A stretch of DNA of 64,000 nt from contig NSIR01000007.1 in NCBI GenBank assembly GCA_002737445.1, forward strand, positions 1 to 64,000, read 5' to 3'. This document shows positions 1 to 64,000 of this stretch, in pieces (the first letter of the stretch is position 1; each line of letters opens with the position of its first letter). The notes under the pieces are model-generated. The model did not search any database and had not been told where the DNA came from. It worked only from the letters and a program-made list of their open reading frames with translations. Source of the DNA: Nitrosarchaeum sp. (GTDB lineage: Archaea; Thermoproteota; Nitrososphaeria; Nitrososphaerales; Nitrosopumilaceae). The translations under genes and the position numbers were made by a program.

Positions 1-106
1 TTTTTACATTTTGTACAAATTCGATTCATAAATGATAAGAAAAAAGAACTCCTTTTATCTTTTATTGAATGTAAAGTAATAATAGATAACAAATGTAAAA
101 TCATAC

Positions 107-316
107 GTGAAGATACTATGTCCAAAATGTAAGAAAACTGCAGAATTATCAATGGATTATTCTTTTGTAAAATGTGAAAACTGTGATTTTGATATGAGTT
201 ATGGGGAATATGTTAAATTTGTTGCACATAATGAAATTACATATTCAGATATTCTTGGAGATTATACAGGTAGTACTGAAGGTCAGGCAGCAGGATCGCT
301 AGATGAATGGGATTAA
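107..316 (+). CDS. Small zinc-ribbon protein, acidic C-terminus
   Basis: A 69-residue protein with two CxxC pairs, CPKC near residue 5 and CENC near residue 23. Together they form a short N-terminal zinc ribbon; the C-terminal half is acidic and ends in Asp-Glu-Trp-Asp. The GTG start is the only initiator placed just before the first CxxC. A T-rich promoter-like stretch lies upstream around 50-65. Small zinc-ribbon proteins of this kind are common in Nitrosopumilus-type genomes and often act in nucleic-acid or protein binding, but no specific role can be assigned here. Confidence 0.7.
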   Translation: MKILCPKCKKTAELSMDYSFVKCENCDFDMSYGEYVKFVAHNEITYSDILGDYTGSTEGQAAGSLDEWD

Positions 317-376
317 CAACATAGTAAAATCATTTAGTAGATTGAAATAATTAGATTGTAAAATGGAGAAACATCA

Positions 377-1018
377 TTGGAATTTCTATTAGAAAATATA
401 CTTAATTTAATTGGATTTTTGGTAGGGCTTACAATAGGAATAATGTCATTAATTGGATTTAGAAATACAGGCAGTCCCACATTATTTAGATTAACAATTG
501 CATTTTTCTCAATAAGTGCAGGATTTTTTGTAATATGGATTGGATACATGTTAGAAGATTTTGTAATAAAAACAGGCAACATAGAAAGAGGGTTGCAAAC
601 TTTAGGAATTATAATTCAAACTGTTGGATATTTTTTCATAGCATTTTCACATAGTATCAAATCATTTTTTCCGAAGTCAAGATATTTTAGAACTGTTGGA
701 ATTTTTCCATTATTTTTAGTATCGTCTGTACAAGTGGAACATATCTTTAGATCTGTCTCATTCATTTTACTAGCTTATGGTGCAATTGAGACAATGTTAT
801 CATATATTGAAAACAAAAACAGAGGAGCTATATTCGTAGCGTTTGGATTGGCATCATTAGCTCTTGGAGAATTTTTAGGGTGGTATTCATTTGTATTCCC
901 AGAATCCATATTAAATTCACTATCAATAAGTATCAAAATTGTGGGTTTAATTGCATTATTTATTCCGATAAGCAAAATTCCTTTAAAACGAATAAAATTT
1001 GATAGTAATTTAGAGTAG
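377..1018 (+). CDS. Polytopic membrane protein, unknown function
   Basis: A 213-residue protein built almost entirely of hydrophobic segments, about six to seven predicted transmembrane helices, with short charged loops and a basic C-terminal tail. The start is TTG at the first codon of the hydrophobic N-terminus. I see no transporter signature, heme or metal ligands, or channel motif. It lies 60 bp behind the zinc-ribbon gene on the same strand and may be co-transcribed with it. It resembles the many lineage-specific membrane proteins of ammonia-oxidizing archaea; function unknown. Confidence 0.65.
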   Translation: MEFLLENILNLIGFLVGLTIGIMSLIGFRNTGSPTLFRLTIAFFSISAGFFVIWIGYMLEDFVIKTGNIERGLQTLGIIIQTVGYFFIAFSHSIKSFFPKSRYFRTVGIFPLFLVSSVQVEHIFRSVSFILLAYGAIETMLSYIENKNRGAIFVAFGLASLALGEFLGWYSFVFPESILNSLSISIKIVGLIALFIPISKIPLKRIKFDSNLE

Positions 1019-1141
1019 ATTCACATTAGGCTCAAATCAATTACAAAATCAAAATTTGTCAAATTCTTTTATCTTTTTAGTGTATTGCAAAATATCAACT
1101 CACTCTCATAGAAATTACAAAAATAAGCAATACGAGAAGAC

Positions 1142-1429
1142 ATGGCAGAATATAGAACACATATGAAAATTATTGGAGATATATTATCAACTACACGTGA
1201 TGATTTACAAGATGAAGAGGGTGCTACAGTAACCTATCTTATAAGAAAAGCTAACATTTCACATTCCAGAATTTCAAGAATTTTAAAGACACTAGTATCT
1301 CAGGGATTATTAGAACAGACAGATGTACAAAATTCCAACAAATATAAAATTAGTCAGTCGGGACGAGAATTCCTGCAAGCATATTACACATTTACCACTT
1401 TTGCAGATAATTTTGGTTTAACAATTTAA
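1142..1429 (+). CDS. Winged-helix transcriptional regulator (paralogue of the gene at 8304)
   Basis: A 95-residue single-domain winged helix. An N-terminal helix (YRTHMKIIGDIL) is followed by a helix-turn-helix whose recognition helix is around NISHSRISRILKTL, then a beta wing with NKYKISQSGREFL. It is clearly paralogous to the product at 8304-8591: same length, same YRT..M.I..D.L opening, same SHSR.S..L recognition motif and the same ending around FG. It probably binds DNA as a dimer. A TATA-like T/A stretch lies near 1070-1080. The targets are unknown. Confidence 0.8.
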   Translation: MAEYRTHMKIIGDILSTTRDDLQDEEGATVTYLIRKANISHSRISRILKTLVSQGLLEQTDVQNSNKYKISQSGREFLQAYYTFTTFADNFGLTI

Positions 1430-1515
1430 TTTTCTATTTCTTCAAATTCATCTAAATTATCATCAAAATCATCTTGAAAATCTGTATCCTCATATTCAGA
1501 TGATGGATTAGACAT
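1426..1515 (-). CDS. Tiny acidic protein (29 residues), tentative
   Basis: On the minus strand an ATG at 1515 opens a 29-codon frame very rich in Asp and Glu (pattern DDFDDNLDEFEE). It ends convergently with the winged-helix gene, overlapping its stop by a few bases. An AT-rich promoter-like stretch lies behind the start. The composition is too biased to be typical of random AT-rich frames, but no homologue is known to me, so this is a guess that a small acidic protein is made. Confidence 0.35.
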   Translation of the reverse strand: MSNPSSEYEDTDFQDDFDDNLDEFEEIEN

Positions 1516-1594
1516 GATATCTAATTAAAATTTGTTCGTAAAAAATGTATTCAAATGTAAATGAATAATTAAAGAAAAGAAATACAATTAGTAA

Positions 1595-2191
1595 TTGAAA
1601 ATAAAGTGTGATAAAATAGGTATTGCAAAAGCAAGTAAAATAATCAAAAATGGAGGAGTTGTGGTTTTTCCAACAGACACAGTATACGGAATTGGTTGTG
1701 ATCCATACAATAAAGATGCAATTAAAAGAATTTATAAAATTAAATCAAGAAAAAGTTCTAAATCATTACCAATTTTAGTTTTTTCAAAAGACATAGCAAT
1801 GAGTATTGTGGAATTTGATAAAAATTCTGAAAAAATTGCCGATGAATTTTGGCCGGGGCCTTTAACTTTAATTTTAAAATTAAAAGATAGAAATCTAGAA
1901 TCATTAAGTGTGAATGGAAAAATTGCCATACGAGTTCCCAAACATTCATCTACGCTAAAACTTTTAAAAGAATGTAATTTTTTAATTGGAACAAGTGCAA
2001 ATATTTCTGGAACTGGTTCATTTACAAATCCAGCAGAGTGCTACCAAAATATTCAGGATTTTGATCTTTTTTTGGATGGTAAAACAATTTCAAGTGATGG
2101 AGAATCAACAATAATTGAATTTGAAGAAGATAAATTAAAAATTCACAGAGAAGGAATTTTAAAAGAAAGAGATATTGTGAAAATACTTTGA
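1595..2191 (+). CDS. L-threonylcarbamoyladenylate synthase (Sua5/YrdC/TsaC family)
   Basis: A 198-residue protein with the YrdC fold. It would make threonylcarbamoyl-AMP from threonine, bicarbonate and ATP, the first step of t6A37 tRNA modification. Visible signatures are the N-terminal FPTDTVYGIGCDP motif, the KSRKSSKSLPILV basic motif, FWPGPLTL, the IAIRVP strand and TSANISG near residue 135. It is the short YrdC-like form without the C-terminal Sua5 domain. The start is TTG. Its stop overlaps the next start (ATGA-type overlap), and a KEOPS Cgi121 fusion lies two genes on, which fits a t6A context. Confidence 0.93.
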   Translation: MKIKCDKIGIAKASKIIKNGGVVVFPTDTVYGIGCDPYNKDAIKRIYKIKSRKSSKSLPILVFSKDIAMSIVEFDKNSEKIADEFWPGPLTLILKLKDRNLESLSVNGKIAIRVPKHSSTLKLLKECNFLIGTSANISGTGSFTNPAECYQNIQDFDLFLDGKTISSDGESTIIEFEEDKLKIHREGILKERDIVKIL

Positions 2192-2709
2192 ATCTGATAA
2201 TTACATGTGCAAGATATTTCGAATTAGAAACTAGTCAAGAATTACAAGGAATTTTAGAAAATTTAGGGGATTTAAAACCAATAATAACTATTACAGATAT
2301 GTCTGGAATTTTAACTGTTAAAACTAAAATAGATGCAATTGAAGTTGTAAGAAAAATTAAAGAAATGGTGCTAGAGGAGCCATGGTGTATCAGATATTCC
2401 CTAAGAATAATACCGATTCAAAAAATCATTGAAACAAATATGGATAGTATTGAAAATGGAATTTCAGAGATAATCAATTTACTCTCTAATGAAGAAACAT
2501 ATAGAATATCTATTGAGAAACGAAATTCAAATATTTCCACTCAAGAATTAATAACTAAAATTGCAAAAAAAATCAAAAATAAAGTATCTTTAGATTTTCC
2601 AGATAAAATTATTTTAATTGAGATATTGGGAAAAAATACAGGAATTTCAATTATTAAAAATACAGATATTTTAAGTATTGAAAAAATAAAGCGCGGAATA
2701 TCAGAATAA
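2188..2709 (+). CDS. THUMP-domain RNA-binding protein (Tan1-like)
   Basis: A 173-residue protein starting inside the stop of the Sua5/YrdC gene, so translationally coupled to it. The layout is that of a THUMP module: an N-terminal ferredoxin-like half with LIITCARYFE and ELQGILENLGD, then a THUMP half with the strand YRISIEKRNSN and the helix TQELITKIAKKIKNKVSLDFPDKII. No methyltransferase or other catalytic domain follows, as in Tan1, the partner for tRNA ac4C12 formation. It probably binds tRNA. Its 3' end overlaps the convergent Cgi121 fusion gene by 9 bp. Confidence 0.72.
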   Translation: MNLIITCARYFELETSQELQGILENLGDLKPIITITDMSGILTVKTKIDAIEVVRKIKEMVLEEPWCIRYSLRIIPIQKIIETNMDSIENGISEIINLLSNEETYRISIEKRNSNISTQELITKIAKKIKNKVSLDFPDKIILIEILGKNTGISIIKNTDILSIEKIKRGISE

Positions 2710-3474
2710 AATTGCTGCTTTCTCTACTAGTAAATCTACAAGGGGATCATCAGATAAAATTGTATCAAGTTGTTTATTTGTAATATTAAAATATTTTTTT
2801 ATAAATAAAGTATTATCTATTTCAAATACGTTTACAGATTGATATTTTAATTCATCATAAAGTTTATCCAAGTTTTTTTTACTACCAAGTGCAATTAATA
2901 TAAAATTCTGTTTTGATTTAATTCCAGCAGAATTAATTGCAAATGAAATTTGTGATGAAATAGCAAATCGCATTAAAATATCTATTTCAAATTTATTTGA
3001 AAGCAACGTATTATTTTTATCAGAATTAACAGATAACGATATGATTTTCCTTAGATGTGATTTATTTAAAATAAAATTACTGGATATAGCCTGTAATTTG
3101 ACTTTTGGGAATTGTTTTCTAAGTACATCAATGTATTTTACATCCATATCTTTTTCACCTTTAAATTCAATTGCTTGAATTAATTTATTTGAAATATCAA
3201 AGACTAATCTTTTAGAAGAACCCCCATGAATGATTGGAATAATACTCACTAGATCATTATTTTTAATTATTGTTGATTTTCCGTCTATTGCGGAAGAATC
3301 AATCCCATTAATTGCAATTAAGATGTTTTCAACATCCAAATTTGGCGTATTTTCAGGTTTTAATTGTAAAATTAAATCAATAAGGTCTTGAAGTGGGATA
3401 TCAGATTTATCAATTTGGACTTGATCAGTAATGAATGACTTTTTTGCACCACCTACAAATTTTACTAAAATCAT
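2701..3474 (-). CDS. Urm1/MoaD-like ubiquitin-fold domain fused to KEOPS subunit Cgi121
   Basis: A 257-residue protein with two regions. Residues 1 to about 82 look like a small beta-grasp sulfur carrier or archaeal ubiquitin-like protein: LIAINGIDSS, a dispensable loop, NNDLVSIIPIIHGG. The HGG is exactly how Urm1 and MoaD proteins end, but here the chain continues. Residues from about 90 on match Cgi121 of the KEOPS t6A complex (QAISSNFILNKSHLRKIISLS, EIDILMRFAISSQISFAIN, FILIALGSKKNLDKLYDEL). Cgi121 delivers tRNA to KEOPS by binding its CCA end. The fusion is explicit in one frame with no frameshift. Whether the HGG is processed is unknown. Confidence 0.8.
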   Translation of the reverse strand: MILVKFVGGAKKSFITDQVQIDKSDIPLQDLIDLILQLKPENTPNLDVENILIAINGIDSSAIDGKSTIIKNNDLVSIIPIIHGGSSKRLVFDISNKLIQAIEFKGEKDMDVKYIDVLRKQFPKVKLQAISSNFILNKSHLRKIISLSVNSDKNNTLLSNKFEIDILMRFAISSQISFAINSAGIKSKQNFILIALGSKKNLDKLYDELKYQSVNVFEIDNTLFIKKYFNITNKQLDTILSDDPLVDLLVEKAAILF

Positions 3475-3520
3475 TCCATATCATCAAATGTAAAAATTAA
3501 TTTTTATTATTTTACCGAAT

Positions 3521-3829
3521 TTATTCTTCTTCATCTTCATCTATGTCTGATTCAGAATCTTCGTCGGAGATATTATCAGTTGCAGAAATCTTTTCCTTCA
3601 GAGTGAAATTTTCAAGTTTTGAGGATTCAATTTGAGATTGTTTTACTTTTTCTTCTCTGATTTCTTTTTTAATAAATTTAGTAATATATCCAGCAATTTC
3701 ATTTTTAAGTCCTTTTGAACGAATTATAGCTATTTCATTTAATGCTTTTTTATTATCTGCAAAATCTTCTCCAAATTTTTGCTTGTGATCTTCCATTACA
3801 TCATATGAAAGACGTTTTATTCTATCCAA
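3521..3829 (-). CDS. rps17e: Ribosomal protein eS17 with long acidic tail
   Basis: A 102-residue small-subunit protein. The first 60 residues are the eS17 fold: VKRLS-like start, FGEDFADNKKALNEIAIIRSKGLKNEIAGYITKFIKK. The family hallmark is the IAII.SK.LRN.IAGY.T core. The remaining 40 residues form a charged linker and a very acidic end (SDEDSESDIDEDEEE), absent from the shortest archaeal eS17. It is followed on the same strand by the Cgi121 fusion gene 46 bp downstream, so the two may be co-transcribed. Confidence 0.92.
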   Translation of the reverse strand: MDRIKRLSYDVMEDHKQKFGEDFADNKKALNEIAIIRSKGLKNEIAGYITKFIKKEIREEKVKQSQIESSKLENFTLKEKISATDNISDEDSESDIDEDEEE

Positions 3830-3861
3830 TATTGGTATAATGATTAAAGGGTTTTTTATAC

Positions 3862-4617
3862 CTATATTTGAAGAAATGATTTTGAATTTTCTTCTAATAA
3901 TGAAGCCATTTCTTCGTATGATTTACCAAGTATTTTGGAGGCACAAAATACAACACTTGGTATAAAACTAATTTGTCCAGATTTCATTTCAAAGCATTTT
4001 GAGAATCTCACTGGACCGTCTGTTTCCACAAGAATTTTTGTTTCAGATGTTTTAGATAATAATATCTGTTTATCATTTGCATAAATCATTACTGGACCAT
4101 ATGAAACAAAAAAATCCATGTCCATAGCTTTTTGTAATTGTTTTTTATTTCCATCAAACCAATGCAATAATGTATGTTTAGAGTCATATGAAGTCATTAT
4201 AGAAAATATTTCATCAAGACTTTTTCTCGAATGAATTGATATGGGTTTTTGATATTTTTCTGCAAGAGATAATAGAGTTTCAAAAATATGAATTTGTTTT
4301 TTATGATCTTCATTTGATGTTTCATATGTTGGATCTAATCCAATCTCCCCAATACCAGAAATACGTTGGTGATTTTTATCAATAATATCAATCATTAATT
4401 CCAGATCATCATGTATATGTTCAGGATGAATTCCAATAAATGGTAAAATAAGTTCACTTTTTGTTGATAGTTCTAAAGTTCGTTTAGAAGTTATAGTGTC
4501 TACAGATACACAACAAGATTTAATTTTAATATTTTCCATTCCTTTAATTATATAATCTAAATCATTTTGATATTCTAAATCAGATAAATGAATATGAGAG
4601 TCATATAGCCAAGTCAA
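3862..4617 (-). CDS. TatD-family metal-dependent deoxyribonuclease/hydrolase
   Basis: A 251-residue TIM-barrel hydrolase of the amidohydrolase superfamily. It has the N-terminal metal motif DSHIHL (residues 6-11), GIHPEH near residue 60, the GEIGLD metal glutamate motif near 90, PISIHSRKS near 125, a histidine at LLHWF, and the C-terminal VETDGP aspartate. These are the TatD signature positions. TatD enzymes are 3'-5' exonucleases or DNases with Mg2+. It sits upstream of eS17 on the same strand and is divergent from the histone gene. Confidence 0.9.
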   Translation of the reverse strand: MTWLYDSHIHLSDLEYQNDLDYIIKGMENIKIKSCCVSVDTITSKRTLELSTKSELILPFIGIHPEHIHDDLELMIDIIDKNHQRISGIGEIGLDPTYETSNEDHKKQIHIFETLLSLAEKYQKPISIHSRKSLDEIFSIMTSYDSKHTLLHWFDGNKKQLQKAMDMDFFVSYGPVMIYANDKQILLSKTSETKILVETDGPVRFSKCFEMKSGQISFIPSVVFCASKILGKSYEEMASLLEENSKSFLQI

Positions 4618-4711
4618 TACTTTAAATTTTAAAAATAGTCTGTATAAATCGATTCCTTAGTGATATTTATTTACTCATAGTCTTTTATCTAAAAAAAAAT
4701 AATACGAATCA

Positions 4712-4927
4712 ATGAAATCATCTGAGCTTGGTATTTCTGCAATGTATAGAATTTTAAAAAAATCAGGTGCTGACAGAGTTAGTGATGAATCAGCCGAAGA
4801 ATTAAGAGATATAATTGAAAACTTGGCTAATAAAATTGCAAAAAGTGCAGTTGATATGGCATCTCATGCAGGAAGAAAAACCATAAAAGCGGAAGATGTC
4901 AAACTTGCTTCAAAACCATTTATTTAA
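4712..4927 (+). CDS. Archaeal histone
   Basis: A 71-residue histone fold: helix 1 around SAMYRILKKSGADRVS, the long helix 2 SAEELRDIIENLANKIAKSAVDMASHAGRKTI, and helix 3 AEDVKLASKPF. The RKT and KAEDV positions are the conserved DNA-contact loop and helix-3 cap. It is a minimal single-domain histone without tails and would form dimers that wrap DNA. Its own promoter-like T-rich stretch (TCTTTTATCT) lies around 4680-4690, in the gap shared with tatD. Confidence 0.95.
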   Translation: MKSSELGISAMYRILKKSGADRVSDESAEELRDIIENLANKIAKSAVDMASHAGRKTIKAEDVKLASKPFI

Positions 4928-4972
4928 TTTTAATCTAAAGAGTTTAATTATTCATTTCATATTTTTGAAAAC

Positions 4973-5044
4973 GGTGCGGTGGCAGAACGGTTATGCGTGA
5001 GCCTGCAAAGCTTATACAAAGGGGTTCGACTCCCTTCCTCACCT
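4973..5044 (+). tRNA. tRNA-Cys (GCA)
   Basis: A cloverleaf folds with acceptor GGTGCGG / CCTCACC (one C-T mismatch at the fifth pair). The anticodon stem is TGAGC / GCTTA around the loop CTGCAAA with anticodon GCA, and the T-loop is TTCGACT. The discriminator is T and CCA is not encoded. There is no intron. It lies between the histone and the cupredoxin genes. Confidence 0.88.
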
Positions 5045-5051
5045 TAGAATT

Positions 5052-5561
5052 TTAACTTAATTCAACAATTACTTGTCCTTTCATCCAAGGATGCAATGTA
5101 CAAAAATAATCATATGTCCCTATCTTTTCAAAAATGAATCTAAAAGATTCATTTGGATCTAAATGTTCACTATCAAAATATCCAGTTGGTTTGCTATAAT
5201 AACCAGAAGTCACACTATGAAATGCGGAATCTTCGTTTTTCCAAATAACTGCATCTCCTTGTGTTATTACAATTTTTGATGGTATGTAGCAAGAATCAGT
5301 TTTTTCACATCCTGGACGTGAAACTTTTGTTGGCATGATAATGTCTGCTTTAAGATTGATTTTAGAATCATCAATATCTTGAATAAAATTTTTATTTTGA
5401 GATTGAATTACAAGTCCAAATATCACACATCCAATGATAATCATCATAGAGACTAAAATAATAAAAAACTTCCAAAAATTATATCGTATGTTGAACAGAG
5501 TTATTATGATATTACCAGAGTTTCTAAATATATAGGATGTCAGACAAACTACTTGGTTCAC
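5052..5561 (-). CDS. Membrane-anchored blue copper protein (cupredoxin)
   Basis: A 169-residue protein with one N-terminal transmembrane segment (about residues 30-52) followed by an extracellular plastocyanin/azurin-like domain. The type-1 copper ligands are visible: His115 (AFHSVTSG) and the C-terminal cluster Cys154, His157, Met160 in YFCTLHPWM. Ammonia-oxidizing archaea use many such small copper proteins as periplasmic electron carriers. The start is uncertain. The GTG at 5561 overlaps the divergent gene, while ATG codons at 5447/5444 have a TATA-like box behind them but would truncate the membrane helix. Confidence 0.85.
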   Translation of the reverse strand: MNQVVCLTSYIFRNSGNIIITLFNIRYNFWKFFIILVSMMIIIGCVIFGLVIQSQNKNFIQDIDDSKINLKADIIMPTKVSRPGCEKTDSCYIPSKIVITQGDAVIWKNEDSAFHSVTSGYYSKPTGYFDSEHLDPNESFRFIFEKIGTYDYFCTLHPWMKGQVIVELS

Positions 5562-7304
5562 AATAGTAATGGATTACTTGAATACATTCCAGGTTCCCAT
5601 GCCATATTAGCCCAAAAAAATTCTAGTCTTCCTTTAGAAGGATTTTCAGAAAATGTTAAGATGAGTATTCAAGAATATGCTGAAAATTCTAAAAGTGATG
5701 TAGAAAAAGGTAAAAATTTTCTTCAATGGGTACTAACACGTGTTTTTGAGGCTACAGAAGACGATGCAGCCGATGCAATCGTTGATGGTGCAAATGATCT
5801 TGGTATTGATGCATATCTTCCAGTAGATTTTTCAGATAATACAATTCGTCTATTCCAATCAAAATACGGAACATCCCATTCATTTGAAGCAATTGCCAAA
5901 TTCAAAGAAGATGCAAATCGCTTACTTGGAAAAGATATATCAAAAATGAGACCAGAATTAGCTCAACTTGTTACAAAAATCAAGGAAAAAAATCTAAAAA
6001 TCAAGTGCTGCTATGTTACAGATCAAAAAGTAGAGTATCAAGATGATCTCATAGAAATTATAGATATCGAAAAGATTATTCAGAAATTATGGGAACGGAT
6101 AAAAAAACCTGCGGCTGGAAAAAAATCATCAATAAAATTAGAAAGAATGCTCAGACACGAAAATACAATTCTAGGTATTTTGAAACTACGAGAATTGACA
6201 GAATTTGTAAGTAAAAATAAGGATTATGTTTTCGAATCAAACATTAGGCAATGGATGCAATTTAAAACATCGGTAAATAAAGGATTACGAGAAACGCTTC
6301 AGAGTAATCCAGGAAAATTTTTTTATTATAATAATGGAATTACAATCGTAGTTAGTGATTTTGAAGAATTAGGAGATAATATGATTGAATTATTTGCACC
6401 TCAAATTGTAAATGGTGCACAAACATCTAATTCTATTCTTGATCATTCTAAACGAACCAAAAACATGGATGGTTCCATGACAGTGACTATTATTAAAGCA
6501 GATGATGAACAAGAACAAAATAACATTACAAAATACAGAAATTCACAAAATTCAGTTAGAGGAAAAGATCTTGTTTCACTTATGGATTTTCACAAATCAA
6601 TTAAATCACAATTGAAAAACTGTGGTTATTTTTATGAGATTCAAGCTGGATCATTTGATACAAAATCAAAATCAAAACAATCAGAATATGAAGGAGATTT
6701 GATATATAATGAATATCTTCCAGATAATCATAAAAAAGTAATTGTGGCAAAAGATGCCATTCAGGCTCTTGTAGCTGGAATTGAACAAAGACCTACTGAA
6801 GCATATAGTTCTCCAGCTCAATTTCTTCCAAGAGGAAGCAAATATGACGATATATTCAATGATAATTTAAAAGATGATTATAGAATTTTGTTATACCCAT
6901 ATCTTGTAAAAGAGTATGCAAAAAAGACATTGAAGTATGGAAAACAGGGAGGACATAAAACAAAAAGATATGCAACTTTATTTTATGTTGGAGTTTATTT
7001 TAGAATTTTACATAAAAAAATATTAGAAACTAAAGGTGATTTTAAAAGTGATGTAAGAAAAATGGAGCCAATATTCCGTAGTTTCAAATTAAATTCTAGA
7101 ATTTTAAAGATTACAGATATTGTAGTTACAAAATTTTTAGAAGATACAGTGGTAGATGATGAAATAGAATTAGCAAATACAAAACATAATTTCTTTTCAC
7201 AGCATGTATGGAATGATTCAATGCTCAGAGTTGTTGATAAAAAAATAAGACAGGAAGAGGAAGAGGTTTTAATCTTAAAAAAACTTGCAAACAACTTATT
7301 TTAG
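5553..7304 (+). CDS. AIPR-family protein with PD-(D/E)XK nuclease-like N-terminus (putative phage defence)
   Basis: A 583-residue protein recognisable as AIPR (abortive infection phage resistance) family. The core has LRETLQSNPGKFFYYNNGITIV and PQIVNGAQTSNSI around residues 250-300, followed by a charged helical C-terminus. Residues 70-105 read GANDLGIDAY...IRLFQSKYG, the GxD...QxK arrangement of Mrr-like PD-(D/E)XK nucleases (Asp86, Gln102, Lys104). The TTG start has a TATA-like TAAATATATAGG 20 bp upstream; a later ATG at 5661 is the alternative. No partner toxin, helicase or methylase is adjacent. Family members are linked to phage resistance, but the mechanism is not known. Confidence 0.8.
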   Translation: MVHNSNGLLEYIPGSHAILAQKNSSLPLEGFSENVKMSIQEYAENSKSDVEKGKNFLQWVLTRVFEATEDDAADAIVDGANDLGIDAYLPVDFSDNTIRLFQSKYGTSHSFEAIAKFKEDANRLLGKDISKMRPELAQLVTKIKEKNLKIKCCYVTDQKVEYQDDLIEIIDIEKIIQKLWERIKKPAAGKKSSIKLERMLRHENTILGILKLRELTEFVSKNKDYVFESNIRQWMQFKTSVNKGLRETLQSNPGKFFYYNNGITIVVSDFEELGDNMIELFAPQIVNGAQTSNSILDHSKRTKNMDGSMTVTIIKADDEQEQNNITKYRNSQNSVRGKDLVSLMDFHKSIKSQLKNCGYFYEIQAGSFDTKSKSKQSEYEGDLIYNEYLPDNHKKVIVAKDAIQALVAGIEQRPTEAYSSPAQFLPRGSKYDDIFNDNLKDDYRILLYPYLVKEYAKKTLKYGKQGGHKTKRYATLFYVGVYFRILHKKILETKGDFKSDVRKMEPIFRSFKLNSRILKITDIVVTKFLEDTVVDDEIELANTKHNFFSQHVWNDSMLRVVDKKIRQEEEEVLILKKLANNLF

Positions 7305-7315
7305 ATTTTTAAGCA

Positions 7316-7374
7316 GGTAGAAGTCTAACCAAGTAAAAATTTGCAGAAGGTTTACAGTGGTCAGACTACCTACC
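7316..7374 (+). ncRNA. Long imperfect hairpin directly behind the AIPR gene
   Basis: Four successive complementary blocks pair in register: 7316-7320 with 7370-7374, 7322-7326 with 7363-7367, 7328-7331 with 7358-7361, and 7333-7337 with 7351-7355. This gives 19 base pairs with only 1-2 nt bulges and a 13-nt loop, beginning 12 nt after the AIPR stop codon. No U-run follows immediately, so it is not a simple terminator. It could be a 3'-UTR structure, a processing site or a small RNA. Confidence 0.5.
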
Positions 7375-7469
7375 TAAAATTGATATAAACATGTATTATT
7401 TAACATAATTTTTCAAAACATTCTCAGATCTAGAATCTTTTTTATAGAGATTAAAAAAAGCACAATTAC

Positions 7470-7637
7470 TTGGGAACTAAAGAAAAATGTACGATTTGTA
7501 ATGATAAAATATCTTTACATTTTAATCCAATGGATGAATGGGTGGGGATTAAAGGTCCACTTTGCGGAAAATGCTATTCAAAAAAATTAGATAAGCATTA
7601 TCCAGGAGATCACGTTAGAGTGAACAAAGAAGAATAA
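7470..7637 (+). CDS. Small zinc-ribbon protein (55 residues)
   Basis: A TTG at 7470 opens a 55-codon frame with two CxxC pairs: CTIC near residue 7 and CGKC near residue 32. A central stretch (ISLHFNPMDEWVGIKGPLCGKCYSKKL) separates the knuckles by about 22 residues, which is the spacing of a zinc ribbon. An AT-rich promoter-like element (TCTTTTTTATAG) lies 30 nt upstream. It ends 2 bp from the convergent gene at 7640. The metal site is seen; the function is unknown. Confidence 0.68.
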   Translation: MGTKEKCTICNDKISLHFNPMDEWVGIKGPLCGKCYSKKLDKHYPGDHVRVNKEE

Positions 7638-7639
7638 AA

Positions 7640-8224
7640 TTAATCAGATTTTGAATATTTATTAAAATTAAGACAATTCCATGCCAATGCATCATCTTTT
7701 ACATTTTTTTCGTCAAGAAATACAATATCACTGATAGTTTTTTTTCTTTTAAGTAAAGTTACTAGAAAACTAGAAAATTGCTTACAATTACATTTTTCAT
7801 ATAAACATGAATCATTATCGCCTTCATCATGATCCTCTGCTGTATGACTGCAATCGCATAGTGCATCCTTTTTCACATCTTTACGGGATTTTTTTGCATA
7901 AACCCCTAATCGTAGATATGCCTCACCTCCATGTCCTTTTTTAAATCGATCATAATTTTCTGATTTTTGTAGAACCTTAAAAAAAGAGAAATTATTTTCA
8001 GGACGCTGAGAATCTGAACCAAGTATGAACCAATATTCATCACTAGTCTCAACAAATCGGATCTTTATTGAAGAATCTAACCACCAATGTATTGTATCAT
8101 GCCAAATATCTGAAGCCTTTTTTCGATCATCAAATAATGGTACAACATTCATTCTTAGATCATAGTATCTATAGGCAACTCCTACAAAATTATCAAACCA
8201 CGGAATAGAAGACGAGGACGGCAT
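7640..8224 (-). CDS. Conserved hypothetical protein with Cys/His cluster
   Basis: A 194-residue soluble protein that I do not recognise. It is aromatic-rich at the N-terminus (IPWFDNFVGVAYRYYDLR, DTIHWWLDSSI). Around residues 122-148 it carries a dense Cys/His cluster, CDCSHTAEDHDEGDNDSC followed by CNC, that looks like a metal site. The C-terminal third is basic. It abuts the convergent zinc-ribbon gene with a 2-bp gap. The Cys/His spacing does not match a zinc finger I can name. Confidence 0.6.
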   Translation of the reverse strand: MPSSSSIPWFDNFVGVAYRYYDLRMNVVPLFDDRKKASDIWHDTIHWWLDSSIKIRFVETSDEYWFILGSDSQRPENNFSFFKVLQKSENYDRFKKGHGGEAYLRLGVYAKKSRKDVKKDALCDCSHTAEDHDEGDNDSCLYEKCNCKQFSSFLVTLLKRKKTISDIVFLDEKNVKDDALAWNCLNFNKYSKSD

Positions 8225-8274
8225 TACAATAAAAATGAGATTAAAGTGTATTTATCTGATCTGAATTAAGGTAA

Positions 8275-8292
8275 TACCCTTATATTTTGGTT
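8275..8292 (+). promoter_or_regulatory. Promoter of the second winged-helix gene
   Basis: The sequence ATACCCTTATATTTTGG ends 12 bp before the start codon region at 8304. The same 17 bases occur in front of the eS1 gene at 47745-47760. It looks like a BRE plus TATA element of a strong near-leaderless promoter. Confidence 0.55.
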
Positions 8293-8303
8293 TTATACTA
8301 ATT

Positions 8304-8591
8304 ATGATAATGGTTTCATATAGAACAAGTATGCAAATAGTTGCAGATCTTTTGATTGCCACTGAACAATCAGGTCAGCAGGGTATCAAAACAACATCAC
8401 TGCTAACAAAAGCAAATCTATCACATTCCAGATTATCAAAATTTTTGGAAAATTTAACAGGTTCTGGATTAATCAATAAAATTGAATTTGACAAGAAAAA
8501 CACATTTGTGATAACTGAAAAAGGAAGACAATATTTGGAATCTTATGCAAAATTTGCAAATATTGCTGAATCTTTTGGATTAGAACTTTAG
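8304..8591 (+). CDS. Winged-helix transcriptional regulator (paralogue of the gene at 1142)
   Basis: A 95-residue winged-helix protein sharing layout and key motifs with the product at 1142-1429: YRTSMQIVADLL opening, recognition helix NLSHSRLSKFLENL, wing NTFVITEKGRQYL, and an ending around ESFGLEL. A second in-frame ATG two codons in (position 8310) is also possible as the start. No effector domain is present, so regulation may depend on redox, partner proteins or abundance. Confidence 0.8.
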   Translation: MIMVSYRTSMQIVADLLIATEQSGQQGIKTTSLLTKANLSHSRLSKFLENLTGSGLINKIEFDKKNTFVITEKGRQYLESYAKFANIAESFGLEL

Positions 8592-8593
8592 AT

Positions 8594-8806
8594 TTATTTT
8601 TTAGATCTTCTTTTTATGTTATCTTTTTGTCTTTGTTTTCTGTCCTTATATGAGCTGTAAATAATGATTACAGATATGCCTACAATTGCAAGATAAAATA
8701 ATGGAATGAATGGGTGTTCTCGTATTTCACCTGTAGCAGGCGATATGAATGCTATGGGTACTGTAACAATGAGAAAAATCATAACGACCATGAGATACTT
8801 GTCCAC
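8594..8806 (-). CDS. Small two-helix membrane protein with basic tail
   Basis: A 70-residue protein with two hydrophobic helices (about residues 4-22 and 34-51), a short polar hairpin between them and a strongly basic C-terminus (KDRKQRQKDNIKRRSKK). It ends 2 bp from the convergent winged-helix gene. No known family is recognised. The positive tail predicts a cytoplasmic C-terminus. Confidence 0.55.
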   Translation of the reverse strand: MDKYLMVVMIFLIVTVPIAFISPATGEIREHPFIPLFYLAIVGISVIIIYSSYKDRKQRQKDNIKRRSKK

Positions 8807-8867
8807 AATTAGGGTAATTTACAAAACCATATATCTTTTTGATTTAAATGACTAATAATAGAAAATT

Positions 8868-9041
8868 ATGATTAAAATTCTTGAATTAATCGGATTTGTA
8901 TTAATCGGTGGTACTGTTTATTCCTATTTGGGAATGATAGGAAATGAGTTAAGATGGCCAGTATTTTTTGGATGTGCAGTTGGAACATTAGCAATTATAA
9001 TTTATCGTAAAAAAATAAGACAAAAAAACAATAACATATAA
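8868..9041 (+). CDS. Small membrane protein (57 residues)
   Basis: An ATG at 8868 opens 57 codons encoding two hydrophobic stretches (ILELIGFVLIGGTVYSYLGM and PVFFGCAVGTLAIIIY) and a basic end (RKKIRQKNNN). This two-helix topology with a positive tail is the same style as the protein encoded at 8594-8806 on the other strand. A TATA-like ATATCTTTTTGATTTAAATG lies 20-35 nt upstream. Function unknown. Confidence 0.55.
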   Translation: MIKILELIGFVLIGGTVYSYLGMIGNELRWPVFFGCAVGTLAIIIYRKKIRQKNNNI

Positions 9042-9136
9042 AAATATTAAAAATTTAATTTTGTATACAGTGCTAATGAAATATGGATGAATCGACAGAT
9101 CTATAAAGGAGAATTCAAGTAAATTATTAACAAATT

Positions 9137-9214
9137 ATGATTAATGAAACAAAACAATGGTGGGAAGGTTTAGCAAAAGAACTAGAAGTAGATATAGAAA
9201 CATTAGATAATTAA
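9137..9214 (+). CDS. Possible micro-ORF (25 residues)
   Basis: An ATG at 9137 opens a 25-codon frame with an amphipathic, acidic sequence including KQWWEGLAKELEVD. The composition is protein-like rather than the Lys/Asn/Ile mix of random AT-rich frames, but the frame is short and I know no homologue. Confidence 0.25.
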   Translation: MINETKQWWEGLAKELEVDIETLDN

Positions 9215-9261
9215 AAATATTTTATCAAAAGTCAATGAATTTAAAAATTTATTATTAAATA

Positions 9262-9335
9262 AGCCTCGGGTGGGCTCTGACCCCACGACCTAACGCTTAC
9301 GAGGCGTTCGCTCTACCAGGCTGAGCTACCAAGGC
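9262..9335 (-). tRNA. tRNA-Thr (CGT)
   Basis: On the minus strand the acceptor GCCTTGG pairs with CCGAGGC. The anticodon stem AACGC / GCGTT encloses CTCGTAA with anticodon CGT. The D-arm GCTC / GAGC is regular. The T-stem GTGGG / CCCAC holds an unusual loop GTCAGAG, with G in place of T54. There is no intron and no encoded CCA. Confidence 0.88.
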
Positions 9336-9346
9336 ACTTTTCGATT

Positions 9347-10687
9347 ATGCCATCAGAGTTAATAAAAAGTCTTTCCGAGTTGGATCAAATGAAAAAAACA
9401 ATTTCTGGAATTAGAGGCATTTTTGGTGATGACTTTAATCTTAAAGACACATTAAAGTTTTGTAATAATTTTTCATCATTAATTGAATCTAAAAAATGTG
9501 TAATTGGTAGAGATACAAGACCGACTGGAATTATGATTAAAGAAACAGCGTCTGCAGTATTAATGAAAAACGGAGTAAATATGTATGATTTAGGTACAGT
9601 GCCAACTCCAGTGGTTTTTCGTGAATCAAGAAAATATGGTGCAGGATTAGTAATCACTTCATCACACAATCCATTAGAATGGAACGGGATAAAATTTATC
9701 ATAAATGGTAGAGGAGTCAATGAGGAAGAATTACCAAAAATTATTGAAGAGCAAAAAATCATAAAGTCAAAAATTGGAATGGAAGAGCAAATCAATTCAT
9801 CATATCTAGAAGATGCAAAAAAAGTAATAGGGAATATCAACAATAGTCCAGAAATTGTCATAGATATTGGTGGAGGATCTGCAAAAGAATTTGCTCCAAA
9901 TCTATTAACTCAGTTAGGGTGTAAAGTAAAAGTAATAAATGAAAATATACATAATTGTTCTAGAGGTCCTGATCCAACTACAGATAATTTAACAGATCTA
10001 ATTAACGCAACATCTGAAAAAGCAATTGGATTTGCATTTGATTTAGATGGAGATCGTTTAGTAGTGGTTAGAAAAGGAAAAAAGCAAACACCAGATATAA
10101 CATTAGGATTAGGAGCTGTAAAAGCTTTAGAATTAGGATATAAAAAATTTGTATTTAGTATTGATACAAGTAGTTCAATTGAAAAATTTGTCAAAGAAAA
10201 AGGTGGAAGTGTTTTAAGATCAAAAGTTGGAGAAGCAAATGTAATAGATTTAATGTTAAAAACAAAAGCCCAAGCTGGAGGAGAAGGAAGTAGTGGAGGT
10301 TTTATTTTACCAGAATTTAATTATTGTAGAGAAGGTATTCTCACAAGTGGTCTAATAGCTTCTATGTTAGGAAATTCAAGATTTAATGAGATATTAGATT
10401 TTATGGAAAATTATATTCAACAAAGAGAAAAAATAAAAATTGAATCAATTTATCATGATAAAGTTATTGATGAACTCAAGAATAGATTTGGAAAAGAGTA
10501 TTCGGAAGTGGTAACTTTAGATGGAATTAAGGGAATAATAGATGAAGATAGCTGGGTTTTGATTAGAAAATCAAATACAGAAGATATCATAAGAATTTCA
10601 GCAGAATCCAACAATGTAGATAAATGTAAGAAAATTATGAAAAATACCATAGAGATAGTGAAACAATGTTATGACCACATTAAGTGA
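9347..10687 (+). CDS. glmM: Phosphoglucosamine/phosphomannomutase (GlmM type)
   Basis: A 446-residue alpha-D-phosphohexomutase. It has the start-proximal KKTISGIRGIFGDD, the phosphoserine loop TSSHNPLEWNG near residues 104-112, the metal-binding loop DLDGDRLVVV near 232, the sugar-specificity loop GEGSSGG near 318, and the phosphate-binding RISAES at the C-terminus. It would interconvert glucosamine-6-P and glucosamine-1-P (or mannose phosphates) for glycan precursors. The annotated ATG gives a 14-residue leader; an ATG at 9389 before KKTISG is a reasonable alternative. It overlaps the ThiL start by 17 bp. Confidence 0.9.
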   Translation: MPSELIKSLSELDQMKKTISGIRGIFGDDFNLKDTLKFCNNFSSLIESKKCVIGRDTRPTGIMIKETASAVLMKNGVNMYDLGTVPTPVVFRESRKYGAGLVITSSHNPLEWNGIKFIINGRGVNEEELPKIIEEQKIIKSKIGMEEQINSSYLEDAKKVIGNINNSPEIVIDIGGGSAKEFAPNLLTQLGCKVKVINENIHNCSRGPDPTTDNLTDLINATSEKAIGFAFDLDGDRLVVVRKGKKQTPDITLGLGAVKALELGYKKFVFSIDTSSSIEKFVKEKGGSVLRSKVGEANVIDLMLKTKAQAGGEGSSGGFILPEFNYCREGILTSGLIASMLGNSRFNEILDFMENYIQQREKIKIESIYHDKVIDELKNRFGKEYSEVVTLDGIKGIIDEDSWVLIRKSNTEDIIRISAESNNVDKCKKIMKNTIEIVKQCYDHIK

Positions 10688-11624
10688 AGCAACAATAATT
10701 AAAATACTTCAAAAAAAATTAGGAAGTAAAAAATTTGTTTCCGAAGATGTAGAAGTTTTTCAAATTGGGAAAACAAAAATTATAACAAAAGTAGACACGA
10801 TTGTTCAATCTACAGACATACCACCAAAAATGAAAATGATGGATGCTGCAAGGAAAAGCGTCATAGCATGTGTTAGTGATTTTGCTGCAAAAGGAGTTAA
10901 ACCTCAATTTGGGATAATTTCATTAAATCTTCCAAAAATAATTTCACGTGCAAAAATTAATCAAATTTCAAATGGATTTAAAAAAGCTTCAAAGGAATTT
11001 AATATAAAAATTTTAGGCGGAGATACAAATGAAGGGAAAGAAATTGTAATCAGCGTATGTTTGTTTGGAACAACTAGCAATATAATTAAAAGAAAGGGGG
11101 CAAAAAATGGCGATATAATATTTGTTACAGGTCTATTCGGATATACCAAATTAGGTTTAGACGTATTACTTGGAAAAAAGAAAGGCAGTAATAAATTTTT
11201 TAAAAAGGCAATTAATTCATTTGTAAATCCAACTCCAAAGTTAGATTTTGGAATAAAAAATAAAAAATATTTTACATCATCCATGGATTCTAGTGATGGT
11301 CTTTCAACCACTTTAAATGAAATGGCAAATCAAAGTAAATGTAAATTTATTATAAATAATATTCCAACGGGTCAAGATTTGATAGAATTTAGTAAATTAC
11401 ATAAAAGGAATTTAAATGAATTAGTATTTCACGGTGGTGAAGAATATGAATTTGTATTTACTGTTTCAAAAAAATATAAATCAATAATTAATCACAATGC
11501 ATTGTTATTAAAAACACCAATAATTGAAATTGGTCATGTAGTTAGAGGTAAAGGAGTATTTCTTGAAAAACATAAAAAATTATTATCTTTAAAAGATTTA
11601 GGTTGGCACCACTTTAAAAAATAA
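10671..11624 (+). CDS. thiL: Thiamine-monophosphate kinase
   Basis: A 317-residue member of the PurM/ThiL ATP-binding family. ThiL phosphorylates thiamine monophosphate to the coenzyme thiamine diphosphate. Signatures are VDTIVQSTDIP in the first beta sheet, SDFAAKGVKP near residue 65, ILGGDTNEG near 110, SMDSSDGLSTTLNEM near 205 (the DSSDGL signature) and the late HGGEEYEF motif. It starts inside the end of glmM, so the two genes are coupled. The N-terminus is slightly degenerate compared with bacterial ThiL. Confidence 0.88.
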   Translation: MTTLSEATIIKILQKKLGSKKFVSEDVEVFQIGKTKIITKVDTIVQSTDIPPKMKMMDAARKSVIACVSDFAAKGVKPQFGIISLNLPKIISRAKINQISNGFKKASKEFNIKILGGDTNEGKEIVISVCLFGTTSNIIKRKGAKNGDIIFVTGLFGYTKLGLDVLLGKKKGSNKFFKKAINSFVNPTPKLDFGIKNKKYFTSSMDSSDGLSTTLNEMANQSKCKFIINNIPTGQDLIEFSKLHKRNLNELVFHGGEEYEFVFTVSKKYKSIINHNALLLKTPIIEIGHVVRGKGVFLEKHKKLLSLKDLGWHHFKK

Positions 11625-11625
11625 A

Positions 11626-11946
11626 TTATTGTTCAGCGTAAAAATCATGTTCAACTTTTTGAATTATATTAAAAATAGATTTGGCAGATAAATGAGAAAT
11701 ACATTCATTGATCCATAGATCATCAAGATACATCAATCTATTCATATCATCTAACGGAAGTTGATCTGGTTGAGAATCAGGATACATAGTATGTATTTTA
11801 AATCCCTCTTTAGCGATTGTTTCACATTTTGTTTCTAATGTAATTTCTGAAGAGACACTATTTGGACTAAGAAATGAGAAAAACAATGATCCAAGTATTG
11901 CTGTGACAATTGCAATGCCTATCGCAAACCAAAGAATGGATCCCAT
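11626..11946 (-). CDS. Single-pass membrane protein, unknown
   Basis: With the ATG at 11946 the product has 106 residues: an N-terminal transmembrane helix (GSILWFAIGIAIVTAILGSLFFSFL) and an extracytoplasmic domain of about 75 residues with two cysteines (ETKCETIA and WINECISH) that could form a disulfide. The reading frame stays open to 12057, but that would run over the uS11 promoter and start, so I prefer the shorter form. It is convergent with thiL, 1 bp apart. No family is recognised. Confidence 0.6.
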   Translation of the reverse strand: MGSILWFAIGIAIVTAILGSLFFSFLSPNSVSSEITLETKCETIAKEGFKIHTMYPDSQPDQLPLDDMNRLMYLDDLWINECISHLSAKSIFNIIQKVEHDFYAEQ

Positions 11947-12056
11947 ATCAAGAGCAAGTAAAGCACTGTATTTGAATAAAGAGAAAGAATGTAGTAGAAA
12001 ATAAGGAAGGTTCAAAAAATCAATGTTTTTTAAACCCTTTAAGATTTTGTTTAACA

Positions 12057-12536
12057 TTGTCAGAAATTGAAGCTGAAATTAAAGTAGAACCAGTCGTCAG
12101 TCTAGAAGAAAAGGTTCAAACAAAAGTCAGACCAGAGACAAAGATTGAGGGTCCTGAAAAATGGGGAATTGCTCATATTTACAGTAGTTATAACAATACA
12201 ATTATTCATATGACTGATCTTACAGGAGGAGAGACTGTATCAATTAGTTCAGGCGGTGTTCATGTTAATGCAGATAGATACGAATCTTCACCTTTTGCTG
12301 CAATGAAGGCTGCAAATGCAGTTGTAGAAGTTGCACATACAAAAGGATTCACAGGATTTCATATTAGAGTTAGAGCAGTTGGAGGAGTAGGTTCTAGAGT
12401 ACCAGGTCCAGGTGCACAAGCTGCAATTAGGGCTTTAGCTAGAGGCGGATTTAAAATTGGAAGAATAGATGATGTAACACCAATTCCTCATGATACCACC
12501 AGAAAGAAAGGTGGAAAAAGAGGAAGAAGAGTCTAG
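12057..12536 (+). CDS. rps11: Ribosomal protein uS11
   Basis: A 159-residue protein. From about residue 35 it is a classic uS11: [73 protein letters not shown] and the basic [18 protein letters not shown] end. A 33-residue acidic/Lys N-terminal extension precedes the core. The start is TTG with a TATA-like TTTTTTAAACCC about 25 bp upstream. It stands apart from the usual S13-S4-S11 cluster in this window. Confidence 0.95.
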
Positions 12537-12844
12537 TCCAAGAGTTTTACTTTAATTTTACAACCTTTAGATTCAAAATAATCAATCATGAATTTACTAA
12601 ATTTTTGGGATTGATTATTTAGCTTATATTTGTCCAACATGTCTGCAAATTTTTGTTCAATTCCATGTTGTAGATTGGGTTTAAAAGATAATTTAAAAAA
12701 AGTCCAACCAAATTTTGAAGTAGGTTCACTAAGAAGATACCCATTAGAAATATTTACAAGAGTTTCTATATGAGATAGTGATTTTTTTACAAGTAATAAA
12801 TTATCTAAATAATTACTAGTACTTATTTCAAAAACAATATTCAT
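12533..12844 (-). CDS. Conserved hypothetical protein
   Basis: A 103-residue soluble protein, apparently alpha/beta, with no cysteine cluster except one near the C-terminus ([12 protein letters not shown]). It is translationally coupled to the upstream PDCD5-like gene (stop and start share the base at 12844) and overlaps the uS11 stop by 4 bp. I do not recognise the family. The operon with PDCD5-like and rtcB suggests a role in RNA or nucleic-acid processing, but this is inferred from context only. Confidence 0.55.
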
Positions 12845-13257
12845 TATTCTTCAACATCTGATGAATAATTACTTAATTTATCAGACAATGATACAAACTT
12901 GCCATCTTTTTCAATATTGATCTTAGTTTCCATTCTTATGTTAAGACCAATTGATCTAAATAACATTAGTAATTTTCCACCATCAATAATTTCGGTAATT
13001 TCTCCAGATGTGATTAGTTGAGCCAATTTTTCTACAACCATTTTTGTATCATTTTGAAATTGTAATTCTGCATTTTGTAAAACTTCTAGACCTCTAAATC
13101 CAAGATGTTCAATAAGAATATCCCTAGGATGTTTTGTTTCTTTTGGCTTCAAGTTATCAGGGGTTTTTTCTATTTCTTGTCGTGTTGAAATATTTTGCTG
13201 CATTTCTGCAAGTCTTTTTGCTTTTAATCGTTCTAATTCAGAATCGTCGCTACTCAA
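12844..13257 (-). CDS. PDCD5/TFAR19-like DNA-binding protein
   Basis: A 137-residue protein. The start SELERLKAKRLAEMQQN is the charged helical opening of PDCD5-type archaeal DNA-binding proteins. A compact helical core with LGFRGLEVLQNAELQF follows, and then a section ending SIGLNIRMETKINIEKDGKFVSLSDKL that deviates from classical PDCD5. It is encoded between rtcB (4-bp overlap) and a small hypothetical gene, so it forms part of a three-gene operon. The family call rests mainly on the N-terminus. Confidence 0.6.
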   Translation of the reverse strand: MSSDDSELERLKAKRLAEMQQNISTRQEIEKTPDNLKPKETKHPRDILIEHLGFRGLEVLQNAELQFQNDTKMVVEKLAQLITSGEITEIIDGGKLLMLFRSIGLNIRMETKINIEKDGKFVSLSDKLSNYSSDVEE

Positions 13258-14702
13258 CCTTTTATCACACCTATAGGCACAAGTTTTGCTACCTTAGTGG
13301 CTATTCCCAGATTATGAGAAACATTGACTACTGCATCGACATCCTTGTATGCTTCAGGAGTTTCTTCCACAACCCCATCACGTGTTAATGCCTTGATAAA
13401 TATGCCTTTATCACTAAGTGATTTTCGCACACTATCTTCTGTAAAATCTCTTCTTGCTTTAGATCTAGACATTGTTCGACCAGCACCATGAGCAGTAGAA
13501 CCAAATGTTAAATCCATTGAATTTGGTTGTCCAAGTAATATCCAACTAGAAGTTCCCATTGAACCTGGAACTAGAACCGGTTGACCGAGATCTCTGTATT
13601 TCAATGGAACTTCGTCTCTATTCGCAGGAAATGCACGTGTTGCTCCTTTTCGATGAACTACGAGTTTTCTTTCTTTTCCTTCAACCTTGTGTTTTTCAAC
13701 TTTGGCAATATTATGAGCTACATCATAAACTAAATTCATATCAAGATCAGATTCAGTTTGATTAAAGACTCGTTCAAAAGATTTTCTTGTCCAATGAGTT
13801 ATCATTTGCCTATTACTCCATGCAAAATTTAATGCAGCAAACATTGCTTTTCTATATGATTCACCTTCCTCAGAGGTATTTGGAACACATGCGAGTTCTC
13901 GATCTACTAAATTAATATTATATTTTTCCATAGATTGTTCAGCTACTCGCAAATAATCACTACATACTTGATGACCAAAACCACGGGAACCACAATGAAT
14001 TAAAATTGTTATAGTTCCTTCTTTAATACCCATTCTTTTTGCGGCTTCTTCGTCATGTATTTCAGATACTTTTTGCACTTCAAGAAAATGATTTCCAGAA
14101 CCTAAACTTCCTAATTGAGGTGCACCCCGTTGTCTTGCTTTATCTGAAACTTTATTTGGATCAGCATTTTTAATTCTGCCATTTTCCTCACATACATCCG
14201 CATCATTTGAAGATCCATATCCATTATCAATTGCCCAATCTACACCACGTACAAGAACTTCATCAAGTTGAGAATGAGTTAGTTTTACTGCACCTTTGGA
14301 ACCAACCCCTGAAGGAATTGAACTGAAAAGATCAGTTACAAGTTCTTGTAATTTTGAACGAACGTCTTTCTCAGTTAAATTTGAACGAAGTAATCTAACG
14401 CCGCAGTTGATATCATATCCTACACCTCCAGGACTAATCATGCCTTCTTCAGCATCCATGGCAGCTACACCGCCAACAGGAAAACCATATCCTTCATGAC
14501 CGTCAGGCAATACAATACTATGCCCTACAATCCCAGGAATACAAGCAACATTTTTTGCCTGCATAATAGTTCGGTCAGATAACATTTTTTGCAATAATTG
14601 TTCGCTTGCATAGATCTTTACTGGAACTTTCATTCCAAGATTAGAATCTGCCTCAATAAGATACTCATTTTCTCCGATTTTTTTAGGAGTTATAGTGGAC
14701 AT
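13254..14702 (-). CDS. rtcB: RNA-splicing ligase RtcB
   Basis: A 482-residue GTP- and Mn2+-dependent RNA ligase. It joins tRNA halves after intron removal using 2',3'-cyclic phosphate and 5'-OH ends. Metal and active-site motifs are visible: GGVGYDINCGVRL near residue 95, GSLGSGNHFLEVQ near 205, ILIHCGSRGFGHQ near 240, AFAALNFAWSNRQ-type helix near 295, and the guanylylated histidine region VHRKGATRAFP near 355. No intein is present. It heads the operon rtcB, PDCD5-like, hypothetical. The window has three intron-bearing tRNAs, which fits its function. Confidence 0.95.
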   Translation of the reverse strand: MSTITPKKIGENEYLIEADSNLGMKVPVKIYASEQLLQKMLSDRTIMQAKNVACIPGIVGHSIVLPDGHEGYGFPVGGVAAMDAEEGMISPGGVGYDINCGVRLLRSNLTEKDVRSKLQELVTDLFSSIPSGVGSKGAVKLTHSQLDEVLVRGVDWAIDNGYGSSNDADVCEENGRIKNADPNKVSDKARQRGAPQLGSLGSGNHFLEVQKVSEIHDEEAAKRMGIKEGTITILIHCGSRGFGHQVCSDYLRVAEQSMEKYNINLVDRELACVPNTSEEGESYRKAMFAALNFAWSNRQMITHWTRKSFERVFNQTESDLDMNLVYDVAHNIAKVEKHKVEGKERKLVVHRKGATRAFPANRDEVPLKYRDLGQPVLVPGSMGTSSWILLGQPNSMDLTFGSTAHGAGRTMSRSKARRDFTEDSVRKSLSDKGIFIKALTRDGVVEETPEAYKDVDAVVNVSHNLGIATKVAKLVPIGVIKG

Positions 14703-14756
14703 AATAATAGTAAAAAATTTACCTCAAGCCAATTTAAATCATAATACTTGTTGTTG

Positions 14757-14821
14757 TCTAAATCCTTAAGTTAATACAAAATTTAGAAAGTTCGTTTGGT
14801 ATCGGAGGTTCGAACACCTCC
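14757..14821. other. Structured gap between rtcB and the next gene
   Basis: Two short stems lie here: TCTAAAT with ATTTAGA (about 14757-14786) and GGAGGT with ACCTCC (14804-14809 / 14816-14821). The second has the loop TCGAAC, so it looks like an isolated tRNA T-arm. No full cloverleaf can be built around it on either strand. It lies 5' of rtcB on the minus strand. Confidence 0.35.
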
Positions 14822-14895
14822 ATATTTCAGGTCTCGGAGATTACACAGAACCATTTTAGGATATTCTTAAGTATTATTCTGCAGTAGTAATCACT

Positions 14896-15300
14896 ATGGG
14901 TTTTGAGAAACTCTTACAAACAATAATGGATTCGGATCCAAACATTAGACATAGCGTAATTACCGATGTTGAAGGTGACATTATCGCCGTGAATCATCGT
15001 CCTGGACTAACAAATTACTTATCTGAACAAGAAACTATAGCTTTCCTTAAAAAAGCAGCTAGTTCATGGAAAGCAAGAAAACAACTCAGTCCAAAAATAG
15101 GAAAGGGATTGTATGCAGTTGTAGCATTTGAAAAGATTACTAGAATCACTTTTCCATTAGGAGATAACAACCTTATCTTTGTAAGTATGGGTTCTGATAC
15201 TACTCGAATGGACTTACATGAAGGAGGGCAAAAACAAATTATTACACACATTTTGAATATTTTATCAGGGGACCCAACAAAGAATAATGTCAATCAATGA
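14896..15300 (+). CDS. Small roadblock/profilin-like protein (DUF6659-like)
   Basis: A 134-residue protein with the look of a roadblock/LC7- or GAF-like alpha/beta sensor fold: N-terminal helix, VITDVEGDIIAVNHRPG strand-turn-strand, a helix with SEQETIAFLKKAASSWKAR, then KGLYAVVAFEKITRITFPLGDNNLIFVSMG. Multi-copy small proteins with this pattern are typical of ammonia-oxidizing archaea (my recollection is DUF6659). No catalytic residues are evident; a signalling or scaffold role is likely but unproven. Confidence 0.6.
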   Translation: MGFEKLLQTIMDSDPNIRHSVITDVEGDIIAVNHRPGLTNYLSEQETIAFLKKAASSWKARKQLSPKIGKGLYAVVAFEKITRITFPLGDNNLIFVSMGSDTTRMDLHEGGQKQIITHILNILSGDPTKNNVNQ

Positions 15301-15335
15301 GAATCTAAACTCTTTTCGTGCCTAGTCTACCGTTA

Positions 15336-15548
15336 CTAACTAATTCTAACCACTTTAGCTTCAGGTCTTGACGGGTTGCCTGTCGATTCTGTTAGTTCTT
15401 TTTCCATTTCTAATCCTTCGTCATATGCATCAATATCCATCTTGATTAATTCTCTAATACTTTCGGACATACATTGACTATCATTATTGCATATCTTTTG
15501 AAATTGTTCATACGTTTGTTTATCCAATTTCGTTGATACGGTTTTCAT
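15336..15548 (-). CDS. Ribbon-helix-helix (CopG-like) regulator
   Basis: A 70-residue protein. Residues 1-40 give a beta strand (KTVSTKLDKQTYEQFQKIC) followed by a helix-turn-helix (SMSESIRELIKMDI), the ribbon-helix-helix layout. The C-terminal part is acidic and extended. Such proteins bind operators as dimers and usually repress their own gene. A 7-bp inverted repeat at 15588-15609 lies just upstream of its start. Confidence 0.65.
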   Translation of the reverse strand: MKTVSTKLDKQTYEQFQKICNNDSQCMSESIRELIKMDIDAYDEGLEMEKELTESTGNPSRPEAKVVRIS

Positions 15549-15587
15549 GTTTTGTGTATGTTAAGGTAGATCAAAAAGACTTTGATT

Positions 15588-15609
15588 TATTCGTAATCTA
15601 CCACGAATA
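15588..15609. promoter_or_regulatory. Inverted repeat between the RHH gene and purB
   Basis: TATTCGT (15588-15594) and ACGAATA (15603-15609) are perfect complements separated by 8 nt. The repeat is 40 bp upstream of the RHH start codon and 89 bp upstream of purB. It is a candidate operator for autoregulation. Confidence 0.35.
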
Positions 15610-15697
15610 GACCGTAGTAGACCATTTGTATAATAGAATCAAGCTAATTTTTGTAAACATAAGTAGATTTATTTTCGATGTTTTAATTGAATAATCA

Positions 15698-17059
15698 TTG
15701 GCGATTTTACCAATAGATAGTGGGCGTTATGGTACTAAAGAAATGCTTGGTATTTTTAGTGAACAAAATAAAATAGATTATCAATTGGAAATAGAAGGAG
15801 TTGTCGCAATATCTCAAAGTGAAATTGGCATAATTCCAAAAACAGTTGGAAAAATAATTTACAATGCTGCAGTGTCTAAAAAAATTACGGTTAAAAGAGT
15901 TAAAGAATTGGAAGCTAAAAGTGATCATGACACTGCGGCATTAGTTGAATCATTAAGTGAGAAATGTTCAAAAAATGCAAGACCGTGGATTCATTATGGA
16001 TTAACAAGTAATGATTTGGTAGATACAAGTAATTCTATGCAAATAAGAGATGCATTACAAATTATTGAACCCAAGGTAGCAAAAATAGCAGTACTTTTAG
16101 CAAAAAGAGCAATACTACATGGGAAAATTCCAGCGGTAGGTAGAACTCATGGTCAACATGCAAGCATAATATCTTTCGGATTAAAATTTGCAAATTGGGC
16201 AGCAGAAATGGCAAAACATGTAGAAAGAATTGAAGAAATTAAAAAAAGAATTTTGATTTGCAAAACACTTGGAGTAGTTGGAACTGGATCATTGATGGGT
16301 ATAAAATCACTTGAAGTACAAAAAAGAGTAGCAAAAAGATTAAAGTTATTCCCAGCAGATGTAACCACACAGATAATTCCTAGAGAAAGATATGCAGAAT
16401 ATGTATTTGAGCTAGCATTGATTGGTGCAACTTTAGATAAAATTGCTGTAGAAATTAGAAATTTACAAAGAACTGAAATTGGAGAAGTTGCAGAAGAATT
16501 CAAAAAAGGTCAAATGGGAAGTAGTGCAGTTCCAGTAAAAAGAAATCCAATTAAAAGTGAAAGAGTTTCATCATTATCCAAAATATTACGTAGTCAAATA
16601 GCAATAACTTTTGAAAATATTCCGTTATGGCATGAACGGGATCTTTCAAATTCAGCAAATGAACGATTTGTATTACCTACAGCAGCCATTCTAGCAGATG
16701 AAATGCTGGAAACTATGATTAAAATAATTTCAAATTTAACAGTTAATGAGAAAAAAATTATAGATAATTTGTATATTACAAAAGGACAAATTTTTGCAGA
16801 ATTTGTGTTGGAAGCATTAATTAAAAAAGGCGTTCCAAGATTTATTGCATATAGAGATGTACAAAGAGTTGCTTTTGAAGCCAATGATAAGGAAATTCAA
16901 TATATTGATGCAATTAAAAATGATAAAGCATTTTCAACAAAACTTACAATAAAAGAAATTGATTCAATTTTTTCTCCAGAGAAACATCTAGGAGCATCTC
17001 CATTAATCATAAGTAATGTCAATAAATTAGTTCAAGAGACAATCAAAAAAATTATTTAG
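15698..17059 (+). CDS. purB: Adenylosuccinate lyase
   Basis: A 453-residue fumarase/aspartase-superfamily enzyme catalysing two steps of purine synthesis (SAICAR and adenylosuccinate cleavage). Signatures are RYGTKEMLGIFSEQ at the start, HYGLTSNDLVDTSNSMQ near residue 105, GRTHGQHASIISFGLKFANW near 150, and the family signature GQMGSSAVPVKRNPIKSERV near 275 with the catalytic-loop serine. The TTG start is chosen because the family begins at this point and no in-frame ATG precedes RYGTK. It overlaps the convergent gene by 8 bp. Confidence 0.95.
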   Translation: MAILPIDSGRYGTKEMLGIFSEQNKIDYQLEIEGVVAISQSEIGIIPKTVGKIIYNAAVSKKITVKRVKELEAKSDHDTAALVESLSEKCSKNARPWIHYGLTSNDLVDTSNSMQIRDALQIIEPKVAKIAVLLAKRAILHGKIPAVGRTHGQHASIISFGLKFANWAAEMAKHVERIEEIKKRILICKTLGVVGTGSLMGIKSLEVQKRVAKRLKLFPADVTTQIIPRERYAEYVFELALIGATLDKIAVEIRNLQRTEIGEVAEEFKKGQMGSSAVPVKRNPIKSERVSSLSKILRSQIAITFENIPLWHERDLSNSANERFVLPTAAILADEMLETMIKIISNLTVNEKKIIDNLYITKGQIFAEFVLEALIKKGVPRFIAYRDVQRVAFEANDKEIQYIDAIKNDKAFSTKLTIKEIDSIFSPEKHLGASPLIISNVNKLVQETIKKII

Positions 17060-17807
17060 ATTTTAACAGTGCTTTGTGGATTTTAGAACCATATTGTAAT
17101 GCTTTTTTTCGTTTAGTATAAGAAATTTCAGGAACTCCAATATCACATGCTAATTCTCTAATAATGTGCTTTCGAAGTAAATCTTCAGAATCATGAATTT
17201 TTTCAGATATAGGAATAGTTTTAGCAAATTCAATAAATGCCGGAGATAGTAGTGGTTGAATTATTTTAACATTGAATTCAGATGCGATTTGATTAACTGC
17301 TACCATCATTTTAATTTCATTATCCAATTTTAAATTCATAACTTCAGAAATTTTTGATTCTCCTTCAGATATAGCCATTCTATATGCATTGTAACCACAA
17401 AATAATTCATCTATCCCATTTGCAGTCACAACAAAATGAATTCCTAAACTTCTCGCCAATTTTGACACATAGTAAAACGCAATACAGTTTTCATTCCAAG
17501 AAAGATTATCAGTCTGTATTATTTGTTTTATTTTAAAAGCTGTTTCTTTAAAAGTATGAGAATCAATTTCTAAAATATTATGAATTAATTTTAATTGCAA
17601 GTTAACTTCCTTTGAAAATAAAATATCATGTGATTCTGGAAAACCAATAGTCAATAAAGTGACATCATATCCAAGATCTACACATATTTTAGAAATTAGG
17701 GTACTATCAACACCACCAGAAAATGCAATACCTATTTTTTTTTCAGTTATATTTTCATAAATTGAATTTTTAATTTTATCAAGTAGATCGACTTTCATTT
17801 TATTCAC
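17052..17807 (-). CDS. Stand-alone asparagine-synthase-like PP-loop ATPase
   Basis: A 251-residue protein with the N-type ATP pyrophosphatase P-loop GIAFSGGVDSTLISKI near residue 25, an adenine-binding region VVTANGIDELFCGYNAYR near 130, and a C-terminal helical part with LLRKHIIREL. This is the asparagine synthetase B C-terminal domain without the glutaminase domain. Stand-alone versions activate a carboxylate by adenylation and use free ammonia or another nucleophile. The substrate here is unknown; it could serve amino-acid or cofactor amidation. Confidence 0.8.
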   Translation of the reverse strand: MNKMKVDLLDKIKNSIYENITEKKIGIAFSGGVDSTLISKICVDLGYDVTLLTIGFPESHDILFSKEVNLQLKLIHNILEIDSHTFKETAFKIKQIIQTDNLSWNENCIAFYYVSKLARSLGIHFVVTANGIDELFCGYNAYRMAISEGESKISEVMNLKLDNEIKMMVAVNQIASEFNVKIIQPLLSPAFIEFAKTIPISEKIHDSEDLLRKHIIRELACDIGVPEISYTKRKKALQYGSKIHKALLKSK

Positions 17808-17886
17808 TAGAAATCACTAATAAAGAATGTAAAGCATCTATGATTAATCTTATGATCTAACTATTAATTTAGTAGTTTATGATAAA

Positions 17887-18168
17887 ATGATTATGAGACT
17901 ATCATCAGAATCCATAGATTTAGAATTAAAAAATCTAAAAGGGTGGACTGTTGTAAATAACAAAATGCATAAAGAATTTGAATTTAATGACTTTATTGAT
18001 ACATTTGGATTTATGACAAAAGCTGCAATACATATAGAAAAAATGAATCATCATCCTGAATGGTTTAACGTTTACAATAGACTAGTAGTTGATTTAACAA
18101 CTCATGATGCTGGAGGAATTACTGTAAATGACATTAATCTGGCTAAAATACTAAATTCATTAGAATAA
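17887..18168 (+). CDS. Pterin-4a-carbinolamine dehydratase (PCD/DCoH)
   Basis: A 93-residue enzyme with the PCD signature: a helix around [29 protein letters not shown] containing E-K-x-N-H-H-P-E-W, and the late [10 protein letters not shown] motif. PCD dehydrates 4a-hydroxytetrahydropterin or related pterins. The first ATG (17887) and the third codon ATG are both possible starts. It lies 76 bp before a pterin synthase-like gene, which supports a shared pterin role. Confidence 0.92.
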
Positions 18169-18244
18169 TTTTAATGCATAAATAAAATAATTTACAATTT
18201 GACATTACAGAATTTATATACAGACACAAGACAGTTGACTTCAA

Positions 18245-19060
18245 ATGTCATCAAATCCAATAATTTTAGATTCGGATTTCAGATATATTGATAAAAAAGG
18301 GAATTTAATGAAAACTAGAACTGAATTAACAGTGGCACAGATGTTATCTTTTCTGGATATAGACTATGAATATGGCTACAAAATGTTATTAAAAAATGGA
18401 AATTCTGTAATTGTTGATTTTAAAACAATGAAAGGGTTGATTGAAGTAATTGATAATCAAGAAGACATAAAAAAATATAATGAAATTAAAGAAAATGCAT
18501 CTGAAGAAAAAGTGATGGCCATAGGGCATCCAAAATATGCAGCGCAAATTAAGGAATTAGAAGATTTAGTATTTTATGATAAAACACCTCAAACAGGATC
18601 AATATTTTTAGAAGACCCATCATTTTCATTTGATTATGCACACATTCTACCTTTAGTAGAAAAATGCTCTATACTACATGGACATACGTCTTCAGTAATG
18701 GTTGAATTGGTTGGGCAAATGAAAGATAATCTACTAGTAGATTTTGGAATAGCAAAAAAAATTATTAAAGAAGTTGTCACAGTATTTGATCATAAATTTT
18801 TCATAAATAGAAAATATCTTAAAAAAGAAGATGATTCACATTATCAGATTCAATTTGATGGGCCAAAAGGATTATTTGATATTCAAGTTCCAAAAAATAC
18901 TGCATATCTTTTAGAAGGCGAAGCGACGGTCGAAAATCTTTCAAGTGAAATAATAAAACTACTTGCTCCAAAATTACCTCAAAATGTAGAAGCTGTCGGT
19001 GTTTACATTTATGAAGGATACAATAAAGGATCTCATATTATTGCACATATTACAAGATAA
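18245..19060 (+). CDS. 6-pyruvoyl-tetrahydropterin synthase/QueD-like enzyme with an extra N-terminal domain
   Basis: A 271-residue protein. Residues from about 125 are the PTPS/QueD fold: metal histidines His133, His145 and His147 (AHIL and CSILHGH), catalytic Cys141 four residues before HGH, the FDHKF motif near 182, and the ATVENLSSEI acidic motif. Residues 1-115 form an additional alpha/beta domain (TRTELTVAQMLSFLDIDYEYGYKML, VIVDFKTMKGLIEVI) not found in ordinary PTPS; its VDFK...LIEV arrangement is reminiscent of nuclease-fold or VSR-like domains, but this is only a resemblance. It ends 6 bp before valS. Confidence 0.82.
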   Translation: MSSNPIILDSDFRYIDKKGNLMKTRTELTVAQMLSFLDIDYEYGYKMLLKNGNSVIVDFKTMKGLIEVIDNQEDIKKYNEIKENASEEKVMAIGHPKYAAQIKELEDLVFYDKTPQTGSIFLEDPSFSFDYAHILPLVEKCSILHGHTSSVMVELVGQMKDNLLVDFGIAKKIIKEVVTVFDHKFFINRKYLKKEDDSHYQIQFDGPKGLFDIQVPKNTAYLLEGEATVENLSSEIIKLLAPKLPQNVEAVGVYIYEGYNKGSHIIAHITR

Positions 19061-19066
19061 TTAGAA

Positions 19067-21388
19067 ATGGAACCAAAAATTGCTGAGAAAGCTTGGAATC
19101 CTGAATTAGAAAAAAAAATTCTTAATCAATGGATTGATGAAAAAATTTATGAATTTATACCAAAAGAGGAAAATTTTACAATTGATACACCACCGCCATA
19201 CCCATCTGGAAGACCATGGCACATAGGTGCAGCCGCACATTATTCACAAATTGATATGATAGCACGAACAGCAAGAATGGCTGGAAAAAATGTGTATTTT
19301 CCGATTGGAATTGATAGAAATGGTCTCCCTGTTGAAATTTACACAGAAAAAAAGCACGGCATAAGAATGCGTGAAACAGAAAGAGGTGAATTTCTAAAAT
19401 TATGTAGAGCCGCATTAGATGATTTAGAAGATGAGATGATTTTGATTATGAAAAGTTTAGGAATTAGTGGAGATTTTGCCAATTATTATAGAACAGATTC
19501 TGAAGAATACAGAACATTAACACAATCCACGTTTATCGAATTGTGGAAAAAAGGACAAGTGTATCTTGCAAATAGACCAAATAATTATGATTGGGTTTCA
19601 GGTACCACTATAGCTGATGCTGAAATTACATATGAAGATTTACCAACTAAATTAGTGTACATGAAATTTCAAATTAAAGATACAGATAAAGAAATAATTA
19701 TTGCAAGTACTAGACCCGAACTTCTTTGTGCATGTAAAACCATTATTGTAAATCCAGAAGATGAAAGATATTCGAAATATATTGGATGTAAAATCATCGT
19801 ACCAATTACTAATGTAGAAGTGGAGTTGAAAACACATCATTCAGCTCACAAAGAATTTGGTTCGGGTGCACTAATGGTGTGTAGTTATGGTGACCAAAAT
19901 GATGTTGCAGTATTTAGAGAATTACAATTACAAGAAATTGTTGCAATTGGATTAGATGGAAAAATGACAGAAGTTGCTGGTGAATACATGGGATTAAAAC
20001 CAAAACAAGCACGAGCAAAAATTACAGAAGATTTACAAAATAAAGGATTAATAGAAAAAATCGAAGATATAATTCATAGAACACCTGTATCTGAACGAAG
20101 TAAAAATCCAATTGAAATAATTCCAATGGAAGAATATTATTTAAAACAAAAAGAATCAATAGATAAAATGAAAAAACTAGGACATGAAATTACATTTTAT
20201 CCAATCATGCATAAACAGATCTTGTCAAATTGGTTGGAATCTATCAACATTGATTGGCCAATATCAAGAAGACGATACTATGGCACAGAAATTCCTATTT
20301 GGTATTGCAAAAATTGTTCCAAAGCTCATGTACCTGAACCTGGAAAATACTACAAACCGTGGCTAGAAAAGTGTCCTATCAGTCAATGTTCTGAATGTGG
20401 AAATAGTGAATTTGTGGGCGAAGAAAGAACCTTTGATACATGGATGGATTCTAGTGTATCACCTCTTTTTATTAGTAAATTTAACAAAGATCAAGAATTT
20501 TTTAACAAAGTATATCCTGCATCAATTCGTCCTCAAGCAAAAGACATTGTAAGAACTTGGCTATACTACACCCTTCTAAGGTGTGAACAACTTACTGGAA
20601 AAAAACCATGGTCAGAAGCATGGATTATGGGATATGGTCTTGATGAAAAAGGAATGAAAATGAGCAAGAGTAAAGGAAATGCAATTGATCCTTTACCAGT
20701 AATTGAGCAGTTTGGAGCAGATACTTTTAGATTTTGGAGTGCAAGTGAAGTAAATCACGGATATGATTTTAGATGTAATGAGCAAAAAATTGAATCGACG
20801 AAGAAATTTCTTAGTAAATTATGGAATGTATCCAGATTTTTATCTAGTTTCCCTATTATTGAAACAGCAATTCCTACAGATACAGACAAATGGATATTAT
20901 CTGAATTAGATAATTTAATTATAGAATGTAAAAAAGGATATGATGAATATAATTTCTTTATTCCTGCAATAGCAATTAGAGAATTTACATGGAATATTTT
21001 TGCAGCACATTATATTGAAATGGTTAAAGGAAGAGCATATGGAATTGATTTTTCAGATGAAGAAAGAGATGCTGCAATATACACATTGCATAAAACATTA
21101 TCAACTATTTTAAAATTATTAGCCCCAATTACACCATTTATCACAGAATATCTTTGGAAAATATTGTATTCATCTCAAAGCATACACAAACAACACCAAG
21201 TAAAAACAGAATCAAAATATAGTGAAAATAAAATTACAAAAGACATAGCTGAATTTAATTCAAAAGTATGGAATGAAAAAAAGGCGAAAAATTTATCATT
21301 AAAAGATTCAATCACAATGATAATTCCAGAAAATCTAGAATCTTTTAAAAAAGACTTGAAATCAATGCATAATTTATTAGATAATTGA
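19067..21388 (+). CDS. valS: Valyl-tRNA synthetase
   Basis: A 773-residue class Ia aminoacyl-tRNA synthetase. It has PPPYPSGRPWHIGAAAH with the HIGH-type motif near residue 46, the valine-specific WVSGTTIADAEI region, the CP1 editing domain with STRPELL and GSGALMVCSYGDQND, a zinc knuckle CKNCSKAH...C, and the KMSKSKGNAIDPL motif near 537. The C-terminal anticodon-binding helical domain is shorter than in bacterial ValRS, as in many archaea. It follows the pterin gene closely and is probably in the same transcript. Confidence 0.95.
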   Translation: MEPKIAEKAWNPELEKKILNQWIDEKIYEFIPKEENFTIDTPPPYPSGRPWHIGAAAHYSQIDMIARTARMAGKNVYFPIGIDRNGLPVEIYTEKKHGIRMRETERGEFLKLCRAALDDLEDEMILIMKSLGISGDFANYYRTDSEEYRTLTQSTFIELWKKGQVYLANRPNNYDWVSGTTIADAEITYEDLPTKLVYMKFQIKDTDKEIIIASTRPELLCACKTIIVNPEDERYSKYIGCKIIVPITNVEVELKTHHSAHKEFGSGALMVCSYGDQNDVAVFRELQLQEIVAIGLDGKMTEVAGEYMGLKPKQARAKITEDLQNKGLIEKIEDIIHRTPVSERSKNPIEIIPMEEYYLKQKESIDKMKKLGHEITFYPIMHKQILSNWLESINIDWPISRRRYYGTEIPIWYCKNCSKAHVPEPGKYYKPWLEKCPISQCSECGNSEFVGEERTFDTWMDSSVSPLFISKFNKDQEFFNKVYPASIRPQAKDIVRTWLYYTLLRCEQLTGKKPWSEAWIMGYGLDEKGMKMSKSKGNAIDPLPVIEQFGADTFRFWSASEVNHGYDFRCNEQKIESTKKFLSKLWNVSRFLSSFPIIETAIPTDTDKWILSELDNLIIECKKGYDEYNFFIPAIAIREFTWNIFAAHYIEMVKGRAYGIDFSDEERDAAIYTLHKTLSTILKLLAPITPFITEYLWKILYSSQSIHKQHQVKTESKYSENKITKDIAEFNSKVWNEKKAKNLSLKDSITMIIPENLESFKKDLKSMHNLLDN

Positions 21389-21516
21389 GCCTAAAATGTA
21401 CAATTTTAATAAATGATTATAATTAATTCCAAAATATTAAATTAAAATATTTAGTAAATTAATAAATTTAAATTATAATAACAGACTTAATTTAAAAAAT
21501 CAGTAATTTTTTGAAT

Positions 21517-22137
21517 TCAATTAGTTTTTAATTTTTTTATTAAATTTACAAAATATTTGTGTAAGGAAACATCTTGTATTAATTCGGGGTGAAATGCAAC
21601 AGCAATAATATTATTTTTTTTTACCGCTATTATTTTTTCATTAAATTTTGCTAAAATTTCTACATCAGGACCAACATCAGATACAGATGGTGCTCTAATG
21701 AATACACCGTTAAATTTTGGAATATTAATTGAATTCATAGAAATCTCTGCCTCAAATGATTCTTTTTGTCTTCCAAAAGAATTTCGTTCTAATTTTATGT
21801 CAAGTAAATTCAAAAGTGGTTGATTTGTTTTTCCAAGAACATGATCATTAACTGACTTTGAAAGTAAAATCATGCCAGCACAAATTCCCAATACAGGCAT
21901 TCCACGTTCAATTTTTTCTTTAATTATTTTGAGTGAACTATTTACAAGAGAAAGTTGACCTATAGTTGTACTTTCACCTCCAGGAATTATCAGACCATCA
22001 AGTTTAGAAATATCTTCAGTTGTTTTTACACCTATAACTTTACCATCTATACCTAATTCTTTTAATGCAATCTGAGTAGAAGTTATGTTTTCATGTGCAT
22101 CCCCTTGAATTGCTAAAACTCCAACAGTGAGACTCAT
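21517..22137 (-). CDS. pdxT: Pyridoxal 5'-phosphate synthase glutaminase subunit
   Basis: A 206-residue class I glutaminase that supplies ammonia to PdxS. It shows [11 protein letters not shown] at the start, the oxyanion region [12 protein letters not shown], the nucleophile Cys in [13 protein letters not shown] near residue 84, and the His-Glu pair in VAFHPELI near 180. The start overlaps the pdxS stop by 4 bp. Confidence 0.95.
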
Positions 22138-23102
22138 GCTGAACCTCCACGTTCTTGCATTCGTAATTCTAAGGTTTTAACATCTAATCCCAGCATGGAT
22201 TGTCTTTCATCAATCATTTTTTGGGCTTCTTTTACTTTATCAGATTCATTCCAAAAAGTAGTTGCAAGTACTATAGCTCTTGCTCTTTCTTTGACATCAT
22301 TTGCATTAAAAATTCCAGATCCTACAAATATCCCATCACATCCAAGTGACATTAAATATGCAGCATCTGCAGGTGTTGCGATTCCACCTGCAGCAAAATT
22401 AACAACTGGAAGTCTTCCAAGTTTTGCAGTTTCTTCAACAATATCATAAGATACTTTGAAGTCTCTTGCAATTCGTACTAGATCCTGATTATCACCAGAA
22501 TCATAAATTGATTTAATTATTCTTAATTCATCATTTACTTTTTTAATATGAGTAACGGCTTCTGCAACATTTCCGGTACCAGGTTCTCCTTTAGTTCGAA
22601 TCATTGCAGCCCCTTCTTCAATTCTTCTTAGTGCTTCAGATAAAGATCTTGCACCATTAACGAACGGAGTTGTAAAATCCCACTTCCAAATATGATGAGT
22701 TTCATCAGCTGGTGTTAAAACTTCTGATTCATCTATCATATCGACATTGGTTTCTTGGAGAATTTTAGCTTCATAGACATGACCTATTCTACATTTCGCC
22801 ATAACTGGAATTGTTACTGAATCCGCAATATCTTCAATAATTCTGATACTTGCTGTTCGTGCAACTCCACCTGCCTTTCTTACATCAGAAGGTAGTTTAT
22901 CCAAAACCATAACAGATACAGCCCCAGCTTCTTCTGCAATTTGAGCTTGCTCTACTGTAGTTACATCCATAATTACACCATTTTTTAGCATATGAGCAAA
23001 ACCACGTTTCAAAGTAGATGTACCACGTAAAATATTCATAGAGTCTGATTCATCTTTAATTATTCCTTTTGCATCAATTCTTTCTCCAGAAAGTGGAAGC
23101 AT
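22134..23102 (-). CDS. pdxS: Pyridoxal 5'-phosphate synthase subunit
   Basis: A 322-residue TIM-barrel enzyme that builds PLP from ribose-5-P, glyceraldehyde-3-P and ammonia. Signatures are [15 protein letters not shown] near residue 35, [21 protein letters not shown] near 75, [34 protein letters not shown], and the phosphate loops [14 protein letters not shown] and [12 protein letters not shown] 20-residue N-terminal leader precedes the usual start, so a later start is possible. It is the promoter-proximal gene of the pdxST operon. Confidence 0.95.
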
Positions 23103-23132
23103 AATCAGAGTTTTATCAGAGGTTATTTGTAT

Positions 23133-23666
23133 CTATTTACTTATTTGCTCTGCGATTTCATCAAGTTGAGATTCTACCATAAAAATTATTGGCGGTATAA
23201 ATTTATCAGTAGCATTTTGTTCTGGCCAATTAATTTGATTAGTTCTTCCATTTAGAGTGATTTTAATATTTGATTTTTGAAAATCAGTAACGTTATCTCG
23301 TATAGGAAATGATTCAGACGGGATTGATATAAATCCAGTTTCTTTAATGAGTGCTTTTAATTTATGAAAAGTTTGAACCTCGAGTTGAGATTTTATTTCT
23401 GGTTTTGGATAACCATTTTCAGTTAGAGTGTATTTTATTTCACCATTATTTTTTATTAATAAAATTTCAGTTTTTTCCGCTCCAATTCTTTCAGTTACTC
23501 CAAAAGATATTTTTTTAAATTGATATTTTGCATATTCAATTTCAATTACATCGTTTGGATTAGATGCAGAATATGGAATATCAGATTTTGTGATCAATGG
23601 AATGGCAATTAAAATTGCAAGAATTGCAGGAATTGCTGCTGCTAATAAAATAATTGGCTTTACCAT
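23133..23666 (-). CDS. Exported/membrane-anchored protein, unknown
   Basis: A 177-residue protein with an N-terminal signal-anchor (PIILLAAAIPAILAILIAIPLI) followed by a beta-rich soluble part facing outward (IEIEYAKYQFKKISFG, TEILLIKNNGEIKYTLTENG). No cysteines are seen, and no family is recognised. It lies 30 bp upstream of pdxS on the same strand, so it may be the first gene of that transcript. Confidence 0.6.
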   Translation of the reverse strand: MVKPIILLAAAIPAILAILIAIPLITKSDIPYSASNPNDVIEIEYAKYQFKKISFGVTERIGAEKTEILLIKNNGEIKYTLTENGYPKPEIKSQLEVQTFHKLKALIKETGFISIPSESFPIRDNVTDFQKSNIKITLNGRTNQINWPEQNATDKFIPPIIFMVESQLDEIAEQISK

Positions 23667-23757
23667 GATTTATCTTAATGGTTGTAGAACTACGTTAATC
23701 GCAAATAAATCTTGGTTAAAATAACTTAAAATTCAAGTCCATTTCATTCTTGTTCGT

Positions 23758-23909
23758 GGGGTCGTAGCCTAGCCTGGTAGGGCGACAGTGTATACGATAG
23801 ATCACCGCTAAGGGCTCCAAAGGTAAACTAAGCTAAACTGACTCACGGATGATGTAAGTTTGGAGCTGTAGTGACCCGTAGGTCGCCGGTTCAACTCCGG
23901 TCGGCCCCA
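23758..23909 (+). tRNA. tRNA-Trp (CCA) with two introns
   Basis: Removing two insertions gives a 74-nt tRNA: acceptor GGGGTCG / CGGCCCC, anticodon stem ACGGG / CCCGT and loop CTCCAAA with anticodon CCA at 23817-23819. Intron 1 (about 23787-23811, 25 nt) splits the 5' anticodon stem. Intron 2 (about 23821-23873, 53 nt) follows position 37. Intron 2 contains CTGA (a D'-like box) and GATGATG (a C'-like box), as in archaeal pre-tRNA-Trp whose intron guides 2'-O-methylation. Exact splice sites are inferred from the mature fold only. Confidence 0.85.
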
Positions 23910-23918
23910 CGTAAAATA

Positions 23919-26183
23919 TTATTTATTTCTCAAAACATTTAGTGCGGATCCAGCTTTAAACCATTCTATTTGAGATTTATTATAAGAATGATTAAGAGAA
24001 ATTTCATCTTGTGTAGAATCATTATGTTTAATGATACAACTGATTGGTTTTTCGGGTTCTAGATTACTTAATCCAATCAAACTAATTTTATCATCTTCTT
24101 GAATCAAACTATAATCATCTGGATTACTAAAAGTCAATGCTAGAATTCCTTGCTTTTTGAGATTTGTTTCATGTATTCGGGCAAGACTTTTTGTAATAAC
24201 AGCTGCACATCCCAAATATCTAGGAGTCATGGCAGCATGTTCCCTACTACTACCCTCCCCATAATTGTGATCACCTATGATTATCCATTTGATTCCTTTT
24301 TCTTTATACTGTCTTGCAATTATTGAAAAAGATTCAATTTTACCATTTAAGAGATTCTTACCTTTACCAATTTCATTGCTAAATGCATTTTCTGCACCTA
24401 AGAGCATGTTATCACTTAGATTATCAATGTGACCTCTAAGTGATAACCAAGCACCTGCAGGAGATATGTGATCTGTAGTACATTTTCCTTTTGCTTTAAT
24501 AATTATTGGAATATCTTCAAAATCTTTTCCATCCCAAATTGAAAATGGTTCTAAACGTTGAAGTCTCTTACTATTAGGATCAATTATCACTTCAATGTCA
24601 CTAGAATTTTCAGGAGGTGAAATAAAAATTCCTTTAGGCACAATAAATCCATTTTCAGGAACTTCTGGTGCAGATTTAGGTGGTTCAAGTTTGAATTTTG
24701 TTCCATCTGCAGCAATCAATTCGTCTTTAAGAGGATTAAATGAAAGTCTACCTGCTAGAGCAAGTGCTATAATCATTTCAGGACTACCAATAAAATTAAA
24801 AGTGTTTCTTTGACCATCATTACGACCTGGAAAATTTCGATTAAATGTAGTTACAATTGTATTTTTTGCATCATTTGCTAATTCAGGTCTTTTCCATTGA
24901 CCTATACATGGACCACATGCATTTGCTAATACAGTAGCTCCAATCTCCTTTAATGAATCCATTTGTCCATCTCTTTCAATAGTACTACGGATTTGTTCTG
25001 AACCAGGTGTGATTAGTAAAGGAATTTTAGATCTAATGCCTTTTAATTTTGCTTGATCAGCTAAACTTGCAGCTCGAGACATATCTTCATAAGATGAATT
25101 TGTACAGCTTCCAATTAATGCGACAGATATCGTATCAACGTATTGATTAGATTTTACATCATTAGCTAAATCAGATATAGGGCGTCCAAGATCAGGGGTA
25201 TTAGGACCAACAATATGTGGTTCTAATGTTGAAAGATTAATTTCAATAATTTTATCAAAGAATTTTTCGGGAGTAGATTCTATTTCAGGATCGGCTACAA
25301 GTAATTCTTTATTATGATTTGCAAGTTCAGCGATTTTTTCTCTATTTGTAAATTTAAGATAAGTTTCCATCCTATCATCATATGGAAAAATAGAACATGT
25401 TGCACCTATTTCTGCACCCATGTTTGTGATTGTAGCTTTTCCAGTGCAACTAATAGCATTGGTTCCAGATCCAAAATATTCAATAATGGAATTTGTTCCC
25501 CCTGAAACTGTAAGTTCTTCAGCTACTTTGAGTATGATATCTTTTGGTGCAGTCCATCCGTTTAATTTACCAGTGAGTTTGACACCAATTCTTTTAGGAT
25601 ATAATAATTCCCATGGTAATCCAGCCATTGTTTCAGCCGCATCCAATCCTCCCACACCAATTGCAATCATAGCTAAACCACCTGCATTTGGAGTATGAGA
25701 ATCAGTACCAATCATTAATCCACCTGGAAATGCATAATTTTCAAGAACTACTTGATGAATGATACCTGCTCCTGGTTTCCAAAAACCACAGCCATATTTA
25801 CTGGCAGCTGATTGTAGAAATTTGAAAACTTCACTATTTTCATCAAGTGCAATTTTCATATCAGCTTCACCTTCCACTTGAGCACGGATTAGATGATCAC
25901 AGTGAACAGTGGTTGGTAGCGATGTTTTTTTAAGTTCTGCCTGCATGAATTGTAACATTACCATTTGCCCAGTTACGTCCTGTAAAGCCACTCTATCAGG
26001 AATAAGTAAAACATAATTTTTTCCCCCGTCAAGATTATTTTCATTAACTAAATCTAAATGTCCAACAAGAATTTTTTCGGTAAGTGTTAAAGGTCTTCCA
26101 ACGACTTGGCGATATTTTTGTATATTTTGTCGTAATTTTTTGTAGACATTAGTTACTAATTCTGGAGTAGTGTCTATGTTCAT
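23919..26183 (-). CDS. acnA: Aconitate hydratase
   Basis: A 754-residue 4Fe-4S dehydratase of the TCA cycle (citrate to isocitrate). Cluster cysteines are visible in GSCTNSSYEDM and in ANACGPCIGQW. Substrate motifs are GTDSHTPNAGGLAMIAIGVGGLDA and FPGRNDGQ. The swivel domain follows with GDHNYGEGSSREHAAMTPRYLG near residue 640, including the catalytic serine. It is complete and monocistronic, its 3' end only 9 bp from tRNA-Trp. Confidence 0.95.
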   Translation of the reverse strand: MNIDTTPELVTNVYKKLRQNIQKYRQVVGRPLTLTEKILVGHLDLVNENNLDGGKNYVLLIPDRVALQDVTGQMVMLQFMQAELKKTSLPTTVHCDHLIRAQVEGEADMKIALDENSEVFKFLQSAASKYGCGFWKPGAGIIHQVVLENYAFPGGLMIGTDSHTPNAGGLAMIAIGVGGLDAAETMAGLPWELLYPKRIGVKLTGKLNGWTAPKDIILKVAEELTVSGGTNSIIEYFGSGTNAISCTGKATITNMGAEIGATCSIFPYDDRMETYLKFTNREKIAELANHNKELLVADPEIESTPEKFFDKIIEINLSTLEPHIVGPNTPDLGRPISDLANDVKSNQYVDTISVALIGSCTNSSYEDMSRAASLADQAKLKGIRSKIPLLITPGSEQIRSTIERDGQMDSLKEIGATVLANACGPCIGQWKRPELANDAKNTIVTTFNRNFPGRNDGQRNTFNFIGSPEMIIALALAGRLSFNPLKDELIAADGTKFKLEPPKSAPEVPENGFIVPKGIFISPPENSSDIEVIIDPNSKRLQRLEPFSIWDGKDFEDIPIIIKAKGKCTTDHISPAGAWLSLRGHIDNLSDNMLLGAENAFSNEIGKGKNLLNGKIESFSIIARQYKEKGIKWIIIGDHNYGEGSSREHAAMTPRYLGCAAVITKSLARIHETNLKKQGILALTFSNPDDYSLIQEDDKISLIGLSNLEPEKPISCIIKHNDSTQDEISLNHSYNKSQIEWFKAGSALNVLRNK

Positions 26184-26338
26184 ATCAGATAGTAAATTTA
26201 ACCGGAATTTAATATTTACAATTCAAATTTTTAATAAAAATTTTGATAGGCGTGTTAATTTCTGAACAATTATAAACGAAAAGCAGATAGGTAGATGGTT
26301 GATAAGTGATTACAATTATTCTAAATTGTGGTGTTTAA

Positions 26339-26971
26339 ATGGTCAATAAGGGTTTCCCAAAATTTGGAATGTCCCAAGCAGGATCATATGTTGCAACTTT
26401 AAAAAATTATAATTTACCAGATTTCATTTTAGTACTAATTGCAAAAGAATGTAAATCAGAGCTTCTTGAAAGAGGAAGAATTGATGATAGATTACAAAGT
26501 ATGAATGATAAGGCCTTAGAACTTTTACATAAAGTATTTGTGGGTTGTGAAGATGATGGTGCAGGAAAATATGCACAGTATAGATTCTATGCATATGTTT
26601 CTAGCATGTATCACAAATGTGAGGTTTTAGTAAATGAAACAATTCCAGGAATAAGCGGAACGAATTATAAAATGCCTGTAGCTGTAAAAAATAATGGAAT
26701 GTATATTGCAGTTGCACACAATAAAGGAACTGGAAACCCAGTAAATAAAAAAGAGACTATAAAATTTTATGAAATAGTTGATGATATTAAAAAAGGAGAA
26801 CATGGTACGATGTTATATGATGCAATTTATGGGTCATCTGTTGGATTTAGAGGCGATGCATTAGTTGAGCTTGAAAATTTGAGTAAATCAAGAACGCATG
26901 ATGTTGAAAATAAACTTAATTTTAAAACTGCAAATTTTGAAAATAACATTTATTCAGTTACAAAGTGTTAA
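26339..26971 (+). CDS. Conserved hypothetical protein
   Basis: A 210-residue soluble protein that I do not recognise. It has a helical N-terminus with a Cys (AKECKSELLERGRIDDRLQSM), then aromatic and charged alpha/beta segments (RFYAYVSSMYHKCEVLVNE, PVAVKNNGMYIAVAHNKGTG) and a Lys-rich end. It lies divergent from aconitase with about 150 bp between them. The VAVKNNGMYIAV strand pair and following Lys/Glu residues are only vaguely nuclease-like; no functional claim is made. Confidence 0.55.
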   Translation: MVNKGFPKFGMSQAGSYVATLKNYNLPDFILVLIAKECKSELLERGRIDDRLQSMNDKALELLHKVFVGCEDDGAGKYAQYRFYAYVSSMYHKCEVLVNETIPGISGTNYKMPVAVKNNGMYIAVAHNKGTGNPVNKKETIKFYEIVDDIKKGEHGTMLYDAIYGSSVGFRGDALVELENLSKSRTHDVENKLNFKTANFENNIYSVTKC

Positions 26972-26998
26972 TTAAAAAATTTATTTTGAATTATTAAA

Positions 26999-27565
26999 TT
27001 ATATTTTAAGATCAGATGTATCAATTGTAAGAAATGTTGGTTTTTCTTCAGTTTTTTTAAAGTTTGAATCATATTGTTCAAAATTTAATTGATCATAGAA
27101 ATGTTTAGTCCAAATTGAATGAACATCTTCACTAAATTTTTTGTATCCTAATGAACGTAAAATTTCATGTGTCAAAATATGAGAAACCGTAGTACAGTTT
27201 TTTTCTGCAAGGAATAATGTATCAGATGAATCTTTTGGAGGTTGCCACCAAATCATACCAAAGTTTTCAGCATGATATCCTTCACATGTGCAATCAGTCC
27301 AAATTGGTTTAAAATGACAAAGGTAGAAATGATAAATTTGTGTACCACGTTCTCTATGATCTTTAAGGAGTGTATAGGTATCTAATTTTTGAAATAAACT
27401 TCTTGGCTTTGTAATTAGTTCATCACATTGAATTTCAAAATCTCTATCAAATTTTTCTTTAAGCCAAATTTTGTAAAAATTTCCCATTTGTTTTATATAT
27501 TCAAATTCCAGTTTACGTTTTTCAAGATCTATTTCTTTAACAACAAAAATAAAATGTAAAAGCAT
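26999..27565 (-). CDS. Conserved hypothetical protein, possible metallohydrolase
   Basis: A 188-residue protein with basic helices at the start and an aromatic-rich middle (IYHFYLCHFKPIWTDCTCEGYHAENFGMIWW). Near residue 130 it has SHILTHEILRSLGYKKF followed by DVHSIWTKHF. The His-Glu pair plus downstream histidines recall zinc-peptidase sites, but the second histidine of HExxH is an Arg, so catalysis is doubtful. It lies just downstream of the Lrp-RAM and EVE genes on the same strand. Confidence 0.5.
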   Translation of the reverse strand: MLLHFIFVVKEIDLEKRKLEFEYIKQMGNFYKIWLKEKFDRDFEIQCDELITKPRSLFQKLDTYTLLKDHRERGTQIYHFYLCHFKPIWTDCTCEGYHAENFGMIWWQPPKDSSDTLFLAEKNCTTVSHILTHEILRSLGYKKFSEDVHSIWTKHFYDQLNFEQYDSNFKKTEEKPTFLTIDTSDLKI

Positions 27566-27579
27566 AATAAAAAAAGTGT

Positions 27580-27819
27580 TTATGATTGACCTTCAATACC
27601 CATAAGGGTTAATGTAGATCTAATCTTTTCAATTTTTCTGATTTTCCAGGTAATTGTTTCTCTGAGTTTTTCAACAGTATCAGATTCAATTTTAGCCAGA
27701 ATATCATATGCCCCGAATGTACCATGAACTTCTTTTACACCGTCCAGACCCTTTAATTGCTGTATAATGGACTCTTCTGAACCTAATTCACAGTTTATTA
27801 AAACATACGCTGTTGCCAT
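27580..27819 (-). CDS. Stand-alone Lrp/AsnC ligand-binding (RAM) domain
   Basis: A 79-residue protein corresponding to the C-terminal RAM sensor of Lrp/AsnC regulators without the DNA-binding part: AYVLINCELGSEESIIQQL, VKEVHGTFGAYDILAKIES, and a helix followed by RSTLTLMGI. Stand-alone RAM proteins form decamer-like rings that bind amino acids and may modulate full-length Lrp proteins. A tandem two-domain version is encoded at 57813-58367. Confidence 0.88.
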   Translation of the reverse strand: MATAYVLINCELGSEESIIQQLKGLDGVKEVHGTFGAYDILAKIESDTVEKLRETITWKIRKIEKIRSTLTLMGIEGQS

Positions 27820-27867
27820 GATATTACTAAACTAATGTAGTATATCAATAAACCGTTTTTATTAAAT

Positions 27868-28287
27868 TTAGTTTTTAGAAATATCAATTATTGTATTCCA
27901 AATATGTTTTGGAACAGGCATTATAGATAATCTAGAAATTCGAATAAGTTCCCAATTTTGAAATGTTTTCTGTTTTTTCATCTCAGTTAATGTGATAGAT
28001 CTTTTAAATGATTTTTTATATTGAACATTAACAACAAGGAATCTTTTATTGTCTTCTTTTGGATTGGAATATGGTTCTGAAATTACTTGCATAATTCCAA
28101 CTACTTGTCTTTCAACACCAGTATGATAAAATAAAACAAGATCACCGTTTTTCATTTCTCGCATATGTTTTAGTGCTAGATTATTATGAACACCATCCCA
28201 AATTGTTGTTTTATCTTTTTTCAGAGTTTCAAAATTATATCCCCTAGGTCCATCAGGTTCTTGTTTTGCCAACCAATAGTTTACCAT
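27868..28287 (-). CDS. EVE-domain (PUA-like) protein
   Basis: A 139-residue protein with the EVE fold: NYWLAKQEPDGP at the start, TIWDGVHNNLALKHMREMKNGDLVLFYHTGVERQVVGIMQV, and a late RISRLSIMPVPKHIWN. EVE domains bind modified bases or nucleotides in RNA or DNA through an aromatic pocket. The 5' flank holds a TATA-like AATATAAAACC on the minus strand and, on the plus strand, the possible promoter of the structured RNA at 28338. Confidence 0.9.
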   Translation of the reverse strand: MVNYWLAKQEPDGPRGYNFETLKKDKTTIWDGVHNNLALKHMREMKNGDLVLFYHTGVERQVVGIMQVISEPYSNPKEDNKRFLVVNVQYKKSFKRSITLTEMKKQKTFQNWELIRISRLSIMPVPKHIWNTIIDISKN

Positions 28288-28337
28288 CTAAATCACATTA
28301 TTTCAGCAGGTTTTATATTTTAAAAATTTGTAAATGT

Positions 28338-28510
28338 TCCCCGGTTCTGACTCGCGCAAGATCATTGGTATTTTTAGCCTAAACCTCCTTGGGTTTTCTA
28401 ACCGGGGTTGCCCACATTGTAGCACACCTGGGTGAATTAGAAATCATTGGTATCAATACGATCAGCATCATCCTAATCCGTCTGTATGCCTGCTCTTGGG
28501 CATTGTAGTA
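28338..28510 (+). ncRNA. Candidate structured RNA with a two-fold internal repeat
   Basis: This 170-nt non-coding stretch is clearly richer in G+C than its surroundings. An 8-bp stem pairs CCCCGGTT (28339-28346) with AACCGGGG (28400-28407). The motif ATCATTGGTAT occurs at 28361 and 28443, and CATTGTAG at 28415 and 28501, so the order is repeated with a period of 82-86 nt. Each half has a small hairpin around CCT..CTTGGG (28381-28396; 28486-28503), each closed by a U-G pair that only works on the plus strand. A TATA-like TTTATATTTTAAA lies 15-26 nt upstream. It lacks the SRP (GGAAG) and RNase P signatures. Confidence 0.5.
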
Positions 28511-28654
28511 TGGATTTATCTATACTAAAAACCATTAAACTAGAAAATATCAAAAATTTAACACTCAAGCATGAATTCAAAGAACAATATCCTCAAAATA
28601 ATTAGAAATTTGATCTAAAAAATACATAAAATATATTTAATAAAAAATAATTAT

Positions 28655-30292
28655 TCAATCAATTATCAAATCAGAAAGATAAATCTCAAATCCAACAACA
28701 GGTACACGGATTTTATAGTTTTCAATGGTTTTTGTATTTATTTCACCTATAATTCCAATTATCTTTCCATGGTGTAAAATTGAAGCCGTTCTGCCTTCCT
28801 CAAAAGTGGGATGTGATGAAGTTTTTGTTTCAATTTCTAAATTAAATCCAATTTTTAATGTAGATTGTAAAATGGATTTAATTTCAGTAAAACTTGCATC
28901 TTGGTGTGAACTAATTCCTGCAAAATTAGTTATTTCATTAATTGGATTACCTTTAGAGAAAACAATGCCAGTTTCAAATAATTTTTGGGGGTAAGATGCA
29001 TGAATATTGCGGGAGAGATTTTCCAGTAGTTCTGGAAGAATAGAATCGCGTAAGATAGTATGTTCTTGACTTTTAGAATCTAATACAGATATCATATCGG
29101 TTGATTGTCTATTTGTCATATCATAGAGAACTCTTTTACTTGTCAAGCTTGAATTGAGTGCTTCAGTATATCCAAGTCCGATCATAATCAAACTGAGAGA
29201 TTTTATTTTAATTGATGTTGTATTTGATTGTCCTAAAGTTTGAGATGGTGATAAAATAGGTTCAAAGTTTTGGATTCCATAACCTAGAGCAACTTCTTCA
29301 ACTAAATCCATTAAACCAAATATATCAAAACGATATGATGGTATACTACAAATTATATTTTTTCCTTTTAAAACTGCATCCAGTCTTGATTTTTTAAGAG
29401 ATAAAATAATTTGGGAATTACTTAGATTTGATCCAAGTATTTCATTAATTAGATTTGAATTAATGGATATTTTTTTTAATTCAAATTTTGGTGAAGTATT
29501 TTTAACACCCAAAATTTTTGCAGATACTAGAACAAAACCAGCTGTTTGAAGTATGGTTGCAACAACAGAAAGCATGTTTTCTGCATCATCTTTGTTAATT
29601 CCAGTAACTTCAACAAAGAGATTTCTAGTATTTGTTGTAACCGTAGTTATTGCTGAATTAATTATTGGTGGAAAAGATATTGTTTGTTTTTTTGAATCTA
29701 AAATGAGTGGAACTATATCTGAATTTCCAAGAATTTTACCATAATTACGCCCAACATCTGTATTTTCAAGAATCTCAGATATTGTAAGTTCTTTCTCAAG
29801 ATTTAATGGAGTAAATTTGTGAGTTCTTTTAGTAGTTGTGTATGTCAATGGAAAAGACATTTTATCTAAATCATGAATCCCGATAGAGGATTTTTTTCTT
29901 TTGCGACCAATTCCGAGATGTAAGTCCTCTTGTAATGCCATTAATTGTTTGATAATATCATCATCAATTCTACCATTTTTTGCAATAATTCCAGTAACAA
30001 ATGGTCTGATTTTAGTAACAGACGGGTCTACACGAATAATGTAATCATTGGTTTTTTTAATATTTAATTTAATTGCACCAGTTTTAATTCCAAATAATCC
30101 CTGTAAACCAAGCGCGATTCCAAAATCAGTACAGTAATCAGGTCTATTTGGACTGTACTCTACTCGAACTAGATCTTCATTATCGGATTCAATATCTAAT
30201 CCAAGGAAAGGTAACGATTCAGTAATTTGTTTTTTTGAAACTTTACCAATTAATTTTTGAAGTCTAGAGTAAGATAATTCAACTACTGGCAT
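28655..30292 (-). CDS. pheT: Phenylalanyl-tRNA synthetase beta subunit
   Basis: A 545-residue archaeal/eukaryal-type beta chain. It has SRLQKLIGK at the start, NRPDYCTDFGIALGLQGLFG near residue 50, a B3/B4 editing-like region, the B5 domain (LDAVLKGKNIICSIPSYRFDIFGLMDLVEEVALGYG near 320), and a class II-like C-terminal part with LFETGIVFSKGN. It lacks the bacterial tRNA-binding and FDX-ACB extensions. The start overlaps pheS by 10 bp. Confidence 0.93.
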   Translation of the reverse strand: MPVVELSYSRLQKLIGKVSKKQITESLPFLGLDIESDNEDLVRVEYSPNRPDYCTDFGIALGLQGLFGIKTGAIKLNIKKTNDYIIRVDPSVTKIRPFVTGIIAKNGRIDDDIIKQLMALQEDLHLGIGRKRKKSSIGIHDLDKMSFPLTYTTTKRTHKFTPLNLEKELTISEILENTDVGRNYGKILGNSDIVPLILDSKKQTISFPPIINSAITTVTTNTRNLFVEVTGINKDDAENMLSVVATILQTAGFVLVSAKILGVKNTSPKFELKKISINSNLINEILGSNLSNSQIILSLKKSRLDAVLKGKNIICSIPSYRFDIFGLMDLVEEVALGYGIQNFEPILSPSQTLGQSNTTSIKIKSLSLIMIGLGYTEALNSSLTSKRVLYDMTNRQSTDMISVLDSKSQEHTILRDSILPELLENLSRNIHASYPQKLFETGIVFSKGNPINEITNFAGISSHQDASFTEIKSILQSTLKIGFNLEIETKTSSHPTFEEGRTASILHHGKIIGIIGEINTKTIENYKIRVPVVGFEIYLSDLIID

Positions 30293-31680
30293 TTTGTTGT
30301 ATTCCTCAACCAGTTCAAATTATTATTGTAGAATTCTCTAACATCATCCAATCCGTATTTTAACATGGCAATTCTCTCAATACCTCCACCCCACGCTAAA
30401 ACAGGTTTTGTTATTCCAAGTGGTTTTGTTACTTCCTGCCTAAAAACACCCATACCGAATAATTCTATCCATTTTCCCAATTTATCATTATACACCATTG
30501 TTTGAAGAGAGGGTTCAGTGTAAGGAAAAAATGTTGGCCAGAATTTTATTTTTGTAATACCAATTCTTTTATAAAATTCTCTTTGAATCCCCATTAAATT
30601 ACGTAAATTGGCATTTTTTCCAACTACAATACCTTCAATTTGATTAAATTCTACAAGATGTTTGTAACTTACTTTTTCATTTCTAAAAACACGACCAAGT
30701 GAAAATACTCGAGCCTCATCAAGTTTATTTTCAGCAAGATGTTTGATTGTCACACATGTAGTATGTGTTCGAAGAACTGTTTTTCTTGCTTCATCGATAT
30801 TCCAAGAATATCGCCAATTTTTTTTGTGAGATTCAGAAATTTTTTTAATTTGATCCAAAGTACCAATTTTTTTTGTTGAAAATCCATCAAGATAAAATGT
30901 ATCTTGTAGTTCACGTGCAGGATGATCTTGTGGTGTAAATAATGCATCAAAATTCCAAAAGCTAGGTTGAGTCATACTACCAATAATTTCTGTAAAACCT
31001 AATGTGACAAAGATTTCACGAATTTCATCAATTGTATCTTTAAGTGGATGAGTTCTAGCAACAAAAACATCGGGTACTTTAGATTCAACATTAATTGCAT
31101 TTGTGGGCTCTGTAGTTATCTCAATAGATTTGGCAATTTCAGTTAAAGATATTTCTTTATTTTTTATTATATTTTCAAGGATAAAATCAGGTCTTTTAAA
31201 AATAGCAGATAAGTCATTTTTATCAATTATATTTTTTAATATTTTATTTTCTCCAATTTGCTTTAGTGTTTTTTCACCTGGAATTTCAGAAGGGTAATTT
31301 TTTAGAAAAATTTCATCCTCTGAAGTATCTATCCAATTATTTTTTCTTGCGATACCCATTGCAGGACCAAAAATAGAGCCTAACTCATTTTGTAAAACTT
31401 TAAATTTTTTTGATTCATTTTTAAGTAAATTTAGCAATCTTCTTTCAGGCAATCCATTATAAAATGAGTCTAAACCATTTTTTCCAAGAGATATAGTAAT
31501 GCTTTGAGATTCAATTACAATAGCTAATTCCTTTAGCTTAAGCCATTCAATTCCTCTTCTAATTTGATCTGGTGATAAATTAGTAGATTTTTCAAGTTTT
31601 TCAGGAGTTTGTTGGGGATTATTTTTTAATGCAGTGATGATTTTTTTTTCAATTTCATGAAATACTTGGGACATCAGCAA
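30283..31680 (-). CDS. pheS: Phenylalanyl-tRNA synthetase alpha subunit
   Basis: A 465-residue catalytic subunit. An N-terminal winged-helix region (residues 1-60, TPEKLEKSTNLSPDQIRRGIEWLKLKEL) is followed by the class II core: HPLKDTIDEIREIF, FDALFTPQDHPARELQDTFYL, VLRTHTTCVTIKHL, the motif-2 strand VFSLGRVFRNE, LVEFNQIEGIVVG, and the motif-3 end LAWGGGIERIAMLKYG. It is the first gene of the pheST operon. Confidence 0.95.
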   Translation of the reverse strand: MLMSQVFHEIEKKIITALKNNPQQTPEKLEKSTNLSPDQIRRGIEWLKLKELAIVIESQSITISLGKNGLDSFYNGLPERRLLNLLKNESKKFKVLQNELGSIFGPAMGIARKNNWIDTSEDEIFLKNYPSEIPGEKTLKQIGENKILKNIIDKNDLSAIFKRPDFILENIIKNKEISLTEIAKSIEITTEPTNAINVESKVPDVFVARTHPLKDTIDEIREIFVTLGFTEIIGSMTQPSFWNFDALFTPQDHPARELQDTFYLDGFSTKKIGTLDQIKKISESHKKNWRYSWNIDEARKTVLRTHTTCVTIKHLAENKLDEARVFSLGRVFRNEKVSYKHLVEFNQIEGIVVGKNANLRNLMGIQREFYKRIGITKIKFWPTFFPYTEPSLQTMVYNDKLGKWIELFGMGVFRQEVTKPLGITKPVLAWGGGIERIAMLKYGLDDVREFYNNNLNWLRNTTKCQ

Positions 31681-31725
31681 GAATAGTGAAAAAGACTTTT
31701 TAAACCTTAACTTAAGTCAAATTGA

Positions 31726-32838
31726 ATGTCAGTAGACGACTTTATTGTAACTCCTTGGCATGTAGAAGGAGACATAGATTATGATAAATTAATCAAAAAA
31801 TTTGGAACTGAAAAAATATCAACAGAAATTCTAACTAGGATTAAAAAAATTACCGGTGAAGATCATTTCATGCTAAGAAGGGGTATTTTCTTTTCTCATA
31901 GAGAAATTAATAGAATTTTAGATGATTATGAAAAAGGCAAAAAGTTTTTCCTATATACTGGTAGAGGTCCATCAGGTAATACACATATTGGACATTTAGT
32001 TCCATGGGTATTTTCAAAATGGCTTCAAGATAAATTTGACACAAATATGTATTTCCAATTAACAGATGATGAAAAATTCTATTCAAAGCAGAATCTCACT
32101 TTAGAAGATACTAGTAAATTTGCATATGAAAATGCACTTGATTTTATTGCATTGGGATTTAAACCAAAAAATACAAAAATAATTATCAATACAAAAAATA
32201 TTCAAACATTATATCCAATAGCAGCACAAGTAGCAAAAAAAATCAATTTTTCAAATACAAAGGCAGTTTTTGGATTTACAAATGAAACGAATATTGGTAT
32301 GATATTTTATACATCATTACAATCTGCACCTTGTTTTATTGAAGATAAATCGGTGTTAATTCCTTTAGGAGTGGATCAAGATCCTCATTTTAGATTAACT
32401 AGAGATATAGCTCCTAAAATTGGAAAACCAAAACCAGCTTTAATTCACAATATTATGATTCCGGGATTGTCTGGACCTGGAGGTAAAATGTCAGCTTCTG
32501 ATGAAAATGGAACTATTTACACTACTGATTCACCAACCATAGTCAAGAAAAAAATTAACAAACATGCATTTTCTGGCGGTCAATCAGATATAGAACAACA
32601 TAGGAAACTTGGTGGAAATCCAGATATCGATGTTTCCTATCAATATCTAAGAATATTTTTTGAGCCAGATGATAAAAAATTGAAATCAATTCATGATGAT
32701 TATAAATCAGGAAAGATGTTGACGGGTGAATTAAAAGCAATTTTGATTGAAAAAATAAATGAATTTCTTGCAGTTCATCAAGTGAAAAGAGAAAAAGCAA
32801 AAGATCAGATAAATGAATTTCTTTTTGAGAATAAATGA
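31726..32838 (+). CDS. trpS: Tryptophanyl-tRNA synthetase
   Basis: A 370-residue class Ic synthetase of the archaeal/eukaryal type. It has VTPWHVEGDIDYDKLIKKFGT at the start, the HIGH-type motif in GPSGNTHIGHLVPW near residue 85, QLTDDEKFY, VDQDPHFRLTRDIA, and the KMSKS equivalent GGKMSASDENGTIY near 255. It is divergent from pheS with a 45-bp gap and overlaps the next gene by 4 bp. Confidence 0.95.
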   Translation: MSVDDFIVTPWHVEGDIDYDKLIKKFGTEKISTEILTRIKKITGEDHFMLRRGIFFSHREINRILDDYEKGKKFFLYTGRGPSGNTHIGHLVPWVFSKWLQDKFDTNMYFQLTDDEKFYSKQNLTLEDTSKFAYENALDFIALGFKPKNTKIIINTKNIQTLYPIAAQVAKKINFSNTKAVFGFTNETNIGMIFYTSLQSAPCFIEDKSVLIPLGVDQDPHFRLTRDIAPKIGKPKPALIHNIMIPGLSGPGGKMSASDENGTIYTTDSPTIVKKKINKHAFSGGQSDIEQHRKLGGNPDIDVSYQYLRIFFEPDDKKLKSIHDDYKSGKMLTGELKAILIEKINEFLAVHQVKREKAKDQINEFLFENK

Positions 32839-33116
32839 AAATCAAAGTTAGTTGTATTGACAAATATGAAGCTCAAAAGCTATCAAGTTTACTTTTTATC
32901 AAAGATACAAGTGAGACGTTCATTACATTAATTTTAAACGTAATTGATAATGAAATAATTGTTGCATTAAAAGACAAATCAGCTCACAGTATTGTTTTAA
33001 AAGATAAATCAAATGTGGATGTGTTTATTGATTTTATTCAGTCAGTATTAGATAAAAAACATAAAATTGTATTTACAGAAATTTGTGAACATGATATAGA
33101 AATAGTTAAGGCATAA
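32835..33116 (+). CDS. Small hypothetical protein coupled to TrpRS
   Basis: A 93-residue protein starting inside the trpS stop codon (ATGA overlap), so co-translated with it. It looks alpha/beta with a mid-protein strand pair (TFITLILNVIDNEIIVALKDKSAHSIVLKD) and a helix (VDVFIDFIQSVLDKKHK). One Cys lies near each end. It is not recognised; the tight coupling to trpS hints at a tRNA-related or housekeeping role, by inference only. Confidence 0.55.
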   Translation: MKIKVSCIDKYEAQKLSSLLFIKDTSETFITLILNVIDNEIIVALKDKSAHSIVLKDKSNVDVFIDFIQSVLDKKHKIVFTEICEHDIEIVKA

Positions 33117-33118
33117 AA

Positions 33119-33202
33119 TTAGCGAAAGAAAAGGAGATAAATTAAACCAATACTAAACATTCCAATTAAACTAATGATTAATGCCTTAGTATCACTGTCC
33201 AT
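33119..33202 (-). CDS. Tiny single-helix membrane protein (27 residues)
   Basis: On the minus strand an ATG at 33202 opens 27 codons: a short polar start (DSDTK) and one hydrophobic helix (ALIISLIGMFSIGLIYLLFF) ending in Arg-stop. This is a clean single-span protein of a type recurring in this window (compare 36172-36279). It overlaps the convergent end of the preceding gene only at non-coding bases. Confidence 0.5.
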   Translation of the reverse strand: MDSDTKALIISLIGMFSIGLIYLLFFR

Positions 33203-33266
33203 AAATTAATTGTTAAACATCATAATTAAAATGTTAATCAATTCCTAAAAGAGATATTTAGAGAGA

Positions 33267-34016
33267 CTAACTAGGAAAATATCTACTTTTTTTATAAAAA
33301 ATTTTGGGTTTTTGTGGTTCGGTTTTTGTTGGAAAATCTCTAATTTCATTACAATTTAAACAAAGAACTCTCAAATCTTTCCTAGCCAATTCAGGTTCAG
33401 AGATATACTTGCCCCATGAAGAAGCAAAACCTCCTCGCCGTATACTATCAAATGCATCTACATCACTAATATGATTAAATCCTAATGCTCTTTCATCATT
33501 AAATCCACAATTAGAACACAATTTACCACCTAAAATTTCAAATAATTTTTCTTTCAGAGAGGAATAGAACTTTTCAGATCCATTAGAATAAAAATTATCA
33601 GTTTTACTTTGAGATTTTTTACTTGTGAATTTACTTGTTTTGTAATTATCTTGGTTAGTTTTTGAACTACTATCATCTTTAGAATATTTATCTCGTGATG
33701 GTCTATCATCTTTAGAATATTTATCTCGTGATGGTCTATCATCTTTAGAATATTTATCTCGTGATTCTCTAGGGTTATTTTTTTGAAAACATTCACTGCA
33801 ATATACAGGTCTGTTAAATTTTGGCTCAAATGGAATTTTACATTCATTCCCGCAATCATAACAAGTTACAGTATGCATTTCAGGTTTTCTTTCATCTCTA
33901 GTATTTCTGTAAGATCGTATTGAATTATCTTCATTGGATTTTCTGCTAGAAGTTGTATTAGATTTGGAATGTCTATCAAATTTCTTGTCAGAATATTTTG
34001 CTTTGTATAGATCCAT
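33267..34016 (-). CDS. HNH-like zinc protein with charged repeat linker
   Basis: A 249-residue protein in three parts. Near residue 50 is a zinc ribbon (VTCYDCGNEC...RPVYCSECF) of the type found in many small prokaryotic DNA/RNA-binding proteins. Next come three copies of an 11-residue charged repeat DKYSKDDRPSR encoded by a 33-bp tandem array. The C-terminal 80 residues hold CSNCGFNDERALGFNHI and LRVLCLNCNE, the Cys-pair/His/Cys-pair order of HNH-type nuclease domains. It might bind or cut nucleic acid; the catalytic histidine pair is not clear. Confidence 0.65.
   Translation of the reverse strand: MDLYKAKYSDKKFDRHSKSNTTSSRKSNEDNSIRSYRNTRDERKPEMHTVTCYDCGNECKIPFEPKFNRPVYCSECFQKNNPRESRDKYSKDDRPSRDKYSKDDRPSRDKYSKDDSSSKTNQDNYKTSKFTSKKSQSKTDNFYSNGSEKFYSSLKEKLFEILGGKLCSNCGFNDERALGFNHISDVDAFDSIRRGGFASSWGKYISEPELARKDLRVLCLNCNEIRDFPTKTEPQKPKIFYKKSRYFPS
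33672..33770. repeat. 33-bp tandem repeat (three copies) inside the HNH-like gene
   Basis: Units at 33672-33704, 33705-33737 and 33738-33770 are identical in the first two copies and diverge only in the last bases of the third. The period of 33 bp keeps the frame and encodes DKYSKDDRPSR. Nearly perfect identity at the DNA level points to recent expansion and possible length variation between strains. Confidence 0.9.
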
Positions 34017-34090
34017 GTGTTATGTTGATTAAATAAGATTGAATATAGATGTTAGAGATCAAATTTGTGCCTGAATAAAAAATTTGTAAA

Positions 34091-34435
34091 TTATACCAAT
34101 GATTTATCCATTTCAGTTCCCATTATTTCCTGTACTTTAAGAAAATAGAGTTTTGTGGAATATGGCATATCATCTAAATTATTATCAACTACAATCATAA
34201 AATATCGAACAGCTCTTTTCGATATATCTAAATTAAATTTCATAGTAAGAATGGGATCTTGCTTAATTTTGATCTTATCTTGAAGCCATGGTGGGGCCAT
34301 GTCAATTGTTTCTTTAATTATTTTATCATACCAATAAGAAAGATTTTCCGGGTGTAAACCTTCTTTTAGATTAAGTACGTCAGTATCAAGTTTTTTCATC
34401 ATATGATTTATGATTGCCATTAGCCTCAATTCCAA
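34091..34435 (-). CDS. Conserved hypothetical helical protein
   Basis: A 114-residue, largely helical protein with no Cys and a distinctive SYWYDKIIKETIDMAPPWLQDKIKIK segment, followed by hydrophobic helices and a C-terminal KLYFLKVQEIMGTEMDKSLV. The ATG at 34420 (MAIINHMM) is an alternative start. It is not recognised. It lies 41 bp downstream of coaD on the same strand, so the two may share a transcript. Confidence 0.55.
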   Translation of the reverse strand: MELRLMAIINHMMKKLDTDVLNLKEGLHPENLSYWYDKIIKETIDMAPPWLQDKIKIKQDPILTMKFNLDISKRAVRYFMIVVDNNLDDMPYSTKLYFLKVQEIMGTEMDKSLV

Positions 34436-34475
34436 AATATTGTTTTATGTCGATTACTCAAAGATAGACAATCTT

Positions 34476-34949
34476 CTAGTCAATTGATGGTAAGTTACCT
34501 TCTACATCTATTTCTGAATTTTTTATTCTAGTAGTAGAAATTCGATCACCATCTTGTGCTAGAACCATCTGAACTAACACTATTTTTACTGGAGATAAAT
34601 TTTTTTCCTTACGAAGTTGATTTAAGATTTTTCCTTGATTTTCAGTTTCACCACTTACAATCAGCGCATCTATATTTTCTTCCAAAACCGCAGGACCAAA
34701 ATCATCATCTAATTTAGTAATTTGGAAACTATGATTTGGGAAATTTGTTTTTATTGTACTAATCAAAGTTTCATTTCTTTTGTGATAATTATTCAAAGTT
34801 TTTTTTCCTCTTTTTTGTGCCAGTTCGTCACTTGTTAATCCAATAATGACTTTTGATGAAATTGAAAATGCTTTTGAAAGTAATACAATATGACCTTTAT
34901 GGACAATATCAAAAGTTCCACCCATTGCAACAAGAACAAATTCAGGCAT
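34476..34949 (-). CDS. coaD: Archaeal phosphopantetheine adenylyltransferase
   Basis: A 157-residue nucleotidyltransferase of the cytidylyltransferase fold. It has GGTFDIVHKGHIVLLSKAF near residue 10 (the HxGH-type motif as HKGH), LTSDELAQKRGK, and the late ISTTRI motif. It would convert 4'-phosphopantetheine to dephospho-CoA in CoA biosynthesis. The archaeal/eukaryal subtype is indicated by the KRGKK and ISSTRI-type motifs. Confidence 0.92.
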   Translation of the reverse strand: MPEFVLVAMGGTFDIVHKGHIVLLSKAFSISSKVIIGLTSDELAQKRGKKTLNNYHKRNETLISTIKTNFPNHSFQITKLDDDFGPAVLEENIDALIVSGETENQGKILNQLRKEKNLSPVKIVLVQMVLAQDGDRISTTRIKNSEIDVEGNLPSID

Positions 34950-34982
34950 GCTAGGAATTACAAAGATATGAAAATAAATCTA

Positions 34983-36047
34983 TTATTTTACAAGGATTAA
35001 TGCGATAGGACCTTTATCCGCAATTGGAATATTGTTTCTATCCCAAACAAACGTTTCAATAAAAAACAAACCATCGTGTTCAGGAATCCAATCTATAGAT
35101 TGGAATTGTGTACCAGCCCCCATATAACGCCCATCATATTTACCTACAAATTCCACAAATGGAGTTTTGCCAGATTGTTTAATTTGAACATAGTAAGTAT
35201 AGGGGGTTTCATTAGATTTTTGATCTGTTGAAAATTGAATCCATGATTCACTTTGAATTTGTACTGTGGAACCTACTTTAATTTCTGAAGATTGTTTTCC
35301 TTGAGAATCAAGTGTAGATAGATTAGAGATAGTTACTAATTTTGTTGTTTTTTCAGGAATTTTTATATCAAGAGAATCAGAAAAAGATAGATTAGATTCT
35401 GAAAATAATAAGAAACCTACAGATTTTGTTAATACTTTTTCATTAAAAATAAAATCTATTATTCCATTAGATTCAACATTACCGATTGGTATAACAGATA
35501 CACCAATTATTCTTGGAGGTTCAAAATTATCATAAAATGCAAGATAGATATTAGTATCATTTATTGGAATGATGCTATTTTTCAATATACCTGAAAAATG
35601 AAGTGTTCTATCCAAAGTAATATCATTTAATTCTACAGTTAATTGTTTTAATTTGGAAGGAGATGAATTCAATCCTTCGCTAAGAGAAACAGTTACCTGA
35701 GATATGTTAGGATTTGAGGAATTAGATCTTATTATGTATGGAGATTGTCCAAGTGGTGGAATTACTTTCAAACTAGTTTCACCATCCATAGTTTCAAGAG
35801 GCTTGGAACTAACATCATCATAAAAATTTACATGTATGCGAACATTTGTAACAGAAGTAAGATCACTTTTATTTTCAACTGTACCTACAACTACAGTGTA
35901 TCCTTGATCATCTTTGTAAACAAATGGGGATTCACTTGTAAGAGAGACAGATAGCGTGGCTTGATTATTAAAAGAATCTGCAGAAAATGCAGAAGAAATA
36001 GGAACTAGAATAAAAATCAAAAAAATGGTAAGAATGATTTTCTCCAT
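34983..36047 (-). CDS. Secreted beta-rich protein with signal peptide
   Basis: A 354-residue exported protein. The signal peptide is ILTIFLIFILVPISSAFSA (residues 4-22). The mature part is beta-rich. Near residue 50 a VVVGTVENKSDLTSVTNVRIHVNFYDD segment resembles FxLYD-type beta-sandwich domains, and a second such unit occurs around 140-210. The C-terminal region FVGKYDGRYMGAGTQFQSIDWIPEHDGLFFIETFVW looks like an Ig-like fold. No membrane anchor follows, so it is likely periplasmic or S-layer associated. Confidence 0.7.
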   Translation of the reverse strand: MEKIILTIFLIFILVPISSAFSADSFNNQATLSVSLTSESPFVYKDDQGYTVVVGTVENKSDLTSVTNVRIHVNFYDDVSSKPLETMDGETSLKVIPPLGQSPYIIRSNSSNPNISQVTVSLSEGLNSSPSKLKQLTVELNDITLDRTLHFSGILKNSIIPINDTNIYLAFYDNFEPPRIIGVSVIPIGNVESNGIIDFIFNEKVLTKSVGFLLFSESNLSFSDSLDIKIPEKTTKLVTISNLSTLDSQGKQSSEIKVGSTVQIQSESWIQFSTDQKSNETPYTYYVQIKQSGKTPFVEFVGKYDGRYMGAGTQFQSIDWIPEHDGLFFIETFVWDRNNIPIADKGPIALILVK

Positions 36048-36171
36048 GAGGATTTTATTGAATCGAGATTAATTTTAGGTAACATGTGATATATTGAACA
36101 AGAAAGGTAACAACGTTTAACCCAGCTAAAATTTGGTCAATAATAAAAAGAGATTAAAATAAATGTAAATT

Positions 36172-36279
36172 TTATCGTTTTTTCTTCATTGCTGTTATTG
36201 CCATCCAGTAAACTAATCCTGGAGCCAATCCAACAATAAGTGGAATCCATACCGGCCATCCATCAACTACGCTTGTCAT
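36172..36279 (-). CDS. Tiny single-helix membrane protein (35 residues)
   Basis: On the minus strand an ATG at 36279 opens 35 codons: VVDGWPVW, then a hydrophobic helix (IPLIVGLAPGLVYWMAITAM) and a basic end (KKKR). The composition, single helix and positive tail are coding-like. An AT-rich promoter-like stretch lies behind the start. The 460-bp gap between the secreted-protein gene and the peroxiredoxin-like gene holds only this gene and tRNA-Ala. Confidence 0.62.
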   Translation of the reverse strand: MTSVVDGWPVWIPLIVGLAPGLVYWMAITAMKKKR

Positions 36280-36355
36280 ACCATAAAATCAAAAGTTATA
36301 CTATTTAAATCAATCCTGAAATCTGAAATTCATAATTTAACTAGTGTATTGTAAG

Positions 36356-36429
36356 TGGACTGGACGGGATTTGAACCCATGACCCCCCGCGTGCAAGGCG
36401 GGTATACTACCAGGCTATACTACCAGCCC
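36356..36429 (-). tRNA. tRNA-Ala (TGC)
   Basis: On the minus strand the acceptor GGGCTGG pairs with CCAGTCC, including the G3-T70 pair that identifies alanine tRNAs. The anticodon loop is CTTGCAC with anticodon TGC between CCCGC and GCGGG, and the T-loop is TTCAAAT. The discriminator is A and no intron is present. Confidence 0.95.
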
Positions 36430-36507
36430 ACAACAATAAGAATAATCTGTGGATTTTAATTGTTGTCTTCTTGGTAAGAATTTTATTCAAACAAAGAAAT
36501 TACAATC

Positions 36508-37062
36508 ATGGTACTTTTAGAATCACAAATTAAATTGAAAACAGGAGATAATGCACCAAATTTTCAACTGCTAGGTGTAGATAACAAAAAACACGCATTA
36601 AATGATTATAATAATTTTCAAGGAATTCTAATTATTTTCATGTGTAATCATTGTCCATATGTCAAGTCAAAAATAGAGACTTTGAATGAATTATATGAAA
36701 AATTTAGTAATAAAATAGCAATTATTGGAATTAATAGTAATGACTCTAAAGATTATCCAGAAGATAGTTTTGAAAATATGAAAAAAATGGCAAAAGAAAA
36801 TGAATTTAAATTTGATTATTTGCTTGATGAAACACAAGAAATCGCAAAAAAATACGGAGCGATATGTACACCAGATTCTTTCTTATTTAATAGTAAAAAA
36901 CAACTTGTATTTCATGGTAAAATAGACAATGCCATGAAACCAGATGATGTTTCTACTGAAAAAACAATGATTCAAAATATACAAAAATTACTAATTGGAG
37001 AAAAAATTGAAAAAGATTTCGACCCATCAATCGGGTGTTCAATTAAGTGGCAAGAAAATTAA
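36508..37062 (+). CDS. Thioredoxin-fold redoxin (AhpC/TSA or Trx-like)
   Basis: A 184-residue thioredoxin-fold protein. An N-terminal segment (LKTGDNAPNFQLLGVDNKKHALND) is typical of peroxiredoxin/redoxin proteins. The active-site motif CNHCPYVKSK near residue 50 is a CxxC. TPDSFLFNSKKQLVFHG supplies the cis-proline strand. The CNHC sequence and C-terminal helix suggest a thiol-disulfide reductase rather than a 1-Cys peroxidase; substrate unknown. Confidence 0.85.
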   Translation: MVLLESQIKLKTGDNAPNFQLLGVDNKKHALNDYNNFQGILIIFMCNHCPYVKSKIETLNELYEKFSNKIAIIGINSNDSKDYPEDSFENMKKMAKENEFKFDYLLDETQEIAKKYGAICTPDSFLFNSKKQLVFHGKIDNAMKPDDVSTEKTMIQNIQKLLIGEKIEKDFDPSIGCSIKWQEN

Positions 37063-37095
37063 ACTTAAATGAGTCCTGTCAAGAGAATTGAATGT

Positions 37096-37182
37096 GGGCT
37101 CGTAGCTCAGCTTGGCTAGAGCGTTCGACTGATAAACTGTTCAGAAATCGAAAGGTCATGTGTTCGAATCACATCGGGCCCA
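37096..37182 (+). tRNA. tRNA-Ile (GAT) with 12-nt intron
   Basis: The acceptor GGGCTCG / CGGGCCC, D-stem GCTC / GAGC and T-loop TTCGAAT are regular. The anticodon stem TTCGA / TCGAA encloses CTGATA, a 12-nt insert (37135-37146), then A. The insert lets CTGA pair with TCAG, leaving 3-nt bulges TAA and AAA, a canonical bulge-helix-bulge at position 37/38. Removing it leaves loop CTGATAA with anticodon GAT. Confidence 0.93.
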
Positions 37183-37188
37183 TTTTTA

Positions 37189-38082
37189 TTATTTTGAACT
37201 TTCAGAAACAGTTTTGGCCCATTGTGTGACATCATAGAATTTTTCAGAAATTAAATCTGCATTAATTTTGATCTTTTTCCCAACTTTTCCACATAGAACC
37301 AATCGAATTTTTTTCCCAAATTTTTCTTTAATTGAATTTATAGATTCTCCAAAAAAAATGAGTCCTTCTTCAGTATTTGAAAAAACTAGAATTATTATAG
37401 TGTTTGATTTTTGTTTCCAAATTTTTCCTATTAATTTTTGTAAATCAAGATCAAATAGGACATTAATCGCGGAGGACATGTCACCAAGATGAAAAACTTG
37501 CAAACCGTCTGAATGTAAAGAAACAGAAGCTGCTTCAGATAATAAATTACTATGATTATCAGCTGAAATCACAATAATGTTATTTTTTGAGTTTAAATCT
37601 ATTGTAAATTGATTGAGGATTTGAAGAGATTTAGAAATTATATTTTGTAGTAATTTTTCCTCAGAATTTCCAATTTTACCATCATCATATAATTTATGAA
37701 TTAATTCTATTGAAGGAATTATCATTTCAGAAACAAGTTTTTGTACTAATGCCCCAGAATTAAGACAATTTTTAATCAGTGAGTAAACTTGAGTTTCATG
37801 TATTTTTGTCAAGTTTTCAATATATTGTGATGAGACTTTATAGTAATCATCTGGAAAAGAATATGCCTCTTGACCAGGTTCTAAAAACCACAAGGTAATA
37901 TTTCCAATATTTTTTTGATTAAGAAATCCTTCTGCAGCAAATACTTTGAGGTATTTTGTCATTGTGATTCTATTTACAGAAAGTTTTTGAGAAATTTCAA
38001 CTCCAGACATTCCTGTCTTAGAATCTTGAAGTACATCAATCAATTTCTGCCTTAATTCTACAGATTGATATCCTCTACCCAT
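37189..38082 (-). CDS. HTH regulator with a cobalamin-binding-like domain
   Basis: A 297-residue protein. Residues 1-70 are a winged-helix DNA-binding region (GVEISQKLSVNRITMTKYLKVFAAEGFLNQKNIGN). Residues 95-165 are a helical bundle like the cap of B12-binding modules. From about 168 on is a Rossmann-like part with IIVISADNHSNLLSEAA. The DNHSNL segment (Asp175, His177) aligns with the DxHxxG cobalamin motif, but Leu180 replaces the Gly. Light- or B12-sensing regulators such as CarH/LitR share this order. Whether it binds B12 is unknown; loss of the Gly argues for an altered ligand. Confidence 0.65.
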   Translation of the reverse strand: MGRGYQSVELRQKLIDVLQDSKTGMSGVEISQKLSVNRITMTKYLKVFAAEGFLNQKNIGNITLWFLEPGQEAYSFPDDYYKVSSQYIENLTKIHETQVYSLIKNCLNSGALVQKLVSEMIIPSIELIHKLYDDGKIGNSEEKLLQNIISKSLQILNQFTIDLNSKNNIIVISADNHSNLLSEAASVSLHSDGLQVFHLGDMSSAINVLFDLDLQKLIGKIWKQKSNTIIILVFSNTEEGLIFFGESINSIKEKFGKKIRLVLCGKVGKKIKINADLISEKFYDVTQWAKTVSESSK

Positions 38083-38194
38083 GATGCTCCAGAGGAAAGG
38101 TATTGTATAAAGACTAATTTTAATATAAAATAAGAATCTAAAAAATAAAATCTTATATACTTCGGTACTTTATTGTACGGTAAGGGAAAGTAAA

Positions 38195-38581
38195 TTGCCA
38201 AAAGCTGGATTCAAATCAATAACTGTTGCAGAAACAGTTTACGATAAATTCCAAGATGTTTATCAAAAAAACAAAGATAATCTTGCAATGAAAGGTGTCA
38301 ATAGTTTTTCAGGTTATGTAACTTACATGCTAGAAGAAATGATGCAAAAAGATAAAACTTTTGCCAGATATGCTCCAAAAATTGAAAAAATATCAGTAGA
38401 TGATGATCGTGTAATATTAAAAGATAATATCAAAAATAGAATTGCAGAAGTTGCAGTACAAAAAGGAGAATTGTTTTGCCAGTTATGTGAAGAAAAAGAC
38501 TGTGTACATATTGGATTTGTATTTTCACTTCCAGATGTATATGAAATTTTAAATTCTAGAGGAATAAAACATTTAAAATAA
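38195..38581 (+). CDS. Conserved hypothetical protein, RHH-like N-terminus and Cys/His site
   Basis: A 128-residue protein. The N-terminal 55 residues (KSITVAETVYDKFQDVYQ, NSFSGYVTYMLEEMM) have the strand-helix-helix pattern of ribbon-helix-helix proteins. The C-terminal part carries a Cys/His cluster (FCQLCEEKDCVHIGFVF), likely one metal site. It could be a metal-responsive regulator, which I infer only from the two parts together. The start is a TTG at 38195 preceded by a TATA-like ATCTTATATACTT. Confidence 0.6.
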   Translation: MPKAGFKSITVAETVYDKFQDVYQKNKDNLAMKGVNSFSGYVTYMLEEMMQKDKTFARYAPKIEKISVDDDRVILKDNIKNRIAEVAVQKGELFCQLCEEKDCVHIGFVFSLPDVYEILNSRGIKHLK

Positions 38582-38585
38582 ATGG

Positions 38586-38708
38586 TGGAGGAGGTGGGAT
38601 TTGAACCCACGAACGCCTGAGCGACAGGATCACCCATTTTTATGATCTTAAGTCCTGCATATCCAAAAGCATTTTTTGCTTTCTTTGGCCGGGCTTGATT
38701 ACTCCTCC
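38586..38708 (-). tRNA. tRNA-Leu (TAA) with a 16-nt intron and a second insertion
   Basis: A class II tRNA on the minus strand: acceptor GGAGGAG / CTCCTCC, T-loop TTCAAAT and a long variable arm. The anticodon stem CAGGA / TCCTG holds CTTAAG, then 16 extra nt, then A, giving loop CTTAAGA with anticodon TAA. About 20 further extra nt lie next to the D-arm, including a perfect AAAGCA / TGCTTT hairpin. Its splice sites cannot be fixed, so it may be a second intron. A CCA triplet follows the discriminator (38583-38585). Confidence 0.85.
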
Positions 38709-38799
38709 AAAAGTGTAAAAATTTGTGTGAAATTTAACAGTTTAGAGATTTTTGAGTCATAATCAAGAATTATAAGGATTTTCAGTTGCTAAAATTTAT

Positions 38800-38873
38800 G
38801 CTTCGATAGCTCAGCCTGGTAGAGCGTTACCTTGGTAAGGTAAAGGTCGCGGGTTCAGATCCCGTTCGGAGCT
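38800..38873 (+). tRNA. tRNA-Thr (GGT)
   Basis: The acceptor GCTTCGA pairs with TCGGAGC, the D-stem is GCTC / GAGC, and the anticodon stem TTACC / GGTAA encloses TTGGTAA with anticodon GGT. The T-loop is TTCAGAT. The discriminator is T, with no intron. Its 3' end lies 1 bp from the convergent stop of the methylase gene. Confidence 0.95.
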
Positions 38874-38874
38874 T

Positions 38875-39735
38875 TTAATAATTTTTTATTAATAATTCAA
38901 AATGACCAGATCTTTTATTAGAATTTGAATTAATAGATCTATTTGCCTTAATCCTAGTAATATTCCATGGATTTTTGACAAAGATATCTGCGACTTCTTT
39001 TGAATCCGAATTGGACAATAATACTTTGCACCCTCTTGAATCTAATTTTAAACAAAGTTCTGCTAATCTTGTAAGATCATCGTATGTGAAATTTTTTGTT
39101 GTATAACTTGTGAAATTTGCTGTTGCACTAACTGGTTGATATGGTGGATCAAAATACACCAAATCTCCCTTTTTAGCATCTCTTAGAACTGCCTCAAAAT
39201 CTCTACATTTAATTGAAATTCTACTTGATTGTAAAATTTGGCTTACAGCCCGAATATTTTCTTCATTGACTATATTTGGATTAGAGTATCTTCCTAAAGG
39301 TACGTTAAATTTTCCTTTACTGTTTACACGATAGAGTCCATTAAAACAAGTTCGATTCAAAAAGATCAGTCTTGATGTTTTTTCAATTTCGCTTCTAGGA
39401 TTGCTTTCTCGAATTGAATAAAAATATGACTCTGAATCTTTTTGATAATTTTTTTCGTGATTTTTTAGAGAAATAATTAGAGAATCGATTCTATCTCTAA
39501 TTGTAGTATAGGCCAATACAAGATCAGAGTTTAAATCAGAAATACTACATTTTTGGGAAAATTTGTCGGTAAGAATATGAAATAATAAAGCACCTCCACC
39601 AAGAAATGGTTCAAAGTATGTACCAAAAGATTCAGGTAGGTTTTGATTTAATATTGGAATTAATTGTCTTTTTCCTCCAGCCCACTTTACAAATGGTTTT
39701 GGTGTAACTAAAATCTGATCGTATTGTTGCTTCAC
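38875..39735 (-). CDS. Orphan Dam/DpnII-type DNA adenine methyltransferase
   Basis: A 286-residue N6-adenine methylase of the D12/Dam class. It has VKWAGGKRQLIP near residue 15, the SAM motif FEPFLGGGALLFH near 42, the DLVYFDPPYQP catalytic DPPY motif near 195, and the segment NRTCFNGLYRVNSKGKFNVPLGRY typical of GATC-recognising enzymes. No restriction endonuclease lies beside it. It ends 1 bp from tRNA-Thr. An orphan role in gene regulation or replication timing is possible, and the GATC target is inferred from the family. Confidence 0.88.
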   Translation of the reverse strand: MKQQYDQILVTPKPFVKWAGGKRQLIPILNQNLPESFGTYFEPFLGGGALLFHILTDKFSQKCSISDLNSDLVLAYTTIRDRIDSLIISLKNHEKNYQKDSESYFYSIRESNPRSEIEKTSRLIFLNRTCFNGLYRVNSKGKFNVPLGRYSNPNIVNEENIRAVSQILQSSRISIKCRDFEAVLRDAKKGDLVYFDPPYQPVSATANFTSYTTKNFTYDDLTRLAELCLKLDSRGCKVLLSNSDSKEVADIFVKNPWNITRIKANRSINSNSNKRSGHFELLIKNY

Positions 39736-39871
39736 AGATAGTTATCACATTATTGCATATTGTCAAAAGAGGTAAAAAAAGATCACAACATGTACAGTAT
39801 TTTTTAATCAAATTTTAGCTAAAGTATACACTAACAATAAAAAATAAAATTAAAAGGAAAAGATTGGAGAT

Positions 39872-40522
39872 TTAGTCCCACTTTGACCAAGCGGCCATCC
39901 ATCTGTATGTCCAAGTGTTTAGTTTACAACCTAACGCTGTAAATGTAACTGACAATACTGCACCTGCACCTGCGCCCAATGCTACAGGACTGTTATAGAA
40001 TTTACCTACTTGAGGCTCTATTGGTGTCATGTAAGGTGGTAATGTTGGTCTTGGATATTTGAAGGCCGTTTCTAGTGGGTCTGCTACTGTTATCAGGTTT
40101 ACCATGTTGAATAATGGTAAAGACATTCCTACCAGTACGCCGCCAAACAGTATCAAGGAGTGCTTGTTCTTTTTTGTTGCCCAATAGGCTAAATCAAGCA
40201 ACATTGCTGATGGTAACCAAATTGGTGTTACAATAAAGTCATATGGATAACCTAGTGCAAACCATGCGCCTTTTGCTACCCATGTGTATACTGTCATGAT
40301 TAGGGCATAATACGTTGCTGTTCCTGGAACACCTGTAAATGTCAGGTAATATGTTGCACCTACGCAGAGCATCAACGTTTGTGATATTGAAAATACCGTA
40401 AACGAAGTCCAAGCCCAGTCAGTATAGAAAATGTAGTCTCCTGCATTAATTGTTAACAGAGTTGAGTTAACTGCAACTACTACTATGAACAAGTAGTGAG
40501 TACATCGTCTTAGCCAGACCAT
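39872..40522 (-). CDS. amoA: Ammonia monooxygenase subunit A
   Basis: A 216-residue membrane subunit with the archaeal AmoA sequence: VWLRRCTHYLFIVVVAVNST at the start, YIFYTDWAWTSFTVFSISQTLM, PGTATYYALIMTVYTWVAKGAWFALGYPYDF, FKYPRPTLPPYMTPIEPQVGKFYNSPVALG, ending WAAWSKWD-like. Several helices alternate with short loops. A TTG at 40528 would add two residues, but the ATG at 40522 gives the normal length. Its own TATA box (40545-40556) lies 23-34 bp upstream. Confidence 0.99.
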   Translation of the reverse strand: MVWLRRCTHYLFIVVVAVNSTLLTINAGDYIFYTDWAWTSFTVFSISQTLMLCVGATYYLTFTGVPGTATYYALIMTVYTWVAKGAWFALGYPYDFIVTPIWLPSAMLLDLAYWATKKNKHSLILFGGVLVGMSLPLFNMVNLITVADPLETAFKYPRPTLPPYMTPIEPQVGKFYNSPVALGAGAGAVLSVTFTALGCKLNTWTYRWMAAWSKWD

Positions 40523-40544
40523 AATCAACTAGATAAAATGGTCA

Positions 40545-40556
40545 GTATATAAAATT
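40545..40556 (-). promoter_or_regulatory. TATA box of amoA
   Basis: AATTTTATATAC on the minus strand, centred 28 bp upstream of the ATG at 40522. The mRNA is expected to start at or a few bases before the start codon. Confidence 0.6.
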
Positions 40557-40632
40557 TTAGAGTATGATGAAGATCGTTGTTTTTTATTAAAAATAAAGTA
40601 AAAAGAAGAAAGTTAAGGGCTTGTGTATTCTA

Positions 40633-40992
40633 CTATCCGACATACAGTGATATGATTAAAGTACCTATAGTTGTTGCACCAAGAGTTACAGCAATTATAC
40701 CATTGCTGTTTTTCTTTGAGCCTTCTTCCATAACTTTAACACAGAAGAGATAACCAATCGCTTCAATAATTGTCAGAACAATGAATGCAAAGTGTCCACT
40801 GTTTGTTGGATATGCCCATGGATAATACGTATATCCTGCCCAAGTACCACCGAAAGTTGCTAACCAAGCTGCAATGTAAGATAGAGTGATAATGCCAGTC
40901 ATGTTTTCGACACGTCTGCCAATCATTCGTTCTACATCAGAACTAGATGCGCCACCTGCGCCACTTGAACCAAATCCTTTCGGAAGAGTCAT
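40633..40992 (-). CDS. amoX: AMO-associated membrane protein AmoX
   Basis: A 119-residue membrane protein always found between amoA and amoC in group I.1a archaea. It has a Gly/Ser-rich start (PKGFGSSGAGGASSSDVERMIGRR), then three hydrophobic segments (TLSYIAAWLATFGGTWAGYTYY, HFAFIVLTIIEAIGYLFCV, IAVTLGATTIGTLIISLYVG). It is regarded as an additional AMO subunit or assembly factor. The position and length match the known gene; no copper ligands are apparent. Confidence 0.95.
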   Translation of the reverse strand: MTLPKGFGSSGAGGASSSDVERMIGRRVENMTGIITLSYIAAWLATFGGTWAGYTYYPWAYPTNSGHFAFIVLTIIEAIGYLFCVKVMEEGSKKNSNGIIAVTLGATTIGTLIISLYVG

Positions 40993-41015
40993 TACAATGC
41001 TACTCGGCTCAGAAT

Positions 41016-41026
41016 CCTTTTAAGTC
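41016..41026 (-). promoter_or_regulatory. TATA box of amoX
   Basis: GACTTAAAAGG on the minus strand, about 24-34 bp upstream of the amoX ATG at 40992. amoX therefore has its own core promoter, in addition to possible read-through from amoC. Confidence 0.45.
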
Positions 41027-41106
41027 TTTCTTAAACGCCATATCTCGTACAATGTTTTTACTAGTAAAATAATAAAAAAAGAAAAAATGTGCTTTTGCAC
41101 GTTTGT

Positions 41107-41670
41107 CTATGGAATTGCTCTGCTGTACAATTTGCCTTCTAAAGCCATCTTGTACATCTCTGCAACATACGGATTCTCACCAGGAGTTTCTGCACCTAGT
41201 TCTACAAGTCGAGCATATACTCTGACTACGTATGCAAGTGCTCCCATGAATGCTACTACAACACCCATGTTAAACATCCAGTGATTTGGTACTGCAAAGA
41301 TTTCCTCTACAAACCAGAAGTGCCACATCTCATTGACCCCAATTGTAAACATGGTTGCAAGATAACCAAGAATGGTCATCTTTAATCCAGTGTTAATTGA
41401 GTTATTTGGACCTCTGAGTACTGGTACTTTTCTATCATAGATAGCTGCTGCTGCCCAACCAAGTGGTAATGTTATGAAGTGGGAGTATAGCCACCAGTGT
41501 GCTGGTGTAAATGCACTATCTCTGATAGATGTCTGATGTAAAGAACCATCAACGAAGTTGTCTACTTCGACTGATGCTGCAGTGGATCCCATAGCGATGA
41601 CGATGAGCCAGATTTTTTTTAGTCTCTGGATCTCGACTTCTTTTGGAATTAATGCGGGCATCTGTGCCAT
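41107..41670 (-). CDS. amoC: Ammonia monooxygenase subunit C
   Basis: A 187-residue membrane subunit with archaeal AmoC features: PKEVEIQRLKKIWLIVIAMG, SSAASVEVDNFVDGSLHQ-type metal-ligand loop (here ASVEVDNFVDGSLHQTSIRDSAFTPAHWWLYSHF), NEMWHFWFVEEIFAVPNHWMFNMG and the acidic C-terminus. The Asp/His residues in DNFVDG..H and AHWWLYSH are likely copper ligands, as in CuC sites. It is divergent from amoB, with 166-250 bp between them. Confidence 0.98.
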   Translation of the reverse strand: MAQMPALIPKEVEIQRLKKIWLIVIAMGSTAASVEVDNFVDGSLHQTSIRDSAFTPAHWWLYSHFITLPLGWAAAAIYDRKVPVLRGPNNSINTGLKMTILGYLATMFTIGVNEMWHFWFVEEIFAVPNHWMFNMGVVVAFMGALAYVVRVYARLVELGAETPGENPYVAEMYKMALEGKLYSRAIP

Positions 41671-41692
41671 AATCTATATCATGTTAATTATA

Positions 41693-41702
41693 GATATAAA
41701 GC
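41693..41702 (-). promoter_or_regulatory. TATA box of amoC
   Basis: GCTTTATATC on the minus strand, centred 27 bp upstream of the ATG at 41670, placing transcription near the start codon. Confidence 0.6.
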
Positions 41703-41820
41703 AAATGTTTGAAAAAAATGTAATTATATGCTATTTATGATATGTTTTACTTTAAAACAATATAATTCTCACATGTAAAATCAAATTTTATCAAATAATT
41801 TTACAATTTTTTCATACATT

Positions 41821-41840
41821 TCATTGATTATCATCAATGA
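41821..41840. promoter_or_regulatory. First inverted repeat in the amoC-amoB gap
   Basis: TCATTGAT TATC ATCAATGA is a perfect 8-bp inverted repeat with a 4-nt centre. It lies about 150 bp from the amoC start and 80 bp from the amoB start. It is a plausible operator or binding site shared by the divergent genes. Confidence 0.45.
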
Positions 41841-41861
41841 TTAACACATTCATACTATCGA

Positions 41862-41894
41862 ACATCGTTATCAAGGTAAAGGATATAACGATGT
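41862..41894. promoter_or_regulatory. Second inverted repeat, overlapping the amoB core promoter
   Basis: ACATCGTTAT (41862-41871) and ATAACGATGT (41885-41894) are perfectly complementary over 10 bp with 13 nt between. The right arm overlaps the TATA-like ATATAACG/TATAATC that sits 21-39 bp in front of the amoB ATG at 41921. It is well placed for a repressor or activator of amoB. Confidence 0.5.
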
Positions 41895-41920
41895 ATAATC
41901 TCAATCATCATATTAGAACT

Positions 41921-42490
41921 ATGGTCGAAAAAAAGATTTTCGTATTAGGACTCACTGTTGTACTTGCATTGGGTACACTTGGTTTCAACTGGGTTGATTC
42001 CATACTTCCAACTGCAGATGCACATGGTGTCCAAGCACAACTTCAGAGTCGTTTCATCAGAATTGAAGATGAAACTTTCAACAGACAATCTCTACAAACT
42101 GGCGAAACATTGACAGTTCAAGGAACTTTAGTCAGTCTTGTAGAAAGAGATCTAAGAGGATGGATTTCCATTTTCTCAGAATCCACTAACGCAGGTAATA
42201 GATGGGAAATGCTAGCAAGAGATCCACCAGGAAACGTCTTTGACATTTCAGGTAACTCAGTTGTCCAATATTCATTATCTGCCAAAGCACTTGAAGCAGG
42301 TGTATATCATGTACACACTCAACTCAATGTAGCCAAAGTGGGTCCAGGACTTGGTCCAGGACAAACAGTAGTCGTTGAAGGAGAGCCAATAATCAAACCA
42401 ATTCCATATACCAACATTGCATATCAATCAATCATTATTGGTGTCGGTTATGTAATCACGTTTGCAACACGACCCTGGCAAGTTATCTAA
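41921..42490 (+). CDS. amoB: Ammonia monooxygenase subunit B
   Basis: A 189-residue subunit. The start is the ATG before VEKKIFVLGLTVVLALGTLGF; the frame is open further upstream but that would run into the 10-bp inverted repeat. A signal peptide ends near ADAHG, leaving a His at the processed N-terminus, the copper ligand found in AmoB/PmoB. The periplasmic domain has QSRFIRIEDETFNRQSLQTGETLTVQGTL, RDPPGNVFD, and an YHVHTQLNV motif with further copper-ligand histidines. A C-terminal transmembrane helix closes it. Confidence 0.97.
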   Translation: MVEKKIFVLGLTVVLALGTLGFNWVDSILPTADAHGVQAQLQSRFIRIEDETFNRQSLQTGETLTVQGTLVSLVERDLRGWISIFSESTNAGNRWEMLARDPPGNVFDISGNSVVQYSLSAKALEAGVYHVHTQLNVAKVGPGLGPGQTVVVEGEPIIKPIPYTNIAYQSIIIGVGYVITFATRPWQVI

Positions 42491-42586
42491 ACTACCCCCT
42501 ACCTTTTTCATTTTATATTTAGAATTACGTTATTCGTATAAATTATCAAATAAAAGAAACCAAGTTTTATCTAGAATTAAAACAGT

Positions 42587-42890
42587 ATGTTAAATTTCAA
42601 AATAATTGAAATAGATATTTTTGAAAATTTATTTTTTGGAAACGTTGAATTTCATAATGATGATTGCAAAGTAAATATACAAAATGAAAAAAAAGTAAGG
42701 TTCTCAAATTACCATTTAATATAATTCCAAAAAAATGATTATGAGTTTCATATGATCTGGAGAATTATTTGTAGAAGATTATCTAACATATGATAAAGAA
42801 TCAGAATGGCTTGAGATTGATTCGGATAAAATTACATATCATTTAGCTGATCATCAAGATCAATTCGATGTGATTGAGATAATGGACTAG
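42587..42890 (+). pseudogene. Decayed ORF between amoB and the next gene
   Basis: ATG at 42587 opens a 45-codon frame (MLNFKIIEIDIFENLFFG...) that stops at 42724. Later, in another frame, a 45-codon run to the stop at 42890 (ELFVEDYLTYDKESEWLEIDSDKITYHLADHQDQ) has no start codon. The protein-like, acidic composition of both pieces suggests one ancestral gene with a frameshift, but this could also be two unrelated short frames. Confidence 0.4.
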
Positions 42891-42931
42891 CAACAGAAAG
42901 AACTTTAAGTGATCTTTCAAAAATTCATCAT

Positions 42932-43456
42932 ATGAATTGGCCAGGTATGGGAGATCCGTACAAAAGAAAAAAGACTTTAAGATTTTTGGCTTTGAGTGCA
43001 GGTATTGGAGCTATCGCAGTTTTGATTACAGTGTTAGTTGTAAATCCATTGATTGGTGAACAACCTCGTAGTGCTTGTATAGGCAATATTCAAAAAAATT
43101 GGAAAATATCATTTACTGTTGAACTATATGTAGATAATCAAAAAGCAGAGATTCCATCAAATGTAGGATTTATGGAAGGTGGATGTCAAAGGGCAATTTA
43201 CACGCTTACTGATGATGGAACAGTTTATGCAGAGTGGAAAGAAAATCCTCAGTTTGAAATTGGGCATTTTTTATGGATTTTTAAATTTCCTCTAAGAGAT
43301 ATGGATGAATTAAAGTCAAAGATATTTGTAAACGGCATAGAATCTGAGAATTTTATCAGTACACCATTACAGGATGGATACCACTACAAGGGCATGTTTA
43401 CTTCAAAAGCATATGATGAAGCAAAAGACAAGGACTACTTGCCTCCTCAAAACTAA
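42932..43456 (+). CDS. Membrane-anchored protein near the amo cluster
   Basis: A 174-residue protein with a charged N-terminal cytoplasmic stub (WPGMGDPYKRKKTLRF), one transmembrane helix (LALSAGIGAIAVLITVLVVNPLI), and an extracytoplasmic domain with two cysteines (SACIGN and GGCQRA) that may be disulfide-bonded. The C-terminal end is acidic. It is not recognised. It lies 442 bp behind amoB on the same strand, beside the AmoY/AmoZ-like genes, so an AMO-related role is possible but only inferred. Confidence 0.65.
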   Translation: MNWPGMGDPYKRKKTLRFLALSAGIGAIAVLITVLVVNPLIGEQPRSACIGNIQKNWKISFTVELYVDNQKAEIPSNVGFMEGGCQRAIYTLTDDGTVYAEWKENPQFEIGHFLWIFKFPLRDMDELKSKIFVNGIESENFISTPLQDGYHYKGMFTSKAYDEAKDKDYLPPQN

Positions 43457-43563
43457 AAGATATAAGATATCCCAAAATTTAATTCATATTTGAAAAAAAA
43501 TTCAAAATGGTACAAGTAGACTTTGGAAAGAATTTAAAAATAATGAAAAGAAAGGAAAATAAC

Positions 43564-43833
43564 TTACCAGTATTTACCGTTGTCTGGAATTAGACCAATA
43601 CCTTCTCTTTCAAAGTGTCTATCTAATTCATCGACCCATCTTTCACGGTTGTCTTTGTAAGCCCATCCGTGTACACGTAACCAGAATGAGATAATTCCAA
43701 GAAGGAATACTGAAAACATTATGGTTCCGAAGATGTAAATCATTACATCATAAAATAATGGATCATAGTTTGGTCCTAACTGACCTGTAATTGAAGACAG
43801 GATGCTTAGGAAAGTTCCTACTATAGGAGTCAT
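43564..43833 (-). CDS. Small membrane protein, candidate AMO accessory subunit (AmoY/AmoZ type)
   Basis: An 89-residue protein with one or two hydrophobic segments (about residues 24-52, including FYDVMIYIFGTIMFSVFLLGIISFWL) and an acidic soluble C-terminus (ERWVDELDRHFEREGIGLIPDNGKYW). In Nitrosopumilus-type genomes, two small conserved membrane genes near amo were named AmoY and AmoZ as additional AMO subunits in 2023 work on Nitrososphaera viennensis, as I recall. I cannot say which of the two this one is. Confidence 0.6.
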   Translation of the reverse strand: MTPIVGTFLSILSSITGQLGPNYDPLFYDVMIYIFGTIMFSVFLLGIISFWLRVHGWAYKDNRERWVDELDRHFEREGIGLIPDNGKYW

Positions 43834-43943
43834 TGTATATTTGCCTCAATTTGTGCGATATATACATTTCTTTTATTATAAAAATATACGAGTATAGTAT
43901 TCACTAGGACAATCAAATAAAATAAGAGAAAAATAAGATTTTT

Positions 43944-44276
43944 TTATCCTCTACCCATTGCTGCGTATTTACCAGATCTTCCTTTAAGGAAGAGAGCTCC
44001 TGCGACACCACCAAAGAGAGCACCTGCAATTGCAGCTGCGCCCAAAACACCACCTGCATCAAGATAAGGTGTACCTGATCCAGCTCCTGGATTAGATTGT
44101 GCTGATTCGACTCTTCGTGTTTGAATCTCTAGGGCTTCTTCTAATGTGTATTGTCCGGTTTCTCCTTTGGAACCAACGCTACCCATGTATTGTGCAAATA
44201 CGATTACATCGTCTGCATAGTAACCAATGGTAAATACTGCGATCAAGGATACTGCTAGAAGTATTTTTGTATTCAT
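43944..44276 (-). CDS. Small membrane protein, second AMO accessory candidate (AmoY/AmoZ type)
   Basis: A 110-residue protein with an N-terminal signal-anchor (ILLAVSLIAVFTIGYYADDVIVF), a charged middle (TGQYTLEEALEIQTRRVESAQS), and a Gly/Ala-rich C-terminal helix (GGVLGAAAIAGALFGGVAGALFLKGRSGKYAAMGRG). The Gly/Ala helix with GxxxG motifs suggests tight helix packing in a membrane complex. It is encoded 110 bp from the preceding candidate on the same strand; the two probably belong to one transcription unit. Confidence 0.6.
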   Translation of the reverse strand: MNTKILLAVSLIAVFTIGYYADDVIVFAQYMGSVGSKGETGQYTLEEALEIQTRRVESAQSNPGAGSGTPYLDAGGVLGAAAIAGALFGGVAGALFLKGRSGKYAAMGRG

Positions 44277-44401
44277 ACTGTTTACCTGTTCGATTCAATC
44301 TATTGTACATATTTAACTTTTATTCTATAGCTAGAAATGCAAAATTATGTACGAAGTTCGGAATAAGCAACGTTTAATTTTGTTTTAAAATCAGGATTAT
44401 T

Positions 44402-44851
44402 ATGGGTAGATTACACACACACAGACACGGAAAGTCACATACAATAAGACCAGCTGTACTTACTGTACCATCATGGGTTACACTTAGTTCCAAAGAAATA
44501 GAAGAGTTGGTTGTAAAATACTCTAAAGATGGACTTACACCAAGTCAAATTGGATTAAAACTCAGAGATCAACATTCAATTCCGCTGATTAAAGTAATCA
44601 CAAAGAAAAGTATTGGAAAGATATTAGAAGAAAATAATCTCAGAGCAGAAATGCCAGAAGATTTAGACAACATTGTAAGAAAAGCAGTAGGTCTTCAAAA
44701 ACATCTGAAGACAAACAAGGGAGATAATAGAAATGTTAGATCCCTTGAGTTAATTGAGGCAAAAGTGCATAGACTTTCAGTCTACTACAAAAGAATAGAT
44801 CGGATTCCTAAAAATTGGAAATATAAATCAGTAGTTGCTCAATTAGAGTAA
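44402..44851 (+). CDS. rps15: Ribosomal protein uS15
   Basis: A 149-residue small-subunit protein of the archaeal/eukaryal S15 type: GRLHTHRHGKSHTIRP at the start, GLTPSQIGLKLRDQHSIP, LRAEMPEDLDNIVRKAVGLQKHL, and the uS15 core NKGDNRNVRSLELIEAKVHRLSVYYKR. It begins a tight operon with recJ-like, pcc1, serS, rps3a and a COG1325 gene. The next gene starts at its last base. Confidence 0.95.
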   Translation: MGRLHTHRHGKSHTIRPAVLTVPSWVTLSSKEIEELVVKYSKDGLTPSQIGLKLRDQHSIPLIKVITKKSIGKILEENNLRAEMPEDLDNIVRKAVGLQKHLKTNKGDNRNVRSLELIEAKVHRLSVYYKRIDRIPKNWKYKSVVAQLE

Positions 44852-46272
44852 TGACAAAAACTCTAGATGAATCTCTTTCTTATTTCAAAGATAAAATTTT
44901 AGATTGTATAAAAACAAAAAAATCAATTTCAGTTACAACTCACATTGATTGTGATGGATTAACATCAGGTAGCATAATTACAAAAGCTTTGATCAGAGCA
45001 GGTGCAAAATGCACGGTTAGAACTTCAAAAGAATTTAATAAAAAAGTAATTGACGTAATGAAAAAAGATTCAAGAGATTTTCACATAATTACAGATCTTG
45101 CAAGTGGTTTTGCACAGCATTTAGATGAATCATTTGGAGAAAATTGGATCGTATTAGATCATCATCAAATATCAGAAAAAGAATATGATAATCAAAAAGT
45201 TATCAATGCATGGAAATACAAAATGGATGGAGGTACAGAAATTTGTGCCGGAGGAATGGCATATCTTGCAGCAATGGCATTAAATGATAAAAATTTAGAT
45301 TTATCTGCAATAGCTGTTGTTTCAGCTTTAGGAGATAGACAAGATCAAGGTGAAAGAAAATCACTTATTGGAAAAAATTATGAAATTGCAAATATTGCAA
45401 AAGAAGAAGGATTGATAGACATTGATCTGGATTTACTGCTAGTTGGAAGAGAGACTAGAGCACTTCCAGATGCATTGGCATTTACATCACAGCCATTTAT
45501 TGAGGGTCTAACTTGGAATAGAGATGCATGTCTTTCACTTTTGAATTCTTCTGGAATTAAACTAAAAGAAGGAGGTAGATGGAGAGTTGCAGCCGAGCTA
45601 AATGATGAAGAAAAAAGATCAGTTATTGAAACTATTACAAAATTTACGTCTGGAAAAAATGCAACGGAGATAATGGCAGAATTGATTGGGTATACGTATA
45701 CATTTCCCAGAGAAGATAAAATGAGTTTCTTACGAGATGGGAGAGAATTTTCAACAGTGCTCAATTCATGTGGAAGAATTAGTAGATCAGGAGTTGGAAT
45801 TGCAATTTGTATTGGAGATAGAAATAAGATCCTAAGAGAAGGGGAAACAATTCTTACAGATTATAGAAAAATGATTAGAGAATATATGAATATTTTAACA
45901 AATGAAAGATGGAGAGTTTCAGAAAGTAAAACTTGTGTTATGGTAAATGCTGAAGGAATTGTTCCAGAAATGATGACAGGTACAATTTCATCCCTAATAG
46001 CAGGATCACCAAAGAATGCAGGTAAAATTGTTATTTTAAGAACAGGTGGTGAAGAAAATACTATCAAATTTTCATCAAGGAAGTCATTTGGTTGCAAATC
46101 AGAAATTAATCTAAGTGAATTAATGAAGACGGGTGCTGAGAAATTTGACGGTGTTGGAGGAGGTCATAATGCAGCAGCAGGAGCAAAAATAACTAAAGAC
46201 AAATTAGATGAATTTCTAGATTATTTGGAAATAAATGTCGTTAACATGTCAAGTACAGGTAATTCTCAATAA
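44851..46272 (+). CDS. DHH-family phosphoesterase, archaeal RecJ-like (GAN) nuclease
   Basis: A 473-residue protein. The DHH domain has THIDCDGLTSGSIITKAL (motif near residue 28) and VLDHHQISE (DHH motif near 104), followed by an insertion, and a DHHA1 domain with the family-specific GGGHNAAAGAKI near the end. Archaeal versions of this family bind the GINS replication complex and act as 5'-3' single-strand exonucleases. The position after uS15 and before pcc1 is a conserved archaeal arrangement. It overlaps pcc1 by 38 bp. Confidence 0.9.
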   Translation: MTKTLDESLSYFKDKILDCIKTKKSISVTTHIDCDGLTSGSIITKALIRAGAKCTVRTSKEFNKKVIDVMKKDSRDFHIITDLASGFAQHLDESFGENWIVLDHHQISEKEYDNQKVINAWKYKMDGGTEICAGGMAYLAAMALNDKNLDLSAIAVVSALGDRQDQGERKSLIGKNYEIANIAKEEGLIDIDLDLLLVGRETRALPDALAFTSQPFIEGLTWNRDACLSLLNSSGIKLKEGGRWRVAAELNDEEKRSVIETITKFTSGKNATEIMAELIGYTYTFPREDKMSFLRDGREFSTVLNSCGRISRSGVGIAICIGDRNKILREGETILTDYRKMIREYMNILTNERWRVSESKTCVMVNAEGIVPEMMTGTISSLIAGSPKNAGKIVILRTGGEENTIKFSSRKSFGCKSEINLSELMKTGAEKFDGVGGGHNAAAGAKITKDKLDEFLDYLEINVVNMSSTGNSQ

Positions 46273-46477
46273 TCTTTCAAAAGAAAAGGCAGAAACTGTA
46301 AAAAAAGCATTGGAGCCAGATAATGTAAATTTTCCAGAAGGATTGAGTCTTTGTGTTGAAAATTTTGACAACAAACTAGTTTTTAATTTTGTATGTAATG
46401 AAAGTATGAAAAAATTAATTAATACTATTGATGAAGTTTTAGAACACGTACAGGTTGCATTAAAGGTGATTGAATAA
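46235..46477 (+). CDS. pcc1: KEOPS complex subunit Pcc1
   Basis: An 80-residue ferredoxin-like protein: an alternating strand (QVQVILNNLSKEKAETVKKALEPDNVNFPEG), a second strand pair with LSLCVENFDNKLVFNFVC, and a helix (SMKKLINTIDEVLEHVQVALKVIE). Pcc1 is the dimerisation hub of KEOPS, which adds t6A to tRNA with Kae1, Bud32 and Cgi121. Its neighbours in archaea often include uS15 and RecJ-like genes, as here. Confidence 0.85.
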   Translation: MSLTCQVQVILNNLSKEKAETVKKALEPDNVNFPEGLSLCVENFDNKLVFNFVCNESMKKLINTIDEVLEHVQVALKVIE

Positions 46478-47739
46478 TGTTAGATCCAAAAATAATCAAA
46501 GAGAATCCTCAAATTATTAGAAATATGCTCAAAGCAAGATCAGTTGAATTTGATTTTGATGAATTAATAGATTCAGATCAAAAAAGAAGGGAACTAATAT
46601 TAAAAACAGATGAGTTACGAAAAAAGAAAAATCAAATAGCATTAGAAATTTCTCAAAAAAAGAAAATCGGTGAAGATATTGCATTGATTTTATCTGAAAT
46701 GAAAATTATTACAGAGGAATTAACAAAATTAGAATTATTACAACAAGAAATTGAAAAAAAATATTCAAAATTGGCATTAACTATTCCAAATTTAATTCAT
46801 GAATCAGTACCTATTGGAAATGCAGAAATTGCAAATAAAGAAATAAAAAAATGGGGTAAAATACCTGAATTTAATTTTAAGATAAATGATCATATTGATA
46901 TTTCTGAAAACTTGAATCTAGTTGATCTTGAAAGAGCTGCTAAAGTTGCAGGTGCAAGATTTTATTATTTGAAAAATGATCTAGTGCGATTAAATCAATC
47001 TTTAATTCATTATGCATTAGATTTTCTTGCAGAAAAAAATTACTCTCTAATTCAACCGCCATATATGATTAATAGACAATCTATGGAAGGTGCGATAATA
47101 GCTGATGATTTTGAAGAAGTCATATACAAAATTGAAAATGAAGATCTATACATGATTGGAACATCAGAACATGCAATGGTTGCCATGCATTCTGGTGAAA
47201 TTATTGATGGAAAAGATCTGCCATTAAGATATGCAGGAGTTAGTCCATGTTTTAGAAAAGAAGCAGGCGCACATGGAAGAGATCAAAAAGGTATTTTCAG
47301 AGTTCATCAATTTGATAAAATAGAGCAATTTGTTTTTACACGTCCAGAGGAATCTTGGAAAGAACATGAGCGCATGTTATCAATTGCTGAGAATTTTTAC
47401 CAAAATTTAGAGATCCCATACAAAGTGATGCTTCTATCATCAGTAGATATGGGAAAAGTGTCTGCTAAAACATATGATATAGAAGCCTGGATGGCAGGAC
47501 AAAATGCATACAGAGAAATTGTTTCATGTTCAAATTGTTTGGATTATCAGGCTAGAAGATTAAAGATCAGATTTAGAGAGAAAACAAATGAAGAAACACA
47601 ATATTTGCATACATTAAACAGTACACTAGTTGCCACATCACGTGTTTTAGTTTCAATAATGGAAAATTTTCAAACTAAAGATGGACATATTGTAATTCCA
47701 AAAGTTTTACAAAAATACATGGGCAAAAAAATAATCTAG
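46477..47739 (+). CDS. serS: Seryl-tRNA synthetase
   Basis: A 420-residue class II synthetase of the common (bacterial/most archaeal) type. The N-terminal coiled-coil arm (about residues 25-105) is followed by the catalytic core with FYYLKNDLVRLNQSLIHYALDFL, ISPCFRKEAGAHGRDQKGIFRVHQFDKIEQFVF-type motif 2, and motif 3 in the TLNSTLVATSRVLVSIMENFQ segment. It starts at the last base of pcc1 and is part of the same operon. Confidence 0.95.
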   Translation: MLDPKIIKENPQIIRNMLKARSVEFDFDELIDSDQKRRELILKTDELRKKKNQIALEISQKKKIGEDIALILSEMKIITEELTKLELLQQEIEKKYSKLALTIPNLIHESVPIGNAEIANKEIKKWGKIPEFNFKINDHIDISENLNLVDLERAAKVAGARFYYLKNDLVRLNQSLIHYALDFLAEKNYSLIQPPYMINRQSMEGAIIADDFEEVIYKIENEDLYMIGTSEHAMVAMHSGEIIDGKDLPLRYAGVSPCFRKEAGAHGRDQKGIFRVHQFDKIEQFVFTRPEESWKEHERMLSIAENFYQNLEIPYKVMLLSSVDMGKVSAKTYDIEAWMAGQNAYREIVSCSNCLDYQARRLKIRFREKTNEETQYLHTLNSTLVATSRVLVSIMENFQTKDGHIVIPKVLQKYMGKKII

Positions 47740-47744
47740 TCGCA

Positions 47745-47760
47745 TACCCTTATATTTTGG
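47745..47760 (+). promoter_or_regulatory. Promoter of the eS1 gene
   Basis: ATACCCTTATATTTTGG, identical over 17 bases to the sequence at 8275-8291 in front of a winged-helix gene. It lies 20-35 bp before the TTG start of eS1 and gives this gene its own promoter inside the operon. Confidence 0.55.
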
Positions 47761-47779
47761 ATTCAAAGGTCGTTAATAA

Positions 47780-48391
47780 TTGGCACGTAGAAAAGGACGA
47801 GTAAAGGACAAATGGCGAGAAAAGAAATGGGTAACAGTTAGCGCACCAGATTCGTTTAACAATGTTCCAATTGCATATGTTCCAATTACTGATGAAAAGA
47901 ATGCAGTAGGTAGAGTGTTGGAAGTAACTTTGTATGATATTTTGAAAGGTGATCCATCACAACATCAATACAAAATGTACTTTCAAATTAACAAAGTTGA
48001 TGGAGATAAAGCTACTACTATTTTTAAGAGATATGAATATTCCAAAGAATTTTTACGTAGTTTAGTTAGACGTGGTTCATCTAGAATAAATTTCTCTATA
48101 GATATTAAAACTAAAGATGGATATGTATTTAGAATTAAAGTTCTAGCACTCACACATAGACAACTTAACACATCTAGACAACATGCATTAAGATTGATTG
48201 CAAGAGACATAATTAACAATACAGTACCTCAAATGACAATTGATCAATTTGTTCAGGCTACATGTTACAGTAAAATTAATTCAGACATAATGGCTGGATT
48301 TAAGAAAGTTATCAGAGTTAGACATGTAGGTCTTGAAAAAGTTAAACTTGTCAGAACTGCAGAAAAAGAAATAGCATTACTTGAAGCATAA
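47780..48391 (+). CDS. rps3a: Ribosomal protein eS1 (S3Ae)
   Basis: A 203-residue protein: ARRKGRVKDKWREKKWVTVSAPDSFNNVPIAYVPI at the start, GRVLEVTLYDILKGDPSQHQYKMYFQINKVDG, and the family segment FLRSLVRRGSSRINFSIDIKTKDGY. The TTG start sits directly before ARRKGR. It carries a conserved archaeal promoter-like element upstream, so it may be transcribed independently of serS. Confidence 0.95.
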   Translation: MARRKGRVKDKWREKKWVTVSAPDSFNNVPIAYVPITDEKNAVGRVLEVTLYDILKGDPSQHQYKMYFQINKVDGDKATTIFKRYEYSKEFLRSLVRRGSSRINFSIDIKTKDGYVFRIKVLALTHRQLNTSRQHALRLIARDIINNTVPQMTIDQFVQATCYSKINSDIMAGFKKVIRVRHVGLEKVKLVRTAEKEIALLEA

Positions 48392-48405
48392 ACAAGATTG
48401 ACTTT

Positions 48406-48840
48406 TTGCATATAATGATAGACAAAATTGAAGTTACAATTGATGTAATAATTCATGCTACAGAAGATATTTCAAAATTCATACAATCTTTTGAAAAAGT
48501 GTTTGAATTGAATCAAGGCATTACATTTAATGAGACTATTGGTCATTTTGAAAATCCTATAACAATAATAAATGTAAAAATTGAAAAAAATCAGGCTCAA
48601 AAGTTTGTTGAAAAATTAGTAGTGTCATTATCAAAAGAGCAGATCAATGAATTGATTGAACAGATAGATGAAAGAACCGTAGATTCCAGATGTCATATTA
48701 GATTTGGTAAGCAAGAATTCATCAAGGGAAATTTAGTGTTTAAGGAAAAAGATGCAATAAAATTAAAAATTTATACTCCAATTTACAATAAAAAAGACAC
48801 AGTCAAAATATTCAGCAAAATATTCCAAGTTGCCAACTAG
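48406..48840 (+). CDS. COG1325-type RNA-binding protein
   Basis: A 144-residue protein of the archaeal RNA-binding DUF54/COG1325 family: VTIDVIIHATEDISKFIQSFEKVFEL, a second strand-helix unit with ITIINVKIEKNQAQKFVEKLVVSLSKEQINELIEQIDERT, and the family end RFGKQEFIKGNLVFKEKDAIKLKIYTPIY. An ATG four codons in is also possible as the start. It ends the operon, 15 bp behind rps3a. Confidence 0.75.
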   Translation: MHIMIDKIEVTIDVIIHATEDISKFIQSFEKVFELNQGITFNETIGHFENPITIINVKIEKNQAQKFVEKLVVSLSKEQINELIEQIDERTVDSRCHIRFGKQEFIKGNLVFKEKDAIKLKIYTPIYNKKDTVKIFSKIFQVAN

Positions 48841-48869
48841 ATTAAATAGAAAGATAAGATAATTTAATT

Positions 48870-48945
48870 TGGGAATGAGGAGATAATAGCCGCTCCAGTC
48901 TGAGCTAACGCTTTGATGACGCCGCGACGAACCGACCCCATTTTT
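48870..48945 (+). ncRNA. Candidate C/D box sRNA
   Basis: In a G+C-rich gap the boxes occur in order: ATGAGGA (48875-48881, C-like with one mismatch), CTGA (48900-48903, D'), TGATGA (48914-48919, C') and CCGA (48932-48935, D-like). The C'-to-D spacing is exactly 12 nt, typical of archaeal guides. Two boxes deviate from consensus. No guide target could be named by eye. Confidence 0.45.
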
Positions 48946-49025
48946 GAATTGATGTCAGCATTAGACGTTTTTTTACCTACAAATCATGGGATTATTTTAA
49001 ATACGGATAAACGACGTCTTCTTTC

Positions 49026-50483
49026 GTGTCAGATTATGACGTCATAATAGCAGGAGGTGGATTGGCAGGCACTATTGCTGCTCAGTCGGTTTCACATTAT
49101 TCTAATCAAGGATTAAAAATTCTAGTAATTGATAGAAATTCATCAAACTTACCTGGAATGAAAAGTATAGCAGGTTGGGTTTGTGGAGATGCAGTAAGTA
49201 AAGAAGCTGTAGATTTCATGGCAGAGCGAATAAAAGTAAATTGGACTGAACCAGAAATTGAACATAAGGTAAAGGGAGTAATGGCATTTTCGCCGGATAA
49301 AGAAACATCAATTCCATTTGATGGTGCAGGATATATGTTAAATAGACAAGTTTTGCCACAACGCCAAAATGAAAGAACATTGGCAATGGGTGTAGATTTT
49401 GATTTTGAAATTAATCTTACAGAATTATTGTATGATGGTAATCAAGTGGTTGGAGTTAAAGGAATGGACAATAAAACAAAAACTCCTTACAAAAAAACAG
49501 GTAAAGTCGTAATTGATGCAACTGGAATGACATCTATGCTTCGCAATCAAATTTCCAATACAACAAAGATGGAAAGAAAAGTAGATCGTAAAGACATAGA
49601 ATCAACAGGAAGACATATCATGCATTTTGAGGATGGTGTGGAAGATCTTACGGAATTTGATCCTAATTATTGCATAATTCATCTTGATCAAGATATTGCT
49701 CCAGGAGGATATGGATGGGTATTTCCAAAAGGAAAAAATAAAGTCAATATTGGTTTAGGGGTTGAAAAAACATTACTTGAAAAAAGAAATCAAAGATTAG
49801 GAAAAAAGGACAACGTATCAATGTTGATAAATCAATATCTTGAAAGAAATCATTCCATAAAAAATCCAAAACTTTCTCAAGAAGATCAAGATACGAATAA
49901 TGCAACAGGTAATTTTCAAGTCTCAGTGAGAAGACAAAATGATTGTATGGTTGCAAATGGATTTGTAATAGTTGGAGATTCTGCATGGATGCCAAAACCA
50001 CTTGATGCAGGAGGTATTGGTCCTGCACTAGTTGCAGGAACTATTGTTGGAAAATGTGTAGTTGAAGCAATTCAATCAGGAGATGTTACTGAGAAAGGAT
50101 TATGGAAATACAATAAAGAATTCATTAATGAATATGGTTACAAAACAGCAGGACTTGAAATTTTTAGAAGATTAATTCAAACTCTTACTAATGAACAAAT
50201 TAGTTATGGTATGAAGCACTTTTTAGGAAATCTAGATGTAGAATCTATTGCAAAAGGAGAGCACCCAGATTTTTCCAGTGTTACAAAATTAGGAATGCTG
50301 ATTAGAGGTGCACTAAATAAAAAACTTGCTGACGGATTACGTTTCACTACAGAACAAAATAGACTTTTGACAAAACATTATTACGAATATCCAGATACAC
50401 CTGATGGATTTAACAATTGGAGTAAAAAACTACATGTGATTCTAGATGAATCTAATGTCAAATTACCACAATATCAAAACTAA
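49026..50483 (+). CDS. Geranylgeranyl reductase family protein
   Basis: A 485-residue FAD-dependent reductase. It has DYDVIIAGGGLAGTIAAQS near the start (FAD GxGxxG), WVCGDAVSKEAVDFM-type motif, PGGYGWVFPKGKNKVNIGLGV near residue 220, and FVIVGDSAWMPKPLDAGGIGPALVAGTIVG near 320. Members reduce the double bonds of archaeol-type isoprenoid lipids. The GTG start gives SDYDV. It is longer than the minimal archaeal GGR and may have an extra C-terminal part. Confidence 0.9.
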   Translation: MSDYDVIIAGGGLAGTIAAQSVSHYSNQGLKILVIDRNSSNLPGMKSIAGWVCGDAVSKEAVDFMAERIKVNWTEPEIEHKVKGVMAFSPDKETSIPFDGAGYMLNRQVLPQRQNERTLAMGVDFDFEINLTELLYDGNQVVGVKGMDNKTKTPYKKTGKVVIDATGMTSMLRNQISNTTKMERKVDRKDIESTGRHIMHFEDGVEDLTEFDPNYCIIHLDQDIAPGGYGWVFPKGKNKVNIGLGVEKTLLEKRNQRLGKKDNVSMLINQYLERNHSIKNPKLSQEDQDTNNATGNFQVSVRRQNDCMVANGFVIVGDSAWMPKPLDAGGIGPALVAGTIVGKCVVEAIQSGDVTEKGLWKYNKEFINEYGYKTAGLEIFRRLIQTLTNEQISYGMKHFLGNLDVESIAKGEHPDFSSVTKLGMLIRGALNKKLADGLRFTTEQNRLLTKHYYEYPDTPDGFNNWSKKLHVILDESNVKLPQYQN

Positions 50484-50518
50484 GATTTATTTATAAACTT
50501 TATTTGTAAGAATATTAA

Positions 50519-51316
50519 TTGTCAAAAGAAATAGATTACGTTGATTGGAATAATTCTATTGAAATTTTAAACAAAGCGTATCAAGCTGATCTATTTGTAA
50601 TAATAATTGGTCCAAAAGGAACTGGAAAAACATCACTTGTGAGAAATTTTATTAAAAGTAAAAATGCAAAACTAGAATCAATAAATTTTAGCCTCAGAAC
50701 ACGAGAGAGTCATCTCATTGGTACAAAAACCTTAACAAATGGAACTGTGAGTTTCGATGAAGGTATTTTGATAAAATCAATGAGAGAAGGAAGTATACTA
50801 TATCTAGATGAAATAAATGCTGCAGAAGCTGACGTACTACTTCGATTGGATGAAGCATTGGATGATAGACGTCAAATAATTTTAAAAGAATCAACAGGGG
50901 GAACAATAAAAGCTAAACAAGGTTGGTTTGTAGTTGCAACAATAAATCCACTTACGCATACTGGAACAAAAGAGCTTCCACCACAATTACTAAGTAGATT
51001 CCCAGTTAGAATCAGTTTAGAATATCCTCCAGAAAACATAGAATTGGAAATTATCAAAAAACATGTTTCTGGAAATCATGATTCTGAAATCAGTCAAGCA
51101 ATTAAACTTGCAAATATTTTAAGACAAGCTGCTGCTGTTGAAGAATTATTTTATTCTCCTAGTTTAAGAGAAACAATAGCATTTGGAAAATTACTGGATA
51201 CTGGAATGTCTACAAAAGATTCAGCAAAAATTGTTTTTGGTAACGTGTATACACAGTGGGGTAATATTGAATATCAAAAAGTAGCTGATATCATTACCTC
51301 TATGTTTGGTAATTAA
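50519..51316 (+). CDS. MoxR-family AAA+ ATPase (CbbQ/NorQ-like)
   Basis: A 265-residue AAA+ protein: Walker A IIGPKGTGKTSLVRNF near residue 30, pre-sensor LRTRESHLIGTKTL, Walker B ILYLDEINAAEADVLLRLDEALDDRR near 100, sensor 1 VVATINPLTHTGTKELPPQLLSRF, and arginine-finger-like residues in the later helices. MoxR/CbbQ/NorQ proteins pair with VWA proteins to activate metalloenzymes; the VWA partner here starts one base downstream. The start is TTG. Confidence 0.9.
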   Translation: MSKEIDYVDWNNSIEILNKAYQADLFVIIIGPKGTGKTSLVRNFIKSKNAKLESINFSLRTRESHLIGTKTLTNGTVSFDEGILIKSMREGSILYLDEINAAEADVLLRLDEALDDRRQIILKESTGGTIKAKQGWFVVATINPLTHTGTKELPPQLLSRFPVRISLEYPPENIELEIIKKHVSGNHDSEISQAIKLANILRQAAAVEELFYSPSLRETIAFGKLLDTGMSTKDSAKIVFGNVYTQWGNIEYQKVADIITSMFGN

Positions 51317-52882
51317 ATGCAATCATTAGAATTAAAAAATGAATCATTGATTGAGATTGCAACCTTTTTAGTAAGAAGATGGTCAGAAAAAGAAAATATC
51401 ATAATTGAATTTTCAGATAAAATGGAAACCAGAACTAGACTAAAAGAAAACAGAGTTATCTTAACATCAATTCAAAAAAGATTAGGAAGTAATTTTGAAA
51501 AATATAGACAATTGAGAACATCGATATGGTATGAATCAATGAGAATTAAATTTTGTAAAAAAATTCTTAGTAATGATTATGGATTTGGATTTATTCTAAA
51601 TACATTGGAAACTCTTAGAGTAGAGCAGGAAGGTAGAAAACTTTGGAAAGGAATGGATAAAGAAATTATCTTTAATTATACACACATGTTTGTAGCCAGA
51701 CCACAATTGCATACAGTTTATGGAAAGGCACGAATTGTGGAGGGATTTTATCAGTATTTCATGTTTGGAGCATTAAAAGGAGAAATACAGTCTAGTGATT
51801 TTGAAAGAATAAAGAAAGCAACAGAGTTTGGCAAAAAAATCATAGAGGAATGTATTAAAAAAAATTACGATACAGAATGGTTAGAAAAAAATGTTAATGT
51901 AATTATAAAAATTTTAGACATAGATTCGTTGCTTACAATTCCAATTTCATTACCATTTATGAAGGCAGGTATGATGATTTCAGAAAAAGAATTATTAAAA
52001 TTTCTAAAAGTTATTGCAAAAAATAAAGAAGTTGATTTTGGAAAAGTTGATTCAAATGCAATATTGAGTGGAGACAATATCTATAATGAATACCAAGTAT
52101 TGTTGGATGAAAATAAAAAAAATGATAAAAAAGGAATCATTCCAGAATCAATAGGAATTCAAATTCCAAATCAAATTAATGTTGATGAAACAATAATCTA
52201 TGATATAAATTTGATAAATAATTTGAAAACCAAATTTAGAGATCTGAAATCAGGATGGAAAGAACAATATTTTACAAGTGGGGAAGAATTTGATGTTGAA
52301 AATTATATTGATGAAAACAAACCATTTTTTTCAGATATTAAAAAATCAATTAAAACAAAAATTGTGATTCTATTAGATCATTCATCAAGTATAGCATCAG
52401 ATGCAATAGAATACAAAAAAGCTACAATTGCTCTTTGTGAAGTTTTATCAGTCCTAAAAGTAAAATTTGCAGTGTATGCATTCAGTACTGAAAATAGATC
52501 AGTTATTTGTTGGTCTATAAAGCCCGATAATGTAAAATGGAATAAAATTGCTGCAAAAAAATTAGCCCAAATTGTTGCTAATGGTGCTACACCATTAGCA
52601 GAAATCTATGACAAAATGTTTCAAATTTTAGAATCAAAAAGGCCAAATATTTTTTTAACATTAACTGACGGAGAACCATCAGATTCTGATGCGGTTAAAA
52701 ATATGATAAAATCTCTCAAAAGATTAGGGATTAGTATGATAGCCCTAGGATATGGTCCTAATACAATTAGATCTACAACCATAGCAAACAATCTCAAGCA
52801 TTTAGGATATGAAAAAACTTTAGCGGTAAGCCGCCTAAATGATATTCCAAAGAGGGTGTTATCCATACTTGGGCAAGTGTAG
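51317..52882 (+). CDS. VWA-domain protein paired with the MoxR ATPase (NorD/CoxE-like)
   Basis: A 521-residue protein. The first 330 residues are helical and charged, as in NorD/CbbO-type partners. Residues from about 345 form the VWA domain: IVILLDHSSSIASDAIEYKKATIALCEVL carries the MIDAS motif as DHSSS (DxSxS), and later THLTDGEPSDSDAV (LTDGEPSD) supplies further MIDAS contact. The pair is probably a chaperone system inserting a metal or remodelling an enzyme; its client is unknown. Its stop is 101 bp before the next gene. Confidence 0.88.
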   Translation: MQSLELKNESLIEIATFLVRRWSEKENIIIEFSDKMETRTRLKENRVILTSIQKRLGSNFEKYRQLRTSIWYESMRIKFCKKILSNDYGFGFILNTLETLRVEQEGRKLWKGMDKEIIFNYTHMFVARPQLHTVYGKARIVEGFYQYFMFGALKGEIQSSDFERIKKATEFGKKIIEECIKKNYDTEWLEKNVNVIIKILDIDSLLTIPISLPFMKAGMMISEKELLKFLKVIAKNKEVDFGKVDSNAILSGDNIYNEYQVLLDENKKNDKKGIIPESIGIQIPNQINVDETIIYDINLINNLKTKFRDLKSGWKEQYFTSGEEFDVENYIDENKPFFSDIKKSIKTKIVILLDHSSSIASDAIEYKKATIALCEVLSVLKVKFAVYAFSTENRSVICWSIKPDNVKWNKIAAKKLAQIVANGATPLAEIYDKMFQILESKRPNIFLTLTDGEPSDSDAVKNMIKSLKRLGISMIALGYGPNTIRSTTIANNLKHLGYEKTLAVSRLNDIPKRVLSILGQV

Positions 52883-52903
52883 ATTTTGATAATTTAGAAT
52901 AAA

Positions 52904-53005
52904 ATGAAATTTACGGACATAACAAGGAAATGTGTACTATCAGATGAGGATAATTCTAAATTATGGAAATTTTTACTTGAATCATGGAAAACACATCAAA
53001 TGTAG
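52904..53005 (+). CDS. Possible micro-ORF (33 residues)
   Basis: ATG at 52904 opens 33 codons (MKFTDITRKCVLSDEDNSKLWKF...) that overlap the start of the next gene. The composition is protein-like and an AT-rich promoter stretch lies upstream, but no homologue is known; low confidence. Confidence 0.28.
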   Translation: MKFTDITRKCVLSDEDNSKLWKFLLESWKTHQM

Positions 53006-54540
53006 ATCAAGTGCTGCTAGCCCGTTTTGAAGAGGAGATTTGGAGTAAAATTCCACATATTCAAGAAGTTAATGGAATAAAAAAGATAGTAAATGAAACT
53101 CCTTTAGTAGATTTAACACAAGATTTTAAAGAATGTGCAAAAAGTGTCTTTAAAATAAATTTAGATGCTAAAGATCTAAAAGTGTATGGTAAATTGGATT
53201 CCACTTTACTGAGTGGTTCAATAAAAGCTAGGGCTGCCACATATATTATTCACAATGCAATCATTTCAGGAAAACTAAAAGGAAATCAGACAGTAATTGA
53301 AGCAACTTCAGGTAACTTTGGGATTGCTTTAGGACAATTATCAAAACTTGGAATAAAGGTAGTCGTATTAGTATCAAGAAAATTGCAAGAAGGAGTTTTT
53401 AGAGAATTAAGAAATGAAAATATTCGAATTATGGATTTGGATATGGATATTTGTCCTGCTCCAGGAATGGAAAATAAAGCAAAAGAATTAGAAGCAAAAG
53501 CAATTGCAGGAAACATAAGATCACAGTTAAGAGAACTTGGATTTAATCCTGAAATTTTTGATAAAAATGTTAAAGAAATTGAAGCCCTGCTATCAAAACA
53601 AGATATAATTAATTTGGCAAGATATCTTGCAGAAATTTATGATCTATTTTGTACAAAACAGTATGATAATGAGTTAAACATTGAAGTACACAAAGAAATC
53701 ACTGCAGTAGAAATTGATCAACAATTACATGATAGAAAAGAATCATTGGAAAATTATCAAATAGTTTGTTCATTTGGAACTGGTGGAACATCTGGAGGTT
53801 TGAGTGAATACATTAATCAAAAGTATGGAAAAAAATCAGTTCACATTGTCTTTCCTTCTACTGGGCAAGATGTTGCAGGAATTAGAACAAAAGCCAAAGC
53901 ATCAGGACTAAGACTATATCAGCCCAATATTTATGCTGCAGAACACGAAGTAGATTTTGAAAAAGCAAAATTTTTGCTAAAATTTTTTGTAGATAAAGGA
54001 CATGACATGGGAGAAAGTAGTGCTTTGGAGCTTTATGCAGTACTACAGAAGGTAATTTCTGAAAATGGTGGGAAATTTGTAGTAATGATTTGTGACGGAA
54101 TTGAAAAATATAGAAAGAGTTTTGAACAAATATCAGAAAAACAAATTCCAATAAATATATCATTGGAAGATGCTGTATCAATAATAAAAGATTATGATAA
54201 AATTATTTGGGTTCATACTCAATATACCCCACTTGAAGAAGGGATTGAAATGATTGCAAAATCTTTAGGGGTAGATAAATCAAAAATTTCTATTACGAAA
54301 GCTAGAACTATTAATCAACTGTTATCAACTCAACAAATACCAGAAGAACTGAAAAAAGAATTTGAAGGCTCAAATTGTAAATCATTACTAGTATGTATGG
54401 CTGGAAATACTTCATTAATGGCTGCACAGATTTTAGCAACTAAAGGCATTATAACTCAAAGTTTGAATGGTGGAATTACAAATTTACCTAACGGAAGAGG
54501 TAAAAATCCTGGTGAATATATCCAAATAGCTAGAGAATAA
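52984..54540 (+). CDS. Cysteine-synthase-like PLP enzyme fused to a rhodanese-like domain
   Basis: A 518-residue protein. Residues about 35-390 form a PLP fold-type II enzyme: the PLP lysine in LSGSIKARAATYIIHNA (Lys81), ATSGNFGIALGQLSKLGIKVVV, and SFGTGGTSGGLSEYINQKYG. Residues about 420-518 form a rhodanese-like part with CMAGNTSLMAAQILATKG, where Cys471 occupies the rhodanese nucleophile position, and NGGITNLP closes the fold. Fusions of a cysteine or O-acetylserine-type enzyme to rhodanese suggest coupled sulfur transfer. The substrate is not known. Confidence 0.78.
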   Translation: MENTSNVDQVLLARFEEEIWSKIPHIQEVNGIKKIVNETPLVDLTQDFKECAKSVFKINLDAKDLKVYGKLDSTLLSGSIKARAATYIIHNAIISGKLKGNQTVIEATSGNFGIALGQLSKLGIKVVVLVSRKLQEGVFRELRNENIRIMDLDMDICPAPGMENKAKELEAKAIAGNIRSQLRELGFNPEIFDKNVKEIEALLSKQDIINLARYLAEIYDLFCTKQYDNELNIEVHKEITAVEIDQQLHDRKESLENYQIVCSFGTGGTSGGLSEYINQKYGKKSVHIVFPSTGQDVAGIRTKAKASGLRLYQPNIYAAEHEVDFEKAKFLLKFFVDKGHDMGESSALELYAVLQKVISENGGKFVVMICDGIEKYRKSFEQISEKQIPINISLEDAVSIIKDYDKIIWVHTQYTPLEEGIEMIAKSLGVDKSKISITKARTINQLLSTQQIPEELKKEFEGSNCKSLLVCMAGNTSLMAAQILATKGIITQSLNGGITNLPNGRGKNPGEYIQIARE

Positions 54541-54544
54541 TACA

Positions 54545-55000
54545 TTGAAGTGTCTTTCAGTATCACAACCTTTTGCTGAATTAATCATTACAGGTAAAAA
54601 AACAATAGAGTTAAGGAAATGGAATACAAATTTTCGTGGAGAATTTTTAATACATACTCCATTAAAAATAAGAGTAGAAGATTGTAAGAGATTAAAAATT
54701 ACAAAAAAATTAGTTACAGGTGTAATTATTGGAAAAGCCGAGCTTTACGATGTAAAAAAATATAATTCACTAATAGAAATTAAAAAAGATGAAATATTTC
54801 ATTTTGCTTCAAAAAATATTCAAAATAAAAATTTTGGATTCAAAATAAGAAATGTAAAACAATTAAGAATTCCAATTCCATGTAAAGGACGATTAGGGTT
54901 TTTCAATGTAGAATTATTTAAAAATAATATAAAAAATAAAGACATAGTTACTGAAATTATAGATGAGGAATACAGATACCAGTGGATAGGACATCATTGA
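54545..55000 (+). CDS. ASCH-domain protein
   Basis: A 151-residue protein with the ASCH (PUA-like beta-barrel) pattern: KCLSVSQPFAELIITGKKTIELRKWNTNFRGEFLIHT, GVIIGKAELYDVKKYNSLIEIKKDEIFHF, FKIRNVKQLRIPIPCKGRLGFFNV. ASCH domains bind RNA or nucleotides. The start is TTG. It follows the PLP-rhodanese gene by 4 bp and is likely co-transcribed. Confidence 0.9.
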   Translation: MKCLSVSQPFAELIITGKKTIELRKWNTNFRGEFLIHTPLKIRVEDCKRLKITKKLVTGVIIGKAELYDVKKYNSLIEIKKDEIFHFASKNIQNKNFGFKIRNVKQLRIPIPCKGRLGFFNVELFKNNIKNKDIVTEIIDEEYRYQWIGHH

Positions 55001-55037
55001 AAGTTTGTGTTTGAATTAGTGATAAAAACAGGACTGG

Positions 55038-55065
55038 TATATATAAAGGGGCTATTTAAAGAGCC
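55038..55065 (+). promoter_or_regulatory. TBP promoter with TATA box and overlapping palindrome
   Basis: TATATATAAA (55038-55047) is followed at once by the near-palindrome GGCTATTTAAAGAGCC (55050-55065), ending just before the transcription and translation start at 55071. A protein bound there would block polymerase; this suggests regulated TBP expression. Confidence 0.5.
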
Positions 55066-55070
55066 TCAAT

Positions 55071-55634
<564 letters not shown>

Positions 55635-55671
55635 AATAAGTTCAATAATCAAATTAATTATTTAAATTTAA

Positions 55672-55893
55672 TTGACTAACGATATATTTGAAAAAGAAAA
55701 GATTAGGCTTACTCCTGAAAATGGATTTGATTTAGTTGGAATTGATTATTTTGCAGATTCAGATAATCAATTATATTTTGTAGAACATTTTGAAATGTAT
55801 CAGGATGCATTAAATGCAAAAAAGAAGCGTAAAAATTCTGAAGAATATTTTGTTTTATATAAAGATGGGAGTGGACAATATTTCTATAGATAG
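55672..55893 (+). CDS. Small hypothetical protein
   Basis: A 73-residue protein with TTG start (TNDIFEKEKIRLTPENGF). It looks alpha/beta (LVGIDYFADSDNQLYFVEHFEMYQDALNAKKKRK, YFVLYKDGSGQYFYR), with the short YFVLYKDGSGQYF strand at the end. It lies 37 bp behind tbp on the same strand. The family is not recognised. Confidence 0.55.
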   Translation: MTNDIFEKEKIRLTPENGFDLVGIDYFADSDNQLYFVEHFEMYQDALNAKKKRKNSEEYFVLYKDGSGQYFYR

Positions 55894-55992
55894 GTACAAA
55901 ATATAATAATTGAATAAATTTTACAAAGTGCTATAATAAACATGAATAATTATGTATTACAAATATTGTTGATTTTATGATAATCTAAGAAA

Positions 55993-56652
55993 TTATATTT
56001 TAAATGAGAATGTATTAGATTTAATTCCTGAATTATCTTCAGCTTTAATTGTAAATATACCTGATTTATTCCATCCATCTCCACCAGCTATTGTCAATGT
56101 AGAAAATTCATTATTATTTTTTACAGAAAGTTGTTCAGACCAAACTAATTGACCATTTTGATTTTCTATCGAGAGATTTATTTTGTTTGAGATTGATGTG
56201 CCACTGATTGATATAATATCACCTTTTTCATATGTAGATAAATCAGTTTTAATTGAAATAGAATCATCAGATACAACATTAGAAATTCCAGAAGTAGATA
56301 AGCCAAGTATTACAATTATTGCAAATATTGCACTACCTACACTTATGAAAATTTTTGTGTTTTTGGATTTTACAGCAGGATTTCGTGGAGACGTTGAAAA
56401 TAATGGTTCAATATTTTGGTTTGATGAAAATATTATCTCTGGAACAATAGATTTTTCTTGAGTGGCCACATCAGATTTAATTTGAGATGCAAGGGTAAGA
56501 GAATCATCTATTAGTTTTTTAACATAATTTATCTCAAAATTACTAATTACTTCATCATTTTCACAAGCTCTTAAAATTTGTTTTAAAATACGTTCATCAC
56601 CTTTTTCTTTATCCAAAAGGCTTTTCACATCATAAATCATTGAATCAGTCAT
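55993..56652 (-). CDS. Single-pass membrane protein with cytoplasmic and external parts
   Basis: A 219-residue protein. The first 100 residues are polar and helical (KSLLDKEKGDERILKQILRACENDEVISNFEINYVKKLID), then a transmembrane helix (TKIFISVGSAIFAIIVILGLS) and an outward beta-rich part (DSISIKTDLSTYEKGDIISISG). The topology is cytoplasm-in, with the beta domain outside. Not recognised; possibly a surface-sensing or envelope protein. Confidence 0.62.
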   Translation of the reverse strand: MTDSMIYDVKSLLDKEKGDERILKQILRACENDEVISNFEINYVKKLIDDSLTLASQIKSDVATQEKSIVPEIIFSSNQNIEPLFSTSPRNPAVKSKNTKIFISVGSAIFAIIVILGLSTSGISNVVSDDSISIKTDLSTYEKGDIISISGTSISNKINLSIENQNGQLVWSEQLSVKNNNEFSTLTIAGGDGWNKSGIFTIKAEDNSGIKSNTFSFKI

Positions 56653-56791
56653 GTGATTTTATTCTCATATTCGATTATTTATGAAGTTACCTTGAAATAA
56701 TTAAAAAAGAATAGAAACAGGCTTGAGTTGTAATTCAATATAAAATAAAAGAGGGGTTTTAAACATATAGTAAATAAAGCAATAAATATAA

Positions 56792-56968
56792 TTATTTAGA
56801 ATATATTTTTTGAGCTTGTATTATTACAGTCCGAATGTAATCTTTTGCAGTTGCATCAGAGACACCCATTTGTTTTACTATTTGATATAGATCATATTCC
56901 TTGGGGTTACTCAAATAATACTTTAAAAGGTAATTGAGTCGATGTGATCTTTTCTCATCACTTTTCAT
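56792..56968 (-). CDS. Small HTH-like protein (58 residues)
   Basis: On the minus strand ATG at 56968 opens 58 codons: DEKRSHRLNYLLKYYLSNPKEYDLYQIVKQMGVSDATAKDYIRTVIIQAQKIYSK. The central part reads as a helix-turn-helix (DLYQIVKQMGVSDATAKDYIRTV). Basic and acidic residues are well distributed. It is a clear coding frame in a stretch otherwise lacking genes (56653-57094). Confidence 0.68.
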   Translation of the reverse strand: MKSDEKRSHRLNYLLKYYLSNPKEYDLYQIVKQMGVSDATAKDYIRTVIIQAQKIYSK

Positions 56969-57094
56969 GAATAAACTTTTTTTCTATAGTAAAAAGGTCA
57001 GAGGATAACAGTATAACCAATAAAATCAATCATGTCATAAAATTAAAATAAAAATATATCAACTTTTTTAAACAATCAAAATTGATAAATTTTA

Positions 57095-57436
57095 ATGAAA
57101 AAAATTGATGCTACAATTCAAATTGATAAAGTAAATCTAGTTTCTAATGCCATAAAAAATTTGGTTGGTGGATTTACGGTATTAGAAGGAAATGGTAGAG
57201 GATCAGGTCAAAGGCAAACCATTACAGGTGGTAGAGGAACAGAAGCCTTTGTTGCAGAATTCAACAGAGTTGCAATAATTAGCATAATTGTGGAAGACTC
57301 AAAAGTTGAAATCATAATTAATGCAATTTCAGAGGTAACTTTTACAGGAAATTCTGGGGATGGAATAATAGTGATATCCACAATAGATGATGTTGTAAAT
57401 ATCGCATCAAAAAAAAGAGGCTCTCAAGCCCTTTAA
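57095..57436 (+). CDS. PII-family nitrogen signal protein (GlnK-like)
   Basis: A 113-residue PII protein. The T-loop region is GNGRGSGQRQTITGGRGTEAFVAEFNRV, the core has AIISIIVEDSKVEIIINAISEVTF, and the C-loop signature is GDGIIVISTIDDVVNIASKKRGSQAL. PII proteins sense 2-oxoglutarate/ATP/ADP and control ammonium transport and assimilation. No amt transporter is adjacent in this window. The T-loop lacks the Tyr51 uridylylation residue of bacterial GlnB, typical for archaea. Confidence 0.9.
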   Translation: MKKIDATIQIDKVNLVSNAIKNLVGGFTVLEGNGRGSGQRQTITGGRGTEAFVAEFNRVAIISIIVEDSKVEIIINAISEVTFTGNSGDGIIVISTIDDVVNIASKKRGSQAL

Positions 57437-57589
57437 TTATTGAAATTATAGAAATAATAATTTTAAATAATGTTTCACAAAATTGCTGCACATTTCAAGT
57501 AAAAAATCATATAATGATAATGCAGAGGTATTTTGAAATAGCTTGCGAATATAATAACAATTTAAAAAATTACATGAAAGACAAAATAT

Positions 57590-57676
57590 GGTAATCAACT
57601 GAGAGGATTTGAATTATTCCTCTCAGAGGTTATCCCTTTGGGGGACATGTTTGTTAAAGGGATGATGAATCATTAC
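57590..57676 (+). ncRNA. Candidate three-way-junction RNA behind the PII gene
   Basis: Three stems share one junction: outer GTAAT / ATTAC (57591-57595 with 57672-57676), CTGAGAGGA / TCCTCTCAG (57599-57607 with 57618-57626, 9 bp, loop 10 nt) and GTTATCCCTTT / AAAGGGATGAT (57629-57639 with 57656-57666, two G-U pairs that favour the plus strand). Promoter-like TTTAAAAAATTA lies at 57561-57572. The rest of the 57437-57812 gap holds no gene. No known riboswitch or ribozyme core is recognised. Confidence 0.5.
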
Positions 57677-57812
57677 AATCCAAGTATAAAACCTAATGAA
57701 TTGTTCCTAGTACAAATATAGATTTTAATTAAATATGAAAAGTATTTGATTAAAAAAAATTCAAAATTTGAGCCTAATTAAAACTAGATAAAATTATTTA
57801 GAATCATAAAAA

Positions 57813-58367
57813 TTATACAGATTTAAGATTTTGTTCTGTTACTACATTTAATGTCATGGTAGTTCTTACATGAGGTAATTTCCTGAGTGCTTTTGTAATA
57901 ATATTTTCTAATTGTTTGTATTCAGATGTTTCAATTTTACAAATAACGTCGTAATATCCAAAAACTACATCAGCTTCTTTTACTTCTGGAATATGGCTAA
58001 GATTTTTTAAAATATTATATTCTTCACCTTTGTCACTGTGAAAAACAACATATGCTTTAACATTATTTCTACCAAGTATAGAAGATATTAGTTTTTGAGA
58101 TGGTTGAAATAATTCTTCATCTTCTGAACGTGTCAGTGTTATAGTAGATTGAATATTAGGCATCTTACGAATTACATTTGTTACAGTATGTTGAATTTTT
58201 TGTTCAGAATCGGATTCAATTTTTACAATCACATCATAAAGACCAAATGTACCATGAACATCAGTAATATGATCAATCGTCTGTAACGAGGAAATTACAC
58301 TTTTTTCTGAGCCGAGATTACAATTTATGAGAACGTATGCTTTAGCCAATCTATTTTTCATCCACAA
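57813..58367 (-). CDS. Tandem Lrp/AsnC RAM-domain protein
   Basis: A 184-residue protein consisting of two Lrp-type RAM domains. The first has AYVLINCNLGSEKSVISSLQ, TDVHGTFGLYDVIVKIESDSE and RKMPNIQSTITLTR; the second has KAYVVFHSDKGEEYNILKNLSHIPEVKEADVVFGYYDVICKIETSEY and RKLPHVRTTMTLN. There is no DNA-binding domain. It resembles the 79-residue single-domain protein at 27580. Likely an amino-acid-sensing partner of Lrp-like regulators. Confidence 0.85.
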   Translation of the reverse strand: MWMKNRLAKAYVLINCNLGSEKSVISSLQTIDHITDVHGTFGLYDVIVKIESDSEQKIQHTVTNVIRKMPNIQSTITLTRSEDEELFQPSQKLISSILGRNNVKAYVVFHSDKGEEYNILKNLSHIPEVKEADVVFGYYDVICKIETSEYKQLENIITKALRKLPHVRTTMTLNVVTEQNLKSV

Positions 58368-58456
58368 TTTTCATAGTTTACTTATAATGTCTAATTATAT
58401 AAGAATACATCAAATCTAAAATTAATAACTAAAAATAAATGCGTGAAAGAAATTAT

Positions 58457-59422
58457 CTAACAAAATAAAACATATGCGTCGGTCATAATTTTTTCTAGTT
58501 CTTCAATATTTTTTGATCCAGATATTTTTGGACGCAATTTTGTAGCACCTACCATTCCTTTAGTAAATCTCATTGCTTGACTTTTTATGTTTGAAAATTT
58601 TATATTGTATTTACCGGTAAGACGAAGATATTCAAAAAATGAATCAAGCTTATCTTTTAATGAGTATTGTTTGTAAGTTCCAGTTTTCAGATAATCATTA
58701 ATTTGTTCAAATAAAAATGGATTTCCCATTGCACCTCGACCAATCATCACATAATCACAGTTAGTTTGATCAATCATTGTTTTAGCATCTTCAGGAGTTA
58801 TTATATCACCATTACCTACTATTGGTATATTTGAAATTTCTTTCAATTCTTTAATCATTTTCCAATCAGCACGACCTGAGTATCTTTGAGTTACAGTTCT
58901 AGGATGTAACGTAATCATTTGTATTCCTTCATCCTCTGCAATTGCAGCAATTTCTTTGAAAAGATAACGACTTGCATCAGTGACACCTGATCTAATTTTT
59001 AAAGTGACAGGCTTTTTTACTGCATTAACTAGCGTGTTAAAAATTTGTTGGGTAAGATTTGCTTCCTGTAAAAGTGCCCCACCTGCCATTTGTTGCGTTA
59101 TATGTGGTGCAGGACAACCCATATTGTAATCAATAATATCAAAAAATGGTTCTACTATCTTTGCAGCTTTTTCTAGAGCTAAAAGATCAGAGCCAAATAA
59201 TTGGACAGAAAGAGGTCTTTCCTGTTCAGAATATTCTAAAAATTCTTGAATGGTTTTATTGTTTTCTTTGAGTTGTTGTTCTTTTGCAATTATACTATGA
59301 ATACTAGTAAATTCTGTTACAACCAATCCGGCACCCATTTTTTTACATTGTAATCTTAAAGCAGGATCACTTACACCAGCCATTGGGGCTAAAAATGCCC
59401 TACTTGAAAATTTTGGAAGCAT
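58457..59422 (-). CDS. dus: tRNA-dihydrouridine synthase
   Basis: A 321-residue flavoenzyme of the Dus family. It has RAFLAPMAGVSDPALRLQCKKMGAGLVVTEFTS at the start, SVQLFGSDLLALEKAAKI, the catalytic-Cys strand DYNMGCPAPHI (Cys near 101), KPVTLKIRSGV, MITLHPRTVTQRYSGRADW and IPIVGNGDIITPEDA. It reduces specific uridines to dihydrouridine in tRNA. Confidence 0.92.
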   Translation of the reverse strand: MLPKFSSRAFLAPMAGVSDPALRLQCKKMGAGLVVTEFTSIHSIIAKEQQLKENNKTIQEFLEYSEQERPLSVQLFGSDLLALEKAAKIVEPFFDIIDYNMGCPAPHITQQMAGGALLQEANLTQQIFNTLVNAVKKPVTLKIRSGVTDASRYLFKEIAAIAEDEGIQMITLHPRTVTQRYSGRADWKMIKELKEISNIPIVGNGDIITPEDAKTMIDQTNCDYVMIGRGAMGNPFLFEQINDYLKTGTYKQYSLKDKLDSFFEYLRLTGKYNIKFSNIKSQAMRFTKGMVGATKLRPKISGSKNIEELEKIMTDAYVLFC

Positions 59423-59488
59423 TGTAACTGTTTTAATTAATGCACATATTTATTATATGAAATCAATAAGAATTAAAAAAATTTATTG

Positions 59489-60307
59489 TTATGGAGTAAT
59501 ATCTGGGCATCCATCTGTATCGTCATACTTGTTCCAAGTTTCAGGACTTTGTGGACATGAATCAATTGTATCTGGATAACCGTCATTATCTGTATCAGGT
59601 CGTGGTGAAACAGTGGATTTTGCACCATCTACATCTGGACATCCGTCTTTGTCCAAATAGCTGTTAAAGTTTTCTGGTTGATTAACACATGAATCCCATC
59701 TATCTTCAATACCATCACCATCTGTATCTGGGAATTGGTATAAAGTGGTAACATCAGATACGACATCTGGACATCCGTCTTCATCTTGGAATTTGTTAAA
59801 AGTTTCTGGAACTAATGGACATGTATCCAAAGAATTTGAAATACCATCTCTATCAGTATCATTTGTTACAATAGATTTGTCAGGACAACCATCTTTGTCC
59901 AGATAACCGTTGAATGTTTCAGATTGAGTTGGACATGTATCCAAGAAATCAGCAATTCCATCATTATCTGTATCGGGGATTGCTTTACCTGAATAAGATA
60001 AAGAATCAGGACATCCATCGTCATCTTGTATTTTATTATAAGTCTCTTTAACTGCAGGACAGTTATCTATGTGATCTGGAATAGCATCAAAATCAGAATC
60101 ATGCCAAGGGATAAAATCTGCAGGACATCCATCTACGTTGTTACCAAATTGAGGATCATAATCTTCTTGTAAATGTGGGCAATGATCAATGCTATTTGGT
60201 ACACCATCATTATCAATATCATTTATTTGAGAACCGTAAACATTACCTTGAAACACACCCATGAAAATAATTAAAAGTAATAATCCTAAGATTGAATATT
60301 TTTTCAT
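59489..60307 (-). CDS. Secreted thrombospondin type 3 repeat protein (shorter)
   Basis: A 272-residue exported protein: signal peptide LGLLLLIIFMGVFQGNVYG, then about six calcium-binding thrombospondin type 3 repeats of the form DxDxDGxxDxxDxCP...ETxNxxxDxDGCPD. Cys pairs within and between repeats are regular. Such repeats bind Ca2+ and stiffen surface proteins. It begins 13 bp behind the longer paralogue's stop and has the same upstream sequence AGGTAAATT, so the pair arose by duplication. Confidence 0.9.
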   Translation of the reverse strand: MKKYSILGLLLLIIFMGVFQGNVYGSQINDIDNDGVPNSIDHCPHLQEDYDPQFGNNVDGCPADFIPWHDSDFDAIPDHIDNCPAVKETYNKIQDDDGCPDSLSYSGKAIPDTDNDGIADFLDTCPTQSETFNGYLDKDGCPDKSIVTNDTDRDGISNSLDTCPLVPETFNKFQDEDGCPDVVSDVTTLYQFPDTDGDGIEDRWDSCVNQPENFNSYLDKDGCPDVDGAKSTVSPRPDTDNDGYPDTIDSCPQSPETWNKYDDTDGCPDITP

Positions 60308-62680
60308 TTTATAATTTACCTATGGATCTGGACAACCGTCTGTATCTCTATCACCATCAAAATTTTCCGGTTCCATAGGACATTGATCATAATTATTCAT
60401 AATACCGTCTAGATCTGAATCATGTTTGTATCTTGATTGTTCTGGACTTGTATCAGGACACCCATCATTGTCTTGATATTTATTGAAAGTTTCTTTTTGA
60501 GTAGGACACATGTCAAATTCATCATTTATTCTGTCATCATCTGTATCCAAAGTAATTCTACCTATTGGAACTGTGTCAGGACAACCATCATTATCAGCAT
60601 ACATGTTAAAAGTTTCATTTTGTGCTGGACACATGTCCATTACATCTGGAACTCCATCACCATCAGCATCAGGTTGAGATACATTGCTATCTGGACATCC
60701 ATCTTCATCTTGGAATCCATTAAAAGTTTCAGCAACCAGTGGACAATCATCGCGTACATCACCTATTCCATCATTATCAGAATCTACTACAAAGGATTCC
60801 AAAATTGTATCAGCACATCCATCATCATCATTAAATTTATTATAACTTTCTGGAGATAGTGGACATGCATCTATTGTATCTGGTAAACCATCATTATCAC
60901 TATCAATATTAGAAATGTAATCATCAGGACATCCATCAAAATCTAAAATTCCATTAAATGTTTCTGATTGATTAGGACAATTATCTACCATATCATTGAT
61001 TCTGTCAGCATCAGCATCTGGGATTCCTTTATTATCAAATAAAGAGTCCTGACATCCATCATCATCATTGAATTTATTGTAAGTTTCTGGAATTAATGGA
61101 CAAGTATCTTTGCTATTTGAAATTCCGTCAAAATCAGAATCTATATCATTCAAATAAGCACGAAAATCTGGGCAACCATCTTCATCTTCAAATCCATTAT
61201 ATCTTTCAGCAACTACAGGACATGTATCAGCAGAATCTAAAATTCCATCATAATCAGTATCAGATTCTGAAGGATTATCTGGGCAACCATCAAAATCAGC
61301 ATATCTATTCCATGTTTCAGATGTAGAAGGACATAGATCTAATGAATCACGAATTCCATCATAATCAGAATCAACTACAGATACATCTGGACATCCATCT
61401 GTATCTTGATAATCATTAACAGTTTCAGCAACTAGTGGACATTTGTCAACCATATCACGAATTCCATCACCATCTAAATCCATACGTACACCAGATATAC
61501 CATCTGGACATCCGTCATTATCTTGGAATTTGTTAAAAGTTTCTGGAGCAAGTGGACATGCATCTATTGTATCTACAATACCATCATTATCTCTATCAAT
61601 TGTAGTTGCACTATCAGGACAACCATCTGTATCCAAATATTCATTTGTTGTTTCTAATTGTGTTGGACACATATCATAATAATCAATAATACCGTCACCA
61701 TCTGTATCTGGCGTATCCCTAGTTGGACTGGCAGAATCTGAACATCCATCATCATCATTGAATTTATTATAAGTTTCTTTTACTTGTGGACATTCATCAA
61801 TGTTATTTGGAATTCCATCTTGATCTGAATCTACATTAGTTGAATATGGAATAATATCAGGACATCCATCTTCATCTTCAAATCCATTATATCTTTCAGA
61901 TGTTAATGGACATGCATCATTTGTATTTAAAATACCATCCTTGTCAGAATCTATATTTTCAGAGAACAAAGGAGTTGTATCTGAACATCCATCTGAATCA
62001 GCAAAGCGATTGAATGTTTCTGCTTGATTAGGACAAGTATCAAATGTATCTCCAATTCCATCACCATCAGTATCAGTAATTGTTGTAGCTAGTGTAACAT
62101 CAGGACATCCATCTTCATCTCTATAACCGTTAAAGCTTTCTGGTTGAGTTGAACACAAATCAAGTTTGTCTGCAATTCCATCATTATCAGTGTCAATAAA
62201 TGCAGAATCAGCTACACTATCAGGACATCCATCTGTATCTTGGAATTTATTATAACTTTCAGGGCTTAGCGGACATGCATCATCACTGTTTGTAATTCCA
62301 TCTTGATCTGAATCTATACGAGAACCAAAACTATCTGGACATCCATCTGAATCAAGTAATCCATTGAAAGTTTCTGCTCGAGTTGGACATAAATCAACTA
62401 CATCAATAAAACCATCACTGTCAATATCAGTTACTCCAGATATACCAGTTTGAGGAGCGGTATCAGAACATCCATCTGAATCTTGAAATTTATTGTAATT
62501 TTCTTTCACATTTGGACATTGATCTACATCGTCTTGAATTCCATCAAAGTCTTCATCATACCATGGAACAAAATTAGAAGGACATCCATCAATTAACCCT
62601 TGATTATCTTCTTTGAGATTTGGACAACTATCAATTTCATCTAGTACACCATCAGCATCCAAGTCAGAAATTGCATATGA
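59500..62680 (-). repeat. Array of thrombospondin type 3 coding repeats across two genes
   Basis: About 26 repeats of roughly 33-40 codons, each ending in the DGCPD/GCPD motif. Recurrent DNA words such as tcaggacatccatc and catcattatc run throughout, but copies have diverged, so the array is old rather than a recent amplification. Confidence 0.85.
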
Positions 62681-62743
62681 AGAACCAAAATTAATGCTCA
62701 TTAATGTGACTAAAAATAAGAATCCAAAAAATATTTTTTTCAA
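60320..62743 (-). CDS. Secreted thrombospondin type 3 repeat protein (longer)
   Basis: An 807-residue exported protein with a signal peptide (KKIFFGFLFLVTLMSINFGSSYA) and about twenty thrombospondin type 3 repeats. Each has the DxDxDGI.D..D.CP and ETxNxxxDxDGCPD halves. The TTG at 62743 is chosen as start because it is preceded by AGGTAAATT, exactly as the ATG of the neighbouring paralogue is, and because it begins a normal signal peptide; the frame is open to 62806. It is probably a Ca2+-loaded S-layer or surface fibre protein. Confidence 0.9.
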   Translation of the reverse strand: MKKIFFGFLFLVTLMSINFGSSYAISDLDADGVLDEIDSCPNLKEDNQGLIDGCPSNFVPWYDEDFDGIQDDVDQCPNVKENYNKFQDSDGCSDTAPQTGISGVTDIDSDGFIDVVDLCPTRAETFNGLLDSDGCPDSFGSRIDSDQDGITNSDDACPLSPESYNKFQDTDGCPDSVADSAFIDTDNDGIADKLDLCSTQPESFNGYRDEDGCPDVTLATTITDTDGDGIGDTFDTCPNQAETFNRFADSDGCSDTTPLFSENIDSDKDGILNTNDACPLTSERYNGFEDEDGCPDIIPYSTNVDSDQDGIPNNIDECPQVKETYNKFNDDDGCSDSASPTRDTPDTDGDGIIDYYDMCPTQLETTNEYLDTDGCPDSATTIDRDNDGIVDTIDACPLAPETFNKFQDNDGCPDGISGVRMDLDGDGIRDMVDKCPLVAETVNDYQDTDGCPDVSVVDSDYDGIRDSLDLCPSTSETWNRYADFDGCPDNPSESDTDYDGILDSADTCPVVAERYNGFEDEDGCPDFRAYLNDIDSDFDGISNSKDTCPLIPETYNKFNDDDGCQDSLFDNKGIPDADADRINDMVDNCPNQSETFNGILDFDGCPDDYISNIDSDNDGLPDTIDACPLSPESYNKFNDDDGCADTILESFVVDSDNDGIGDVRDDCPLVAETFNGFQDEDGCPDSNVSQPDADGDGVPDVMDMCPAQNETFNMYADNDGCPDTVPIGRITLDTDDDRINDEFDMCPTQKETFNKYQDNDGCPDTSPEQSRYKHDSDLDGIMNNYDQCPMEPENFDGDRDTDGCPDP

Positions 62744-62876
62744 GCTTAAATTTACCTCAAATACCCAGTAATTAAACTTCACTCTGGAATTACTTGAAAA
62801 TATCAAAAATTAGATAATGATTTTCAAGTTCAAAAGATCTCGATAAATTTAAGTAAAACAAAATAAGATATTTCAT

Positions 62877-63905
62877 ATGAGTTGTTCTGGTGAAACAGTT
62901 GAAGAAGAAGATCAACTAATACAGATCAAACCTGGAATTGTACAGCAATTAAAAAAAGCAAAGTATGGAGTTGCAGATCATTCCACGGTGGAACTTTGCC
63001 ATTGGACAAAAAAATCATTCAAGCATGAAGGAAATTGTTACAAACACAAATTTTATGGAATTTCTACACATCGTTGTATGGAATTTTCTCCTGCAGGAAT
63101 GCATTGTGAAAATCGTTGTGTGTATTGTTGGAGACCGATGGAATTTTACGATTCAATGAAAATGGATCCACAAAAAGTGGCAGAACCAAAAGAAATTTTG
63201 ACTAAACTAATGGAAGAAAGAAGAAAATTGATTATGGGGTATTATGGAGATTCAAGAAATGATAAACAAAGATTAGATGAATCATTGTTGCCTAGTCATT
63301 ATGCAATTTCACTTTCCGGTGAACCAACAATGTATCCAAAGCTTCCAGAATTAATTAAATATCTAAAGTCCTTGGAGACAACTAAATCAATTTTTCTTGT
63401 AACAAATGGACAAGAACCAGATATGATTCAGAGATTGCAAGATGAAGATGCGCTGCCTACACAATTGTACCTATCTACAAATGCTGCAGATTATGATTCG
63501 TTTTTAAAAATAAATAAACCAAAATACGATGATTCTTGGCAAAGATGGAATAAAACATTAGGAATGTTACAACATCTAGATACAAGAACTGTGCTACGAA
63601 TTACGCTTATCAGAAATTATAATGACCAAAATGAAATGATTCCTGCTTTTGCAGCAATGTTAAAGCAAGCTAGCCCACATTTTATTGAAATAAAATCATA
63701 CATGCACATAGGTCGTTCAACTAATAGATTAGAACATTCAAACATGTTAGAAATGGATGAAATAAGAAAATTCAGTGAGGAAATTGCTAAACAAAGTGAA
63801 ATATTTTCAATAATGGATGAAAGTCTTGTTTCAAGAATTGTAATATTGCAAAACAATCATAGAACTATTGATCGCATGATTTCATCATATGCAAATACCA
63901 ATTAG
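62877..63905 (+). CDS. taw1: tRNA 4-demethylwyosine synthase
   Basis: A 342-residue radical SAM enzyme (TYW1/Taw1). The [4Fe-4S]-SAM triad is Cys77, Cys81 and Cys84 in [13 protein letters not shown] second set of conserved cysteines lies before it (Cys41, Cys54, Cys67). Later motifs are [16 protein letters not shown] and [23 protein letters not shown]. It converts m1G37 of tRNA-Phe to 4-demethylwyosine using pyruvate, the second step of the wyosine pathway. No flavodoxin domain is fused, as usual in archaea. Confidence 0.95.
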
Positions 63906-64000
63906 AAAATTTTTTTAATGATTTGTATCTATGAGATAATTTATTTTTTTTATTCAACTCTGCAAATGTTTTATTCATATTCAATGGGATAAAGATTGGA

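Follow-up and report, generated by a model that had tools for sequence, protein, structure and literature searches.

The glnA RNA and the Downstream-peptide RNA, two glutamine riboswitches classified in Rfam, are nitrogen-related junction RNAs that act in cis as leaders in cyanobacteria and cyanobacterial phages. Archaeal small RNAs have been described from other settings. sRNA154 of Methanosarcina mazei, 130 nt long, is transcribed only under nitrogen limitation, from a promoter that contains a potential NrpR operator (GGTA-N6-TACC; PMC3177094). Tan1, a non-coding RNA of 229 nt from marine group II Euryarchaeota, is abundant and was seen in transcriptomes (PMC5069720). Here we analysed a 64,000 nt stretch of a Nitrosarchaeum sp. 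genome (GCA_002737445.1, contig NSIR01000007.1, hereafter the window), for which a preliminary description had proposed a nitrogen-related three-way-junction RNA on the plus strand, directly behind the gene for the PII nitrogen sensor; a riboswitch of the glnA type may be the kind of RNA that this description had in mind. Our comparison of homologous loci argues for a real and previously undescribed small RNA family which, as far as searched, is found in three genera of ammonia-oxidising archaea and appears to be encoded on the minus strand. No report of a transcript at this locus was found in the literature, with subscription journals outside the coverage of the search.

The predicted core of the small non-coding RNA comprises 78 nt on the minus strand (57586..57663; covariance model E 2.9e-17, alignment of 92 sequences). 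It appears to have a promoter of its own, with a near-invariant TATA box (TTTTATA, 57685..57691, minus strand) that is present with rare single-base variants in 91 of 92 homologues; the sequence of the remaining homologue is cut off by the end of its contig. In all 91 homologues the TATA box is followed by the conserved block ATCCCTTC, which begins with AUCCCUUC at 57663; the spacing is 19-22 nt, and 86 of them have 20-21 nt. Archaeal start sites are expected at this distance from a TATA box. Directly ahead of the block, 8-10 nt are variable, like promoter spacers, and conservation starts abruptly thereafter. We infer that the 5′ end of the RNA lies at or next to 57663, while its 3′ end is uncertain. 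Within the interval between TATA box and start site, the motif ATTGTAAT (57672..57679, minus strand) is conserved in most homologues and more strongly than a plain spacer, which might indicate a regulator site or a further promoter element. The arrangement TTTATA-N(3-6)-ATTGTAAT is unique in the whole genome from which the window derives, and a regulon defined by this promoter motif was therefore rejected. An NrpR operator (GGTA-N6-TACC) was not conserved in the aligned promoters as read by eye.

Two hairpins are supported within the core. Hairpin A (57631..57647, minus strand) consists of 6 bp and a loop, UGUCCC-CCAAA-GGGAUA, with the loop CCAAA conserved in 91 of 92 sequences and four of six pairs changed on both sides. 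Hairpin B (57599..57626, minus strand) consists of 8-9 bp, CUGAGAGG...CCUCUCAG, with seven of eight pairs changed on both sides and 97.4% of cells paired; it is identical with the 9-bp stem noted previously (57599-57607 / 57618-57626), which is thus present and supported by covariation. For the covariation test the 92 homologues were aligned with MAFFT by sequence only, without structure. Over both hairpins 97.2% of cells were paired and 11 of 14 pairs showed changes on both sides. The number of doubly changed cells was 55, compared to 13.1 in shuffled alignments and 5-13 in slid controls, and none of 500 shuffles reached the observed value. By parsimony on a quick tree of the flanking proteins, most pairs have changed several times (for example, 16 changes for the pair closing hairpin A and 8 for the one after it), and the covariation therefore does not go back to one inherited event. 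When folded alone (57663-57586, minus strand), the predicted RNA had a z-score of -4.0 and none of 200 shuffles was as good, so the hairpins exceed what is expected by chance. The minus strand of the wider region also folds (z -1.9).

The remaining stems of the proposed junction fared differently. Folding of the plus strand (57560-57700; MFE -32.4 kcal/mol, z -2.2) recovered the 9-bp stem and a stem of 11 bp, some of them G-U (57629-57639 / 57656-57666), and excluded the outer stem. The 11-bp stem does fold in this genome, but it carries no covariation signal: read as AUCCCUU/AAGGGAU it is paired in 90% of cells with covariation no greater than in shuffles, and no covariation was seen between the 5′ segment and GGGAU over the 92 sequences. 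On the plus strand its inner nine pairs do mostly form, since the substitutions in it run by coincidence from C to U. Four genomes of a single genus (g4) carry a change from C-G to A-U that breaks the long stem and keeps hairpin A, and the long stem was rejected as the real fold. Energy-based folding of the sequence from the window favours a longer 5′ stem (AUCCCUUU/AAAGGGAU) over hairpin A, whereas the predicted folds of six divergent homologues consist of hairpins A and B. A switch between hairpin A and the long stem is possible in some species, although covariation lends it no support. The outer stem GUAAU/AUUAC (57591-57595 / 57672-57676) is present as a weak pairing, but only 58.5% paired over the 92 sequences, with a 3′ arm that shares positions with the conserved ATTGTAAT, i.e. 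the promoter between TATA box and start. Since the outer stem is not conserved, a three-way junction on the plus strand was rejected. The alignment of the intergenic gap for compensatory changes, which the preliminary description had proposed as a check, has thus borne out hairpins A and B and failed to do so for the two other stems.

The placement on the minus strand follows from the TATA spacing, the lack of upstream conservation on the plus strand, one telling base pair and the counts of wobble pairs. A promoter-like sequence had been noted upstream of the plus-strand element. A conserved promoter element does exist, but it is the TATA box on the minus strand, and nothing is conserved upstream on the plus strand. 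Both this promoter and the conservation boundary belong to the minus strand, which speaks against the plus-strand orientation. The pair between alignment columns 19 and 33 in hairpin A reads on the minus strand as G-U in 76 of 92 sequences, as G-C in 13 and as A-U in two; on the plus strand the 76 sequences with G-U would have A-C. Over the 14 pairs we counted 105 wobbles possible on the minus strand only and 21 on the plus strand only, most of the former from the 19-33 pair. Without this pair the counts are 29 and 21, which is not significant (inner pairs 23 and 8), and binomial p values for the wobble bias are not strict because the sequences are related. An RNA gene transcribed from the minus strand is the most consistent interpretation.

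Ahead of hairpin A, the segment AUCCCUUU (57656..57663, minus strand) is near-invariant and unpaired in the conserved structure. It reads AUCCCUUC or AUCCCUUU in 84 of 92 sequences, with AUCCCUUC in most, and is a candidate seed. At the other end, the first run of at least five T in the window lies at 57569-57564, about 95-100 nt from the start; half of the homologues have such a run at 68-96 nt and most others at 109-146 nt. Judging from these T-runs, transcription probably ends in the T-rich sequence 3′ of hairpin B, which would give an RNA of about 75-100 nt. We also considered coding potential. A short ORF on the RNA strand was rejected, with its ATG in hairpin A (AUGUCCCCCAAAGGG) lost in several homologues; the reading frame varies in length and peptide, with 55 different peptides in 79 sequences. 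A plus-strand frame from the same CATG was likewise rejected, its start being lost where the C changes. With its own promoter, compensatory changes in its structure and no conserved reading frame, the locus shows three features of a stand-alone archaeal small RNA.

The window's own genome contains one copy of the RNA gene. By BLAST, 15 of the 17 further genomes in the genus were seen to carry the element, as was one genome of another genus (77-87% identity; 79-87% within the genus), with glnK and lrp on either side of the element. A scan of named genomes gave 26 archaeal records, most of them Nitrosarchaeum or Nitrosopumilus, of which nine were identical over element and flanks to same-genus loci already found by BLAST. 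Of 250 Nitrosopumilaceae genomes scanned with a first covariance model, built from 34 sequences, 93 gave a hit, always as a single copy; they belong to three genera, including Nitrosarchaeum and Nitrosopumilus, and the other genera of the order yielded no copy. In the genome presumed to be that of Nitrosopumilus maritimus SCM1, the copy occupies 1385303-1385376 on the minus strand. A second model (92 sequences) run across the class gave no hits outside three of the 82 genera sampled, and the RNA was not found beside glnK homologues of other genera. A repeat or mobile element was rejected on the basis of the one copy per genome, and no match of at least 14 bases elsewhere in the window's own genome lay inside the RNA part. 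Virus-borne copies were rejected too, the single pattern match in IMG/VR having an unrelated context, and pattern matches in two bacteria (L049, L061) were dropped as chance.

As had been described, the element sits between the genes for PII and a Lrp protein with RAM domain, and Pfam confirmed both neighbours. The PII gene glnK (57095..57436, plus strand; P-II E 2.5e-10) is convergent and lies outside the RNA, and the Lrp/AsnC RAM-domain gene lrp (57813..58367, minus strand; AsnC_trans_reg E 5.6e-21) lies upstream on the same strand as the RNA and is followed by a dihydrouridine synthase gene (58457-59422, minus strand). Further on, the window encodes two adjacent proteins of 272 and 828 aa (59489-62806) with many DxDxDG calcium-binding-like repeats in the style of thrombospondin type 3. 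The glnK gene is convergent with the RNA gene in 80 of 92 loci and in no locus placed otherwise. One Nitrosarchaeum relative has another plus-strand gene between the RNA gene and glnK. In the Nitrosarchaeum relative L017, small genes lie between glnK, RNA and lrp (1249-1503 and 1726-2449), among them one for an 84-aa membrane-like protein; such genes are absent from the same place in the window's genome.

The RNA is found without either neighbour. At ten RNA loci whose flanks extend for at least 900 nt, glnK is missing from the neighbourhood, and two of the genomes concerned, G104 (95% complete) and G133 (98% complete), keep the RNA and have no detectable glnK of this type anywhere. Lrp is undetectable at 11 RNA loci (L104, L105, L106, L109, L115, L121, L123, L125, L130, L131, L098), where the dihydrouridine synthase gene is present beside the RNA, and we take this to mean that certain lineages have lost the Lrp gene. 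The opposite situation, intact glnK with no RNA next to it, was seen in G192 and G058; at the Nitrosopumilus locus G192:C1:275632-275970 (L166) intact glnK and a Lrp-like neighbour are present and the RNA gene is missing from the gap, which makes this locus a natural deletion. In a single case (G135:C1:429456-429794, L168) a glnK with in-frame TGA lies beside a degenerate RNA remnant. This faintly suggests that glnK and RNA share a fate, and it might reflect joint loss or possibly a sequencing error. The RNA persists without the PII gene and without the Lrp gene and is therefore part of neither. From these losses and separations it appears to be a gene of its own, whose neighbourhood is no proof of a role in nitrogen metabolism. 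What links it to nitrogen is its position, and as the RNA outlives the PII gene, adjacency to a nitrogen gene is insufficient for assigning such a role; the nitrogen interpretation is thus weakened. For the more general proposal of a structured small RNA in the gap between the genes for PII and Lrp-RAM, support is strong.

Comparison between genomes shows the gene, its strand, structure and promoter, its single copy and its independence from PII and Lrp, and in the predicted gene, strand and structure taken by themselves we have high confidence. Its mode of action is a separate matter. We propose that the RNA would be transcribed on the minus strand from its own TATA promoter (57691-57685), starting at or next to 57663, and would present an exposed near-invariant 5′ AUCCCUUC, the short hairpin A with its CCAAA loop, the longer hairpin B and a T-rich end. 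The 5′ AUCCCUUC, or the CCAAA loop, might contact target mRNAs or a protein, so that the RNA would act as regulator in trans, and the hairpins might protect it or dock a protein such as an Lsm. We rank this reading first since a trans-acting RNA that works by base-pairing would be expected to have an exposed, near-invariant and C-rich 5′ end ahead of stable hairpins, and we consider the full statement of a stand-alone minus-strand RNA gene acting in trans via its exposed 5′ AUCCCUUC about evenly poised between right and wrong. Perfect matches to the 9-nt complement UGAAGGGAU were searched in SCM1 and one Nitrosarchaeum genome, giving 14 and 13 sites, of which one in each genome is the RNA gene. 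In these two genomes no complement site at a translation start was conserved between orthologs, and the seed idea is therefore without a target. The only sense site shared by orthologs (L186/L212) was rejected, as it lies deep inside the coding sequence, probably owing to coding conservation; the encoded protein is presumably ESCRT-III-like, as we read it from its sequence.

Base-pairing in trans has to be weighed against other functions of the same transcript. Its main rival is a protein-binding RNA, a sponge or a stable ribonucleoprotein, whose 5′ end would be conserved for transcription initiation and not as a seed. Such a role would agree with the CCAAA loop in 91 of 92 sequences, with a conservation of hairpin B beyond the demands of pairing, and with the lack of a conserved mRNA target in the two genomes and of any match of at least 14 bases to the RNA part elsewhere in the window's genome. 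However, no repeated protein-binding motif was seen in the RNA and the conservation of the single-stranded 5′ segment comes close to that of the loop, which leaves a protein-binding role possible rather than probable. The transcript could also run into the 3′ end of glnK and affect the PII mRNA as a cis-antisense or convergent element. This would make use of the convergent glnK in 80 of 92 loci, and roughly every second locus has its first T-run 109-146 nt from the start, in Nitrosopumilus near or in the glnK 3′ end; the broken glnK of G135 also coincides with a decayed RNA. An antisense function is decidedly unlikely, however, as the RNA is kept at the ten loci without glnK and in G104 and G133, which are without glnK genome-wide, and as in Nitrosarchaeum another gene separates the two.

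Two further readings dispense with a minus-strand RNA. The plus-strand three-way junction of the preliminary description, located downstream of glnK as part of its 3′ UTR or as a separate small RNA, draws on the mostly paired inner nine pairs of the 11-bp stem and on the plus-strand fold (z -2.2). We give it very little credence given its poorly conserved outer stem (58.5% paired), the lack of covariation in the long stem, the A-C mismatch that the 19-33 pair would become in 76 of 92 sequences, and the promoter and conservation boundary on the other strand. Least credible of all is a conserved DNA element such as a cruciform or binding site; covariation of pairs by itself cannot separate hairpins in DNA from those in RNA, but the conserved G-U pair (76 of 92) forms no standard pair in DNA and the dedicated promoter stands at fixed spacing. 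Returning to the trans-acting RNA, one might speculate that it serves Nitrosopumilus and Nitrosarchaeum as a regulatory RNA specific to their lineage, controlled by a regulator at ATTGTAAT and acting on several mRNAs via AUCCCUUC to adjust ammonia oxidation or nitrogen assimilation. We regard this extended scenario as rather unlikely; if true, it would add a post-transcriptional regulator in organisms that are central to marine nitrification.

The locus was further compared with known RNA classes. Searches of the RNA region against Rfam 15 gave no family match at the gathering cut-offs, and the matches below them, with 10-17 bits where the cut-offs lie at 37-79, were at chance level. In length the RNA resembles archaeal C/D-box and H/ACA guide RNAs, but their boxes, pocket and Rfam match are absent here: by eye, the alignment shows no conserved C box (RUGAUGA) near the 5′ end, a conserved CUGA with the sequence of a D box lies in the 5′ arm of hairpin B and not near the 3′ end, and there is neither a conserved ACA after either hairpin nor an internal pocket. 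A cis-acting leader or riboswitch would need a gene behind it, and no same-strand gene follows directly in the window or in the 80 of 92 loci with convergent glnK; at some loci without glnK the next ORF is on the same strand, but at a distance of roughly 100-450 nt from the RNA. The glnA and Downstream-peptide riboswitches thus differ from the present RNA, which has no same-strand gene before the convergent gene and no Rfam match. With Tan1 it shares the status of an unassigned non-coding RNA of archaeal plankton with a structure proposed from homologues (PMC5069720), although Tan1, at 229 nt, belongs to another lineage and the present RNA is predicted from the comparison of genomes. sRNA154 belongs to another group of organisms and the present RNA, known from sequence comparison, carries the ATTGTAAT element instead of an NrpR operator, yet both appear as archaeal stand-alone intergenic small RNAs with a promoter of their own. 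In spirit, sRNA154, a proposed nitrogen regulator (PMC3177094), may be regarded as the closest described case.
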